Shown here in pieces: positions 1 through 64,000 of a stretch of DNA of 64,000 nt. Under the pieces are notes generated by a model. That model worked only from the letters and a program-made list of their open reading frames with translations, made no database searches and was not told the origin of the DNA. The DNA lies in assembly GCF_000226115.1 (NCBI RefSeq), contig NC_016458.1, positions 6,172,001 to 6,236,000 on the forward strand, in the 5' to 3' direction. The stretch comes from Thermothielavioides terrestris NRRL 8126 (Eukaryota > Ascomycota > Sordariomycetes > Sordariales > Chaetomiaceae). Position 1 is the first letter of the stretch. Every line of letters starts with the position of its first letter. The translations under genes were made by a program, and so were the position numbers.

Positions 1-146
1 CTCGTTCTTCCCAGAATTAGACAAATGGTGCCGGTGAATTGAGTTCAGGTATTCTGTTTGCACAACCGTACTCTGTATTGTGTTACAATATATCCAGGTC
101 CTTGGTGAAGCGGGGCGGCGCTGAGGCAGGCGATCCCTGCACGGTT

Positions 147-545
147 ATGGCTAAAGAGGTCCCGCCAAGACTAATTTCGGAGACTGCCGCTTACAAGTAT
201 TTACAATCGCCACGGGGTGAGCGGGGCCGCGACGGGGCCTCGACGACTTCGAGCAACATCAACAACGAACAATCGCAAAGACTCGTTGCAACAACTTTAC
301 GAAATCTCAACCAAATCGAAAAAAAAGAAAACGAAGTTAACCCTCACCCTAACCTTGACCCTCACCCTAACCATAACCCTCACCCTAACCAGCGGGGGGC
401 TGGCGCCGCCCCCCGCACCCCCGGCGAACTAACCCGTGGCTAACCCGTGGCGATAGTGCAAACCCCTTGGCGGTCTTGGCGGGGTACTGACGCTCCATTG
501 CCGACAATTGGCCGAAATTAGTCTTGGCGGGACCTCTTTAGCCAT
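147..545. mobile_element. MITE-like element with 34-bp perfect terminal inverted repeats
   Basis: Positions 147-180 and 512-545 are perfect 34-base inverted repeats (left arm begins atggctaaagaggtcccgcc). The 331-base interior has no convincing coding frame, so this looks like a non-autonomous DNA element. The bases immediately outside the arms do not form an obvious target duplication, although 'ccctgcac' occurs near both flanks. It could be a fragment of a larger inverted-repeat element. Confidence 0.6.
337..390 (+). repeat. Three 18-bp telomere-like tandem units
   Basis: Three consecutive 18-mers of the form (tta/ttg/ata)accctcaccctaacc lie inside the inverted-repeat element. They contain CCCTAA, the complement of the fungal telomere unit TTAGGG, interleaved with CCCTCA. 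This is an interstitial, degenerate telomere-like tract rather than a chromosome end, because genes follow within 1 kb and the tract is short. Confidence 0.7.
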
Positions 546-1384
546 CAGCCCCTGCACACCACCTCCACTTGACACCCATCATCAGGGTGCAATTCTTGGG
601 TGGCAGGAACTAGCATGTGACAACGACGCGGGAGAGTTACCAGTGGATGCGTTTCTTGGCGTCACAGTGGTTGACTGATGTCCGCCTGATGTTTTCCAAG
701 GGTCACAGGCTCCGTAAAGCAGTCTGCGAGGACATTTTGCTCAAAAGAAACCCAACACACGCTTCATAGGAGAAGGAGGAAACACAGCTGCCTCGACTGA
801 ACTACCTACAGTAAAAAGGAGACAAAAGCTGCATGACTTCGCAGTTCCTGACCCAACCCTGGATATCGAATCGAACCGCCTGAGACAGCAAGCCCCGCAC
901 TGCCTACCGCGTTACACAGTCGGCCAACCACAAGCAGCTAACTCTTCCCTGGCAGCAGCTGTTGGTCTCGCCCCGCCATTCACACACGGTCCACCTGCAT
1001 CCACCACCATAACAACTGCTTGGGTGTTCAGTGTTGCCGACGCAGACAACTTGAGGTCTGCGGCGGCGGCGCGGGACACTCACGCCTTCTTCCGACGTGC
1101 ACGAAGAAGCGACCACTCTAGCACTCTGAAAGAGCGCACCCCATATCTCGGTCGCAAGAGCTACAGTACCCCATCGTTTCGGGTAACGTTAGCTTCCTGC
1201 CTAGCGAGGTACCCCGCGATCCAAGCTGTTGGGTCACCCCACCTTTGTCTTTGTGCGACATCAACCTTGGAAGGCATCGAGAGCCAAGTCCAGTCGGTTC
1301 TTCCTCTCTCATCATATCCTCCGGCTCTTCACCTCCCATCGTATCCTTTCGCAGCTTTGCCCGCAAGGCAAAAATTGTGCAACC
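546..1384. other. Intergenic; 5' region of the histidine-phosphatase gene
   Basis: No supported gene. The last 150 bases before the start codon are pyrimidine-rich with tcatcat/cctcc stretches, as is common in fungal 5' leaders. Short frames here are shadows. Confidence 0.5.
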
Positions 1385-3502
1385 ATGGGGCGCCCTCCGG
1401 CGTACCTGTTCGTGGTGAGGCAAGTCTCGACGGCGCCCACACTCCCTCGACGTCGGCCGCAGCGTCACCAGCACAGTCTGTGCTGTCGTTGTCTTGCTTT
1501 GGGCACCGTTTTGACTGACTGTGCTCGCAGGCACGGCTACCGCCTCGACGCCGCGGACAAGCAGTGGCACATGTCGTCGCCGACCCCCTACGACCCTCCG
1601 CTGACGTACAGTGGCTGGCAGCAAGCAAAGAGCCTGGGCGTCCGGATAGCATCCATAATCCGCGAGAGGGTCCACGAGGACGCCGAGCGGGCCGCGAGCG
1701 AGGCCGTCGCGGATCCGTCTGTCGCAGCTGGGAAGAAGAAAACCAAGAGATACAAAGTCGTGCTGCACAGCTCGCCATTTCTGCGATGCGTCCAGACCTC
1801 GATCGCCATCTGCGCCGGCCTCGCCCAGGATTCAACCCCGTTTGGTCCCGCAAAGACCCGCGACGATCCGCGGCCACCAACAGCTGCCCCAGGCTCCCAA
1901 CCCAAGCCGACCGTCCTCACCGACTCGCAGGGTACTGGCACGCCTGCCGCTCCTGTGCAGATCCGGAGGTCCGTCCTCCGGTTGGACGCCTTTCTCGGAG
2001 AATGGCTGTCTCCAGATTACTTCGAGTTCATCACCCCGCCGCCCGAATCCGTCATGATGCTCGCTAGCGCCAAGGCCGACCTGTTGCGTCGGGAAGACTA
2101 CACCCATTACCCAAACTTCATCTCGCACAGCCACTCCAACTCCCAGGGACAGCTTTGGAGCCCGACCGCCCGCGCAAACTCCGTTTCTCCACTCGCAGAC
2201 AGCCCGTCTAGCGGTGGGGGGTCCGCCGGTGGGCTGGCTAACTCGCTGCCCGCGGGCTCGGGAACCAGGAGTTGGGAGAACAAGACCACTCAACCCCAGC
2301 CGGCGCGGCCAGGTTATGTTTCCCCCGTCCCGCACTACGCCGTCGGCAACAACAACACAATTCCGCCGGGATACGTTTCGCACGCGCGGGACGCCTGCGT
2401 CATGGTTGACTACCAATGGCACTCGACGCGGGGCTCGCTGGACTGGGGGGATGGCGGGACGTTTCCGGAAGAGTGGTCGGCCATGCACAAGCGCTTCCGC
2501 ACCGGCCTCCAACGCCTGGTGGACTGGTATTCCACGGCGGAGAACCCGACAGCTCCAGTCACCAAAACCGCTGCAGCGGGGCCCGCAGACGAACCCGCTG
2601 ATGGGGACGAGGACGTGGAGACCGAGGCTGTCGTCATTCTCGTGTCTCATGGCGCAGGCTGCAATGCCTTGATCGGAGCCCTTACTCACCAGCCTGTCCT
2701 CATGGATGTCGGCATGGCTTCTTTGACGATGGCTGTCCGTAAGCCAACAGCGGATGACTCAGCCTCGTCGTCCTCTGCGGTATCCACGGGCCTGCGGCCC
2801 GTCCACGAACTCTACGACATCAAGCTATTTGCCAATACCGATCACCTCCGGTCTCCCGGGGCGACACCCGCTTCGCCGCGCGTTCCTTCTATGTCGGCCG
2901 CGCTCAACGGCGTACGAGGCCGTCATTCGTCATTCTCTACAATAGACGGCCTTCCGTGGAATAGAAGCTCCGAGAACCGAAATGCGTCGGCAAACACCGC
3001 CCTGAATAGCTTAAGACAGGCCCCGGACAGCGGTTACACGGTCCCGAGAATTTCGCTCATGTCCAGGAGCTACGGCACGGCAAGTGGCGGCAGCCTGACT
3101 TCGTCGACGTCCACACGGCCCTCGAACCCCGGGCGAACTGGCTCCGGGCTCTGGTCGCCCAGCTCACCACGGGACGAGGATGAGGAGGACGAGCCGATGT
3201 TTCCGAACTTTGATCTAGCGCTAGGGGGTGCCACGAGCAGCAGCACAAAAGCTGCTCTTTCACCCGGCCGCGGCGGGAGCGAAGCAGATTCCGAGACAAA
3301 CAAGGAGAACGCCGGCATGACCCGGCCAGAAAACGGCGCATCACCCGACATCTCTACCGGGCGGTCACCGAAGCCCGAACCGGAACAGCTGGGTGCCGGT
3401 GCCGGCGGGCTGTGGGGCATCCCCAGGCCGCCCGACGACGCAGACCGTCTGCGCGATCTTAGCGGCGTCAAGCGTCGGTGGACCGTCACTGAGAGGAGCT
3501 AA
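1385..3502 (+). CDS. Histidine phosphatase (phosphoglycerate-mutase-like) protein with long disordered tail
   Basis: Predicted exons 1385-1419 and 1531-3502, about 668 residues. The intron (1420-1530, 111 bases, a multiple of three without a stop) has a GC donor, gcaagt, and a cag acceptor. Only this splice produces the family's catalytic RHG motif, read as LFVVRHGYRLDAAD near residues 9-22. The second signature, HSSPFLRCVQTS, and the late catalytic histidine in VSHGAGCNALIGAL are both present, so the branch-1 histidine phosphatase fold looks catalytically complete. The substrate cannot be read from sequence. Residues from about 450 to the end are serine/proline-rich with an acidic EDEEDEP patch and look disordered. 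The gene stands alone. A similar fold occurs in the TFIIIC subunit Tfc7, but I see nothing that ties this protein to that role. Confidence 0.85.
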   Translation: MGRPPAYLFVVRQVSTAPTLPRRRPQRHQHSLCCRCLALGTVLTDCARRHGYRLDAADKQWHMSSPTPYDPPLTYSGWQQAKSLGVRIASIIRERVHEDAERAASEAVADPSVAAGKKKTKRYKVVLHSSPFLRCVQTSIAICAGLAQDSTPFGPAKTRDDPRPPTAAPGSQPKPTVLTDSQGTGTPAAPVQIRRSVLRLDAFLGEWLSPDYFEFITPPPESVMMLASAKADLLRREDYTHYPNFISHSHSNSQGQLWSPTARANSVSPLADSPSSGGGSAGGLANSLPAGSGTRSWENKTTQPQPARPGYVSPVPHYAVGNNNTIPPGYVSHARDACVMVDYQWHSTRGSLDWGDGGTFPEEWSAMHKRFRTGLQRLVDWYSTAENPTAPVTKTAAAGPADEPADGDEDVETEAVVILVSHGAGCNALIGALTHQPVLMDVGMASLTMAVRKPTADDSASSSSAVSTGLRPVHELYDIKLFANTDHLRSPGATPASPRVPSMSAALNGVRGRHSSFSTIDGLPWNRSSENRNASANTALNSLRQAPDSGYTVPRISLMSRSYGTASGGSLTSSTSTRPSNPGRTGSGLWSPSSPRDEDEEDEPMFPNFDLALGGATSSSTKAALSPGRGGSEADSETNKENAGMTRPENGASPDISTGRSPKPEPEQLGAGAGGLWGIPRPPDDADRLRDLSGVKRRWTVTERS

Positions 3503-4654
3503 GTTGCTTGGCTCAGGCTTCCAACGGCCCCGATCGCTGCCTCAACCAATTCCTGCCATGAGCCGGTTCATGGCTGCTGAGGTTGAACATCTCGGATTAT
3601 TTGTGTGGTGTACTTGGGGGAAAATCTTGTGAGGTTTATGTTTGCAGTGATACCAGGCGCCGGGGAGTGGGAGTGGGCACTGACTGGATAAGTGCCATGA
3701 AGGCGGATCGCGAATTGGCTCCCCGTGATGGTCGACCCTTGGGTAGGCATGCCACACTTAGCTGAACAGTCTGACAAGAGCATGACACATGCCGGGGAAT
3801 TCAATACGAAGTATTTGCCGAACGTATCTGTACAAACCGCTACTGTGCGCTGTCTGCATCACAGACGTCACTCTTCAGCTGCCCAGTGGTGCCTACATCC
3901 CAAGCCATCCATCCCCTCCGCTGATCCCACAAAGACGGACGCTCCCGTGTCATCAGTCCTCAGTACCATCCGCTATCTCAGCATCCCCCAACCGTCCCAT
4001 AGCGAGAACGCACACAGGTAGACCAACCCAGCATCACTATATCAGTCGGTTCCGTGCAGCCTGTCTACCTGCTTAGTTACGCAGTGTGCTAAACACTCAC
4101 TGATCCTTCAGAACCCGGCGTCGAGCCGAGGCGCCTTCGCCCTCACAGCCCACTGACGCCGTTTGATCGGCGCGGCTGATGCTCCGGCAGAAGTCCCAAC
4201 TCCAACACACCAGAAAAAGCAGCGGTCTTCCAGAATTCTCGGAGAAGTCGTTAGCCGCTGTGGCATTTTATCCGCGTTCTTGCCGAGAGGCATCTGTGAC
4301 AGGGAGAAGGACTCACATAGGCTGAACGGGCTGGAGAGTCGGGTTCCTAGGGCGGGATGGAAGGGATATATACCGGGTTGACGGGCCAGATGGCAGTGAG
4401 TCTGGCTTTCACGTATACGCACTGCTGCATGGCCGGGGCGAGGGAGAAGCGTTGCGGCAAAGACACAACTGCAGAGTCGCAATCTGTCGATTCCTCCCTG
4501 CCCTGGTTGCCTGTTGCCCGTCTATCGGGCAACGAAGGAAGTTCATTCTTTATCAACAAACATACCCCTGCGTACAGATACCAACTGACCCTCGCACAGC
4601 CGACCTAGCCAACCAAGCCCTCCGAACCCAAACAAAAATCCCACCCCAAACTGT
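3503..4654. other. Intergenic between convergent genes
   Basis: Between the 3' ends of the histidine-phosphatase gene and the MFS gene. About 1.15 kb with scattered short frames in all directions, none with recognisable content or codon bias. I see no repeat or RNA gene. Confidence 0.5.
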
Positions 4655-6780
4655 TCAATCCAACTCAAAGAAGCTCCCAGTCCCCTTCAGCCCCTCCAGA
4701 TCGACCAGCCCCATCACCCGCCCATCCCAGCGCCTGACGGCCTCACCGCAAACCCACCACGCGGCCCCGACGGCGACGGCAACAAGCATCTGGGCGGTGC
4801 CGACGCCGACGCAGAACCTTCTGAGCCCGTCCCACCACCAGACGGCGTTGGGCACGGCGACGACAAAGACGCCGGCGAGCAGGGCGCGCCAGCAGGCGAC
4901 GGCGGCGCTCATGTCGGCGGTGGAGCGGGTCGAGACGGCGAGGCTGGAGCCCGTGAAGGCGGCGCTGGCGGCGATGAGCGGGGCCGCGGTCGCGCCCAGC
5001 AGCGCGCTGCCGGCTGCCAGCAGGCCTAGGAGGAAGCTGATCGCGGGCAGGTTGACGCGCGGGGCGAGGTACTGGAGGGCGAAGACGGAGATGTTGTTGT
5101 CGTTGTTGTTGTTGTCGTTGGCGGTGCCGGTGGCGGGGGGCGTCATGGCGCTGTCGAGGTGCAGGCCGAAGGTCAGGATGCCGATGAAGACCAGGACGGA
5201 GCCGGTGGCCAGGGCGAGCATGTGGATTTTGGGGGTGAACTTTGTTGGCTGCCAGCGGGGGAGGAAGGCGGTGATGGCGACGGCGGCGGTGCCGAGGAGG
5301 AAGGGGGAGACCATGAGTGCGCCGATGGTTCCCGGCGAGAGGACGAAGGGCAGCGGGTCGAAGAAGAGCGACAGAGACGAGGCAATACCCCAGAGGGAGG
5401 AATACGGCAGAAAGGACACGATGACGAGGAGCCCGGTCGTCGGTGTGATGGACGCGCGAGGCGCTTGGAGGAGGACTCTGAGGTGGGCCGGGCCGCGGTA
5501 GGCGTAGGGCTTCAGTTTGACGATGTAGTCGGTCAAGCTTTCGAGGGTGAAGAGGCGGCGCGGAGAGGGAGGGATGAAGGTCTTGAACTGGCTGGCGGCC
5601 GTAGAAGGGGTCGGCGCGATTGCAAAAGCCCGGTCATAGGCCGTTTCAGGGGCACCCAGGGCCATGGCGGGAACGGCGACCACGAAGAAGGCGCTGAGGA
5701 TCGTAAACTGCAAGCTGGCGCCCGCCTGGTGCTGTGAGACGACCCCGCCGATCAAAGGGGGTCCCCAGGTCGTCGTCACCGCGACTATGGAGTATATGGC
5801 GACGCGAACGCCACGTTCGTGTTCCTAAGCTGTTAGCATGTGTGATGGAGCTGGGTGTATGGGGAGGATTCGAGCTCACAAAGTAAGTGTCCTGGATCGA
5901 CCCCAGAACCAGCGTGTCGAAAGCTCCCCAACCGAGCCCTTGAAAGACTCGCGCCGCCATGCACTGGTTAAAGGAGGTGGGGACGTTCGTGTTCCAGACG
6001 GTCCCAATAAACACCAATAACAAGGAGACTAGGTAGAGCGGCCGCTTGCCGCATACCCTCGAGGCTATCAGGCAAATGAAGCCAGCCAAGGCCGAGAGCA
6101 TTAAGGGAACGCCGGTCAGAGCAGCAACCGCGGTGTAGGAAACATTGTAGCTCTCTGCGAGCCGGGTATTAATAGTCAGAAATATCGTCTTCGCCACTCC
6201 AGTCAAAGCAACCATCATCAAGAGCGACCAGAAGTTGAGCTCTTTTCTCCATCTGGGCCAGTTCTGAAGAGCAATCAGTGCGGGCGCTTGTCAGAACCCC
6301 AGGGTAGACCGTACGCACCAAAGGGTCATCAGGATCATCACTCGGTTGCGGCACCAGCTCAACGCGGCCGTATTTCCCCTGGCCGTATTTGATGGGTCAC
6401 CGTGAGACAATGGAAGTCCAGGAAAGACGCTTTGTTGAGCCCGGAAACCTTACGGGTGGCACCGACCCCGGTGTCTGGCTTGCAGCAGTGCCTGGCCTCG
6501 TTGGGGGGTTCATGGCGAGCGGCGCTTGCGGCAAATACTGCAGTGGCCGCGCCGGGGGCGGCCCCGTTGGAGTCGCTTGCGGTCTCGCCACCGGCCTCGG
6601 AGGCGGTGGCCTGACCGGTGCTTGAGAAGGGCTGTTGACGGACCTCGGAGAATCTAGTTGCGAAGGCGGCGATCGCGGAGGCAACTCCTTCGGCGGGGGC
6701 TCCGGTGGAACGGCCATGGCTGGGTCCTCTCCATCTCGTCGCCTCGCATCTTCACTTCTGTCTGGTTGAGACAGGTCCAT
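4655..6780 (-). CDS. Major facilitator superfamily transporter
   Basis: Four exons on the minus strand: 6780-6454, 6378-6319, 6263-5880 and 5824-4655, with introns of 75, 55 and 55 bases, giving about 646 residues. The first 109 residues are proline-rich and cytosolic. The next block reads DDPDDPLNWPRWRKELNFW, the typical run-in to TM1 in fungal drug:H+ antiporter-like MFS proteins. About twelve hydrophobic helices follow, with a RVFQGLGWGAFD motif-C-like stretch in the first half and a central loop rich in charged and proline residues. The loop around residue 500 contains a run of asparagines (DNNNNDNN). The start used is the first ATG; a GTG lies just upstream. Substrate unknown; efflux of a small molecule at the plasma membrane is the family expectation. 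No metabolic cluster surrounds it. Confidence 0.88.
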
Positions 6781-8996
6781 CACCGGCTGCCTGTCCAGCT
6801 CTCTCGAGTGATAACGAGCGGAGGCACCTCAACTCACGGAGGAGATGGCAATATGTAGATAAATATATCGTCAACGAGTGTCGTCCGTCGTCGCTGTCCA
6901 GCAGACGAGACGAGTAGCAGAAGCAAAAGCCGCAATGAGTGAGCGGTAGTTAATAATTATGACAGGGGAAGTGGCGAGGGTGAGGCTTAGTCGTATGTAT
7001 ATTATTAAAAAGAACAGCTGCGCTGCAGTCCGGACAGCCTGGGGAGAGGGAAACCCCGGCAATCACATGGGCGTTGACACGGGCTTTACGCACGTTCGGG
7101 GATGCCCACTGCGGCGGCATCCTCCTCGCGAGTCCACAAAAGCAAGACGTGAAAGCCCTGTTTGGGAGATGGATGTCACAGAGCGATCAAATGCCTTGGC
7201 TGCACCTAGGAATGGAAACGTGACCGCGGACGGCGTCGTCGCCAGCATAAGCGATGTGTCTGTTCGCTTCATGCACTGGACATGGCCCTGGGGAGGTGGG
7301 GGTATCCGCACTCGGCGCCGGGACCCGGATCTCGGAGCCGAAGGAGCTCATTGGCTGGAGGACTCGAGGACCCGATGGGTGGGAAGCGATGCGATGGTGA
7401 TCATGCCCGCTCTGACCTGGTACGTCAACTGCAACAAGATCAAGCAGCGAGCGCATGCGGGGGCTCACGGATGAAACAAGAAGTGGCTCACAGCTTGTCA
7501 GCTGCCCGTACACAGCATTGGTCACTGGCTCACTTTCCTGGAATGAATGTTTCGGTCTGAGAAAGGATATCTCCCTTAGGTAGGTAATAGTTGCTCTAAA
7601 TGGTCCCGGAACCTTGGCTGGCGGCGGTAGTTATCATCTCCAGCTCTTCCGCTTGTTAGTGTGGTAAGGCTGAGGTAACGGCGAGGAGGACCGGGCGGCG
7701 GGAAGCAGGGGTCTTTTGTTACAGGGACCAGTGGGGTTGGCGGGGATTGTTATGTAACGGCATGTTCCGGGCCTGTCATGATTTGCTCCTGCCTGGGTGG
7801 CAGCCTCCTCAACCATTCTTGCTCCTCTTCCCTGATGAACTGCGATCGCGCGTCTCCAGCGCCAGGCATTGCACATTTCCTCCGACCGTCAGGCTTCAAT
7901 GGATCAGGGATCGACGAGTCCAACACCAATACAGCGGTTGGAAAATGCAGGATGTGATGAGTTGGGGATGAATGTGCAAAAGAAGGAAGAGACGATGCAA
8001 ACGGCAAGGCCAGACTTCCCAATGTGCCACAATCTGTCTCAGGTCACCAAAAAAGGAGCACAACCAACACCATGTGTGCGAGGTGGTCATGGCGCATCGC
8101 TCTTGGCAGTGACGCCATCCCCTGAGCCCTGCCCGCCTCTTTCCCCGAGCGTCGTCCGGGCTGGCGTTCGGGGCAGGGAGTCCATCTTTGGCCATTGGCG
8201 GCCGGCGCGTTGTTCCAACCCGTCCGACACGGTAACTATTGTTAGCGGATCGTTTCGTCGCCGCTTAACCAGGTTTTTGCCTCGTTCTATCATGCTTGGT
8301 AAACGCATGAAGGTGATGAAGCCAGGTCGTACTATCGCCAAGGGCGATCACGCACCTCTCCAGCCGGGAGCAGCTATAGCCGGACCATGCTTGACCTTGG
8401 GCAACCCCGGACTTTCGATCTCGATTCGATATGCTGCTCTATCACTCAGCTTACTCTCACCGGAGCACCACAACCTTGGTCATTCCCGAGCACCTCAAGG
8501 AAGACCAAGCAACAACAGCCCACTTCTCCGACACCAAGCAGTACCCCAACGATCAAGGAATAGGCCCGATTCACCCAAAGGCAAAGTCAATCGTCCCTTG
8601 AAGACGGCATGCGCAAATCCTATCCCTCCATGTGGCCATGTGGAGTTGAGCGAAGCCGGGGACGGCCCATCACGGGCTAATCCTTCGTCGTCAAGTATCG
8701 TCCGTTTCGATCGACGAGTCGGACACCACGGGCGGGTCTCTATCCCACGTTCAACATCAAGGCAGGACAAGCAATCCCGGAACGCTGCATCGGCAAAGAT
8801 GGGCAGCCGCCGGGCGCAAAACCACAACGAAACGGTTCGTTTCAATGCGCTCAGTGAGGATAAACCCGTGATCACCACAATCTGAGGGGCCACCCGCGGA
8901 TCGTTTCTCAGATGTCGTCTCGCCGCACCACCACTCCACCAGACACGGGGAGCGGGATCGGGAGGCGCTTCGAGCCTCGTCCCCCGCCAACCCCCC
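6781..8996. other. Long intergenic region
   Basis: About 2.2 kb between the MFS start and the 3' end of the F-box gene. One open frame of 338 codons runs 7869-8885 on the plus strand, but it begins at a TTG, has no hydrophobic or domain pattern, and shows no splice-supported extension, so I do not call it. A short 'ttaggtaggtaat' palindromic motif occurs near 7577. Confidence 0.45.
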
Positions 8997-10088
8997 TCAG
9001 AACGACGCAAGCACGATGGCCTTCCCTTCGGCCGCGACGACCTGCACCTCCGACTTCTCCACCATGGCCAGCAGCGTGGTGCTGCGCAGCAGGAGCTCCT
9101 CGAACTCCAGCCGGTACGCGACCGGCAGCTCCTCGTCGCTGGCCACCAGCACGGGATGCTCCGCGCGGATGTCCTTCTCCGCGACGCGGAAGCGCAGCCC
9201 GACGTCACGCGCTGCGTCGGTCCACAAGACCGATTCGTGCTGGCCGCTTACCCCGGCTCCGGCTCCCCCGGCTGCCGCTGCCGCCCCCGCCCCCGTCGCC
9301 GTAGCCGTCGCCGTCGCCGCCTCCGCAGCCAACCAGCCGCGCCACACGCGCGCCAGCCCGTCCACCACGTTGACGTGGCTGCGGAACAGGCCCGGCTTGG
9401 GCCCCAGCCGCACCAGGTTGGTGATGGCGCACAGCTGCGAGAAGAGCTCGTCCGGGTCGAGGTAGATGTCGATGGCGGGTCGGCCGCCGCCGCCTCCGCT
9501 GCCGTTGCTGCTGCTGCTGCTGCTGCTGTTGCTGTTGCTGCTGCTGCCGCTTGGCGGAGGTTGTCGTAGCGAATAATACCGCGCCCGCGCCCTGCTGCTG
9601 CTGCGCGGCGCGGTCTCGTCGTGGCTCACCGGCCGAAAATGCGAGTAGATGCCCCGCAGGCCACCACCAGCACCACCACCTCCACCACCGGCGTCGGTGG
9701 TGGTCCTTCCCACGGAGGAGCGCAGTCGCGGCGCGGCGCCCTCGGCCGCGGCTTCGACGGCGTCAAAGCTGTCCGTGTACAGGTAGTTGCAGTAGAGGTA
9801 CGGCGTGTAGAGCTTCTCGGTCGGGTGGTAGCACTCGAGCATCAGGCGCTGGTCCGGCCGGGAGGTGGCGCGGTTGAGCCGGTCCTTGAGGATCCGGATC
9901 GTGGCCGCGTAGAAGCGGTGGCTGACCATGATGAGCGGCACGAGAGTTTCTGTGGGGAGGTATGAGAGAATCGAGATGAGGAGCTATGTTGCGTGGGCGT
10001 TAGTGGCGCTTACTACCTCTGCGCCTCGGTCAGAGAGTAAGATACGAACCTCGCTCGGCAGCGAGCTGAGACTCAGGCGGGAATCCAT
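8997..10088 (-). CDS. F-box-like protein
   Basis: Two exons, 10088-10050 and 9983-8997, with a 66-base intron, about 341 residues. Splicing joins the 13-residue first exon MDSRLSLSSLPSE to LLISILSYLPTETLVPL, creating an N-terminal F-box-like helix pattern (LPSELLISILSYLP...VSHRFYAA). The rest resembles the fungal single-F-box family: a middle stretch of glycine, serine and asparagine encoded by GCT/CTG repeats (about residues 95-165), then a conserved-looking region with DELFSQLCAITNLVRLGPKPG and a C-terminal alpha/beta part. The expected role is substrate recognition in an SCF ubiquitin ligase through Skp1. No in-frame upstream stop excludes a longer N-terminus, but the chosen ATG places the F-box at residue 10 as usual. 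Confidence 0.72.
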
Positions 10089-11226
10089 GGCGAAAGGGCC
10101 AAGTGAAATAGTCAATGGCAGGTAGGTATGACAGGAACTCGGCGGCCAGATAGAGTAGCGCTTGGTTTGACCGGAGCCGTGAAAGTTAAAATGAGATACG
10201 GCTTTGAGGACTCCCAATTGCGATGGACTCGGACTCCCTCGTTAGGTTGAGCCAAGCCCGAGGGTGGCTCTCGAGTGAGAGGCTCACGAAATATGTTGAA
10301 AGCAGTGTAAGCCGCCAGTGAATGCTCTTGCTGAGCTAATCCGTGGCAAGGAAGACCTAGGGGGCCTGGGTAGGGGGCGGCAGGAGGAGTCGATGCGGAT
10401 GATCGCAGCTATTGTGGAGCCCCAGAGGCCCGAGTGCGGGAGGACGTGTGGTGGCGGATAGGTATGCTTGTGCAGAGTGCTGCTCCTCGTTCTCGGGGCA
10501 CGGCGCCTGTTATCTGTCGGTTTGGCAGTTTCCGCAATTCCACTCGGTTGCTCAATGGCTTGCGAGGCGTTTTGATAGAGACGTGTGGTCAAGGCAACGG
10601 TGGCTCTTCAGAGGAACGACGATCGGATGAGATGATGCGTTCCGTCGGGACCCCCCACTCTGCCCCGCTTATCTCCGCCAGCGAGCGCACAGCAGTGGTT
10701 CCTTCTCCCTTTTCTCCGGAGTTCACGACAGATGGCGGACGTACCTCCTCTGAGGCCGTGGAGGCCACACGATGGTTGATGACTCGCCCAGAGATGGGCT
10801 GTGAGTCCGGAAAGAAGCGCGGTCGAGGTCTGACCACGTACGTCAAAATGTGAATGGTTGACTTTGAATTTCAAGGCCGGTAACTATCTGAAGACCGGCG
10901 CGAGAGCTCCGAAAAATGGGAGATGGGAGTCAAGCAGGAGGATTGTGGCGGCTTCAACCCCCTCTTCCTACCCACCGACTTTGCACGGTACTGATTTGAA
11001 CGTAAGGAGGCAGCTATTCCATTGTAGAGACAGACAGGTGGTGCTGCAGCCCACTAATCAAGGGCATGCCGTTGTCAACTCCAAAACCTGCTGGAATCCA
11101 AACACCCGTGGTCACCAGACGCCAGTCTCCTTGAGGACGGCGCCATTGTCACCGTGCTTACCCGTCCGTTCAATCCCAAGAAGAAAGCTGCGTTCAGGAG
11201 ACCCCCCCTTGACGCACTCACTGCTG
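10089..11226. other. Intergenic; F-box gene promoter side
   Basis: About 1.1 kb. I find no supported gene; the frames present lack domain patterns. The segment at 10280-10620 is gene-like in GC content but gives no convincing product. Confidence 0.45.
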
Positions 11227-11992
11227 CTACAATGTTGCACCCGGCTGCTTCGGCGGCCTGTACATCATGGCTCGCAGAACTATCTTCTCATCCTCGCCAG
11301 GCACCTGGATGTAGAACGTCCCGACCGTCTCAAAGCCCAGCCACGTGTAGAGTTCATAGCCCATAGGGCTGGCCATCACGGACATGTCCCTGAGGGAGTC
11401 CACCCGCACCCGCTCCATACCCCATCTGCACAGCGAGGACCCGTGGCCGCGCCGCTGGAAACCGGGGAGGGTGGCCAGGATTTGAAGGTGGATTTGCTCG
11501 GGGCCGAGGGGGCCGAAATACTTCTGGTAAGCCTGTATCTGACCCTTCCAGAACGCGTTGAAATGCGCATGGTTCGCGTCCCGGCGAGCCTTGCCGCCTC
11601 GCTTCTCGACCTCAGTCACGGCTGCCGCGTGTCAGCAAGAGCCTCCACAGGTCGCCAGAGCTGCTGCAATGATAAAGGAACTTGCGGTCTTGTGGTGTGT
11701 AGCCTGGGCCATGTCTCCGCTTGTTGATATAGGACACGTTCCAGACTCCGACGGAGACCACAGAAGGACGGCCGCCTGGCTCGGCGCTATCTTCGACAAC
11801 CATGACCAACCAGTCGTCATAGGATGGGTCGAGAAAGTACTCGAACAGCATCCTCGTGTATTTGTAGTGGTCTTCGGGATACAAGCGGCGATACGGGAAG
11901 CGGTAGTCCCATTGCGGGTCAAGCGGCATCGTCCTGATGATGACATCGGTGACTGCCTCGAGGTCGGCAGGCAATCCCAGCCGGGGCTTCAT
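11227..11992 (-). CDS. GNAT-family N-acetyltransferase
   Basis: Exons 11992-11686 and 11621-11227, 233 residues. The 64-base intron uses a GC donor (gcaagt) and has a ctgac branch point 10 bases before the acceptor; joining gives TPQDPVTEVEKR with a continuous frame. The N-terminal part begins with a PADLEAVTDVI stretch typical of GNAT beta1-alpha1. The acetyl-CoA binding signature is visible as GFQRRGHGSSL (Q/RxxGxG/A class) near residue 155, followed by an alpha helix and YELYTWLGFETVGTF, the usual GNAT beta6/7 region. Substrate unknown; small GNATs of this fungal type often act on small amines. It is transcribed away from the zinc-cluster regulator 766 bases upstream, an arrangement that allows but does not prove co-regulation. 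Confidence 0.85.
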
Positions 11993-12758
11993 TGGGAGGG
12001 CCTACACGGCGCTAATTGGTCTTTTCACAAGAGGAAAACACAGAACCCTGGAGCACCTGGAATGACAGAGGAGCCAGATGAGCGGGCTACTTATGGCGAG
12101 GAGCGGCCCCAGAGCAACTGCCCTTCGCAATGATTGCGGACCGTTCGACGCGAAATTGCGGCGCTTAAATACCTTCTCGGACATGGAAGAAAGAGGGAGG
12201 TATCATGGCTGGCTGGTCCAAAGGTGAACGCCCTCTGTAGTGTGGAACGCCTCGGGCTGGCGCAGTTGGCACGCGCATTACATTGCCAAGCGTCCACATA
12301 AGCAGAGAGAGACATACAAGGAAGGCGTTCACATGAAGTTAACAAAGGCGTTGGACGGAGTTGGGGCTTCAGATCCCGCGACACCTTCCTCTTGGGTCAG
12401 TGTTGTTGGCGAAGTTGCTGGACTTGCAGTGCACGCCTCAGACATGTCTGTCCAAGACGGGGCAAGGGGGTTCACTAACAGCTGCAGGGGAGCATTGCAG
12501 GACGGCCAGCTCCCTGACCGCGTGACTGCAGGGCGCTAGCCTCAACGTGGAAGTACGGTGAGGAAAGTCGGCAATGCGGTAACTAACATTACCAGGGAGG
12601 AAACCCGCCATGATTGGGTCAGCACAGCTCAGCTTCATCCTTCCCGCCTCCTCATGCCCGTTTCCAGCTTCTCTTGGTGCCGCCGCCCAACAGCCCTCTT
12701 GCCTGCGACTCTCGTATCAATTTAATATCAGCCATCCGATGCACGCTGCACGTGAGAC
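11993..12758. promoter_or_regulatory. Shared divergent promoter region (GNAT / Zn2Cys6 regulator)
   Basis: This 766-base gap separates two genes transcribed away from each other, so it must hold both promoters. I see no decisive TATA box or paired CGG triplets. Purine-rich tracts (aggaaaac, agagaaggaa) appear on the GNAT side. Confidence 0.5.
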
Positions 12759-15620
12759 ATGACATACCCCGGCTCGCAACCGGAGGCCGCGTTCGTCTCT
12801 GGAGCCGATGCAGACGCTGTGCAGCCCTGGGACTGCACGCATCCCGCTCCGCCGCTCTCGCTCCTTGGCCAAGGCTCGGAAGGCAACTTGCAGCTCGATG
12901 GCGTCGCTCATCCGGACCCCAACTGGGCTCACAATCCTCCGGCCTGCACCTCGCAGGTGCAGACGTCTGGCGCATCGTGTGTTACACACGAAGCCGAGCT
13001 GATGTCAGGCTTCTTGATGAATCCGTTGTCGACACAGCATGCCTTTGCTGGGTGCGAGAGCGGCCCTGTTGGCCCAGCTGCCGGCGCAAACTGGACTGGG
13101 CCTGCCTTCTCAGCAATCCCGAGTTTGGATGTGGCGTGCCATCCGCCGCAGCAGCCAGTGAGTGACGACCCAGTTGGTCCCATAGCGCTTCAACCACAAA
13201 ATCTTCCCTACGGGTCCTTCCTTGGCTCGGCCGGTCCGTCAACGACGGCTCTAGCCCAATGGATTGCGCCCGCCTGGGGCACAGCAGATACCACCGGCCT
13301 CAGTCACGTCCGGTTGCTCTCTCATCATGGCTTTGACACGACGCTCGAGACAAGTGGCCACGAAGGTGCGAGCTTGTCGTCGATGTCTTCCAATCCCTCC
13401 CCTTGGCCAGAACCACATCCACTTTCTCCCGGATGCACTTTGAACCATAACTCGATCAACAACTACTACAGACAGCACTCTTCGATGTTACTCGCGGACG
13501 TTGCATTGCGTAATGTTGCCACTCTTGAGTCCTTAGCAGGGCCGCAACGTTCCAAGCCGGAGCACACGCCCCCGTCGAAACCGCTGGCCATCATTCAGTA
13601 CAACCCCAACGGCGACACGGAGCCCAAGGCGTCCAGGAAAAAGCTCGCGCTCGAAGAAGTGACACCTCAAGGGTTGGCTTCTCGAACCCTTCGGCATATC
13701 TCGCTTCAGGACGCGCACGGAAAGGTCAAGGGGGCCATGATGACCTTCGGAAAGCGAGTCAAAACGAGGACAGCACTGAACGAAGAGAAGCGCCGGCGAA
13801 CCGCCCTGGCGAGGCGAGAGGGCGTCTGCTCTAGATGCAAGAATTCGAAACGACAGGTTGGGCCCTACCGGGCCCGGCGGGCCGTCTCCAGGAGGATCAA
13901 CTCACTAACAGCAGTCACTTATTTTAGTGTGACCTTGCTCACAAGTCAAGCCTTTACGTCAGCTGCACCCTCTGTGCTAGCACCAAACTTTACAAGAACG
14001 CCCCTCGACTGCCCTGTTTCAAGGCCGGCCTGGTAGATGTTCTCTTGTTCAGATCAGGTGAGCTCCGTCTTCCAAGCTACTGCCACACGGGTGACCCTTT
14101 GTTTTCAGTTTTCAAACCGTCGCCAGCTCCTTCATGGCAGCCCGTTGATCTGCTGCCGACTGCCCTCCATTCACCGTAAATCCTGAAGGCTTGGTTCTCC
14201 TAACGATGCTCAAGGTCCCGCATCAAACGAGCCGCTTTTCACCAAACGCAGTGCAGTCTACGACCTTGGGGACATGTCCAAGCCGGACGTGCCTGTCAGG
14301 ACGCTGAGACTCACCCAGCACCAGGGCGCCCACCAGTTGACGGTCTATGCCTCCGAGTTTGTTCCCTTGCCCGGCGATGTCGTTTCGTACAAGTGGCGTG
14401 CCCCCTCCGGGGAGACGTGCGAGTTAAAGATGCCGCCATTCTGTTTGACCAATCTAGAGAAGGTCCACAGCAATCTGCGCCAGTACATCACCGCAGCCAA
14501 GTGGGCGTATCTCGAGTCCCTCGAGGCCGAGGACCCACTGGCCTGGATGACTGTTTCCACGGCTATGGAGTATGCGAAGGCAAACCCTGTGCGTAACGCC
14601 ATCCGACCGCTGTCCTCTTCCTCTGCATGTGCGCTTACTCCATGTAGGGCTCTTTAATTGCCGACACCCTCAGTCTCTGGTCCATCTCTCGTATGATTGA
14701 GATTCCGTGGGAGATGTGCGGACCCGACACGCTCGGCGTCTCCGCGGTCGCGGACCAGACCAGCCCTCACTACGGCAAGATTCCCATCCCGCCGATAATA
14801 GATACACAGCTCGACCAGATCGTCATCCAGCTGGTTCTCAATCCCCTGCGCGCAGCGGTCCTCCGGAAGTTCGAGCAGCTCATCACGCCAGCGAAACGCG
14901 AGGCCTGGTGGGAGGTGTACCTCACCTCCTTCATCCTGCTCAACCACATCGAGCACCTGGCACGACACTCCGTCGCCCATGCCAGGACGCATACAATGCC
15001 GGTAAGTATTTTTCCGGGAGGCCGGGGGGGGAATGTCCCAGAACTTGGTGCTAACTGTTGCTCTCGTCTCGCCCCAGGGCAAATACTCCAACATCCCCTT
15101 CCTCGAAGGCGCCTTCCACACCGCCAAGTCCATCCTCGCCCGCTTCCACTTCGTCTGCAACGGCTCCGCGCCGTTGAGGCTGGACTGGACGTCGCCCAAG
15201 GCCGCCGCCATGGCCAAGCTGGAGCCGGATCAGGTCGACTTTATGCGGAGAACCCAGGCCATGATCGCGGCAAGAGGTACACTACACCCTAATTACCTCC
15301 CCCATCCTCCCCTTTGATTTTTTTTTCCAGATATTCTCCTCCTTCGTGAGTGTTGGGTGGAAGTATGTAAAGCTGACTGACTGTTTTGCTGCTGGCCCCT
15401 CGCAGAAAGCGACGTGCGCAGGCTGCGGGCCTCGCACAAGTATGAGAGGCCGCTCTATTGGGCCGGGCAGCTCTTCTTCGAGACTTTCGATACCTCGCCC
15501 GTGCACGTCGTTGAGGAGTTGGACGACGACGAGGAGGAGGAAGAGAAGGAGGAGGAGGAAGGGGAAAAGGAGGAGGTGGAAAAGAAAGACGAAGCAGGCG
15601 CTACCCAAAGCGGCGGCTAG
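12759..15620 (+). CDS. Zn2Cys6 fungal transcription factor
   Basis: Six exons: 12759-13856, 13928-14057, 14215-14588, 14648-15001, 15078-15276 and 15406-15620, about 789 residues. The zinc cluster is central, not N-terminal: C357-x2-C360-x6-C367, then C379-x2-C382 and a PC at 396. The first intron falls exactly between residues 366 and 367, so the DNA-binding module exists only after splicing. A basic stretch, KRVKTRTALNEEKRRRTALARR, precedes it. The first 340 residues are low in charge and look disordered. The part after the cluster (SNEPLF, ITAAKWAYLESLEAED, IPWEMCGPDTLGVSAV, TSPHYGKIPIPPIIDTQLD, HTAKSILARFHFVCNGSAPL) belongs to a conserved fungal regulator family that I recognise only as uncharacterised. 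The C-terminus is a 30-residue Glu/Asp/Lys run. It is probably a nuclear regulator; target unknown. Confidence 0.88.
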
Positions 15621-17108
15621 CTTGCTGCGGCGATGCAACATCTAGTGAGTAGTTGCCTCCAACCTGTGTTAGCTTGGGGGGATGTTGGGCTATACAGGGC
15701 TCTAATCTATGAGTTGCAAAGGGCTGGGCCGAGTGCGAACGTATGCGCCTGTTTCGTCGGTCTGTGGAGGGCGTCTGTGCAGGCAGCCGTGCGGGTTGGC
15801 GGACCAGTCTTGTCCCAGTGGGTTGTGGATAGGTTGTTGATTTTTGGCTGATGGCGGAGAGATGAATACCCCTTCCCGCGGTATTCTGGAGTGTGCCGGC
15901 TGGGGTGGTGAGACTTTGAGTTGACTCCTATGTGTGGTATGTACAGGGGGTTGAGGGGAGTATTGCACATATTACTTACAGATTAGATTAATCAACATTA
16001 ATCAACTTGTTCAGTCTCCTTGCCGGTCTGGTTGACGTTCCGTGTTATATGCGAGTGGGGCCAACTGAGGCATGCTCTTCCTGTTTGTAACGAAAACTAC
16101 CTTAGTGTATCGAAGTGAAAGCCGGTTCCTTGCTCTCGTCGGTAGATATGTTTTGCCCCTTGGCTTCTTCTGCTGCCCAGGCCTCGTCCTACGAAAAGGA
16201 AACGAAGTGGGAAGAAAACAAGTAAGAAAGGCGGAAGATCTTGTCTGCAAAGTTTGGAGAAGACTAGCACATCCAGGATAAAAATCAAACTAGGAATGCG
16301 ATATATCTCTGCTGAAAGAGAACTTTAAGAGTTCTTCGGTTTCCCTTGCCTGCTGCGCTCACTCAGTGACATGCCTAGAGGTGGATGTTCTCGATACATG
16401 GCAAGTCGTAGGTGATGAAGCTTTCTTTTCACTGCCTAATTCTGTGAAAGAGATAGTTCTTGGGCCGTGTGCAGTGGGACTTCTGTCCTCAAACCCAGTT
16501 CACGTCCACCGCCACGGCTTCACCTTTATACTACCCAACTGTGTCTATCCGTGGGTGGGGGTCACCCGGATTAGGCAAGTTGAACCTCCGTACACGGGCA
16601 GTCTCCACTAGTGTTTGGGCAGTGAGGCACGTGGGGGCGCCGCGGCTATGCAGTAGTGAGCACTATCTGAGTTACTCCATAGCGTTACACCGCTTCGGGT
16701 CGTTTTTCGCTTGGGGGCAAATGCCGAGAAATAACCAAATCCTGGCGCTCTGATTAACTAACCCAAAGGAGCTTAGCGCGCTGGAAGGAATGCGTTCTTG
16801 GCCCCCAATCATGGGCTCATTTTTGCCGCCATTGCGGCTGCGCCGCGCCTGAAATGCAGGCAACATGGAATTCCAAAGGGGGGACCGATTGAAATCTGCT
16901 GGCTCAGGCGATTGTTGCTGACGTGCTGACGGCCCCCGACCAATGGCCGTGCCCCAGGGTTTCGGCGCGCTGGTGGCTCCCCAGTCGGTTTGGCAGGGAA
17001 CCTCACGATAGGGGACCTCTGTTGCGCATCCCTCACCTTTTCATCCCCTCCCCGCGCCCGCAACGCAACAAAGCCCACCACCATCCAACCAACCTCTTGC
17101 TGCTCGAG
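15621..17108. other. Intergenic
   Basis: About 1.5 kb without a supported gene. A TA-rich stretch (attacagattagattaatcaacattaat) lies at 15975-16003. The last 250 bases before the GT32 start are CCCTCC/CCAACC-rich, like a fungal leader. Confidence 0.5.
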
Positions 17109-18419
17109 ATGCTGCCCGTGTGGCTCCGTTCGATGCAGCGGACGTTGATCGTCCTGGCAGCTCTGCTCCTGGCCTGCGTGGTCTTGTGGACGCCGCTGCC
17201 GGGCACCTTGACGACACTCGTTCCAGGCTCGCAGCGGCTAGACGGCGAACATGGGGACGCGGCGGCACGACCACCATCACCATCACCACCACCACCACCA
17301 CCACCACCACCACCACCACCACCACCACCACCGTCGAAGGCCCGCTACCTCTCACCGGCGGAGCTGATGGACCGCCCGCTCGCTCCGACCATGCGCGCCA
17401 TCCCCAAGCTTTTCCACCAGAGCTGGTCGACGAACGAGCTGCCCAAGAAGTTTGCTGCCTGGTCGGAGCGGTGCCGGACGCTGCATCCGGACTGGGAGTG
17501 GGTGCTCTGGACCGATGACGACAATGCCCGCCTGTTCGAGCGCTATCTGCCCTGGCTCGTCGACACCTTCCAAAACCTCCCGGGCCCTATCTACCAGGCC
17601 GACCTGTCTCGCAATGCATACATGCTGTTGTTCGGCGGGTTCGTTCTCACTTCCGTCCACTCCGCCCGCTCCGTTTCCCTTGGGCCACCTCACTGACTGC
17701 CCGATGCGCATAGCCTCTACGCCGACCTGGACACCGACTGCCTCCTCCCCGTCGAGCAAAATATCTTGTCCACATACGAGGTTCCCACGATCCCCCATAG
17801 CGAGGCATCGGCGATGGCGGAAGCGTCGGCACCGGACAGCGGCGCCAACCTCACCGCGTTCGTCGGCCGCATGGGCACCGACGAGAACTTTGCCCACAGC
17901 ATCCCCAACGCATGGATGGCCTCGCCGCCGGGCCACCCTTTCTGGCACCTCATGCTCAAGTGGACGCGCGAGCGCCTGGACCGCGAGAAGGACAGGGACG
18001 ACCACGACATCCCCGAGGCCCTCACGGGCCCCATCGCGCTGCGCAACGGCGTCATCGAGTACTCCAAGAGCGAGTACCACCCCAGCAACCCGACGATCCC
18101 GGCAGCCCTCGACGGCAACGGCAAGCCGGCCGCCGCGCAACAGGACCCCGAGGCGCGCGCCAACGCGGTCTTCGACGCGGCCCTGCCGCAGCCCCACGAG
18201 GTCGTCGTCCTGCCCTTCCACCACATCTACCCGTACAGCTGGGACCGCGACGGCAGCTTCGTCCGCGACGTGTGCTGGAGCCTGTCCAACGGCTTCAACG
18301 AGACGCGCTGCAAGGAACTGCTGGCCGTCGACCGCTGGCACAGCACCGCCATCACGTACTGGAGCCACTCGTGGAACGACGACGGCCACAACACCGGGAA
18401 CCTGGACAAGGTTTCATAG
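17109..18419 (+). CDS. GT32 (OCH1/SUR1-like) glycosyltransferase
   Basis: Exons 17109-17638 and 17714-18419, 411 residues, 75-base intron. The product is a type II membrane protein: a short cytosolic tail, then a signal anchor at about residues 11-30 (TLIVLAALLLACVVLW), then a lumenal stem containing a 16-residue proline run. The catalytic domain begins at IPKLFHQSWSTNELPKKF. Key features are GPIYQADLSRNAYMLLFGG and, created by the splice, LYADLDTDC with the DxD metal/nucleotide-sugar motif. This is the GT32 family of Golgi mannosyltransferases (OCH1 alpha-1,6, or SUR1/CSH1 for inositol phosphoceramide). The C-terminal half has SIPNAWMASPPGHPFW and HSWNDDGH motifs seen in the family. Which acceptor it uses is not readable. 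No C-terminal membrane helix is present, which fits OCH1-like better than SUR1-like proteins. Confidence 0.85.
17271..17332 (+). repeat. (CCA/CAC)n microsatellite coding for polyproline
   Basis: About 20 triplets of cac/cca with two early cat interruptions. In frame it encodes the proline run in the stem of the GT32 enzyme, so length changes stay in frame and alter only the stem. Confidence 0.9.
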
Positions 18420-19077
18420 AGCGGCGCTTTTCGCCGTCTGCGGCCACGGAGCGATCTGCGCCTCGCAGAAGGGTATGGGGCGGCCAACGAAATAATATAT
18501 AGAGCTGGCAACTTGGACATTTGAGAGCTTGGAAACTCCTCGTTTTGGAACTCGATCTGCAGATGCTGGGATGAGCCATAGAATTGTGCACGGAAAATGT
18601 GAGGGTTGCATAGCGAAGTTCTTGTATATCAGGGTAAATGGTGGGTGTTGGGGTTACCGGCGCTGTATTGGGGATATATGAACCATGGGCGAGTTGGCGA
18701 TTCAGCACGTCACCAAGTCGAACAGGCCGCAACTATAGAGTCCACGTTTGGTCAACGTCAAGTATGATCTTGCCGTCAAGTTGTTCCACTTGGGGGCACG
18801 TACCACAGGAGACAGGCTACGGATGGGCTTCTGTACCACAGTTCGCCTTGTCGTGTGTGACGCCCTGTCGAACTTGCGTCTCGTGAACCACCGTAACACA
18901 CGGGAAAGGGAACGGCTCTCGGCAGACGGCGCGGGCTTCGAGCGTAAAGTATTCCTGGACGACAGTGTCACAGAGGCAAAAAGCGAAGTCCGAGCGAGCG
19001 GTTGAGGCTAGGGGTAAGTACTATTATCCTGCTTGTCCGACGAGGGGAGACACTGCGCACAACCTCCCCCATACCTC
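18420..19077. other. Intergenic between convergent genes
   Basis: Lies between the 3' ends of the GT32 gene and the NLR-like gene. 'aataatatatag' near 18490 could serve the GT32 3' end. No gene seen. Confidence 0.5.
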
Positions 19078-22000
19078 TCACGTCGTTTGCCTGAACCCCG
19101 TCGGTTCCTCGGTCTCCGCCCCGTAAAGCTCCGGGTCGTACTTGAACGGCTTGTCCGGGTCTGTCCCGAAGTTCGCCTTGAGCCACACCGTCCGCCCGCT
19201 TACCACAACGACCGGAAACAGCCGGCGGTCAGGGATCTCAGCGACGTCGCCTAATATGCACCACGGCAGATATTAGTATCGCAGGTCTCGTTCACTCGGT
19301 TCCGGGAAACAAGATCTGGGAAAGGATTCGGGAGGCGCTTTACCGAGGAGTACCCCATTCTTGGTAAAGAAAATGACTCCTTTGGCGAAGTCGATGCCGC
19401 ATCCAACCTTGTCCCCTTGCCCGTACTTCGGCCCAGTCAAGGTCGGTGGTTTTCTTCCGGAAGGAGAATCGCCTGCCCTGGTCACTTTGCCATCATGGCT
19501 GCGGTATAACCATATCCCGCGAATATTACGGTAGTGCCACGTTTCAGACAGGATATCGTACCGGTTGTGCTCAAGGGACAAGCCTAGTGCAATGCTAGCC
19601 TCCATCACCTCCACAACGTCGAGTTCCCAGTAATACCGGGACACGTCGAAGGGGGCTGGATGGTCTGCGAATACCGGTCCTACTGTCTGTCGATCTGGGT
19701 TCGTCTTGCGGAGCTCGAGCTTGTCGCGCGATTCGAATGCCTCTGCGATCGAGATCCATGCTGAAGGAGGATATCCATGTTGGGCATCGCTGGTCGGCTC
19801 CGGGTCGCTTGAGTCGTCCGACATGGCGTCCAGGTCCTGCAAGATGCGAAGGACTGCGAGTTGGCGGGCATGCGCAGCCACCATCCAGGGGGTCCAGCCA
19901 TGCCCGTCCGGCACCTGCGCGAGGTGACGGTCGAGTTGGACAATTCGACGGCAGACCTCGGCTGAGCCGTCCTCGGCGGCCAAGGTTAGGAGCACCGGCC
20001 TCAGAGCGCTTGGCACTGGCATGTCTTGTCGCAGGAAAACGTCCACGGTCAACCCGTAGATTCCTGTGGTGTCCTCCCCTGCCAGCCAACTCAATCCAGC
20101 CAGGTCGGGAGCGGTGCGGCCATCATCATTTGTGGCTAGCATGTCAGCTCCGTGCTCAAGAAGCACGCGAACAACACCGAATTGTCCGTTAGCGGCTGCC
20201 GCATGAAGGGGAGTGTTCCCCCTCCCATCCACCTGCGATACCATGAACTGGCTGCCGCCAGCATCTAAGAGAAGTTCAGCCCGTTCGACCCAGCCACATT
20301 CGGCGCACTCATGCAGTGGCGTACGCCCGCCAGACTCGCTGCGTTGAATCAAGGAAGACTTGGCAGTTTGATTGCCCTCGATGCTGCGGAGGATTATCCG
20401 AAGTAGCGTCGTGTCGTCCGACGGCTGGTTCAGAGCATGCCAGATCGCATTTTCAGAGTGCATGTCCTTGGAAACCACGCTAGCCCCGTGCTTAAGCAGA
20501 AAGATGACCAAGTCAGTTTTCTGCCCTGAGATCGCTTCGTGCAGCGCAGTTCGACCAGTTACAGGACTTTTGGCCTCAAGCTCGGCTCCTGCCTCAAGCA
20601 GCAGTTTGGCAATCGCCGTGCTTCGATATCTCGCGGCTAGGATTAATGGCGGTTCCCACCATTCTGCTTCAGGGCGAAGATTGACGTCGGTCACGTCGGC
20701 TAAGAGAAGCCGAATGATGTCCTCGGATGCTGCAGGGTTTCCGAGAGCAAAGCTCAGTGCATCTTCATCCGCACATCCAGGACTGAGCAGCTCTCTCCCG
20801 CCCCGATCGAGGACTGTCTTCACCGTTTCAAACATGCCCCCCTGAATCGCAGCCTTGAGAACGGAGCCGGGGTGCGAAATACTCGCTGCGACACTCGCAC
20901 CATGGTTGAGAAGGTGTTGGATCAATGCCAGTGGTGCGCGTGCCCGCACTAGGTGAGATAGAGGCGTGTCGCCGAGCCCGTCCACATCGCAAAGTTTGTT
21001 GACGTCAGCGCCGTGTTCGACCAGGAGACGCACCGCCACATGGCCTCGCTGGTCGATACATGCAAGGTGTAGCGGTGTCTCACCGTCCGTGTTCTCAATG
21101 TCGATAGCGCCACCGCTTCGGATGTAGTGGCGGATGTAGTGAGTGATCCCTAACTGGGACGCGATGTGGATGGCCGTATTGGCGGGGTTGAACAATGGGC
21201 GACAGTAAATCTTCTCTTTCAAGGTTTGGAGCAGGTTGCTGTCGTTCAGGAATTCCTCAATGAGTTGGTAGAGCCTCAGCCACTCTCGACTTCCGCGCTC
21301 GTGCTCCTCCCACAAACTTTCAGCGGCCCGGACATGGTAATCCCAATGGCTGATTTCATAGCGAATGGCGCCAACGGCCCTCTCCCGAGAGAAAGCAATC
21401 CGTTCTCGGCAAAACCAGAGATGTTCCCCTGATCGTTTCTCTGAACTGCCGAAAAGTTCATCTGACCAGAGTTCGTCCCAGCCACCTTCCCACCATTCGC
21501 GAGGAAAAACATCTTCCCAAGCTGGCATAGCGTCTCGTGCATCAGATCCAGGGTTAAACTGGGACTTTGAGGAGATGTCATGTTTGGCCTTCCCCGTAAG
21601 GCAAGGCGACAGGAACTCCTTTTGGAAAGCAGGACAGTTGAGCATCTCCAAGCATCTGAGCGTCATGATGAGGTGCCCTTGCTTGGGACCAGCCTCAGCC
21701 GTGGAAAGCGGCCGGAGGCGCTGCTGACATCTTGCACATAGCGCGTCCTGCTGGTCGCCAGTTGGGTTTTCCGACCTTGAGATGACGTAGTCTCGAACCG
21801 AAGTGTGCTGCAATGTCATGATGCCTTGATCGTCGATCTTGAGGAAGTTACGGCCGGCGGACCGCAAGTGCTCAATGCTGTCCCGCTCTTCGTCTCCAAC
21901 TCGTTGAATCTCCGGTCGGTCATGGTTGTTGCTCAAATCGCCGGCCTCGATCCCTTCGTTGCCACCCTCCGTCTCGTCGTCTTCGGCTTCAGGGTCGGGG

Positions 22001-24095
22001 TGATCGTGAAGATAAGTGCCTTCCAGTTCGTCCGCGACCAGCGTCAACGAGATAGGCCCTTCCCCGCAGACGAGCCACCGCAACGCGACCATTAGTATCT
22101 CGCGCTTGTCTGGTTCGAGAGCGCATAGTTCCCGTTCGTAAAGGACCGCCAACCCATCTGGTAGACCATCCATGAGTTCCTTGAACGACCTTCTGAGTGC
22201 AGCCGGTGACCTCAAGCTCTCAATGGCCAGGTGTGCGTCTGGGATTGGATGTCAGCGAACATATTTATTGTCGCATAAGCTGAAGAACACTCACATCGAA
22301 ACATGCCAGCAGCTCGCTCCGCGATGCGGGCAAAGGCTTTTTGGCGCTTGGACTGATCGAACCGGCTGAAAGTCCTCAAGGTGCCTGCAATGTATGCCTC
22401 CACGTCCCTTTCAGTCACCTCTTTCTCGACCTCGATTCCCGGCGGGTTGTGCTTTGCAAAGGCTCTCTGGATATCGCTCTCAGGTCGACTGGACACTAGC
22501 ACTCGGACGTCCAGATCCGCTTCAGCAACCTGTACTAGCCACCCCAGGAGCGCTTCGCCTCTATCCTCGCATTCGTCTAGCGCGTCGATCAGCACATAAA
22601 CCCGCCTGTTGAATGCTCGTGCAAGGTCGCAAAGCAAGGCGGCTCGTGCAGAAACGCTGGTTCCTATCCCGAGAGAGGTTCCGTCTGGCTTTGGCTCATC
22701 GATCAGATCCACACATCGTTTCTTCGTTTGACAGCACCCCTCCGCGTTCGCCGAGTCCGAGACATCATCAAGTTCAACAACGAGAAACAAAAGCTGGGAA
22801 ATCAAATTCGCAAGGATCTTAGCGTCCTTCTGAGATGCGTCGTTCCCAAGCTTGCAAAAAAAGCGCAGGACCACCGGCTTGTCCTTGGATTGGGTCGACA
22901 GCGCCTGGCGCTCGAGATAATCCATGACGTAGGACATGAGGACGGACTTGCCAAAACCCGCCGCTCCTGAGAGCCACAGCAGAGAGTCCACGTTTGAGGA
23001 GCCGGCGCATTCAGGTTGGAACCATGCTGAAAATCTCGGGTCGGAAACGATCCATTCGCAGGTTCCAGGATGTCTGCGCTCTAGGCTTTCGCGGAGGACC
23101 TTCTTTGGCTCATGGATGTCGGCAATTCCCTCGCTTTGAAGCAGCTTCAGATGGCTTTCCAACTTGGCGTTCAAGTCTCTCAGCTGCCTGTCCCTCAGTT
23201 GTTCCAGGGTGATTGCTCGGACGTTTCCAGCCGTCTCCCCGTTCTCCTGGTCCATTCGGTTGAGCGCCAGTTGGATGTGGCCAAGTGTCTCGCCAACCTC
23301 CTCGGTTTTTTGATTGATGGCATGCAGCATTTGGTCATATGCTTCGTCATATGTGATATCTGACGCTTGGATCAGCTCGTCCCGCTTCCTCTCAGCTTCC
23401 TCGACAATGTCCTTGAGCTCCTGATCTCCGCCAAGGAATACGGAGAGAGTGCGACGCAGTGGCCCCTTGTTGACCAGTCTCCGGGTTTCGTAGGCGAACC
23501 TCATCGTCAAAGCAAGCAGTGGCGGAATCCTTTCCAGAACCCTCTGGGCCATCAAGCGCGACTCGCCCGTGAGGTCTGGTAATCGACGGAGTTGGCGCTT
23601 GGCGTAGCTTTGGCAGACAAACAAAGTGAACGACATTTGCTCAATGGCGTTGACCACGGAGTGACACAACTGGAAATCGTAGCTGATGACCGAAGCGAGT
23701 AGACGGAATGCTGCCCAAACATAGGAGGCGGTTTCTGGAGCTAAACTCATCGCGCTGTCGCCAACGCGCAGGATCATCCCGAGGTGATGTATGGCGCGGC
23801 TGAGTCTCCATTCAGCCTCGTCCCCCTTGAACCTTGTCCCATATGCCTTTTCTGCCTTGGCCTTGGCTTCCAAGAGGGAGGTGACTGTGGCTTCCAAAGT
23901 AGTCTCGTCGTGGAGAGACTCTTCACGCTGCCGCTGACGGGGGCCAAGCTGGTCCAGGAATTGGGCTCGGCCTTCCCTCCAAAGAGACTCGAGGCTCACT
24001 CGCGAAGACTCCGGCCCAACACTCAAGGAGGATCCCGCATCAGGTGTCGGCGGCGGCGGCGGGCTGTCATGGCCGGGACAGCCGTGCACAGTCAT
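19078..24095 (-). CDS. NLR-like STAND protein: helical N-domain, NACHT, ankyrin repeats, SPRY
   Basis: Exons 24095-22295, 22238-19344 and 19250-19078 (introns of 56 and 93 bases), 1622 residues. Residues 35-330 are helical and resemble N-domains of fungal STAND proteins (Goodbye/DUF7708-like; uncertain). NACHT: Walker A GAAGFGKS at 377-384, Walker B VYVLIDALDEC at 499-509, sensor RVLVSSRPES at 531-540. The first splice restores AAGMFRYAHLAIESLR, the conserved end of the NACHT helical region. About ten ankyrin repeats span roughly residues 955-1400 (DGETPLHLA, GRTALHEA, GNTPLHAAA). The C-terminus (about 1457-1605) is SPRY: YYWELDVVE, GDKVGCGIDF, IFFTKNG, and in the last exon LFPVVVVSG...LKANFG. 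A single-frame model stopping at 19273 would cut the SPRY domain in two. Fungal NLRs are linked to non-self recognition and programmed cell death; no partner effector gene is adjacent. Confidence 0.9.
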
Positions 24096-25222
24096 CGTGG
24101 ACGTTTTTCCGATTTGATCCAGAATAGTTGGCGTAGGTGAGCCTTGAGAGCGATGGAGTTTCAGAGGAGAATGTGTGGCGAACTGCTCCCAAGCTGCTAT
24201 CCGCGGGGTTCGCTGGCCTTATGATGATATGTCCTCATGGCCGAAGGCAACCAAATTGCTGCGAGGCGCACCGGGAACCAGTGGGTTTCACGAGATACGA
24301 CATGAGTGAAGACTCGAAGGCATTGCTTGGCCGTCGACAGTTACACTGCATCGCCTCGGGGCGCTTAGAAGATTCTGCGCGAGTCAAGCAGTTTCCTAGG
24401 GCAGAACGCCGCAATGAGGCCTCGACCCTGACGGCCGAGGAGGTACTCGACTTGAGCGATGCGCCGCCATTTGCGCGCGGGGGGTGGAAATCGCCCATGT
24501 CAGCGGCATGGTACGGAGTGGCTGTTCGAGATCACGATAAAGAGCAAATCCGATGAGCCGACTTCTGTTCGGGAAATGTTGAGACCCGTTGGGTCCGCGG
24601 TCAGCGAGCGTTGGTGGCGAGGGGAGCCAAAGGAATACTGGAGATGGTTTGTTTCAGAGCAGCGCACAAGGCCGTGCTAAGGTAGGCAACCACTGTTTGG
24701 TTGCCTATTGCACGGGAGCTCTTTCCTCGAAACGCGAACTCGGGTAGTTGCCTTGCTCAACCAGGGCCCGGCAAATGGACAGGAAAAAATGACCCCGATC
24801 CGGCCGGAAGGTCCAGCGGGGCCGGAAGGTCCGCGGGCCGCTATCTCGGCCCGACGGACGAACCTCGGGTTCTCATATTCACGGTCTCTGGTTGTTGTAT
24901 TCTGACCCGTTCGGACCTGAACAAGATGGAAATTAACCGGTTCAGCGTCAAGCCAGCGAATCTGACAGCGTCAAAGGTCAAAGGGCGCTTGGTATATCCT
25001 CCAAACCGAACCAAACTGAGCAGGCGTTTCCGCCTGACCCTCGAAAATGACATGCAGGTCAAAAAAAATGGCTCGCCAAACGGCGAAAACATGCTCTGTG
25101 ACACGCCTCGAATATCCAGAAGCCCTCGCAGCGCTGTACCCACCGTTGCCAACCCAGTCAACAAGGCAACACAAGAGAACCGTACAGCCCTGCGAAAGCA
25201 AACCAAGCCGGGCCCCAACCAC
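24096..25222. other. Intergenic upstream of the NLR gene
   Basis: About 1.1 kb. A plus-strand frame covers 24701-25612, but it overlaps the CDF gene and shows no coding pattern of its own. No repeat or RNA gene seen. Confidence 0.45.
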
Positions 25223-26904
25223 CTAGAAGATGCCGACACTATTACTCGGGCGGTGCGACTGCGACAGCGGGCTGCGTCCCACGCCGCACCAGCAGCTCGT
25301 GTCCCCTTCGCGCTCCACCTGCAGCGTGATGTCGATGTTGTGGTCGAGCAGGTAATTCCGCACGCGGTCGCGCACGTCGTCCATGTCGGCGCCCCTGGCC
25401 GCGACGACGTGCATGACGCCGAGCAGCCTGTTGGCGGCCGTCGCCTCGCCGGCGTTGCGGTCGTCGATCCAGAACTTGGGCGCGGCGTAGCCGACGACCC
25501 CGCGGAGGCCCGTGATGCCGGAGAGCGTGTCGCGCAGGCTGTACTCGATCTCGGGCGGGATGGTGAGCAGCAGCCGCCGCGCGGACGACTTCACCAGCGG
25601 GAGGGCCGATAGCAGGATCAGGACCGCGATGAGGAACGAGGCGATCGGGTCCCAGCCTGGCCACTTCCAGAAGTGCGTGAGCACCGTGGAGACGATGACC
25701 GCGGCGCTCCCTAACGTGTCGGCCAACACGTGGAGGTAGATGCCATGCATGTTCTCGTTGTCGTGCGCATGAGAGTGCGGATGGGAATGTCCGCCATGAG
25801 CATGTCCATGCTTCTCGTCGTGGTGGTCATTGCCATGCCCGTGCCCGTGCTCATGTGAAGGACGATGGCCGTGGGCATGGCCGTTGCAGCTAAGCGAATG
25901 ACCATGATCATGGCTATGGCCATGATGGTGGTGCCCGAAGGCTATCATGCCGACCAAGTTGACCAGCAGGCCGAGCGTACTGACCACGAACAGCTCGCCC
26001 AGCCTCCTCGTCTCTCTGCCCTCGATTATCCGCTCGCAAGCCTCCGTCATGATCTCCACGCTGATTAAGATCAGGAAGACCCCATTGCCAAAGCCGCTCA
26101 AGGTCTCAATCTTCCCAAATCCGTACGGGAACCTCTCGCTCGGCGGCCACTTGCTCGCAACCGCCGCAAAGAGCCCAACCGCCAGGGCGACGCAGTCAAA
26201 GAACATGTGCACGGAATCGCTCAAAAGACCTAGCGAATCGGTGACATAGCCATAGAACGCCTGCACCATCATAAATGCCAGGTTCAAGCTGCATAAATAA
26301 AGTCAGTCCACGCTGTCTCCCACTGACCCTCCGGACTAGTATCGCCCACGTACCTCATGAAATAGAATATCCTTCTGGAGTCTTTCTCCGTCATCACGGT
26401 GTGGAGTAACGGCCATCTTGACGTATATGGCAGCAGAAGTGCCGTAAACCTCGAGCGCTGTGCAGGATGGTCGTGCTGGTGGTGCGACTGGGAATGGGAG
26501 TGTGACCGCGATCGCGAAGCAGCCGGCGGTTCGTACACGCCGGCAGCATCGAAACTAGCAGCAGACGGCGACACTAGCGGTTTCCCCCCTGGAGTCGACT
26601 CGATTTTCCATTGCGTGCTGGGCAACAACGGCGGAGGCACGTTCATCCGCACGGGGACGGTCGAGTTCGCTTGATACTGGGAATGGTTGGCGTCATATTG
26701 GCGGCTTCGAGCGTGGGATGGCTTCCCGCTTGGATGAGGGTCTCTGCGCGTCCGCGGCGGGCTGAAGGACATTTGAGACGATCCGTGAGAGTGGGCGTGG
26801 GCGTGGGAGTGCGAATGCGAAGGCGAATGCGAGCAGGCGCTGTCTGGGCCGTGGTGATGGTGTTGCGACAGCGCCGCAGCAGGCAAAGCGTACGAGGAAG
26901 CCAT
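25223..26904 (-). CDS. msc2: Cation diffusion facilitator, zinc (MSC2/ZnT5-like)
   Basis: Exons 26904-26354 and 26288-25223, 65-base intron, 538 residues. The splice joins IFYFM to SLNLAFMMVQAFYG at the start of TM1. Six membrane helices follow, with metal-site residues in DSLGLLSDSVHMFFDCVAL (the SDxxHMxxD pattern of CDF TM2) and HVLADTLGSAAV (HxxxD of TM5). Two histidine-rich blocks stand out: a soluble N-terminal one (HSHSHAHAHSHG, then SHSHSQSHHQHDH) and a very long TM4-TM5 loop with about 25 histidines. A C-terminal soluble domain carries GVMHVVAARGADMDDV. The core matches the C-terminal half of MSC2/ZnT5, which move zinc into the early secretory pathway, but the extra N-terminal membrane helices of those proteins are absent. 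Expected site: ER/Golgi membrane. Divergent from ALG1, 954 bases apart. Confidence 0.87.
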
Positions 26905-27858
26905 TGTGGTCCGGCACGACGTTTGTTTGGAGGTGCAAACTGTCCTGGGGTTGCAGGAGCGTCGGCGCTCCTAGAGTCACCTGTCGCTAGACATCGGAGA
27001 CCGTCAATGAGGGTAAGGACGGGTTGCACTGACGCGACCGTTGCGGATGTCGCTTGGCGGCGCTCAATCGAACGTAACCTGAATCCTAGTCTACGCCCTG
27101 ATCAAGAACGACGAGGATGATCAGCTCTGGCAGCCGGATTGCCGAACTTGCCTGACCGCGCAGGCAGTCGCGGTACAGTCCTGGTCGAATGTTCGGGGCG
27201 TCCCTTATCTTCGAGGCTGTGCAAATCCGCGACAAGACAAAGGAAAAAGCTACAGCTTGTTGCAAGCCGTTGGGACGGAATCGCAGTTGTCTAACGATCG
27301 AGGAGCAATGCCAACGGCTGCCGCCCCGGCCACGGTATCGTTGTTTGTGTCGCGGTGCCTCTTTCATCCCCTGTTGCGGTATGCTCTCGCCGCTTTCCCC
27401 TTTAGGTTCGCCTTATCTGGCCCCTGAATTGGTGGGGCAGACCCCAGTGGGGCTACAAACTTCAACTCTGATTGGACAAATGCTGGGAATCTGCTCAAGC
27501 CCTTGTCGTCATCAATCACCTGCAACCTCGATAGGGCTCCGTTAATGGAGGGACGTGTCCATATCCGCATCCATGGATGGGGCCGTATGAACCCGGCCCG
27601 CTGGCAGCTCCCCACTCGGGACGAGGCTACCCGATACTTCAGTGACCATCTGCGGCAAGGCTGAAGAGGATACGTTAACACGTCGTGGCTGAGTGGGTTG
27701 AATTACTTGTCATCAACGTGTCATGGAAGCCATTGCTTCTTGAAATCCCCTCACGGAATCACCAGACGCACTCATGCAGAAACAGCGGGCCATATCAAGC
27801 CAAACACCACCAGTCGACAGCTCGAACCGATAGCCAAGCTCCCCGTGAACATGCGACC
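26905..27858. promoter_or_regulatory. Divergent promoter region (CDF transporter / ALG1)
   Basis: The 954 bases between divergently transcribed genes must contain both promoters. No clear TATA element. A short upstream ORF abuts the ALG1 start and is listed separately. Confidence 0.5.
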
Positions 27859-27862
27859 ATGA
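27851..27862 (+). promoter_or_regulatory. Minimal uORF overlapping the ALG1 start codon
   Basis: ATG CGA CCA TGA: a three-codon upstream ORF whose stop overlaps the ALG1 ATG (ATGA arrangement, ALG1 ATG at 27859). If transcripts begin upstream of 27851, ribosomes would meet this start first, and ALG1 translation would rely on leaky scanning or re-initiation. Confidence 0.45.
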
Positions 27863-29327
27863 TAGCATTATTGATCTACGCGCTGCTCCTCTGCGCCCTC
27901 GGTCTCGGATTGGTAGCACTTTCCACATACTCCGCACTTGGCTTCACGAAATACGATGGCCCTCCAGCGGGCTCAACCGAGGGCACCGTCTCTGTCCACG
28001 TGCTGGTCCTTGGCGACATTGGCCGCAGCCCGCGCATGACATACCACGCCTTGAGCATTGCCAAGCACGGAGGCAAGGTGAACCTGATCGGGTATCTTGG
28101 TAAGACCGTCTCTCGCAGTCACAGAGATGGTAGAAAGCATTCAGTTATGTTGATGTGATGCGGGCCACAGAGACATCACCTCACCCTGATGTTGCCGGCA
28201 ACCCCAACATCACCATCTCCCCGCTTCCCACCCCCCCACGCAAGCCACAGTCCGTCCCTTTCATTCTCTTCGCTCCATGGAAGGTCCTCTGCCAGGTCTA
28301 CCACCTCACCCACCTCCTCGCCCGCGGCCTCCCGCCAGCTCAGTGGATCCTCGTCCAGAACCCTCCCTCCATTCCGACCCTTGCCGTTGCGAGCCTCGTC
28401 TGCCACCTGCGCAACAGCAAGCTCATCATCGACTGGCACAACTACGGCTGGACCATCCTCGCCGGAACCCGGGGACGCCGCCACCCCCTGGTCACCCTTT
28501 CCAAGCTCTACGAATGCTACTTCGGCCGCCTGGGCCACCTCCACCTCACCGTGACCCACGCCATGGCGCGGCAGCTGCGCTCCCCGCCCTACTCGATCGC
28601 CCAGCCCATGCTTGCCGTGCACGACCGGCCCGCCGCCATCTTCCAGCCCATCACCTCGCCCTCAGCCAGGAAAGAGACCCTGGCCCGCGTGCTGCCCGAG
28701 CCGGAGCGAGCCCTGATCCCCCACCTGCTGGACGGCACCATGCGGCTCGTGGTAAGCAGCACCAGCTGGACGCCGGACGAGGACTTCTCGCTCCTCCTCG
28801 ACGCGCTCGTGCAGTACGCCACCCCCACCACCCCCTCGACCACCTCCGCCGACCGCACCCCGATCCTCGCCGTCATCACCGGCAAGGGCCCGCAGCGGGA
28901 CCTGTACGCGCGGCGGATCGCCGCGCTCGCCGCCGCGGGGCGGCTGCCCAACGTGCGCGTCGCGACGGCCTTCCTGCCCTTCGCCGACTACGCCGGCCTG
29001 CTGGCGTGCGCCGACCTGGGCGTCTGCCTGCACCGCAGCAGCTCCGGCGTCGACCTGCCCATGAAGGTGGTCGACATGTTCGGCGCCGGCCTGCCCGTCG
29101 CCGCCTACTCGCGCTACGAGAGCTTCGCTGAGTTGGTCAGGGAGGGGGAGAACGGGACCGGGTTCGAGACGGCCGAGGAGTTGGCCGGCGTTCTGGTGCG
29201 GCTCTTGGGGGTGGGCGGGAAGGCCGAGTTAGACAGGCTGAAGGAAGGGGCTGTGAGGGAAGGGAGGAGGCGGTGGGATGAGGAGTGGGATTCGAAGTTG
29301 GGCATGGTTTTGGGATTGGTCTCGTGA
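27859..29327 (+). CDS. alg1: ALG1, chitobiosyldiphosphodolichol beta-mannosyltransferase
   Basis: Exons 27859-28099 and 28171-29327 (71-base intron), 465 residues, the usual length for ALG1. It adds the first mannose, from GDP-mannose, to GlcNAc2-PP-dolichol on the cytosolic face of the ER, an essential step of N-glycan assembly (GT33). Residues 2-28 form the N-terminal membrane anchor. Then come [23 protein letters not shown], the family hallmark, and [17 protein letters not shown]. The C-terminal Rossmann half has the sugar-nucleotide site [30 protein letters not shown], with the EX7E-like part replaced by the ALG1 SSGxDLPMKxxDMFG motif. The splice gives [18 protein letters not shown], which matches the family. 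First in-frame ATG used; a uORF overlaps it. Confidence 0.95.
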
Positions 29328-29655
29328 GTGTGCGCATAAGAGAGGGGCAATAACGCTGATTGTTATATTTGTGTGCGTCTGGGTGTTTTCCTCTACTTAC
29401 TTGTGCCCCCCGATCTGCTGGTTCTGCGTACGCCCGTTGGTATGCGTGTCGAGGACTATGTGCTGTCCGGCTGTCGCAATATACCCTTGCTCTTCCCACC
29501 TTGTCTCCTGCCAGCAGCCACAATGTTGTTGCAGCTCGCTCTCCAGTCTCGGCAATCGAGCTGCAAGACCTCCGGGAGGACCCAGCTCACTTCGTTGTCA
29601 GATACCTTCCCAGCCCCAGTCCCCGCTTATACCACCGCAGAGCGACTCTCTAAGC
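29328..29655. other. Intergenic between convergent ALG1 and E2 genes
   Basis: 328 bases, the tail-to-tail gap. Only terminator/3' UTR sequence is expected; nothing else seen. Confidence 0.5.
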
Positions 29656-30271
29656 TCAGTCCTCCCCCAGGCTCTCTCTCACGCACTTCCGACACCGCTT
29701 CCTGAACTCTTTGTTCTTCCCCTCCTTCTCCTCACGGAACAGCCGCGCCGCTTCCACATTTGCGGGGCTCTCGTCATTGGGATCCTCAAACAGGCTGATC
29801 ACGCTCAGCAGGATCGTCTCGGGCGTCTGCACGGGACTCCACCGCTCGCTGGCGGCTTCGTACCCGTACTTGTCCTCCTCCGGCGGATGCAGGATGCTGA
29901 TGCAGAGCTCGCCGTTCGGGTAGATGTTGGGGTGAAAGGGCACGGGTGCCTGGAAAACCATCTTTGGCGGCATGAGCGGGTACGTGGGCGGGAAGGTGAG
30001 GTGCGCGCGGAAGTTGCCTCCTGGTTTCGAGGGCGTGGCCGAGGTTAGCGGGGGAGAAGACGGGGGATTGTTAAAATGACAAGGGCAAGACCTTACCGCC
30101 GTAGTATTTGCAGTCGTCGTTGATCATCAGCATCACTTCCCACTCGAAGATGTTGCTGTCCTTCACCAAACCGCACGAGATGCCTGGGAGGTCCGTGGCG
30201 TTTTGCATCTGCTTAAGCTGCCGCCGGAGAAGCGCCGCGGCAGCTACCGCGCTCGTCGATGAGCTGGCCAT
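29656..30271 (-). CDS. ubc15: Ubiquitin-conjugating enzyme E2, UBE2G1/Ubc15 class
   Basis: Exons 30271-30097 and 30020-29656 (76-base intron), 179 residues. The E2 core is complete: an N-terminal helix ALLRRQLKQMQ, FRAHLTFPPTYPLMPP, the HPN motif in FHPNIYPNGELCISILH, and the active-site cysteine in GELC. Right after it comes the acidic insertion HPPEEDKYGYE before ERWSPVQTPETILLSVISL, diagnostic of the UBE2G/Ubc7/Ubc15 class that builds Lys48 chains. The sequence downstream (EDPNDESPANVEAA) fits Ubc15/UBE2G1 better than Ubc7/UBE2G2. It probably acts with RING ligases in protein quality control. It has no C-terminal membrane anchor. The Helitron 3' end lies only 260 bases upstream of its start, so the transposon sits in or near its promoter. 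Confidence 0.92.
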
Positions 30272-30531
30272 GGTCGTTGGCTACTCCCTTCCTGCCTAGC
30301 CAAGGAGCACAACTCGAGGTTGACTCCTATGCTCTCCGGGGATGGAGGCAAAGTGTGGCGTCGTGGCGAGTTCGTGTCGGGTCAAGGTTGGGGCGCGGCC
30401 CGCGCAGCGGCCTACTGCCGATTTCGAGTTTGCGGGAGAGATGAGTCGATAATTTCCAAAGAACTCGTAGGTATTACGGCAGGTGAGGCAACGGTTGGAA
30501 TGTTGAGAAGCTGCCGACCTTAGAGGGTTCA

Positions 30532-30562
30532 CTAGGGGTTGGCAGCCCGCTTCGCGGGCTGC
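30532..30562 (-). other. Helitron 3' terminus: hairpin plus CTAG
   Basis: On the minus strand a perfect 9-bp stem (GCAGCCCGC / GCGGGCTGC, 30562-30554 with 30550-30542) with a 3-base loop is followed six bases later by the terminal CTAG (30535-30532) and then a host T. A GC hairpin a few bases before CTRR is the defining Helitron 3' end. It has escaped RIP, probably because it lacks CpA. Confidence 0.85.
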
Positions 30563-30600
30563 GCTCAGCCATTTCAATCCCTTTTCTTGGCAGTGCCACA

Positions 30601-30662
30601 ACCACCCACTTTTCCCATCACCACCCACTTTTTCCGCACCCAGGCACCCACCCACCTTTTCC
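30601..30662 (-). repeat. Helitron subterminal short repeats
   Basis: Just inside the 3' hairpin, the minus strand repeats a GGAAAA(A)GTGGGTGG-like unit three to four times (plus strand: caccacccactttttcc variants). Subterminal repeats of this kind may be binding sites for the Helitron protein; that role is an inference. Confidence 0.55.
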
Positions 30663-30983
30663 ATCGTATACAGCAATCCTCCTGCGAAACCGTATATATC
30701 CGTTACGGCCTAGCCTAGCAGCGTATCTATAAGCATTTACTGATCCGTTACCTCTTTTCTAAGCTTTTTCCTAGGCAATTAGAGCGAATCTAACGTATAT
30801 ATAGAAGCCGCCCACATATAGAAGCAGAATCACTGCGCCTAGAAACTAAAAACCTAGATTCTATATAACGAACCAACGAACTGCCTAACAACTACGTCGC
30901 CGCCGACCGACTGGCTATCGAACGTAATAGTATATATACTAGCTCAATCGCTATATATAAAAAGCGATTTTAACGACTGTTAG

Positions 30984-31362
30984 ATGCCTCCTATACTTTC
31001 TAACGACGAAGCGGACTCGCCTCTGCCGTCCGTCGAGGTGGACGAAGACGTCTAATACAGTGATACCCCCTACGAGCCTCTTATACCTACTTCAACTGCT
31101 ATAGCGATAGACGTATAAGGGGAAGATAACGAACTTGAAGATATAGCTATAGAAGTGTAAAGAGAGGAGAACGAAGATAGCGATATAAAGGTTATAGCTA
31201 GTATCTTTATAAAGGAGACTATTCTCAAGGCTATATAAAACTTTCTTAAGTCTACGAAGTATATATAGGACCTACTAAAGTTTAAAGTATATAGCGAGCT
31301 ATAACAATAATAGGACATTAACGTTGATATACCTATTAGCGGTCTATAATATCCATCTATAG
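30984..31362 (+). pseudogene. RIP-killed upstream frame of the Helitron passenger gene
   Basis: From ATG at 30984 the frame begins MPPILSNDEADSPLPSVEVD and continues acidic (GEDNELEDIAIEV, REENEDSDIKV), interrupted by about ten TAA/TAG stops and no TGA, as expected when RIP converts CAA/CAG. It ends near the ATG of the next frame, one base out of register, so the two may have been exons of one gene (a ctatag acceptor precedes 31363) or two genes. I recognise no family. Part of this could be chance, since TAA/TAG dominate all frames in RIPped DNA. Confidence 0.4.
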
Positions 31363-32226
31363 ATGGATCCTTATAACCCTAATAAGTTTTATAATATCAA
31401 CTTTGACTGTACGACTAACCTTGAATCTCTACTAATATAAATTATAGGCAACGATCCTAACGACGGCAAGTATAAATATTGCGACAAAGGTCTAGGCCTA
31501 TATATAAACTACATTATATCGTAGGACAATATAGGTAATAGCTACTATACTAGCTGCTACTATAACTTAGGTAGTACTAGGTACAGCTTTTTCAAGGGAA
31601 GTAGTAAGTATAGTCCTCCTAATATATCTATAATATACTTTGTAACTAATATATATATAACAGAGATAGAGATACCTTGTAAGCGCTATATTACAAAGGA
31701 TCCAACCCCCCCCTCTCCCCCTCTACCTTAGCTAATATCTAAGCTATATAAACATTATACTACGTCTACGAAGCGTAAGTTAGAGCTCAAAGTAGTTATC
31801 TCCTCTAAGTATTTGCGCCCTATAATAGATATATTATCTTCCGTCAGCTCCTAGTAGTTTAGCGACCTATATATACTTTCGTAGCCCGCTACCTATATAA
31901 TAGCAGCTCCTACTATATATTCTATTCTAAGAGATGAGTTTACGCCCTCTATTTATAACGGTCGTTATAGGGCTAGAGAGAAGGCTATACACCTATTGAA
32001 TAACGACCTTGCTACGCCCACCTATTATAGCTCACGTTATATAAGAGAGGATAGACGCTACGCTATATATAGCGAACTTACGAGCCCCGTCAAACACGTT
32101 AACTACTACGTTGAGCTTATTCGTAAGCTCTTTCTACACCTATCTACTAAAGAAGAGCAGACCTTTGTAGAGGCTCTCAAAGATATAGCTAACCTACTTA
32201 ATATATCTATAGCGGACAAACTATAG
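31363..32226 (+). pseudogene. RIP-killed Helitron passenger gene, cysteine-rich
   Basis: A 288-codon frame from ATG 31363 to TAG 32226 with exactly six internal stops, all TAA or TAG and no indel. Each is explained by one C-to-T change in CAA/CAG, the RIP target. It starts MDPYNPNKFYNINFDCTTN. A segment reads KYCDKGLGLYINYIIS, then YYTSCYYNLGSTRYSFFKG, where many Tyr codons (TAC/TAT) probably replace Cys or His, implying a lost CxxC...CxxC...C module. The last 77 codons are fully open (YREDRR-like basic stretch, then HVNYYVELIRKLFLHLS and EEQTFVEALKDIANLLNIS, helical). It runs opposite to RepHel and converges on it. No known function; see the parallel with the copia passenger gene. Confidence 0.6.
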
Positions 32227-32356
32227 AGGAAGGAGATGTGATTAGCGAATATAAGTTATAACGAATCTACTTAATAGGTCTATAAAGGATATACTACGGA
32301 GGAGAGAAACGTATTTATTAGCTATAGGTACAAAGTATTATACATCTAAAGTGTAA

Positions 32357-32512
32357 GATTCTAGAATAGCGTTGTACACCTAGGATACGGGAATCTAAAA
32401 TAGCGTTGTACACCTAGACTATAGGAGTATACAATAGCGTTTAACATAGGTGCAAAGCATTAGTTAGTACATAGTACACCTCGACTACGAGAATCTACAA
32501 TAGCGTTTAACA
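32357..32512 (+). repeat. Degenerate minisatellite at the RepHel/passenger junction
   Basis: Units containing aatagcgttgtacacctag recur near 32365 and 32399, with decayed copies (aatagcgtttaaca) near 32442 and 32500. It fills the gap between the two convergent Helitron frames and may have been their terminator region. Confidence 0.55.
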
Positions 32513-32569
32513 ACCTTACTATAATATTAGTACCTCTAGGTATACAATGTTCGTAAGCTTCCTGCCCTA

Positions 32570-33477
32570 CCCCCCTAAATCCAATAAGTATATATAAACA
32601 TTATAAACATCTATAACCTAAGACATAGCTACGTAAAACTGGCTATAAGAAAATATAGGCTCTTGAGAATCGATACTAATATAAGAAAAAGACTACCCCT
32701 AAGATTTGTTAATAGTTATCGCAAAGTAGAGGCGAATAGGAAACTACCTACGAACAATAATATAAGGAAAGTCCTCCTCTATAGAACTTAATTTAATCTT
32801 TAGAATTATCTACAACTACCTAGCAAAGTCACCTGTTAAAATTCGCCCTTCAATAACGGACGAAGCAAGCTAAGTAACAACTAGCTAAGTCCTATTATAG
32901 AGCCTACTACTAGGGTCAAGGTTTCAAAGTAAAAGAATAAAGGCTCTAACCTTCAAGGTTAGGATAGTAGGTAGAATAGAAGCAAAGTCTAAAGAAAATA
33001 AAAAATTAGAAGATAATATAGAAGCGTTAAGATCCTTGGCGTTAGGAGGGTTTTATACCTCGTTAACAAAGAGATATCGAAATTCCTGACCTAGGATTAA
33101 AGAAATAATAGCCACATTGATAGAGCTTACAGTAGCGTTGCAAAGGCAAAGAATCGCTTAGTTCGTAAACACTGTCGAGTCTATTGTAGTACGCTTAAGT
33201 AGGTATATAAGATAGACCTAATCAACTAACTGCTTCTATATAGAACAAAGTGTAAAGGGGGGGAGGGGGTCAACGGAGCTATAGAAGTGAGGATTGTAAC
33301 TTAGATCCTACAACCAACTTATAAAAGTATAGTTGTTAGTATTAGCTCCCTACACTCGTATATTCTTAGTCAGTTTTTAGACCTATAGCTAAGGCTAGAT
33401 TAGCGAGTTCTATAAATAGGCCTAAACAATATAACACCTATCACCGTTGTAGACAATAGGCAAGATTTATATAAAGT
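32570..33477 (-). pseudogene. Helitron RepHel, C-terminal helicase part (RIP-mutated)
   Basis: The minus strand continues the Helitron helicase exactly where the copia insertion interrupts it: ILPIVYNGDRCYIV just after the insertion point, then NIRV.GANTNNYTFI, TTIDSTVFTN.AILCLCNATV and TLKVRAFILLL.NLDPSS, and finally FAITINKS.G.SFSYIS and FYVAMS.V near 32600-32720, which is the helicase motif VI region (INKSQGQS ... YVALSRVT). Dots mark TAA/TAG stops. Conservation is strong enough to be sure of the family. Non-functional. Confidence 0.88.
33473..33477. other. Copia target-site duplication, left copy (AAAGT)
   Basis: Five bases AAAGT directly before the left LTR, repeated after the right LTR. 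Five-base duplications are typical of Ty1/copia integrases. Confidence 0.93.
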
Positions 33478-33659
33478 TGAGAAGAGCAGCGAAGTGGGGC
33501 CATGCAGGATGCAGAGGCATGTGTATTGAGAGAGGTGCTCCTCTCAAGCTGGGTGGGAGGAGCGCCGAGGTCTATATACATGTGTGGGCAGAGCTGACAT
33601 GTGCCCCCTGAGCGCAGGGAGCCTGGCAGATAGAGTCACGTGTGCACTAGCACGCGACA
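33478..33659 (-). repeat. Copia LTR, 3' copy
   Basis: 182 bases, matching 40855-41036 except one base near the inner edge of the alignment start (tgagaaG versus tgagaaT, plus-strand reading). TG...CA ends. It contains the same TATATAG box in element orientation as the 5' copy. Confidence 0.96.
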
Positions 33660-33669
33660 CACCCCCCAG
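33660..33669 (-). other. Copia polypurine tract
   Basis: On the minus strand CTGGGGGGTG immediately precedes the 3' LTR (TGTCGCG...). A purine tract here primes plus-strand DNA synthesis in LTR retrotransposons. Confidence 0.8.
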
Positions 33670-33739
33670 ACAGACTCTCAGGAGGCTGTCTGTGGAACAC
33701 GCATGCTGGGCACTGACTCTGGAGCTCGCACTGCCAGGC

Positions 33740-34135
33740 GCATTGAACTGTGGCCTCCGGTATTGATCCCACCATTGCGCGCAGCCGCCGCCATTGTGCA
33801 AGTTGTCCGCGCGCCATTGTGTACGCGTTGTGGCGCGTGCGTTGGCGAATTGCGTGCTGCGCTGAATGCGGTCAGACCCAGGGGCGCCAAAGTTGACATT
33901 CAGGGGCGCTGTCGTTGGCATTGTTGCGAGCGCCATTGATCGCATTGTGCGCAGTTCCCAATTGCGCAGCGCGTTCCATCCCCATCCTCCATTCAGGCGC
34001 GTATCTTGAATCGTGCCGCCTCGATTGTGGGTGCAGGTTGCGCAATTGAGCATTGCGATCATTCGCATGTGTGCCATTGTGGCCTTTGTTGCCCAACGTC
34101 TTGAATGCACGCCCACCATTGCTACCCATTGTTGC
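33740..34135 (+). promoter_or_regulatory. CATTG-dense segment upstream of the passenger gene
   Basis: Eleven CATTG pentamers (several as gCCATTGtg) occur on the plus strand within about 395 bases, and none of the reverse, CAATG. One match per kilobase would be expected by chance. The segment lies between the 3' LTR/polypurine tract and the passenger gene's start, so it may be its promoter or a binding array. CATTGT resembles HMG-box sites. The minus strand is open for 214 codons here (34188-33544), but the translation is Met/Ala/Arg-rich and looks like a by-product of the repeated pentamer. Confidence 0.5.
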
Positions 34136-34197
34136 ATTCGCGCCATGCAGACAATACCGCAGTGCCGCAGGCCGGTCGATGGCTGCACTCCTGGAAG

Positions 34198-34204
34198 TAT
34201 TTAA
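34198..34204 (+). promoter_or_regulatory. Possible TATA element of the passenger gene
   Basis: TATTTAA lies 103 bases before the passenger gene's ATG, directly after the CATTG segment. A CAA-rich unstructured leader (caacaacaacaacatcaac) precedes the ATG. An atg/gtgagt...ctgcag pair at 34207-34254 could alternatively be a 5' UTR intron. Confidence 0.4.
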
Positions 34205-34306
34205 TCATGGTGAGTGCGCCTCAAACCATCTCCCGAACTCTTCCTCTGCAGACCGCGAGCAACAGCAGCAGCATCAGCAACAACAACAACATCAACAACA
34301 ACAACC

Positions 34307-35220
34307 ATGCCGTCCTCTGCTCGCCTCGCCGCTCTCGAGAAGGCCCGCGCCGCCAAGGCGGCCAAGAACAAGCCTCCCCCGCTCCCGGCCACCCCCACCA
34401 AGGCTGGCGCTGGCGCCAGCAAGAAGTGAGCACACCACAATCTGCCCGACTGGCGCGGCGCGTACATCCGCGTCTCTGACACTTGCAGCAGGACCCCCGC
34501 CACGCCGAAGACCCCCTCCAAGCGTGCGGCGCCCCCCTCCTCCTCCTCCTCCTCTTCGGAGGATGAGGAGGAGGAGGGCGCCCTGAGAGAGCAGCCCTGC
34601 CTGGGTTGCCTGAAGTCCGCCATGCGCGGCAAGAGCTCTGGGGAGTGCCGGGAGGCCCCCGGCAAAGCGGCCCGGTGCGCGCGCTGTGCGCGCGGCAAGA
34701 AGTGTCGCTCCATGTAAGTCTGTCAGCACAGTTGCAAGGCGCACGGTACTGATGAATCAGCCCCGCGAGTGTGCTCCCCGCCGCCAAGCACTTCCTGGCC
34801 CTGATGCAGGGGCGCCAGGAGCCCAAGGCCAATCTCGTGAGTACAAATGAAAAGACAAAGGAAAAGAGCTAGTCTGACTGTGTGTGGTAGGACCAGAAGA
34901 CGCTGCGCGCCACCCTGCGCGCCCTCCTCGCCATGGAGTGCGAGGACGCCGACGCCGAGGATGACGACGACGATGACGACGAGCGCGCGCCCGCGCCCGC
35001 CAAGGGCAAGGGCAAGGGCAAGGCAAAGGCGGCCGCGCCCACCAAGAAGTCCAAGAAGGCCAAGAAGGCCAAGAAGGAGGAGAGCGAGGAGGAGGACGAG
35101 GATGAGGACGAGAGCGAGGAGGAGGCTGCTCCGGGCTTTGACCCGGAGGCGCTGGCGCGTGGTGTGGCGGCGGCGGTGCTGGCCGCCATGACTCCCAAGA
35201 AGAAGAAGGGTGGCAAGTAG
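34307..35220 (+). CDS. Copia passenger gene: six-cysteine acidic/lysine-rich protein
   Basis: Four exons: 34307-34425, 34489-34713, 34761-34836 and 34891-35220, 249 residues. Introns are 63, 47 and 54 bases with GT...AG ends and ctgac-type branch points; the first acceptor is a tandem cagcag. N-terminus MPSSARLAALEKARAAKAAK is basic, then a Ser/Glu stretch. The module PCLGCLKSAMRGKSSGEC plus RCARCARGKKC spans residues 76-112 with spacing C-x2-C-x12-C-x9-C-x2-C-x5-C, likely zinc-binding. The second intron falls just after it. Exon 4 alternates Asp/Glu runs with lysine-rich KKSKKAKKAKK, so nuclear or nucleic-acid-associated location is plausible. It lies inside the LTR element, opposite and convergent with gag-pol, with stops 87 bases apart. 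I do not recognise the family or function; similar Cys modules occur in uncharacterised fungal proteins. Confidence 0.78.
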
Positions 35221-35307
35221 TTCCGCGTTGTTGTTTGTTGTTTCGCGGGTGCGGGCACCCCCCAGTCTGTTTTGCGCCGGCGTGCGCTCCTGTGTTTAGT
35301 TTGTTTT

Positions 35308-38300
35308 TTACTCAAGCCTTGCGTTCCTGTCCCCCTGATCGTCTCCCTGCACCATATGACGCACATCCTGCAGGTTGAGGAGCTCCCTGAAGTGCTCGAA
35401 CTTCTGGCGAGTCAACACCTTCGTAAGCCCATCTGCAGGCATCTCAGCAGTTGGCAAGTACGCGACCTCGAAAGATCCCTTCGCGTGTTCCTGACGCAGC
35501 CACATGTTGTGGATGTCAACATGACGCAGGCGAGTGCTGATGCGTTCGTTCTCTCCCACCACGAGCCGGATGGTCTGCGTGTTGTCACAGAACACAGTCC
35601 AAGGCACACCCAGCTCAAGTTGCAGGTCGCTGAGGAAACGCTTGAACGCCATTGTCTCCCGCGCTGCGGTGGACAGAGCGAGGAGCTCCGCCTCCGTAGA
35701 CGAGGTGGTGACTGTATCTTGGCGCGCAGCCTTCCAATGAACGAGCCCACCGAACAGAGAGATGAGATAGCCTTGTGACGACCTGCGCGTATCAGGATCA
35801 TCCGCATGCGACGCGTCCCCTGCGATGAGCAAGATTTGCGTGGGAGCAGCATCCTGCGGCACACCCCCGAACTGAATAGCGAGGAAGCGCGTGCCAAACA
35901 GGTAGGAGATTGCATGCTTTGCAGCATCAATGTGTGTCCCCGAGGGGTTCGTCAGGAAGTGCGAGAGCAACGATGCCGGGAACGCGACCTCCGCGCGCAG
36001 TACGACCGCGGCGTAGAGTAGCGATCCAACAAGCTCCTGGAACAGCCTGATCTGCGCTCGAGTGGCAGTGCCAGTGAACTTGCGGAGTTCCATTACAGGG
36101 AGAGGGATGCTTGGAAAGGTGATTTGATCCGCGAGACCGAAGCGCTTCGCAATCTTCTCGATGTACTGGTCAAGGCAGAGCCAGATCTTGCGTTGCGCGC
36201 GGTCGCGGATCACCCTGATGCCCAGGAACCAAGCCACGTCCCCCTTTTCGTGCACTTCGTACTTCGCTTTCAGAGCGTCGATGATCCTCTGAGCTGTCTC
36301 CGCGTGGTCTCTGTGGTAGAAGACTAGGTAGTCGTCCACGTAGAACAGCACGAGCACGCGCCGTTGGCGATCGAAGAACAAGCATGGCTCCTCAGGCGAA
36401 GCTGTGAGGCCGAGCTTCCGAAGTGTGCCGGAGAACTCTCGGTACCAGAGCAACGGAGACTCTCGCAAGCCGTACAGAGCTCTCTGCAGTTCCACAAGAA
36501 ATCCAGGCTCTTCGAACCCCTCAGGCATCTCGCAAACAACACCCTCAGGCAGGTCCGCATTCAAGAACGCCTGCGCTACGTCGAACTGCTTGACCTCAAG
36601 ATCAAACTGCGCGGCGATAGCCATCATTGTGCGGAACGAGCGCGCTGCGAGTGTGGCTGCATAAGTGCTTTGCAGAGTAGTGAGCTCCTGAAGGTCGCCT
36701 CGAACGCAGATGCGAGACTTGCACTTCTCGAGGTTGCCATTCTGATCGAACTTGTAGACGAAAACCCACTTCAGAGGGAGTGGTCTTCCTTTGAAGGTCT
36801 CGCGCCGAATCTTGCGCCATGTCTTCCTGTTGACGAGATTGCGAATCTCTTCCTCAGCCGCTTTGATGAACTCGGGCCCTTGAGGGTGGTTGGCGAGATC
36901 CCTCCAGCGCTTAGGAAGCTTGGCGAGGTCGTCAAAATGCACCCGGGGCCTGCTTGGCGTTGCCCCAGGACGCGCGTCACGATGTTGGCGGACTGCCGCC
37001 GCGAAAACCGCATGCAATGTGCGGTGCTGGATGCTGTCGCCCTCCTGCAGAGCGATTACAGGGTCATCCAAAAATGTGTGGCTGAACGAATGCCACGCGT
37101 GCTGATCTGGTACGTCGATGCTCTCCTCATGGTACATGGGGGCTGCGAAGCACACCAGACCGCCGCTTCCGCCTGCACCGCCGCCGGGAGACTGTCTACG
37201 GATCCGTCTTGAGTAACGAGTTGGTGGTCCGTATACCTTGCGCACGTACTTGCGCTTCTCCCTCGCTGGCGTGGCTGCGGGTGTTCCAGAATCAGGCTGA
37301 GAACCATGGTTTGAGGCGTCTTCCCAGTCGTCTGGAGCCTCTGGCTGATCGCCAGGGCGGTCGACCTCCTCTTCACTGCTAGGAGTATCGACTGCGGCAG
37401 CACTTGCCGTCGTGCTGCCCTGGCTGGCACTCCTAGTTGTGCCGCCAGCGACGCTGCTACTGGCGTCTCCGATAACTGCATCAGGGGCCTCCGATGATGC
37501 AGTTCCCACCGGTCTGCTGTCACTGCTAGCACCGTGATCAGCAGGGGGGCCGCTCCCTCCAAAACCGTCCGGGCGTTCCTGGCGCGGCTCCGGTGTTGGT
37601 TCTGGAGTGTAAAGACCACCAGTGGGCTCCTCACCCGAACTCTGGCCGCGATGCTCGAGTACTTCCGCACCCCCCAGACAGGATGGAGAGTGGGGAGGAG
37701 CCTGCCCTTCCGGTTCCCGTTCAGTCACACCCCCCAGATGTCCTGGAGAGCCGGGAACCGTCACTGGGTCTTCATGGGCATCTGTAACTCCGAACGGCAC
37801 TGCCTCGGCGTCCCGAGGCTCTATGGGGAGTTCGATGAGCTCAACAACCTTTCTGGCGACTGCCACCGATTGAGCATCAAGCTGCTCCTCTCCCTCCCGG
37901 TAGAACGTGCGTTCGTCAAAGGTCACGTTGCGCGTTGTGATGACCTTCCTGAGTTTCGGTACCCAGATGCGGTAAATGTTGGACGCCCTGTATCCAACAA
38001 GATACCCGATGTGCGCTCTGGGCTTGACCTTCCCAGCACGCCTCTCAATCCCCTTTTCGCGTTCCTTCGTCAGCGGGTACGCTCGGCAGCCGTACGCATA
38101 AACGCCGCCCCAGTTAGGGCGCAGGTCGGCAGTCAGGGAATGCACGAGACCGGGCTGATACCAGCGAAACCAGTGTCTGAACCAAGAGTCGAGCACCTCG
38201 TTCGGTGAGCGGTAGTTGCGAGCGCGACTTGGGCTTATGCCGTGCAAGTACGCAGCTGCAACCGTCGACTCTGGCCACAGGTTCTGAGGAAGTCCGGCGC

Positions 38301-40677
38301 CCGTGAGCATTGCAAGGCTCTTTGTGATAAGTTCTTTGCCTGCGCGTTCTGAACCGCCGTTGGGCTCCTTGGTATCCGAAGGCGTAACCTCCAAGTCGAT
38401 GCCCTGCTCCTGCGCCCAGAGCTCGTACGCTGTGTATCCCTTGATGCCAATGACACTGGTGTCGCCATCCTGCCTGATCTTGCAGATGGGCAGCCCGAAT
38501 TGGCGTTTCACCCAGCGTTCGAAGCGGACGAGCTCATCGTACACACTGTCGTGCGTCTTGCGTATGAGTGGAGTCGCGAAAAGCTTCCCACTGTACTCGT
38601 CCTTGATGACCAGCAGCCAGTTCGAGCCGTCAAGTGCCCTCGGAAAGTCGAACAGGTCCCAAGAGACCCTCCAAAATGGGCGTGGTGACGGCTTCGATGG
38701 TGGGCGGCGCGAAATAACCTGTTCCGCGTATGCCTGCGCGCATACCTCGCATTCCAGTCTGCGAGGCCCGCGAATCCGCACACCTCTGGCGTTCAAGACG
38801 AGATGTTCCAGCGCCTCTGAACTCAGATGACCAGATCTGATGTGCCAGAGAGCAGCTGGGTCTTCTCTCTCTGGGAGCGGGTCCTTGGAGGGCCTGCTCC
38901 TCCCAAAGTTCTTCACAACTGCAGCGCTCAAAGTCACAAGTCCGGCAAAGCTTCTGGGGAGCACCCGAAGGGCATCAGAGTAGGAGGAAAGAGCATTGTA
39001 TTGCAAGAAGGTCAGGTTGAACTTCTCGACCAGCTGCCTGAGTACAATACTCTTCTCCAAAGTTCCCCAACGCAGCGTGCAATCCAGACCGCAGTACCAA
39101 GCGCCCTGCGCTCGAAGGCGTCTCTCAGAGACAATGTTGACGTGAAAGCCCTCGACGACAGCAACGTTGTCTATGACAAGGTCCTCAGTGTTCGGGCCGC
39201 GCGCGCCGTTCAAAACGTTCTTGATGATCCATTTGCCGCGGCCAGAGATTGGGAAGGATGTGGTGCCTGCCTCAACAGTCTCACCGCTCGTCTTGACGAA
39301 CGTGCCAGGGACAAGGAGAGCCCTGTCATTGACGAGATTGACCGCTCCACAGTTGTCAAACAGAATGCACTTGCTGAGCGGGTGTGGGCCAAACTCGAGA
39401 GATGCGAACACGCCACGCGCTCCTTCGAGCTCGCTTGCGATCGCTGGGTCGATGACAGCGTGCACCTGGAGCGCTCCCGGAAATGAAGGACCCGCGCCAC
39501 TATTGGAACTAGTGGTCTTGGCGTTTGACGATGCGTTCTGGATCTTCCAACCGAGCTTCTGGAGCTCCACTCGAAGGTCGTTCCAGCGCTCCTTGGCGAA
39601 TCGTTGGCGCACTGCATTCACCGCGTCGTTTGGGAGCGTCACGCCGTTCAGGGATTCCCCTGTCAGAGCGTACCGAAGTTGCCGACATTCCGAGGGAAAC
39701 CACCAGTGGCGAAAAGTCTTCGGCTTGCACGGGCAGTCGCGGTTCTTCTTGCGCTTCTGACTGCCCTTCTGACCGTTCTGCGCTCCTGGAAGCACGGGGT
39801 AGGCTCCAGGCTTCGGGTGGACCACCGCTTCAGCCTGGAGGATCGCCTCGAGTGAGAGAGCCAAGTCGAGAAGGGTTGGTCCTTTGCCGCCGAGCTTCTC
39901 AGTCACACTGATATCCTTCAGCATGCGAGTCGCCCACTCTGGATCCAAGCGTCTCTGCACAGTCTTGAGGAATGTGGTGACGGCTGTTGCGTCGGTGACT
40001 GCGGCGATGTTGGCCGCCCTTGCGCGGTGGAGGACCGACATGTACTCGAGAATCCAGGTCCTGGGTTCGACGCCGCTCTGGCTGCCTCTGGCAAGGACAG
40101 TTGCGTACTCCTCGGCAAGCGCAGTGAAAGTAGCGCTGTTGGAGGGTGCGATAATCTTGCGCAGCGTCTGTATAAACCCGCGTGTGCCGGTGACGTTCTC
40201 GGCCTCCATGATGTCGTGTGCGGTGTGTGCGTAGCGGTCGCTGACAGACACGTTGATCATCTCGCGGAGCTTGTTGACGGCACGGAACGCCGCAGTGTCG
40301 ATGGCGGACTTCGAGAACGCCTCGCACAGCTTGAGGAATTCACGGCGGATCTCCTCCTCAGTAGGATTGGTTGACTGAGGTTCCTCGCCACGGGTGGTGG
40401 GATCGGCTGCCTTCCAGGCTTGCAGTGCAGTGTGCCACGCCTGAAGATGGCGGTCCTGGACCGCCTGACGTGCCGCACCCTGGGTGGGCTGCACAGGAAG
40501 GCCGAGCATCTCAGCCTCGGTGGCGAGCTCGGTGTCTGGGTCGATGATGTGCCAGACACGCAGGTTGTTGGCCTCTTGGCGAACAGCAGAGATCCATCTT
40601 GGCCAGTCCTTGGGGCTGTCGAGGGTTGGAAGCGCTGCAACAGCAACGGTGACGGTTTTCTCAGTTTCGAGTGTCAT
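35308..40677 (-). CDS. Copia Gag-Pol polyprotein
   Basis: One frame of 1789 residues without frameshift or internal stop. Gag is residues 1-300, followed by a basic patch and a variant zinc knuckle, C315-x-C317-x6-H324-x6-C331 (CPCKPKTFRHWWFPSEC). Protease: KCILFDNCGAVNLVND near 437-450, with DNCGA where copia proteases usually have DSGA. Integrase: HHCC zinc site H612, H617, C643, C646, then catalytic residues in WDLFDF (D674), RQDGD (D737) and GGSERAG (E777). Reverse transcriptase about 1285-1530 with QFDVAQAFLN and YVDD at 1446-1449. RNase H: AGDASHADD, SSTEAELLAL, FCDNTQ and a closing RHVDIHNMWLR. A proline/serine/acidic linker (about 950-1170) joins integrase and RT. All enzymatic motifs look intact. 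Gag and Pol share one frame, so their ratio must be set by processing or splicing. Confidence 0.96.
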   Translation of the reverse strand: MTLETEKTVTVAVAALPTLDSPKDWPRWISAVRQEANNLRVWHIIDPDTELATEAEMLGLPVQPTQGAARQAVQDRHLQAWHTALQAWKAADPTTRGEEPQSTNPTEEEIRREFLKLCEAFSKSAIDTAAFRAVNKLREMINVSVSDRYAHTAHDIMEAENVTGTRGFIQTLRKIIAPSNSATFTALAEEYATVLARGSQSGVEPRTWILEYMSVLHRARAANIAAVTDATAVTTFLKTVQRRLDPEWATRMLKDISVTEKLGGKGPTLLDLALSLEAILQAEAVVHPKPGAYPVLPGAQNGQKGSQKRKKNRDCPCKPKTFRHWWFPSECRQLRYALTGESLNGVTLPNDAVNAVRQRFAKERWNDLRVELQKLGWKIQNASSNAKTTSSNSGAGPSFPGALQVHAVIDPAIASELEGARGVFASLEFGPHPLSKCILFDNCGAVNLVNDRALLVPGTFVKTSGETVEAGTTSFPISGRGKWIIKNVLNGARGPNTEDLVIDNVAVVEGFHVNIVSERRLRAQGAWYCGLDCTLRWGTLEKSIVLRQLVEKFNLTFLQYNALSSYSDALRVLPRSFAGLVTLSAAVVKNFGRSRPSKDPLPEREDPAALWHIRSGHLSSEALEHLVLNARGVRIRGPRRLECEVCAQAYAEQVISRRPPSKPSPRPFWRVSWDLFDFPRALDGSNWLLVIKDEYSGKLFATPLIRKTHDSVYDELVRFERWVKRQFGLPICKIRQDGDTSVIGIKGYTAYELWAQEQGIDLEVTPSDTKEPNGGSERAGKELITKSLAMLTGAGLPQNLWPESTVAAAYLHGISPSRARNYRSPNEVLDSWFRHWFRWYQPGLVHSLTADLRPNWGGVYAYGCRAYPLTKEREKGIERRAGKVKPRAHIGYLVGYRASNIYRIWVPKLRKVITTRNVTFDERTFYREGEEQLDAQSVAVARKVVELIELPIEPRDAEAVPFGVTDAHEDPVTVPGSPGHLGGVTEREPEGQAPPHSPSCLGGAEVLEHRGQSSGEEPTGGLYTPEPTPEPRQERPDGFGGSGPPADHGASSDSRPVGTASSEAPDAVIGDASSSVAGGTTRSASQGSTTASAAAVDTPSSEEEVDRPGDQPEAPDDWEDASNHGSQPDSGTPAATPAREKRKYVRKVYGPPTRYSRRIRRQSPGGGAGGSGGLVCFAAPMYHEESIDVPDQHAWHSFSHTFLDDPVIALQEGDSIQHRTLHAVFAAAVRQHRDARPGATPSRPRVHFDDLAKLPKRWRDLANHPQGPEFIKAAEEEIRNLVNRKTWRKIRRETFKGRPLPLKWVFVYKFDQNGNLEKCKSRICVRGDLQELTTLQSTYAATLAARSFRTMMAIAAQFDLEVKQFDVAQAFLNADLPEGVVCEMPEGFEEPGFLVELQRALYGLRESPLLWYREFSGTLRKLGLTASPEEPCLFFDRQRRVLVLFYVDDYLVFYHRDHAETAQRIIDALKAKYEVHEKGDVAWFLGIRVIRDRAQRKIWLCLDQYIEKIAKRFGLADQITFPSIPLPVMELRKFTGTATRAQIRLFQELVGSLLYAAVVLRAEVAFPASLLSHFLTNPSGTHIDAAKHAISYLFGTRFLAIQFGGVPQDAAPTQILLIAGDASHADDPDTRRSSQGYLISLFGGLVHWKAARQDTVTTSSTEAELLALSTAARETMAFKRFLSDLQLELGVPWTVFCDNTQTIRLVVGENERISTRLRHVDIHNMWLRQEHAKGSFEVAYLPTAEMPADGLTKVLTRQKFEHFRELLNLQDVRHMVQGDDQGDRNARLE

Positions 40678-40839
40678 CTTGAAGCAAACTGAGGTGTGCT
40701 GCGTTGTTCAGACTGAACGATGGGGGTGATGTGAACTTGTGGGAGTTGTTGACGATCGAGAAAACTGGAAGTGGTTGTTGGAGAAAAGAAGAAGGATGGC
40801 CCCAACTGGGCTACACCGCTGTTATGAGTGTTGTGCGCG

Positions 40840-40854
40840 AACCGGGCTCATAAC
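40840..40854 (-). other. Primer binding site, half-tRNA initiator-Met type
   Basis: Directly inside the 5' LTR the minus strand reads GTTATGAGCCCGGTTC. GTTATGAGCCC is complementary to GGGCTCATAAC, the anticodon arm of fungal initiator tRNA-Met. Priming from an internal, cleaved half of this tRNA is known for Drosophila copia and relatives. Confidence 0.8.
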
Positions 40855-41036
40855 TGAGAATAGCAGCGAAGTGGGGCCATGCAGGATGCAGAGGCATGTG
40901 TATTGAGAGAGGTGCTCCTCTCAAGCTGGGTGGGAGGAGCGCCGAGGTCTATATACATGTGTGGGCAGAGCTGACATGTGCCCCCTGAGCGCAGGGAGCC
41001 TGGCAGATAGAGTCACGTGTGCACTAGCACGCGACA
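40855..41036 (-). repeat. Copia LTR, 5' copy
   Basis: 182 bases with TG...CA ends, 181/182 identical to the 3' copy. It drives the element's RNA leftwards through gag-pol. Confidence 0.96.
40949..40955 (-). promoter_or_regulatory. TATA box in the 5' LTR
   Basis: TATATAG on the minus strand in the middle of the LTR. It is the only TATA-like site in the LTR and is positioned to start the retroelement RNA about 30 bases further on. Confidence 0.6.
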
Positions 41037-41041
41037 AAAGT
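41037..41041. other. Copia target-site duplication, right copy (AAAGT)
   Basis: Identical to 33473-33477. Reading the flanks with only one copy of these five bases restores the Helitron helicase frame (ILGRDF followed by ILPIVYNGDR). Confidence 0.93.
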
Positions 41042-44000
41042 CCCTTCCCAATATAACTAGAACCCCTTTAAACAAGCTATCGTAGTCGTAAATATCTTGT
41101 AATATACGGTCAATAGCCTTAAAGTAGTAGCGATACTATATTGGAACCTCGTCCTAGATAATAAGCTTGGTGTATTGTAAAAGAGCTACGAGCTGAGTGT
41201 TCTTCTAGACTACGTAAGTGCTAGCGTCTATAATGTCGATCAGAATCTTAAAACGGCTATAAGAAGTGTGGCTACCGTCGAGAAGGAGAGCTATAAGGCT
41301 AGAAGAAGCAACGTAAAGGATAATATGCCCTTGAGAACGGAAAAAAGAAGAAAGACAACGATATAAAAAGGTTTTACTAGTCCTACTAGCGCCTTAGATG
41401 AAAAAATAAGCCGTTTTAGGGTATAAGTCGACTATAGCTATAATCTCTGTAAAGAGTATAGCTTAGCTAGCGTTTAACCGAGATCAAATGCTTATAAATA
41501 TAGCCTCCTACTCTTGATGGTCGTAACTAAGCTCCGTTTATAAAAGGGGGTTCTACTCTACCTCCTCCTAGCGGTGATGGACAGCTAGTAAACCAAAGTC
41601 GGTTAAACACTTATCGCTATCAACTAGTAGCTAATTCAATAAAAAGAGCCCAAAGTCGAAATATAGTTCCTCTAAGTCTAGTGGGATATCTGTAAAACGC
41701 TCGAGGCGACGTAGAAGATCGTTGTAAAAAGAATTATAAAACTGTAACTATAGTGCTACCGGATCTACAATGTCGCTAGAAAGGAGGCTAATAGTAAAAA
41801 GCTTCTAAAGGGTATACCCTGTTTACTAGCCTATAGCTTTAGTAAAGTATATAATCTAGCTTTAGTCGGAGTTAAGTAGGCTAGCTACAACGTAAGTAGC
41901 TCGGAATATAGGATATTCGTAGCTATCTATAGTCCGTAAATAGGCAAACGACTAAGCGCCTAGAACTGAATAGAGGAGAAGACGAAGAAAATATTGCTTA
42001 CCTACAGTAGGAGGGATGTAATATATACGCCTAATAGTAGTGCTGTAAATATAGGGCTTCTACTCCTATAACTGCCTGTCCTAGACGAAGTACAAAGGAA
42101 AATCGATATAGAGGATATTATAAGCATCCTTATAGGCTACGTTGTAAGTAAAAAACCCTTCTAGCTCTATAGTTCTACGTTCTAAAGCTTCTGTAAACTC
42201 TTTAGGAGAGCTATCTACCTAGAAAACGATGTATTGCTGATACTTGAGATAGACTAGAAGGCGATAAACAGGAGGGTACTCGCGATAGGTATAGAATTTA
42301 AAGAGCTATATAACCGCCTCCGCTAGACTAATGTACCGACATTGTAAATAGGTGTCAACCTCGTTGAGCTAGTTAGCTATAGAGAGTTGAACTGTTGACT
42401 GATCAGTCTCTTTGTAAATATATTTGTATATATACTTAATAGACTTTATAGATACGTAAATCTCTATATTGATGTAGGCAATGTATTTGCGAAAGAGGTA
42501 AGGGTTATAGGGCACAACCTAACGGTTGTCAAGTTGTACCTTATAGCCGTTGACTTTATAAGTAACTGTTTGCCTAGTGTCTCGACGGCGATAAATGGGA
42601 TACCCATTTTCTAGGATGACAGTCTCCTCTATAAACGCCTTTAGAAAGCGCTTAGAACAGCTCGCAACCCCTATACGTAGGTCCTGAACTATGCAAAGAG
42701 AGGCAGGGTTATTAGAACTATATAGCCTATAAATTATATTGTTTATAATAATAGTCTGTAACTAGCTATTAGGATCCTCTACCTCTATTAGAAACTTAGC
42801 CTAGATAATATAGTCGACGTTAGTAAGTATAAGGAATAGACGTATAGACTTTTGTGAAAGGAAAAGCAAGATATAGCAATATAGGAGCCTACGCTTCTAG
42901 TATTTAATAGTCTAAACAATACCTATAAACTCCTTAAATAAGTTGCTATACTATAGCTTATAAAGAATAGCTTAGTACTTAAGCTCGAAAATATAGCCAA
43001 CAATGTCAGGGCGGTCCGCTATAGTCTAGTTTAGAAGAAGCTTTCGCTAGATCTCTACCTAGTTTAGGTTGGCTATAACTGTAATAAACAGTGTAGGATA
43101 ACCTAGCTTATAGACGATAGCTATTGAATCCTAATAGCACTGAGCAATGAAGTATAGGCCTCTAATATAGCTTGTAAGTAGGACAATTCGCTATCTAAGC
43201 TCATAAGTATCGTTATCACCTAGTCGTAGCTAGTCCTATACTCCTTAATATAGTTCTATATACAATTCCTTCTAGTTATTACGAATCTAATATAGCTTTT
43301 GCTAATCGCTAATAGCCTAGAGGTCTATTAGAAACTATTAAAACAACTAACGAAAAAGGAAAGGCGTTTAGCTATAACCTATATAAGGATATAATAGATA
43401 TTGACACTACTGCCTAAACTCAATACTTAGTTGAGTATAGCCCTACCTTTGGCCATTATAGAGCTATAAGCCCTAGTAGAAGCTAAGATCTCTAAATAGA
43501 AACATCAAAGGATAGGCTAATAGAAGATAGGCAGGGTAATACGGGTAAATATAATGCTAGGCCTATACAAAGCCGTTATCCGAGCGGTGTATAAGAACAA
43601 TATTACGAAAATCAGGCTCTAAATTCTCCTCTAGAATAAGAATAGCCACCTTATCTACTATTGGTAGGTTCTTATAGCGATGGTCGTAACTATAGCTATA
43701 ATCTATAACTAAACGTAACTAAGGTATAATCGTAACTTACGATATAGCTAGGCTCTAAAGAAAGCGCTCTTTCGTAGTCAAGTAGATACGAATAAAGGGG
43801 TTATATCGATAGAGAAAGTCCGTAAAGCGCAATATAAAATTGTAATTAGAGTCTATAAAGAAGAAAGTTCAATATATAACAGTAGCCTATAGATTATAAA
43901 AAAAAAGCTAAGTATACCGAGGAGGCTTACTAAGCACCTTTGTAAAAGGGCTAGCAATGTAATATAGGGCGCTATAGATCTGAAAATCTATAGGCCTAGC

Positions 44001-44250
44001 ACTATGAACATTGTAAGTAGTTTGATTTATAGAGATGGAAGTGAATATAAAAACCGAGTTATAACGACGAAGATTATTGCGAAAATAGGACCCTCGAGGA
44101 TCTTATATATATAACAGATAGTCGAGGAAGTCTAGAAGACGATAGGCTAGAGGGAAAGAAACGTCGCCCTATAAGCAATAGAAGCCGAAAGTAGGATTCG
44201 TAGCGATAGAATTCTATACTATAGAAGAGTATTAGCTAAAGAAGATAAAT
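41042..44250 (-). pseudogene. Helitron RepHel, N-terminal, Rep and Walker-A parts (RIP-mutated)
   Basis: Minus-strand reading with many TAA/TAG stops. An N-domain (DFQIYSALYYIASPF, NIVLIHRSDNGF, YPLMFLFRDLSFY) is followed by LFQQFLIDLQAISD, SIAIVYKLGYPTLFITVIAN and the Rep catalytic motif at 42896-42864, which now reads KRRLLYCYILL where active Helitrons have GLPHxH. Both histidines became tyrosine (CAC/CAT to TAC/TAT). Then come VVPYNPYLFRKY (42518-42483) and a helicase start with FFI.GASRTSKTFLYR (41407-41361), a Walker A whose glycines became Arg/Ser. AYVASSSLIALLLDG-like and VPI.YRYYFKAIDRILQD blocks follow up to the copia insertion. Clearly inactive. Confidence 0.9.
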
Positions 44251-45040
44251 GACAGATATAGAAATATACCAATAGACGCTTATCTATCCAATGTAATGTA
44301 CTATACTCGGTATACTTAATATCCATTAGGCTAAGATTATATAAAGCGATGGTTATACTACCTAAATCTAGGTTAGCAACAGTCTACGAAGCACTAATAA
44401 AGAGAGCAACGTAACCTATAAGAGGCAACTAGCTAGTCGGAGTAGAAGGTTCGGTAGTATTCTAAGGTATATTATAGGCCAAGGAACGACGACGCTAATT
44501 TTATATAGTAGTATAAGCAATATAAGAAGTGTAAAGAGCTCCATTAGAACGTATATAAAACTGAGAAAGCGGCTTATACTGATAGCAACGACTATAGAAC
44601 GTAGTCTACGAACTAGGTAAACGACGAAGAGGAGGCATTTTAGCGACGGGAAGCTCGAAAGGAACTGAGTAGAAAGGAGAAAAATAGGAGAGAGAGAAAT
44701 AGTAAAAGAAGCGGAAAGGAAGAAAAGGGGAAGCAACAAAGGTGTAACAAGGGTATAAGTGAGATGCGGAAGGGTCGAAAAGGGGTAGCAATAGGGGTAT
44801 TAGTACGTAAGCTAATAGGAGAGGAGTACGAAAGTCACTAACAGGTCTGTACCCTGTAAGGAGGGGGGCCCGAAAATCACTAACAGGTCTGTACCCTGCA
44901 TTAGTTATTTGTTAAGCTTAAAAGGAGGAGTGCAAGGCCAAAGAGGTGGAGAGCAGTAACAATTAGTTAAAGAAGACCCCTGTTTTATAGCCAAACGGAG
45001 GATCGCACTACCTGCCTCATTGTGTAGTATATATATTAGA
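44251..45040. other. Helitron 5' region
   Basis: No recognisable protein. Two 28-base direct repeats (44829-44856 and 44871-44898, one G/A difference, ending acaggtctgtaccctg) flank a G-run. On the minus strand a TATAAAA-like box lies near 44980, about 60 bases inside the proposed 5' end, and could be the RepHel promoter. A plus-strand Lys/Arg/Glu-rich frame at 44500-44870 is probably chance. Confidence 0.55.
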
Positions 45041-45447
45041 AGTCATTCGCAAGGCAAGGGGTCAGGCGAGCGGGTTCGGCGGGGTAACTTCACTGACGTT
45101 GCCGGCCACGGCGCCCCTGCCCGGACCGCTGTGGGGACGCTTCTTGGCAAGTCTCCTTAGTTTCGGTACTGCGTCAAGACTCAAGACTCAAGACGGAAGA
45201 TTCGCGGATAGGTGGCAGCATTCGAGTATGTCCCGTTTCTACCCCGTACAGCTACCTCAAACCACTTAGGATAGGTATTCCACAAAGACCCAGGAAGCCA
45301 AAGTCCGTTCCGCTACCATGAACCGTCCAAAACCAACGCCCAACGCCAGCACTATTCCGTGCATACTTTAGGTGGGTATCCTTCCTAGTTGACCGGGCAA
45401 TGATACAATCTGAAGAAAACCAAGTATCACCTGCGACGCAGACAAGG
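45041..45447. other. Short intergenic region beyond the Helitron
   Basis: About 400 bases. GC content jumps back to normal exactly at 45041. A small 'gactcaagactcaagac' duplication is at 45177-45193. Nothing else seen. Confidence 0.5.
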
Positions 45448-46158
45448 TCACTTTTTCGCCGTGCTCCCGAACCCCGTGAAGCCCAAGGCAGCCATCATGT
45501 CGTCTTCGTCGTGCTCGCCCTCGATGCGGACGTCTTCGCCGTACTCCGTCTTGATCTTGGCCGCAGCCTCCTTTTCCTGGCGCCTCCGCGCCTCCGCCTC
45601 CTTCCGTTTCCGCCTCTTCTCTTCCCGTTCTCTCTCCTCCTCTTCCTTGCGCACCTCCAGCCTCTCCTTGAGCGAGACGACCTGCTCCCGCTTGCGCTCC
45701 TGCTCCCGCTGCCACAGCGCCTCGATGCGCGCGTGCACCTCCTCCGCCGTGGCCTTGCGCACCTCGCCCGTGGCGCCAATGTTGCGCTGGTGCTGCATGC
45801 TGTTCGTGTGCTCTACCCATTGCAGGTTGTCCTTGAAGGTCAGGTCGCAGGCCTCGCAGTAGAAGCCAGCGCCGCGACCGCGTTTGCCCACCCCCGCGCC
45901 GGCCGGCACGAGTGAAGAGGTGCCGACGAGCTTGCTGAAGTCTTGGGTGGCGTTGCGCGCCGTCGTGAGCGTCTCGCTGCCGTCCATCGGCTTGTAGTAC
46001 TTCTTGCCCGCCATCTTTGCCTCCCAGCGCGCCTTGCGCTCCTCCTTCTCGGCGGCCTCGCGCTCCTTGGCTTTCGCGGCATACTCGTCGAGGTCGTACT
46101 TTTTCCTAAAGTCTGTGTCGCCGGCCGGCTGGCCGTATGCGGACCCTTTGCTGGACAT
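45448..46158 (-). CDS. snu23: SNU23 / ZMAT2, U4/U6.U5 tri-snRNP zinc-finger protein
   Basis: Single exon, 236 residues, close to the usual length. The product is a spliceosomal protein that joins with the pre-B complex and helps U6/5' splice-site positioning. Visible features: N-terminal FRKKYDLDEYAAKAKEREA and KYYKPMDGS, both family hallmarks. The matrin-type C2H2 finger FYCEACDLTFKDNLQWVEH with SMQHQRN follows (C-x2-C-x13-H-x5-H) at about residues 98-125. After it come GATGEVRKATAEEV and a long charged helix of Glu/Arg/Lys. The C-terminus MMAALGFTGFGST is the conserved end. It is intronless, whereas most genes around it have introns. Confident by motif order. Confidence 0.93.
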   Translation of the reverse strand: MSSKGSAYGQPAGDTDFRKKYDLDEYAAKAKEREAAEKEERKARWEAKMAGKKYYKPMDGSETLTTARNATQDFSKLVGTSSLVPAGAGVGKRGRGAGFYCEACDLTFKDNLQWVEHTNSMQHQRNIGATGEVRKATAEEVHARIEALWQREQERKREQVVSLKERLEVRKEEEEREREEKRRKRKEAEARRRQEKEAAAKIKTEYGEDVRIEGEHDEDDMMAALGFTGFGSTAKK

Positions 46159-46595
46159 GGTGACGGATGTTGCTTTTCAGCGCGGAAAGTCGTCGCGTGT
46201 TCGGTTTCCTGCGGACACAGATCAGAAGACGACCGCCCAGATTGACCTTCACAGTAAGCGATAAGCGATAAGGCCGCTGAACCGCTGAAAGATCGCTAAA
46301 ATACAGCTTGGCGGGGCAGCTGAGACAGTGGCGGGGCTAATAGGTTGTTTTTTTCAGTTCCGGACGGAGCACGGATTACGGAATACGGAATACATCCATT
46401 CACTGAATCTGCATCCTGCATGGCCCCACTGAGCTGCAGCTCTCAGGTCGACACAGCCATCCTCCCTACCTGAACCACCCAAATACTTTCTCTGCGGCGG
46501 TTTCTGTACATACGTGCATCTCCCAGCTCCTCCGGCAATCTTCCCTGCATCTGAGTTCCCGTTCGTCAACTATCTTACAACCACCAAGATCCCCC
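46159..46595. other. Intergenic; SNU23 promoter and BLI-3-like gene 3' end
   Basis: 437 bases between two minus-strand genes, so it holds the BLI-3-like terminator and the SNU23 promoter. A short palindrome-like 'agcgataagcgataagg' duplication is at 46257-46272. Confidence 0.5.
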
Positions 46596-47429
46596 TTAAT
46601 GAGACGACCTCCACTGCCTCACCTCCTCCTCGCTGATCTCCCGCAGCTTATTCACCACCGCCGGCTTGCCCGTCACGACGCCGTGCGCGATCTCGGCCAC
46701 GTGCCCGATGATGGTCTTGTGGGAGATGGCGTAGTGCGCCGTGGCCATGCTGACGCGGATGATGGCGAGCCGGGGGTCGTTCTCGCTGCCGTCGTGGACG
46801 CCGTCGCCCAGGTCGCCCAGCCACGCCCGCAGGTGCGGGCTGTAGTACTTCTTGACCAGCGACCGGTCCGTGATGACGCTGGCCGTGCCGCTGACCGACG
46901 CCCTATACAACAACATGAATTGGTTTTTCCCTAATCTAGTCATTGGGAGCAGCTTGGGAGCAAAAAGGAACTGTCTCGGGAGCAACTACGAGCTACCCAA
47001 AACCGTAATCGGCTAAAATGAGCTTGGGTTTGACTGACCACTCGCCTGCGTGCGTCAGGAAGCTGATGTTGGTGTGCGAGTCGCCCGCCAGGTCGCCCGT
47101 CTTGCCCGACTCGGTGTTGGTGTGGAAAAGCAGGTCAACTCCGCCTGTTTCCTGTTCGTCGCGCGCGGAGTCGGCCGCCCGAGTTAGCCCGCTGGGATCG
47201 GGCTGGTGTGAGAAACGCCGGGATGGGTGACGCCTACCTGAGCTGCCAACGCCATGCATCTGGACACTAATCTTCCGGAGGCAGCATCACGCGTGGTCAT
47301 CATGGCAAACTTGCAGTGTGTCATGAATGCGCTGAGATCGCGGATCTTCTGCTCCAGGGACACGTCCGTGTCGAGGTTGGCCTCCTTATACGGGTCGGCG
47401 TGCTTGGTCTCAGGGTTCTGTTGAGCCAT
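46596..47429 (-). CDS. bli-3: BLI-3-like FMN-binding split-barrel (pyridoxamine-phosphate-oxidase fold) protein
   Basis: Exons 47429-47238, 47151-47039 and 46902-46596 (introns of 86 and 136 bases), 203 residues. The N-terminus (DPYKEANLDTDVSLEQKIRDLSAFM) and KFAMMTTRDAASGRLVSRCMALA, then GVDLLFHTNTESGKTGDLAGDSHTNISFL, match the general-stress-protein-26/PNPOx-like fold. The second splice restores HAGEWASVSGTASVITDRSLVKKYYSP, the flavin-site strand pair of this family. In Neurospora crassa the orthologue bli-3 is a classic blue-light-induced gene of unknown reaction. Expected role: a small cytosolic flavin or cofactor-binding enzyme linked to stress. I could not identify a convincing white-collar binding site upstream. 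Confidence 0.85.
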
Positions 47430-49081
47430 TGTGATGTTTCTTGGTTTCGTTTGTCCAATCTTGTTGTTTTGCTACCGTTGACGCTGGAGGTGTAAGCTGT
47501 TCGAATCTCGAGTTCCTCCAGAGGAAGTGGTTTATCTTGCTTCACAGCAACACGGTCATGGAGAAAAAGGCTTGTTTCTTGCCCATGATGTAAACCTTTT
47601 CCTTCATCGCTTTATCATGCCATCATCGAACTACAGCCCCACACAAACATTTGTGGCGCTTCTCCTCTACATCGCGACGTCGGGCACTTACTGAAAGTAC
47701 TGCTATAATACACCAGTACATGAGCTTCCTCAGGTGTTGAGGGTATCTTAGGTTATCCATGAGTGGGCGCATGTCCCTGTCGGTTTGTCAAAGGGTCAGT
47801 ATTAATTGTTAAGGAGGCTACCTTGAGCATGTCATGGTTCGCGGCTACTGACGTCACGGTTGGTGGGCATATCGATTCTCAACTGAACAGACACCGACTC
47901 TAAATACTTGTAAGAGGGGAAGATGGACTTAGGTAGGTAGTAAGGTATCCTCACCATTCTTACATCCGGTCCCTACATCTGAGGTAAATGGGGCTTACCT
48001 TGCCCTTCCGGCTCTGACAATGAGCGACTAAGGCCGAATCGTCTACATGCGATGAAATATAACCAAGGCCTAGCAAAGAATATCTAAGTCTTTCCGCTTT
48101 GGTGGGTGTTGAACGTATACCTGGTAAACTCATCCACGATTGTTTGTCTGGTCCTGCGACCTTCTTGTCCAAGGGTAACAAACAGGGGTGATACAATTGA
48201 AGAACATGAGTGTGCCTGATGATGGAACATGACTTCGCCTGCCTCAAACACATGATGGCCGGGAAACGTCGTGCACAGCGCAAGCCGGCTCACAAACATG
48301 TATTTCTCCCGCTCTTTCTCGGTTAACGGCCCGGAAGTTGTCTCCTGTTCTTCTTTATCAAGCGGCTGCCCGTCCGTTCTTCGTTAGTTGTTCCCGACCT
48401 TTCCTGAGGCACGCGGCCGTCATTGCTTAGTCTGCAGCCTCCCAACCCCGATAGCCCCTCATTGTCGGCAGGCCCCAACGCACCCGAAGCTTCCAAATTA
48501 GGCAATTGCGCCCAGTGCATGGAGCGATTTGAGCTGCACTGGGCTGGGGGTTTTGTGAAGCCGCCGCAGCAGCTGCCGTCTTGCGCCTTCCCTTTGGGCT
48601 TGCTCAAGCCCTTCCCTTCCCATTCTGGCTCTGCTGCCTGATCAGCATCCCATCAGAGAATACCAGGTACATCTGCTTGCCTGCCTGCCAGATATCGCGT
48701 CCGACCAACTTGTCAATCTCTCTTCTGGCATCTCTCGACCTTGTGGACTGACGGGTTGCCGGCCAGTTCGGAGCGGACTCAAGGGGGCATCCGATCGACA
48801 ACCTGCGGATGAGATCTCGCTCACAGCCAACCGAACACCCTAGGTGCCTTGACCTTTTTGCCTCCTAAAAAGATACCGACACTTTTATCGCCTTCTCCGA
48901 AGCCGACGTAGGTTTTTTGCCTTGCACGCGACGCAACCCGATTGCTGGACAGCCGGCCGATCGGACCGTCGCGGGCATTTGCGCGGGGTTCCCGGGCAAA
49001 CGGCAAGATCAGGGCAGACCTCCAGTCTCGACCCTCTCTCGCCTTCCTCTCTCCGCAGCCTCCTCTCCGTACCCGATCAGG
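47430..49081. promoter_or_regulatory. Divergent intergenic region (BLI-3-like / F-box-like gene)
   Basis: About 1.65 kb between divergent genes. 'cttaggtaggtagtaagg' at 47930 is one of several AGGTAGG-type motifs scattered between genes here. GATC-containing words (catccgatcgacaa at 48787) occur but do not make a full light-response element. No gene supported. Confidence 0.45.
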
Positions 49082-50645
49082 ATGGATTGGGATTCAGATG
49101 ACGACGGCGTAAGTAGGCGCCCGCAATCTGTCTCCTTCCCCGGCATGGAGCCGGTAGGGAGCGAGGCGGCCTGCTTTAAGGAGCCATACTAACCCTGCTC
49201 TGCAGACCTTCCGTCCGATTGAGCAGCGCGACCAAGAAGAGCAGGCGGAAGCATGGTACAACCATCCCGTTCGAGTTCAGAACAAGGAGCTCTTGGCAGA
49301 GAATCTGCGCCTCAAGAAGCTCCTCCGCGAGAACGGCATCTCGTGGGATCCGCGACTGACCCTAGATCCCCACGATCCCAGCAGAGGCACGTGGTCGTCG
49401 GGCGTGCCGAAGGTCCAGACTCGCTCGTCCACCGGCCCGGGACGGCTTTCTCAGAGACATGGACGGCTGCCGACCCTGCCCATGGAGATCCAGCTCTTCA
49501 TCCTAGAGTACGCCCTGACCAGCAAGTACCCGATCATCGACCCCCTCTGTAAGTTGAACAAAGACTGCATGACTGCGACCGAGAAAAGCCGCGGCAACCA
49601 GATCGCCATCGGCTTCTTGGCCACCTGCAGAGCTCATCTGATCGAAGGCACGCGATTCCTCTGGCGCAACAACACGTTCATCTTTACGAGCCACCTTGCT
49701 TTGCGCAACTTTGCCAATGTCGACCTCGAGCACCGGAAGACCATCAAGTTCGTCACTTTTCGCATCGTCGCTCGCTATTACGACGATGAGAAACGGAAGC
49801 ACTTTGCCCCGTTCCCTTCTCCGGGGTATGCGTACGACAAGCCGATCAACCTCAAGGTTATCCCGCGGACCAAGGAAAAGAACCTCGCCCGCAAGGGATT
49901 TCGCAGTTACACCTGGGATCAGGTCGTCGACTTTCTCGACGCAATGCGGCCGCCCTTTGACCCCAATCACCGCAGCGGACAGCCGCGCCCCCGCCTGCTG
50001 CCTAACCTGGAGTGTCTGAGGATGGATTTTGTCAACTTTCCAGATGATTTTCTCACGCCTCCGAGAGGGACGGCCCTCCACGATCTTGCCTCTCACGACC
50101 TTGGATGCACCTTGAACGAACTTCAGCTCACCGGTCTTCCAGAGTGTCTGTGGGGCCAGGAGATTGCCGCCCATCTGTCTGGAATGGTCAAGGACGATGG
50201 CCTCCGCCTTACCGCCGACTCGGTCTTCGTCTACTGTCGCAACCATCTCCGTCGATTGTCGGGCTGGAGGTGGGATCCAACTTGGTACCCGAAGGTGATT
50301 CGGGGATGGAAGCTACTGGCGGATGAGCACGCACGCACCACGGACAAGACAACCGCACCCCAACGCTCCCATGCCCACCACGATGAACATGCAGGCCCGC
50401 CCAGAATGCCACCGGCCCCCAAGGAGGAAGGCCATCCGGAGACGCAGTGGAAGAAGCGTCGCACTATCTTCAAGCGCGTACCTATTGCGATAGACGACGA
50501 AACACGCACTTGGTGCGAGTTTGACCGGCTGACCGGCCGCCCCATTCCTGATGACGCCTACGATTCTGAGGATGACGACTACGACATATCCGACCTCATC
50601 TGCCCCGGTTGCGGCATCATGCACGGTCCTCCGGAAGAACACTGA
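49082..50645 (+). CDS. F-box-like / uncharacterised fungal protein
   Basis: Exons 49082-49108 and 49206-50645 (97-base intron), 488 residues. The first exon encodes only MDWDSDDDG. Next comes a short coiled-coil (NKELLAENLRLKKLLRENG), then LPTLPMEIQLFILEYALTSKYPIIDPL, which fits the LPxEIxxxIL start of fungal F-box-like proteins. LATCRAHLIEGTRFLWRNNTFIF is characteristic of a fungus-specific family with an F-box-related N-terminus and no leucine-rich repeats. Near the C-terminus an acidic stretch (DSEDDDYDISD) precedes CPGCGIMHG, a lone CxxC. Putative SCF adaptor; substrate unknown. An N-terminal extension beyond the 9-residue exon is unlikely because of the clean leader. Confidence 0.7.
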
Positions 50646-51318
50646 TCGAGGCTCGCCTAATGTTGTCGATGCTTTGCCAGCGGGAGGCGAGCATTTGCTG
50701 CCCAAGATTGTCATACATGGTAGCACTTTTTTTTGGTGGAGATGGCAGCAGAAGCGCTCGGGGGCTGCACACCTATCGTCTACGGCAGCTTGGCCATTTT
50801 TCTTGCTATTCATGAACCATGTATTGCTTTCACAAGGGTTGTGTGTGTCAGGTTTGCCGGAGCGGATAGCATCTACATGGAACGGTGACGGCGTTGGAAC
50901 TGGGCACCACAAGAACAGCGCTTAGACGGTACCAGGAGCGTTGACGACGTTAATGAGGGGAACGAGGAATGGGCTTACATGTCTCCCTGGTCGGATTCGG
51001 GACATTCAACACGATGCCAGATACCCTTAGCTTACCGTAAGCCAGCGCCGCTTGATCATTGGTTTTTATGTGCGTGTTCCGAATCACCTTGTAAATCACT
51101 CGGTTTCCAGCTCTCGCTGTGCCGCTCTTTGGTTTGCCGATTTCAGAACGTAGTCAGATCCAGCGAGCCAAGCCGGCCCGAGAAGGTTTGCGATTTGACT
51201 AGATATCAGCAAAAATGCGGTTGAGTCAAGCGTACGCACCGTTGTGCACAACGGTCACCCTTCGATGGGGGCGCATCAAAGAACCAGAAGCCCCAGTCCA
51301 CCGTTCCACCCGCCCATC
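50646..51318. other. Intergenic between convergent genes
   Basis: Tail-to-tail gap of about 670 bases between the F-box-like gene and GH92. Nothing recognised. Confidence 0.5.
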
Positions 51319-54050
51319 TCACATCCCCAGCTTATCCATCCACCCGGCAAGCCCGCCCTTATCAGCCCCCCGCTTCCAGAGCCCCGCGGGCGCCGACCGC
51401 CGCGCAACCGAGCCATTCACCGCGCCGAACCCCAGATACTTGCCCAGACTCGGCGGCAGATCCTCGACCCTGGTGCCCCAGGCGCTCTCGTTGCGGCCGA
51501 GGGTGAGGACCAGCTCCTTGCCCTCGGTGAAGAAGCTGTGGTCGAGCCAGTTGCGGGAGTAGGGGCGGCCGTCGAGCGTGGCGCTCTGGATGTACAGGTT
51601 GGCGTAGGCCGGCGGGTCGAGGCCGAGGGCGCGCACGCGGGCGGTGCGGCCGGTGAGCGGGTGCGTCACGTTGACCTCCTCGAAGAAGGGCGGCGTGATC
51701 AGGTAGACGTCCTGGCCCGGGTTCGGGAACAGGCCGATCATGGCGAAGGCCAGGAACGCGCCCATCGCGCCGCTGTCGTCGTTGCCCGGCAGGCCGTCGG
51801 GCGTCGGCCGGAAGGAGGACGGGATGTAGAAGTGCGAGCGCAGCGCCGAGAGCGCCGGGCGGCCGGCGTAGTGGTACTGGAACACGGTGAGGAAGGCCGG
51901 CTCGTTGCCGATGAACGTGATGGACCGGTCGTGCAGGTAGTTGAGCCGGGACACGAAGCTCGCCGGGCCGCCGTAGAGGGTTATGAGGGAGGCTTGGTCG
52001 TGCGGGACGAAGCTAATAGAGGAGTGGGGCGTTGGTTTGGTTAGATGTCGGGGTAGGGGAGGGGGCGGAAGGGGCGGGCATGGGATGGGATGGGAAAGAC
52101 GTACAAGCCGTACTCCCAAATGCTGCTCTCAAAGGTCTCGCGGCCGGTGTTTTGCAGAGAGCAGACGCTGAACGAGTCGAGGTTGCTGCAGTTCAGGGGG
52201 TCTTGATAGCCCCACGTCTTGTTCAGGTACCGCGGCTGGAAGAAGCCTGTGAAACCTGTCTGGGTGCCGTTCCACCAAGTGGAGACTTGGTCGGCCTTGA
52301 AGAGGTTTTGCCAGTTGCCGCTCGACTCGAGGTACTTCTCCTTGTCGCTGGTCTTACCGAGGCCTTCGGCCATCTGGGAGATGCAAAAGTCGTTGTAGGC
52401 GTATTCGAGCGTGCGCGAGATGCTCCGGGTCATGGTGCCAAATCCCTTGTAGTCGAAGTCTTGGACCGGAATGTAGCCGAGGGACTTCCAGCTGTCCAGG
52501 CCTCCACGCCCCTCACAGCACCAGTCGTAGGGTTCAACTTCGGCGTCCTTCACGACGGCGGCGTACCCATCGTCCCACTTGGCAAATTTTTAGCCTCTGT
52601 TGGCGGAAATGAGATTCAGCGTAGCATATCAGATCTTACGTTGATTCCACCCTGCAACCCCTTGACGTAGGCGTCCGCAAGCACGACGTCGGCATTGGAC
52701 CCACCCTAGCAAGGTCAGCAACGGCGTCCGAACAGTGTGGTAGGGCGGTATCACCTGGGTGTAGCCCTTGCTGAGACTCATCCGGCAATCCGGCAGCCAT
52801 CCCAGGTGGCGGTAAGTGTCGATTAGTGAGCGGATCATTTCGGTAACCGCGGTGGGATCCGTGATGGTCAAAAGCGGGAGTTGTGATCGGAATAGGTCCC
52901 AGATGCTAACCAAGTCAGCTTGAGATGTGTACATTAACTTAGAGAACCCTTCATCCTACCAGTAGAACGAGTCAAAGTACGGCTCGTCGCTGGACCAGAG
53001 CGGATTCTCGCCCGTGTAGTTCTGTGGGTTGATCATGGTCCGGTAGATGCCGCTGTAGAAGTTTGTCAACATGGAGCCGTCCACCTTGTTTGTCGACACC
53101 CTGATCGGGCTCATCTTTTCCCTCCAGGCCGCCGTCGCAGCCTCGGAAACAGCAGTGAAGTCAAAGTCCGGGATCTCGGTCTCGGCATGCTCGCACGCCC
53201 GTTCGACGCTGATGAAGCTGGTAGCAGTCCGGACGAGGATAGGTTCGGCGGCCGAGTTGAACCTGACAAAAGCGCCGCCGGGAAGCGGATAGCCGTTGAT
53301 GGACCTCGAGATTGTCAAGTTCTGGACGGCGGTGCTGGCCCTGCTATCAACAAAGATGCCACTGTCGAGTACACCGGCACCATGGAAGTCGGTGCAGAAG
53401 TGCAAGACGAAATTCCCGGTACCGAAGCTCGGCAAGAAGCGGGCGCTCCCCGTGATGCGTCCTGTCGTTGGGTCCACGGCCACGGAGGCATTGTCCTGCC
53501 TCGAGTCGGCCAGATCCGTGAGATCCTGCAGAATCAGTGGCTTGGCCGGCTCGTCGTCGGCTCCGACAGAAGGAAAGGTGAAGCTAAAGAGCGCAGCGTG
53601 CTGGGTCGTGGTCATCTCGGCCCGGATGCCGGTGTCCAGCGTGATGCCGAAGGTGCCGGGCTTCGCAGACACGCTGGTGTTGCGAAAGCTGCCAAAGGCG
53701 GCGCGGGCCTTCTTGGGGAAGACGCAGCGGTCGATGTCCCCGCCCGGGCAGTTCGTGTAGGCGAACAGGGCGAAGTTGCCCAGGCTCGGACTGCCGCCGG
53801 TGCCGCTGTCGTGCATCATGCTGAAGCCGGTCACGGGGGAGCCGTCCAGAGTGAAGCCGCCCTGCCGGCTGGGGCTATTGGTGTCGGCGACGGCCTTGGC
53901 CATGCCGTACGGCAGAGAAGCACCGGGGAAGACGTTGCCGCCATTGCTGGCCCCGATCAGGGGGTCGACGTATGCGAGGGGGTCGAAGGCGTCCTGGGCC
54001 AGCACGGTGCCTGCCAGGACCAACCAGCCGGACGCGAGGAGGAGGGCCAT
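51319..54050 (-). CDS. Secreted GH92 alpha-mannosidase
   Basis: Five exons: 54050-52960, 52905-52755, 52705-52640, 52577-52105 and 52012-51319 (introns 54, 49, 62 and 92), 824 residues. A signal peptide (MALLLASGWLVLAGTVLAQ) is followed by DPLAYVDPLIGASNGGNVFPGASLPYGM, the GH92 N-terminal signature, and GFSMMHDSGTGGSPSLGNF. Splicing restores DSFYCIWDLFRSQLPLLTI and GGSNADVVLADAYVKGLQGG, the catalytic-domain motifs, and YGFFVPHDQASLITLYGG. The late motif DGLPGNDDSGAMGAFLAFAMIGLFP contains the GNDDxG active-site/calcium region. GH92 enzymes are calcium-dependent exo-acting alpha-mannosidases on N- and O-glycan mannans. Likely extracellular or wall-associated, releasing mannose from glycoproteins. 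Several NxS/T sites suggest it is itself glycosylated. Confidence 0.93.
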
Positions 54051-55901
54051 GATGGTGCAAGCGGCGACATGGCAGACGCTCAGCTGCTGTTTGACGAGAC
54101 TGAAGGGATCCTCCAGGCCGCGGCGGCGGCGATCGGCCAGCGGATATAACCGCCGTATTTAGGGCCGGCCACAGGCGGCAATGATAAACACGGCACGGCG
54201 CCATGTCGAACGGCACGCACGCGTCCATGGTTGATAGCTTGCCTGCCCGTCTACCCGGGGGGGTGCAGCACGCTTGGGGCAGGTGCGGAATGGGAGCAGG
54301 GTTCCTCGTCAGGGCCTGCCGTCCACGGCGTTGCAAGCAGGTCTGTTGCGTTGTAGTTCAGGGACAGCCGCTGCTGGCCGAGATTACCTGGTAATTTGTT
54401 TCTCGCATGCGCGTCTCGCGTGTCCTGCGGAACATCCACGAGGCAGGCCAACATCCATGGATGAGCTGCTTTCCCAAACCCCCTGCCAATAGTGTAACGT
54501 TAACATGGCGGGCAAACCTGGAAGTGCTGCGCGTGCCCACGGCTTCCAGACATTTGGCACTGTGGGGGGGGAGCACCAAAGCCAAGACACGGCACGCAGC
54601 GAGGGGATGCCCGTAACGCTCACTAACCAAAGCTGGAAGCCAGCGAGCATCCCCATCTCCCTCCCCTGCATGCCCACATGCCGTGCCTTTCACCTGCCAT
54701 CTTCAACGGTTGCGCGGCGGGCACCCCTGGGGCAACCCGCTCGGCAGGTCTCGCTGATAACCAGCATCAACGAAAAGAATGGTCACTTGGAACCTCTGCC
54801 CTAGGAGATCGCGGTGACCCCCCCCCCCCCCCTGCTTGCAAATAACTCGTTAACGTTTCTGTGTAACCATTGTGCAGCTCAGATCTGTTCGCCGATCTGG
54901 TGCCGGGGTCATCCGGACCCCTGCATACCTACCTGGACATTGCGACTCCATTCTTCCTCTGATCTACGGAGTACTGTTCCCTCCAACAGGCCCGAAGGGA
55001 AGAAGATGAGCCACCACAGAAAAAGTGGATATGCAGTCATCCGAAGATTACGTTACACAGTGAAAAATACCCGTGTGCACTCCACCGGTTTATCTGTCCC
55101 CGTACATCTGCAGCGAAGCTACTGTATGTCCTGGTAATCTATTGAGAACTGGATAACTAAGGTACTGTGCAAGTTGCGCTAAGTCACACAATTTGGGCCT
55201 CTCAACCGATCTCACCTCCTTACCTAGGTAGGTAAGTTAACTCTGTCAGGAAAGCCCAGTAGTTACCTTAGTGTACAGGAACTGAAGCGGAGCTTAGCCT
55301 CGCTCCGCTGCTGCATAAACTGCGCGTAAGTAACACTGTTACAGAACTTCGTCTTTCAGCTTCGCTTCACGCGGTGGGGCGGAGGACCGAGTTTAGCATT
55401 CTTGGAACAATCAACTCACTCCTCACCACCGTTTTCAGGCCTTCATATGCTCGGCCGTTATCCGACTTCCACCTTCCCGACGACGCCCATACTTTCCTCG
55501 GAGGCCGGGCCCGGATTCCCTTGACTTCACAAACGCGGCTTTGTGCCATATCATTCGCAGTTACAAGCCTCGGGAGATTTCCGACGCAGTGGAAGAGACG
55601 CTTGAGAGAGGGTAGAAAGGCCTCAAAATTCGGGGGCTTCTTCTCACATTCCCTTCTTCAACCTTTCCATCCCTCATCATCTTTGACTATTTTTTGAGTG
55701 CCATACTTCACCGGCATCTCCCCTCTCTTTCAGAGGTCGGAAAGCATCGTCAACCGTTCCGGTCATTACATCTGGATCGTCTGGTCGTTCACAGTATCGC
55801 CACTCCAGCTTCGAGAAATCAGCCTGTTCACTGTTCTCGAGCCGTCTTGGGCCTTACGAAGGAGAGAAAACAATCCTCACTGCCCGCCCAACTGTCGCAA
55901 G
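54051..55901. promoter_or_regulatory. Divergent intergenic region (GH92 / DPH5)
   Basis: 1.85 kb between divergent genes. It holds a 15-base C run at 54818-54832 and the palindromic ttacctaggtaggtaa at 55221-55236. The last 300 bases before DPH5 are pyrimidine-rich (ccttcttcaacctttccatccc). No gene supported; frames here are short and unbiased. Confidence 0.5.
54818..54832 (+). repeat. Homopolymer C15
   Basis: A run of 15 cytosines in the GH92/DPH5 intergenic region. Its length may be uncertain in the assembly. Confidence 0.9.
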
Positions 55902-56823
55902 ATGCTCTATCTTGTGGGCCTTGGTCTCTCCGATGAGACAGATATTACAGTCAAGGGTCTGGAGGTCGTGAAGAGAGCCTCCCGAGTTTACCTCGAGGCT
56001 TACACGAGCATCCTGCTTGTGGATCACTCCGTTCTTGTGCGCCGCTATCACCGCCCTGCGCCCCAGACCTCGACTCAGGCTGATGCAACAGTAGGAATCT
56101 TACTATGGCCGCTCCATCGTAGTTGCCGACCGCGAGATGGTCGAGTCTAACAGCGACGAGATCCTGCGTGACGCCGCGAACGTCGACGTGGCTTTCCTCG
56201 TCGTCGGCGACCCCTTCGGCGCTACCACGCACACAGATCTGGTCCTCCGCGCTCGCGAGCTGGGAATTCCCGTGAGGACAGTTCCCAATGCGTCCATCAT
56301 GTCGGCTATCGGGGCCACGGGTCTGCAGCTGTACAACTTCGGCCAGACCGTCAGCATGGTCTTCTTCACCGACACCTGGCGCCCCGCCAGCTTCTACGAC
56401 CGGATCAAGGAGAACAGGGACGCGGGCCTCCACACGCTCGTGCTCCTGGACATCAAGGTCAAGGAGCAGAGTCTGGAGAACTTGGCCCGGGGCAGGAAGA
56501 TCTTCGAGCCGCCCCGCTACATGTCGGCGGGCACATGCGCGAGGCAGATGCTCGAGATCGAGGAGGAAAAGGGACAGGGCGCCTACGGCCCCGACAGCCT
56601 TGCCATCGGCGCCGCTCGCGTGGGCGGCAAGACGGAAAAGTTTGTCGCTGGCACATTGCGGGAGCTCTGCGACGCCGATGACGCCCTCGGGCCCCCGCTG
56701 CATAGCCTCGTCCTGCTAGGGAGGAGGACGCATGAGCTCGAGCTCGAGTTCACTCGCGAGTTCGCCATCAACAAAGAGAACTGGGACAGGGTATGGAAGG
56801 CAGACTACGGTCGCCAGCAATGA
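55902..56823 (+). CDS. dph5: DPH5, diphthine methyl ester synthase
   Basis: Exons 55902-56036 and 56095-56823 (58-base intron), 287 residues. It methylates the EF-2 histidine intermediate using S-adenosylmethionine in diphthamide synthesis (cytosolic). The start [20 protein letters not shown] is the family N-terminus. The splice is confirmed by product: ILLVDHSVL joins [17 protein letters not shown]. The acceptor is a tandem cag/tag, and only the tag position keeps the frame. Key SAM-site motifs are [46 protein letters not shown] and [18 protein letters not shown]. The C-terminus [21 protein letters not shown] is complete. Length and all motifs are normal; certain identification. Confidence 0.97.
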
Positions 56824-58219
56824 TTCAAGTCCGGTAGTGTCGCGCACTGGCTAGGCGTGATTCCTTGCCAAGCACGCTACGCTCATGGACCTCTGTCAGG
56901 CCTGTTCCTGCATAGGTACCTATAGAATATAGACCTCGGCAACGCTCTAACTCTGTAGCAGAGGATCATCTTGATCTATGTCCATTTCTCTGTATTCTGT
57001 ACAGCTTCAGTGAGTTGTCGCTGTCAGTTATAAGCCAGATTTGCGCTCTAAGATCCCTTGAGCAATATGTGGCAGAGCCAAGTTAAAGTTAATCCTCTCT
57101 TACCTGATCTTCTAGCACCTCTTTCAATCATTTCTATCTTCTTTAACTTCTTTGAGCACTCGCAATATGTTAACTAGGTAATTATCTAAATTGTACCTAG
57201 CTCCTTGTTAGAAAGTTATCATTGTTCATAATTGCAATCAGTTATTAACTTGGATTTAATTTCAATGTAAAAGCTAGATTCTTCGTCCTTGGCCTCCTCG
57301 CGAAATATCTACGGAATCGATGCTTGAAAATAGTCGCCACGATTATTTCACTGCCCACTTGCACCAGCAAGAGCCAGCGGGACCTGCCGAAAGTGAACGT
57401 TACTGTGTAGGATCCCGCCGCAGTCATACGAGATGCACCTTTCGTGGCCTTTCCGAGACACGGAAGCCTGTTTGGCTTCGAAACACCGAGATCCTCCATG
57501 CAGGCACCCGCCGGCCACATCAGGCGGCCACTGGTCGGACGACGGATGTGAACAAGGTCCAGACGGCTCGGTTTTGGCCTCACCACCACCGACTCTTGGT
57601 GTTCGGTCGCATCTCCCCGTGGCTCAGGGCCCGTTCATGATCTACAATGTGACCAAGCCATCGCCGTCCGAATAGATATTCTCTCAGTTCTGGTTGGTCC
57701 CAGAAAGTCGGAACCATCTCCGACACCGACATGACGCTGGAAGCCGCCATTTCGAAGCCTTCGAATACCGCTTTCCCCGTTTGCCGTCTGGTGCCGTGAG
57801 CCAAAAGAATAAGTTGCCGTCCCATCTCGCCAAACCGTCGCGGCTCCATACATAAGATGGTCGCGAACGGTGAAGCCAGTGTGCTGGTCCGGAACAGACG
57901 GTCCGGACCTGGGCCTCGGCCCTCTGCTCCACCGGTTCTTCGGATGACGCCACTGTCTAACGACTCCGCTACCGCTCGGTCCCCTGAGCTTGAAATTGGA
58001 CCGTTTGGGAAGCCAAATTTCCGAGTCATTTGAACGACGGAGATGCCCAGACGGCGATTTGAACGACGGAGATGCCCAGACGGCGATTTGAACGACGGAG
58101 ATGCCCAGACGGCGTCTGCCTTCGGGCTTCTCTCGGGGATGATATTGGCCACGATCTTTCTTTAAAAGCAGCTGAGCCCCAAGTCGTCGAGCTGGACAGT
58201 CCCGTTAGCAAGCCGCCGA
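56824..58219. other. Intergenic with a tandem repeat
   Basis: About 1.4 kb. The first part (56950-57260) is AT-rich with TATTCT and TTAGAAAG motifs. A 190-codon minus-strand frame (58152-57580) covers the 29-bp tandem repeats; its product has no recognisable features, so it is not called as a gene. Confidence 0.45.
58029..58114 (+). repeat. Three 29-bp tandem repeats
   Basis: Unit tttgaacgacggagatgcccagacggcga, three near-perfect copies starting at 58029, 58058 and 58087, the third cut one base short. It sits about 105 bases before the RGS-LOV frame, in its likely promoter or leader. 29 is not a multiple of three, so it is unlikely to be coding. Confidence 0.9.
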
Positions 58220-58540
58220 ATGGCCTTCGTGTTTACATTCTGCTTCTCCGTGCTATTTGGGTGCGGTTTCGCGGCTGTCTTTGAGTCTCTTGTCACCCCT
58301 GCGCAGCCACTCCACCGTGACATCATGACCCCGACACCGATGCGGTCAGACACGGCCGACTCTCTGCCCACGCTGCGAGACGACCTTAGCGAGTTCGACA
58401 GCAACAGTTCGAATGCTGTCCAGGAATCCCCGCATCGGGTCGAGCGGCAATGGAGCAATCCATTCGTGACGGCACTATCGCCGCCACCGCCGGGGTGCAA
58501 AGCCAACCAGCAGCACCAGCAGCAGCAGCACCAGCAGCAG

Positions 58541-58598
<58 letters not shown>

Positions 58599-60937
58599 TT
58601 CAGCACAAGAGGTCCCACTTTCGGCTGAGGAGCCACTCAGGCCTGGCATTGCACACCAACCAGTCTGCCTTCCGCCGCTACACCAGTTACAATGCGGACG
58701 GGTCGATTCCCACCAGACCGGGCCCGGCGATAGCCGTGAGCTGTGATGACTGCAGCAGCGAGGAGGACTTCCCGCTGGCGCCCAAACCCAGTACGAAGCT
58801 CAAGGGGTTCGAGTCCCACGGCACCGTGCTTCCCGACTTCTTTGAGCGGCCGTTGATCAAGCTGGCCTTCTCGAGCCGGGAGACGGTGCCGAGGCTTCGC
58901 AAGTTTGCCGAGACTAGACACGGCGGGACCGACATTGACTTCTTGTTGAAGGTTAGCTCTCCTGCATTTCTGGGCCGCTTGCACCGCTCGGGAACTCAAC
59001 GCTGATACGTCCGTCCGCAGGTCGAGGAGTATTACCGCAACCTTGAGCACACCATCTCTACAATGTGCTGCATCTCGAGAAACTTCACGGGCACGACAGC
59101 GACCTCGCCGCTCGGACTTCCGCCGAACGTGGCGAGTGCGCTCAGGGCCGGCACCAAGTACTGCGCGAGAACGGCGCTACCGGCTCTTGACAAGGTGTAT
59201 CAGGAAGCCAAATCCGCCGTCGAAGAGCGGCTGTCTGAAAGCCTCTACCCCGAGTTCGTCAAGTACCAGCTCTCGCAGTGCCTCAAGGCCTCGCTGTCGA
59301 GCACCCGCCGGGCGGGCGGGGAGTTCAAGTCCCCCTATCATGGGCTTGGCGATGCCTTCTGTCTCTCCGACCCGCTTCTGCCCGACAATCCCATCATCCA
59401 TGCCTCCGACGGGCTTCTGGCCATGTCGGGGTTCCGACGGAAAGAACTCGTCGGGAAGAACGGCCGAGTCTTGCAGGGCGTTGCGACGGACCCAGACGCA
59501 GCACGCCGGCTCAGCCAAGCGATCGCCTCGGGAGCGGAGGTCACCGAGCTGATCCTAAACTACCGGCCGGACGGCACTCCGTTCTGGAATCTCTTATTCG
59601 TCTGCCCGCTAATGGAGCGAGGCAGCGTCCGATACTTCCTCGGCGCACAGGTGAACGTCTCGGACAACATGGGCCCCGAGTACGAGGACATCTTACGCGT
59701 CTTGAACTTCGGTCCGCCGGTAGAAGAGCTCCGCCCCGTCCGGTCGCCTGCATCCCCAGCGTCCCCCAACTGGCCGCTACGCCGGAGCTCCGACAACGCC
59801 GAGCTCGAGCGTCCCCACGACGATCATCACCACTCCAGTCCACCACCACCCGTCGGGAAGGGCGCCTCGCGCCGCCAGCGCTTCATCAACCGCTTCCGGC
59901 GCAAGTCGGGCTCCTCGCCCCGCGCCTCCTCCCGCTCCCGACCGAGCACCTCCTCGGAACCGCTGACCGAGCCCGACCCACCCTCTTCGCCTCCGCCGCC
60001 GGGGCGCCCTGGCCCCTTTCCTCTGACTCCTCGCCACGACCAGCCGGGCCGCCAGCAACTGCTGGACGAGCACAGCACGCCGTACGCGCACTTCCTCGTC
60101 ATGCGCTTCCACCCCGCCCCCTCTCCCTCCCCCTCCTCTTCGTCCTCCTCCCCGCTGTCTCACCCTCATCAACCCACCCCCCATCCGCCACGACTCCCGG
60201 TGCGCCGCAAAAAGCTGCAACCCCCCGCCGACAAGCGGCCCCTAATCAACATCACCACCAGCACCACCACCCGCAGCCCCGCCGCGGGCCCAGCACCACC
60301 ACCACCGCCGCCGTCCTCGTGGCCATCATCATCACCCTCATCATCACCCACCGACGCCCCCGCGCTCCGCGTAGCCTTCTGCTCGCGCTTCGCGCTGTCC
60401 CTGCTCGGCCTGCGCCAGCCGCCGCCACACGAGGCGGCCGCCGCCGCGCCCGCCGCCGCGCACGCAGCCGCCCTGCTGGGCCGCGACGTGTTTGCCGTGC
60501 TGACCGGCCCGCTGCTGGGCTGTCCGGCGGGCGTGCTGGGCCGCGCGGTCCGCCGCGAGGTGCTGGGCAAGGTCGCGCGGGGGGAGAGCGTGATGGTTGA
60601 TTTGTTGGGGCCCTGCTCCGGCGAGGGGCAGGACAAGGCTGGTGGTGGTGGTGTTGGTGGTGGAGCGGGGGGGGATGGGAATGGGCGTGGGAATGGGAAT
60701 GGGAATGGGGAGAAGGAAGGGGAGGGGAGGCCGAGGCGGAGCGAGACGCTGGATCGCGGGGCCGAGTTCTTCAGTCATGTGTTTGGTGGTCATGGCGGTG
60801 GTGCTGGAGTGCACGGGAAGATGAGGCGGTGGGTGAGCAGCTGGGTGCCGCTGAAGGACGGCGATGGGAAGGTCGGGTGGGTGGTACTGGTGCTCACGCC
60901 CGCTGCGGAGGGCGCGGCTGCTTCGGGTTCTTCATGA
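58220..60937 (+). CDS. RGS-LOV protein with the photoactive cysteine replaced
   Basis: Exons 58220-58951 and 59021-60937 (69-base intron), 882 residues; an in-frame ATG at 58325 (MTPTPMRSDT) is an equally good start (847 residues) and would remove a hydrophobic N-terminus. After a polyglutamine tract, an RGS-type region lies at about residues 225-335 (FAETRHGGTDIDFLLK, spliced to VEEYYRNLEHTI; YPEFVKYQLSQC). A LOV/PAS domain follows, about 357-465: FCLSDPLLPDNPIIHASDGLL, GFRRKELVGKNGRVLQG, LILNYRPDGTPFWNLLFVCP. Functional LOV domains need NCRFLQ; here residue 392 is glycine. A second PAS-like region, broken by low complexity, ends with RWVSSWVPLKDGDGKVGWVVLVL. RGS-LOV proteins (Botrytis BcLOV4) recruit RGS to membranes in light; this one may be light-blind. 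Confidence 0.85.
58508..58598 (+). repeat. CAG/CAC repeat coding for a polyGln(His) tract
   Basis: About 30 CAG triplets with three CAC interruptions, encoding a QQHQQQQHQQQ-type tract in the RGS-LOV protein. Length is likely to vary between strains. Confidence 0.92.
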
Positions 60938-61176
60938 AAGGTCACATTGGACACTACTTTTGGGAGCATGGCGGGCTGATGGAAAAGTTACTTTTGGTTC
61001 TCCTATCTATGTTGGCTGGAGGCAGGGCCACCGGTTTGTGTTATCCAGAGAGGGGAAAAGAAAAAGGCCTTGAATCTTGCTATTTGTTATTCGCTACCTA
61101 GAACCGCGCAGGACGAGCTACCACGGCATGCTCTGACGACGACAAGACCGTAGACACATACTTAAGAGGCCACACG

Positions 61177-61225
<49 letters not shown>
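61177..61225 (+). repeat. Homopolymer A49
   Basis: 49 consecutive adenines. It could be the tail of a short retroposed sequence, but I see no target duplication or element body upstream, so a plain homopolymer is the safer description. Confidence 0.9.
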
Positions 61226-61228
<3 letters not shown>

Positions 61229-61510
61229 CTCGCTTCTGACTAGGCAGTACTCAATGCTCTGTCATCTATCCGTACGGTTTCTCGTCATGGAGCCCCTTGC
61301 CGCCAGTTGTTGCGATCCCCGAAACGGAAACCGACCTCCCGTTGAGGACACATGCAGCACAGGTGGGATAACTACCGCCGCCCGCAACATCAGCCTTGAA
61401 TACACTCGTACGAGTAAACATGTAAGAACGAAAACCGGTTTGTGCTCTCACGCACATAACAAACCGGCGAACTCGAGAGCTAAGCTCGGAGCTTTCTCCG
61501 GCGCCGGCCC

Positions 61511-61525
61511 GGGGGGGGGGGGGGG
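61511..61525 (+). repeat. G15 run within a G-rich stretch
   Basis: Fifteen guanines, then gcggggttggggggttggggg, compatible with a G-quadruplex on the plus strand. Position is between convergent genes. Confidence 0.85.
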
Positions 61526-62225
61526 CGGGGTTGGGGGGTTGGGGGTGGAACCTTCGGGGTGCATCGGGGTCCTCCGGGGTCCACCGGGCTGGTGGTGGCG
61601 CCGACGGGAACTGCCGGCGGAGCAGTGGAGCCCGCTCCCCCAACCTCTGAAGATTTCAAGACCCTTGTGGGGGAGCTGACCGCGGAGATTCATGGGTCGC
61701 GACAGGGATGGCTTCGCCCGCCGTGGCGGGCAGACTGGGGGAGGCGCTATGTACTGTGGTAAGGGGTTCTACACTAGACCATCTGTGCCTCGCGGTCTTG
61801 GTGTGTGAGCCTCCGGCTGTGGACCACCGATTCAAGGCTGGAAGATTTCCTGGGAAACCAAGATTCAGTCCAAACCCTTTGTTCGTTTGGAACGTAAACT
61901 CTGGGGATGCCGCTGGTGGCTGAAATCGCCACCCGCGCGGACGGTCGGGTGGCGGCCCGGTGGCATTCACACGGCGAGGGAGTGGCGGGTCGGGTTTGAG
62001 ATTCGGTACACATTAGAGATGCATGGGTAAGGTAGGGGAGAAATTGTAGTGTAGATATATGTGACGGTGTGTCGCAAAGAAAGCAACTCCGCGGCCAACA
62101 CCCAACACGCGCAGGGAAGCTCCCGCCCCCACCAAGTCGTGGTGGAGTAACTAGTCCATCTTACACCAACCTAACCATTATCGCCGTCTCCGGTTAGTCA
62201 AGCCCGCCAGACATCCAATGCCAGT

Positions 62226-63668
62226 TCAAAACTCGCGCGACTCCCCCGCGGCGCAGACATCGAACACGCCGGTCTCGGGCAGCCCGCTCCGGCGCAGGGC
62301 CTCGCGCAGCATCTTGGGCGGCTCGTCGATGTCCTCGACGGTCAAGGCCCAGGTGCCCCAGTGGATGCCCATGGCGCGGCGGCAGCGGGTGTCCTTGAAG
62401 ATCTCGACGGCGTCGTAGGGGTTCGCGTGCATCCAGCTGAACAGCTCGCGCGGCTTGTAGGCGCCGATGGGGATCAGGCCGAGGTCGAAGGGCCCGCGGC
62501 GCTCGCCGATCTCGCGGAACTGCGGGCAGCGCGGCAGCGAGTCGTACGCGGGGCCGTAGTCGTCCACGTCCGCCGGCAGCCGCGGCACGTTGCGGTAGCC
62601 CGTGTCGCCGCCGAACCACACTGACTTGCCGCCCGACCGCACCGCCCACGACGCCCACAGCGTCGTGTCCTTGTCGCGCGCCGTCCGGGCGGACGTGTGC
62701 TGCGACGGCAGGCAGCTGATGCGCGCCGTGATGGTGTCGGGGTCCGCCGCCGCCGACGACGACTTGGCGTTTCCGCCCTCGCCCTGGTCCTTCCTCGTCA
62801 GGACCAGGTCCGCGTCCTGCCACCAGTCCAGCTCGGTCACGTTGGTGATGCCGGATGAGCGGAACCACTTCTCGAGGCCGAGGCCGACGAAGAAGTGCGC
62901 GTCCGGGTTCCGCCTCGCCAGCTCGCACACGCTCATGTGCGAGAGGTGGTCGTAGTGGGAATGCGAAATGACGACGGCGTCGACGGGCGGCAGCTCGGCG
63001 AGCGAGCACGGGGGCGGCGTGTACCGCTTGGGGCCGAGCCACCCCTTGGGGCCGCAGCGGTCCTCGAACACCGGGTCGAACAGCACGCGCAGGCCGCCGG
63101 GGAACTCAACGAGATAGCAGGCGTGCCCGAGCCAGGTGGCCCGCAGGGCTGCTGACGACCCAGCCCGCGACGTCGGGAAAACCGGCTTGACGGTCGGGAT
63201 CTTGACGCGAGAGACGTCGGGTGAGCTCATCTCGCCGTTGATTCGCATCCTACGTATGCGGGTCAGCGGCGCCCCTGTGGGGGCTGATTCACACACACAC
63301 GCCAAGCTGGTGGGCAGTCCCGGGGCGTCTTCCTACCACAGAAATTTGCCAGCAACCTGAAACGGGGAGTCAAATCCCACGCCGGCGGACGGGTAGGGAT
63401 TCCGGAACATGACCGTTTTCCCATTGCTCCCTTTGATGTGGTGGGTGCCTTGCCGGGCATCCTCCGGGATGTCTGCGGCAGTCTCCGCTTTGGAGACGGC
63501 GCTCGAGTATGCGACCATGGCTGCGGCGCCGGCGGCAGTAGCAGCAGCAGTAGCAGCACCGCTTGAGAAAGTGACGGATGCGCGCAAAACAGTGGCTGTG
63601 GACGGCTTCCTGGAGCTGGACGCAAAGCACCGGCCGAGTCTCGCGGCTTTCGTCGCAAGCCGTTCCAT
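62226..63668 (-). CDS. fmp30: NAPE-PLD / Fmp30-like metallo-beta-lactamase hydrolase, mitochondrial
   Basis: Exons 63668-63337 and 63249-62226 (87-base intron), 451 residues. The first 36 residues (MERLATKAARLGRCFASSS...) are basic and look like a mitochondrial presequence, followed by an Ala-rich hydrophobic helix. The splice joins AGKFLW to MRINGEMSSPD. The metallo-beta-lactamase core reads TWLGHACYLVEFP, then the zinc motif SHSHYDHLSH (HxHxDH), SQHTSAR, WFGGDTGYR (third metal ligand aspartate), GAYKPRELFSWMHANPYDAVEIF and MGIHWGTWALT with the last histidine. This order is that of N-acyl-phosphatidylethanolamine phospholipase D; the yeast homologue Fmp30 sits in the mitochondrial inner membrane. 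Expected reaction: hydrolysis of N-acyl-PE to phosphatidate and N-acylethanolamine. An in-frame TTG upstream was not used. Confidence 0.9.
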
Positions 63669-64000
63669 GGGTTTATACCTACCGTCCCTGGAGTTATCCT
63701 CCAAGCAACAGGACGCGAGGCCTGGAAGCGGCTTGCCGCTGCTTCCTCACTCCTGTGTCGTTAGCTATTAATAAACGTGAAAGCGTTGGCTGGATAGTGT
63801 CCGAAGGCTCCAGGCCCGAGACCTCAGGCTCGGGTCCGACAGCCCGCCACGTGCCTCTCTGCTGCTGCCTTCAGCTCCTGGAGTGTGGTAACGAGCATGA
63901 GGCTGGCGAATCTCCCCGCATTCCGCCGGCATTCTGCGGACCTAACCTTATCTCCGGTCTTCAGCGGACTTTCGGGGCTTTTGGGTGGATCCGAGCCGGG
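63669..64000. other. Window end, NAPE-PLD-like gene promoter
   Basis: 332 bases upstream of the minus-strand gene up to the window edge. No supported gene or repeat. Confidence 0.5.

What the first reader, a model, noticed from the sequence alone, without database searches (positions are those of the whole stretch)
33478..41036. A young, intact copia retrotransposon carries a spliced gene on its antisense strand
Seen: 182-bp LTRs with one mismatch, AAAGT target duplications, PBS, PPT and an open gag-pol. Between gag-pol and the 3' LTR a plus-strand gene of four exons encodes 249 residues with a six-cysteine module, and converges on gag-pol with 87 bases between stops. Retroelement genomes normally lose introns at each RNA cycle; these survive because the element's RNA is the opposite strand, where the splice signals are not read. 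Antisense extra ORFs are known in some plant LTR elements; I do not know of a described fungal copia family with this one. It could be a real element component (regulator, chaperone or anti-silencing factor) rather than a stray host fragment.
Basis: partly seen in the sequence, partly recalled or inferred. Interest (0 to 1): 0.88.

Follow-up and report, generated by a model that had tools for sequence, protein, structure and literature searches.

The report
Fungal retrotransposon with spliced antisense gene
A fungal jumping element of the copia type carries, on its opposite strand, an intron-containing gene that its other copies and a second, related element family share and that bears the mark of natural selection, so it looks like a working part of the element and not a stray host fragment.

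Summary
Confirmed and strengthened. Window 33478-41036 is a young Ty1/copia element with an open gag-pol. Antisense, between gag-pol and the 3' LTR, lies a four-exon gene for 249 residues with a six-cysteine module. In the same 36.9-Mb genome all 39 RT-bearing family copies found (19 near-identical, 20 diverged) carry it. The diverged copies are RIP-mutated (82-99% of differences are C>T/G>A). With RIP-type changes masked, the rest favour synonymous changes in the spliced frame (nonsynonymous/synonymous 0.41 of expectation; other plus frames 1.5; spacer 0.9-1.0; gag-pol 0.19). A second copia clade (RT 49% identical as read) has the Cys module on the antisense strand in 41 of 44 RT copies, with introns before and after it in the same phases as introns 1 and 3. 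No other copy of the gene was found. So it is probably an old, selected accessory gene whose introns survive reverse transcription because they are antisense to the element RNA. Its molecular function and expression are untested. Antisense genes at this site are known in gypsy elements, including fungal Boty (brtn); my searches found none described for a fungal copia. New variant of a known kind.

The parts
33473..33477 (.). target-site duplication AAAGT, left
   Evidence: sequence
33478..33659 (-). 3' LTR of the element (left in the window)
33660..33668 (-). PPT-like stretch with six G next to the 3' LTR
   Evidence: sequence
34140..34205 (+). slowly changing block and TATA-like TATTTAAT (34198-34205), possible promoter of the antisense gene (inferred)
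   Evidence: RIP-masked rate 0.011 at 34140-34199 against 0.056 before and 0.035 after; two blocks inside the gene (34500-34559, 35040-35099) are about as low (0.015)
34260..34306 (+). CAA-rich leader before the ATG
34307..34425 (+). exon 1 of the antisense gene
   Evidence: no constraint seen (ratio 1.57 on 13 changes)
34426..34488 (+). intron 1, phase 2
   Evidence: an intron of the same phase precedes the module in 6 of 7 second-clade loci
34489..34713 (+). exon 2, holds the six-cysteine module
   Evidence: ratio 0.17
34714..34760 (+). intron 2
   Evidence: not seen in the second clade
34761..34836 (+). exon 3
   Evidence: ratio 0.43 on 17 changes
34837..34890 (+). intron 3, phase 0
   Evidence: intron after the module in 7 of 7 second-clade loci, phase 0 in the 6 where it was computed
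34891..35220 (+). exon 4, acidic and basic tracts, stop TAG
   Evidence: ratio 0.46
35308..40677 (-). gag-pol, first Met to stop
40843..40854 (-). PBS-like stretch next to the 5' LTR
   Evidence: tRNA assignment recalled
40855..41036 (-). 5' LTR of the element (right in the window)
41037..41041 (.). target-site duplication AAAGT, right
   Evidence: sequence

Best explanation
The plus-strand gene at 34307-35220 is a real, long-standing accessory gene of a fungal Ty1/copia lineage. Shown by sequence: it sits between pol and the 3' LTR, antisense to gag-pol, in every RT-bearing family copy found; it changes under coding constraint in the spliced frame; and a similar module, antisense and flanked by introns of the same phases, is in a second copia clade of the same genome. 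Inferred: it is transcribed as its own mRNA from a promoter upstream of 34307 and spliced, while the genomic RNA, made from the other strand, carries the introns only as their complement, so splicing does not remove them before reverse transcription. Least certain, about one in two: the product, with its cysteine module and strongly acidic and basic tracts, is a nuclear nucleic-acid- or chromatin-binding protein that regulates the element's transcription or integration, as proposed for the antisense proteins of Grande, Retand and HTLV.
For: 39 of 39 RT-bearing copies of the family have the gene downstream on the opposite strand, 36 of them within 2 kb. Exons 2 and 4 are open in all 19 near-identical copies, among them the copies whose gag-pol frame is split or short. 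RIP-masked N/S ratio 0.41-0.42, reached by 0 of 20,000 draws; 0.34 for changes shared by four or more copies; other plus frames 1.51 and 1.53, spacer 0.89-1.00. Introns change faster than exons (0.078 against 0.043). Second clade: Cys module in 6 of 7 loci, scores 118-127 against shuffled maxima 92-98 and 75-96 in 11 control tiles; 41 of 44 RT copies have it downstream on the opposite strand; introns of matching phase before and after it.
Against: The substitution test does not separate the plus strand from one minus-strand frame that shares third positions (0.47; changes silent only on plus 10 of 88, only on minus 14 of 149); introns and the limits of the signal decide it. Exon 1 shows no constraint. 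The gene as a whole changes faster than gag-pol (0.043 against 0.028). The younger RIPped copies alone give no significant constraint. The exon-4 link to the second clade was noticed in the alignment before it was tested, and a free search with the exon-4 piece found nothing. Two matching phases alone would occur by chance one time in nine. The nuclear-regulator role rests on composition and analogy.
Confidence: 0.8

Rival explanations
1. A host gene was captured by one element and is carried passively by the present burst, with no role for the element.
For: The near-identical copies are too young to show selection by themselves (eight read copies, the window's included, differ at three positions). 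GC3 of the gene is 0.89 against 0.67 in gag-pol, so its codon use differs from the element's.
Against: It is also in all 20 old RIPped copies, shows coding constraint among the older ones, has a counterpart in a second clade, and no other copy was found in the genome. A link to the host DUF3716 family failed.
Confidence: 0.08
2. The selected thing is mainly the antisense RNA: convergent transcription over the 3' end makes dsRNA that tunes copy number, and the protein is secondary.
For: The gene converges on gag-pol with 87 bases between stops and lies wholly within the genomic RNA's complement. PMC7264820 proposes this as a possible role for plant cases.
Against: An RNA role does not predict third-position bias confined to the spliced exons nor retained splice sites. 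It can coexist with a protein role.
Confidence: 0.08
3. The protein is an anti-silencing factor that let the present burst escape RIP.
For: 19 near-identical, un-RIPped copies coexist with many RIPped ones.
Against: All 20 diverged family copies, and the second-clade copies with the module, were RIPped although they carried the gene. A burst without an intervening sexual cycle explains the young set as well. Effects on other silencing routes are untested.
Confidence: 0.06

Closest known systems
brtn, antisense gene of gypsy-type Boty-like elements of Botrytis cinerea (Zhao et al. 2011, Virology; not read, seen as cited in PMC8365987 and PMC7264820)
   Same: fungal LTR element with an additional antisense gene; PMC7264820 lists it with the pol-to-3'LTR antisense cases
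   Different: a gypsy and not a copia element (gypsy by the name BcGypsy1 in PMC8365987); brtn sequence and exon structure were not available to me, so homology is untested
plant antisense accessory ORFs (aORF-3R): Grande gene23, RIRE2, Retand ORF4/TRP28, PvRetro13 (PMC7264820 parts 1-2 read; PMC11963269 passages)
   Same: antisense, between pol and 3' LTR, kept in most copies of a family; some products nuclear; Grande's has its own promoter
   Different: plant elements; Pfam finds no TRP28 or SMC domain here; the passages seen do not describe conserved introns
HBZ of HTLV-1 (seen only as mentioned in PMC11963269; that it is a spliced bZIP gene is recalled)
   Same: antisense gene in the 3' part of a retroelement with a nuclear product
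   Different: a retrovirus with its antisense promoter in the 3' LTR (PMC7264820); here a Cys module and no Pfam match
fungal copia clades FunCo1-27 and GalEa (PMC5445492, outline, abstract and passages)
   Same: Pezizomycotina copia elements with TG...CA LTRs; 5-bp target duplication and one large ORF as in GalEa
   Different: main text of that survey has no occurrence of 'antisense' or 'intron'; fungal GalEa lacks a PBS and has QTDD, while this element has a PBS-like stretch and YVDD (read)

Membership tests
Ty1/copia LTR retrotransposon | two LTRs with TG...CA ends and short target duplication | tested here: met
Ty1/copia LTR retrotransposon | copia-type reverse transcriptase (RVT_2), integrase-side domains before RT in one frame | tested here: met
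   RVT_2 at residues 1297-1521 and SH3_retrovirus at 855-927, both above cut-off; gag_pre-integrs at 605-650 below it; no integrase-core hit was listed
fungal GalEa (FunCo8) | no PBS; QTDD in RT | tested here: not met
   PBS-like stretch; YVDD in the frame; definition from PMC5445492
antisense accessory ORF between pol and 3' LTR (aORF-3R) | antisense, between pol and 3' LTR | tested here: met
antisense accessory ORF between pol and 3' LTR (aORF-3R) | present in most copies of the family and conserved | tested here: met
   39 of 39 RT-bearing copies; constraint
antisense accessory ORF between pol and 3' LTR (aORF-3R) | transcribed, nuclear product (as in Grande) | not tested
   no expression or localisation data
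brtn (Boty) | sequence homology to BRTN | not testable with these tools
DUF3716 (PF12511) | significant match to the profile | tested here: not met
   no Pfam hit; against a profile of seven host members 1.6 bits, reached by 239 of 2000 shuffles and 436 of 2000 cysteine-fixed shuffles; hhalign probability 7.5%
fungal Zn2Cys6 cluster | profile match and C-x2-C-x6-C...C-x2-C-x6-C-like spacing (spacing recalled) | tested here: not met
   spacing here is C-x2-C-x12-C-x9-C-x2-C-x5-C (positions); no Pfam hit
HBZ-type antisense regulator | antisense transcript whose nuclear protein acts on LTR transcription | not tested
   no expression data

The most novel reading that the evidence does not exclude
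Fungal copia elements have an ancient, HBZ-like antisense regulator whose spliceosomal introns have been inherited through reverse transcription since before two now well separated element clades split: a natural case of introns living stably inside a retroelement, with a protein that controls the element's own expression or copy number in the nucleus.
Probability: 0.4. Interest if true: 0.85.

Novelty: new variant of a known kind. Interest (0 to 1): 0.72.

Why it matters
Antisense accessory genes are a recurrent but functionally open feature of plant LTR elements, Boty and some retroviruses. Here is a fungal copia case with clear introns, recent intact-looking copies, many dead older ones and a second clade for comparison, in a genome where RIP marks the dead copies and can be masked. 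It makes two questions testable: what these antisense proteins do, and how introns survive inside a retroelement.

Tried and rejected
Captured-host-gene reading: no host paralogue found. DUF3716 origin: the order of cysteines is alike, but scores are no better than shuffles. A purine/pyrimidine DNA comparison of the gene with second-clade element L029 gave nothing (z 1.8); only the RIP-tolerant protein comparison did. A short exon-4 piece found nothing in a free search of the second clade; it ranked high only at the position given by the intron, and that match had been noticed by eye before the test. A minus-strand coding reading was weighed: over exons 2 and 4 it fits about as well as the plus strand (0.31 and 0.44 against 0.17 and 0.46), but its signal stops in intron 1, exon 1, the leader and the gap between stops. 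One search's separate 'ex3' row used a wrong frame; one search corrects it. The first splice join was one base off; one search corrects it. Relatives in viral contigs: none for an RT piece or an 86-residue gene piece. Paper search on DUF3716: the ten listed of 15,532 do not hold that term.

Limits: copy counts are lower bounds (score only candidates; one search scored 131 of 180). Eight of the 19 near-identical copies were read in full, one of them the window's own. The constraint test used 12 older copies as the main set and the eight younger RIPped ones apart (8 changes in the gene; 3 synonymous, 5 not; P 0.23); unaligned and gapped positions were left out, indels were not analysed, and it is not a full codon model. 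In one search, L019 gave no splice data and L028 only intron 1. Calling ranks 1-42, 54 and 59 'second clade' was my reading of where paired rows end; 4 of the 41 pairs lie 8.4-9.4 kb off, presumably across insertions; three of the 44 have no module hit. The family at 27-34% RT identity was not read. Branch and host names (tRNA-Met, Thermothielavioides terrestris) are recalled.

Papers: PMC7264820, parts 1 and 2 of 3; PMC11963269, 12 of 16 places; PMC8365987, five passages; PMC5445492, outline, abstract and 12 of 23 places; all others as search listings only (PMC5408684 and PMC8220671, which hold 'additional ORF' and 'antisense', were not opened). That a fungal copia with an antisense gene is not in print rests on the searches alone.

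Full report
What is there. The element at 33478-41036 has 182-bp LTRs differing at one position, AAAGT on both sides, LTR ends TG...CA, a PBS-like and a PPT-like stretch, and one open gag-pol frame on the minus strand. Pfam finds RVT_2 and the retroviral SH3 domain above cut-off. The plus-strand gene has exons 34307-34425, 34489-34713, 34761-34836 and 34891-35220; its three introns have typical fungal-looking signals, and its stop lies 87 bases from the gag-pol stop. The product is 249 residues, pI 9.1, with 50 K+R, 41 D+E and a module C-x2-C-x12-C-x9-C-x2-C-x5-C. No Pfam family reaches its cut-off and no PDB sequence matches an 86-residue piece.

Where it comes from. The window lies in a 36,912,256-base genome of six contigs. 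Size and contig number fit Thermothielavioides (Thielavia) terrestris NRRL 8126; that is recalled, and one paper search did not confirm it.

Copies of the same family. A DNA search scored 18 full-length near-identical copies; protein searches with exon 4 and exon 2 each found 19. Of 40 LTR hits scored (of 90 candidates) 37 are identical to the window's left LTR and three are at 99%, so the burst is very recent. The eight copies held in full, one of them the window's, differ at three positions in all. Four copies are 22 bp longer and have a split gag-pol frame, and one on C3 has a shorter frame; exons 2 and 4 of the antisense gene are open in all 19. Twenty further, diverged matches to exon 4 pair one to one with 20 diverged RT matches, so 39 of 39 RT-bearing copies have the gene downstream on the opposite strand, 36 within 2 kb and three at 8-9 kb. 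I fetched all 20 diverged loci; each holds pieces of gene and pol in the window's order and orientation, some cut short or interrupted.

RIP. In those 20 copies 82.5-98.9% of the scored base differences from the window copy are C>T or G>A, mainly at CpA and CpG. The lowest shares are in copies of which only short stretches aligned (L022 165 of 200, L020 191 of 231). Eight copies (L009, L010, L012-L017) have 16-27 other differences; twelve (L011, L018-L028) have 35-203 and form an older set. In the copies that align over the splice sites, the core GT and AG dinucleotides differ only by RIP-type changes, except the first AG of the NAGNAG acceptor in L027; a few neighbouring positions show other changes (L016, L021, L022, L027 and a T>G beside acceptor 2 in seven copies).

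Selection. I masked RIP-type changes and classed each remaining distinct change in the older set by its effect on the window codon. In the spliced gene 109 changes gave 44 synonymous and 65 not (one a stop), against 23.7 and 85.3 expected from the same change types: ratio 0.41. The simulated draws that reached it were 0 of 20,000 (ratio 0.42 there, stops apart). Changes shared by four or more copies give 0.34, P 0.0004; gag-pol gives 0.19 and 0.13. The other plus frames give 1.51 and 1.53, the upstream spacer 0.95, 0.89 and 1.00. By exon the ratios are 1.57, 0.17, 0.43 and 0.46, so exon 1 shows no constraint and the Cys-module exon the most. Introns change faster than exons (0.078 against 0.043 per aligned site), but the gene as a whole changes faster than gag-pol (0.028). 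The eight younger RIPped copies are too alike to test (8 changes, ratio 0.46, P 0.23).

Which strand. One minus-strand frame of the joined exons shares third positions with the gene and scores 0.47. Changes silent only on the plus strand are 10 of 88 possible, only on the minus strand 14 of 149, so the changes alone do not settle it. The minus-strand signal is absent in exon 1 (1.09), intron 1 (1.37), the leader (1.71) and the gap between stops (0.88), and would need two unconnected minus-strand frames, whereas the spliced plus-strand gene explains exons, introns and phases together.

A second clade. An RT search of the genome lists 131 scored rows: 43 for family A (four copies give two rows each) and 88 others. 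The upper part of these is a clade 37-49% identical as read to the window RT, all with stop codons. For L029 identity lies between 49% as read and 73% if RIP-type changes are allowed (16% in shifted controls); its LTR shows no significant similarity to the window's (z 1.4). I read one element (L029) and six 3' regions (L030-L035). A comparison that lets T or A in the copy stand for C or G finds the Cys module on the strand opposite pol in 6 of 7 loci (scores 118-127; maxima of 25 shuffled queries each 92-98; z 6.4-10.1). Eleven RIPped pol tiles reach 75-96 and three family-A positives 206-219. L035, whose far half is unrelated to the others, has none. Searching the genome with the module as read from L030 gave 45 rows; of the 88 RT rows 41 have one downstream on the opposite strand, 37 of them at 1.14-1.50 kb, and these fall in ranks 1-42, 54 and 59 (41 of 44). 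The other 44 rows, at 27-34%, have none, though a diverged, RIPped module could be missed.

Introns of the second clade. A GT...AG-type intron follows the module in 7 of 7 loci (phase 0 in the six where it was computed), and one precedes it in 6 of 7 (phase 2 in all six); L032 and L029 each have an RIP-type change at one acceptor, which my pattern allowed. These are the phases of introns 3 and 1 of the window gene; distances to the module differ, and phase alone would agree by chance one time in nine. Placed directly after the second clade's intron 3, the first 16 residues of the window's exon 4 rank 1 to 3 among about 1,500 positions in all seven loci. I had noticed that match by eye first, so this is not a blind test. 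The middle intron is not seen in the second clade.

How it most likely works. Because the introns lie on the strand opposite to the genomic RNA, splicing does not remove them there and reverse transcription copies them intact; this follows from established biology, and the introns kept in both clades are what it predicts. A slow-changing block at 34140-34199, a TATA-like motif and a CAA-rich leader suggest the gene's own promoter. The protein's make-up and the precedents (Grande's antisense gene has its own promoter and a nuclear product; PMC7264820) make a nuclear regulator or nucleic-acid chaperone the likeliest role, at about one in two. It is untested. A shield against RIP is unlikely, since the RIPped copies carried the gene.

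What is known. Antisense genes between pol and the 3' LTR are described for plant elements (PMC7264820, PMC11963269) and for Boty of Botrytis (brtn; Zhao et al. 2011, seen only as cited in PMC8365987 and PMC7264820). The large survey of fungal copia elements, PMC5445492, has no occurrence of 'antisense' or 'intron' in its main text. I found no described fungal copia with such a gene in the searches; protein databases of fungi could not be searched. I therefore file it as a new variant of a known kind: an antisense accessory gene, here in fungal copia, with introns.

Noticed in passing
G000:C5:765610-773190, C2:8398770-8406350, C1:7732217-7739797, C1:4573216-4580796: Four near-identical copies are 22 bp longer and have their gag-pol frame split within RT at the same place, which suggests that a copy with broken pol was multiplied with proteins from others.
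   Followed up: partly
G000:C3:552108-559667: A near-identical copy one base longer (7560) whose RT lies in an 817-residue frame in place of 1799; not read.
   Followed up: no
G000:C1:9630560-9630741, C1:4908027-4908208, C1:4384547-4384728: LTR matches identical to the window LTR without a partner in the scored list, so probably solo LTRs; the list scored 40 of 90 candidates.
   Followed up: no
window 34939: A T/G difference inside exon 4 divides the near-identical copies: 6 of 19 match the window's exon 4 fully and 13 are at 99%; T/G at 34939 was read in the copies held in full.
   Followed up: partly
window 34210-34251: A GTGAGT...CTGCAG stretch in the leader upstream of the ATG could be a short leader intron.
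   Followed up: no
window 31001-33000 and 41001-45000: AT-rich stretches (35-39% GC against about 58% around them) on both sides of the element, probably older RIPped repeats into which it inserted.
   Followed up: no
G000:C5:955716-985954: Two near-identical copies in opposite orientation flank an old RIPped copy (L025) within 30 kb, which looks like a local insertion cluster.
   Followed up: no
L035 (G000:C3:174141-175741): A second-clade copy whose 3' half is unrelated to its relatives and lacks the Cys module, though it keeps the intron that follows it.
   Followed up: partly
window 338-390: A short TAACCC-type array, variable, at an internal chromosome position.
   Followed up: no
window 61177-61225: An uninterrupted run of 49 A.
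   Followed up: no
G000, for example C2:5521190-5521369: Host family DUF3716, whose Cys order resembles the element's module, has ten matches above cut-off in this genome; no significant similarity to the module.
   Followed up: yes
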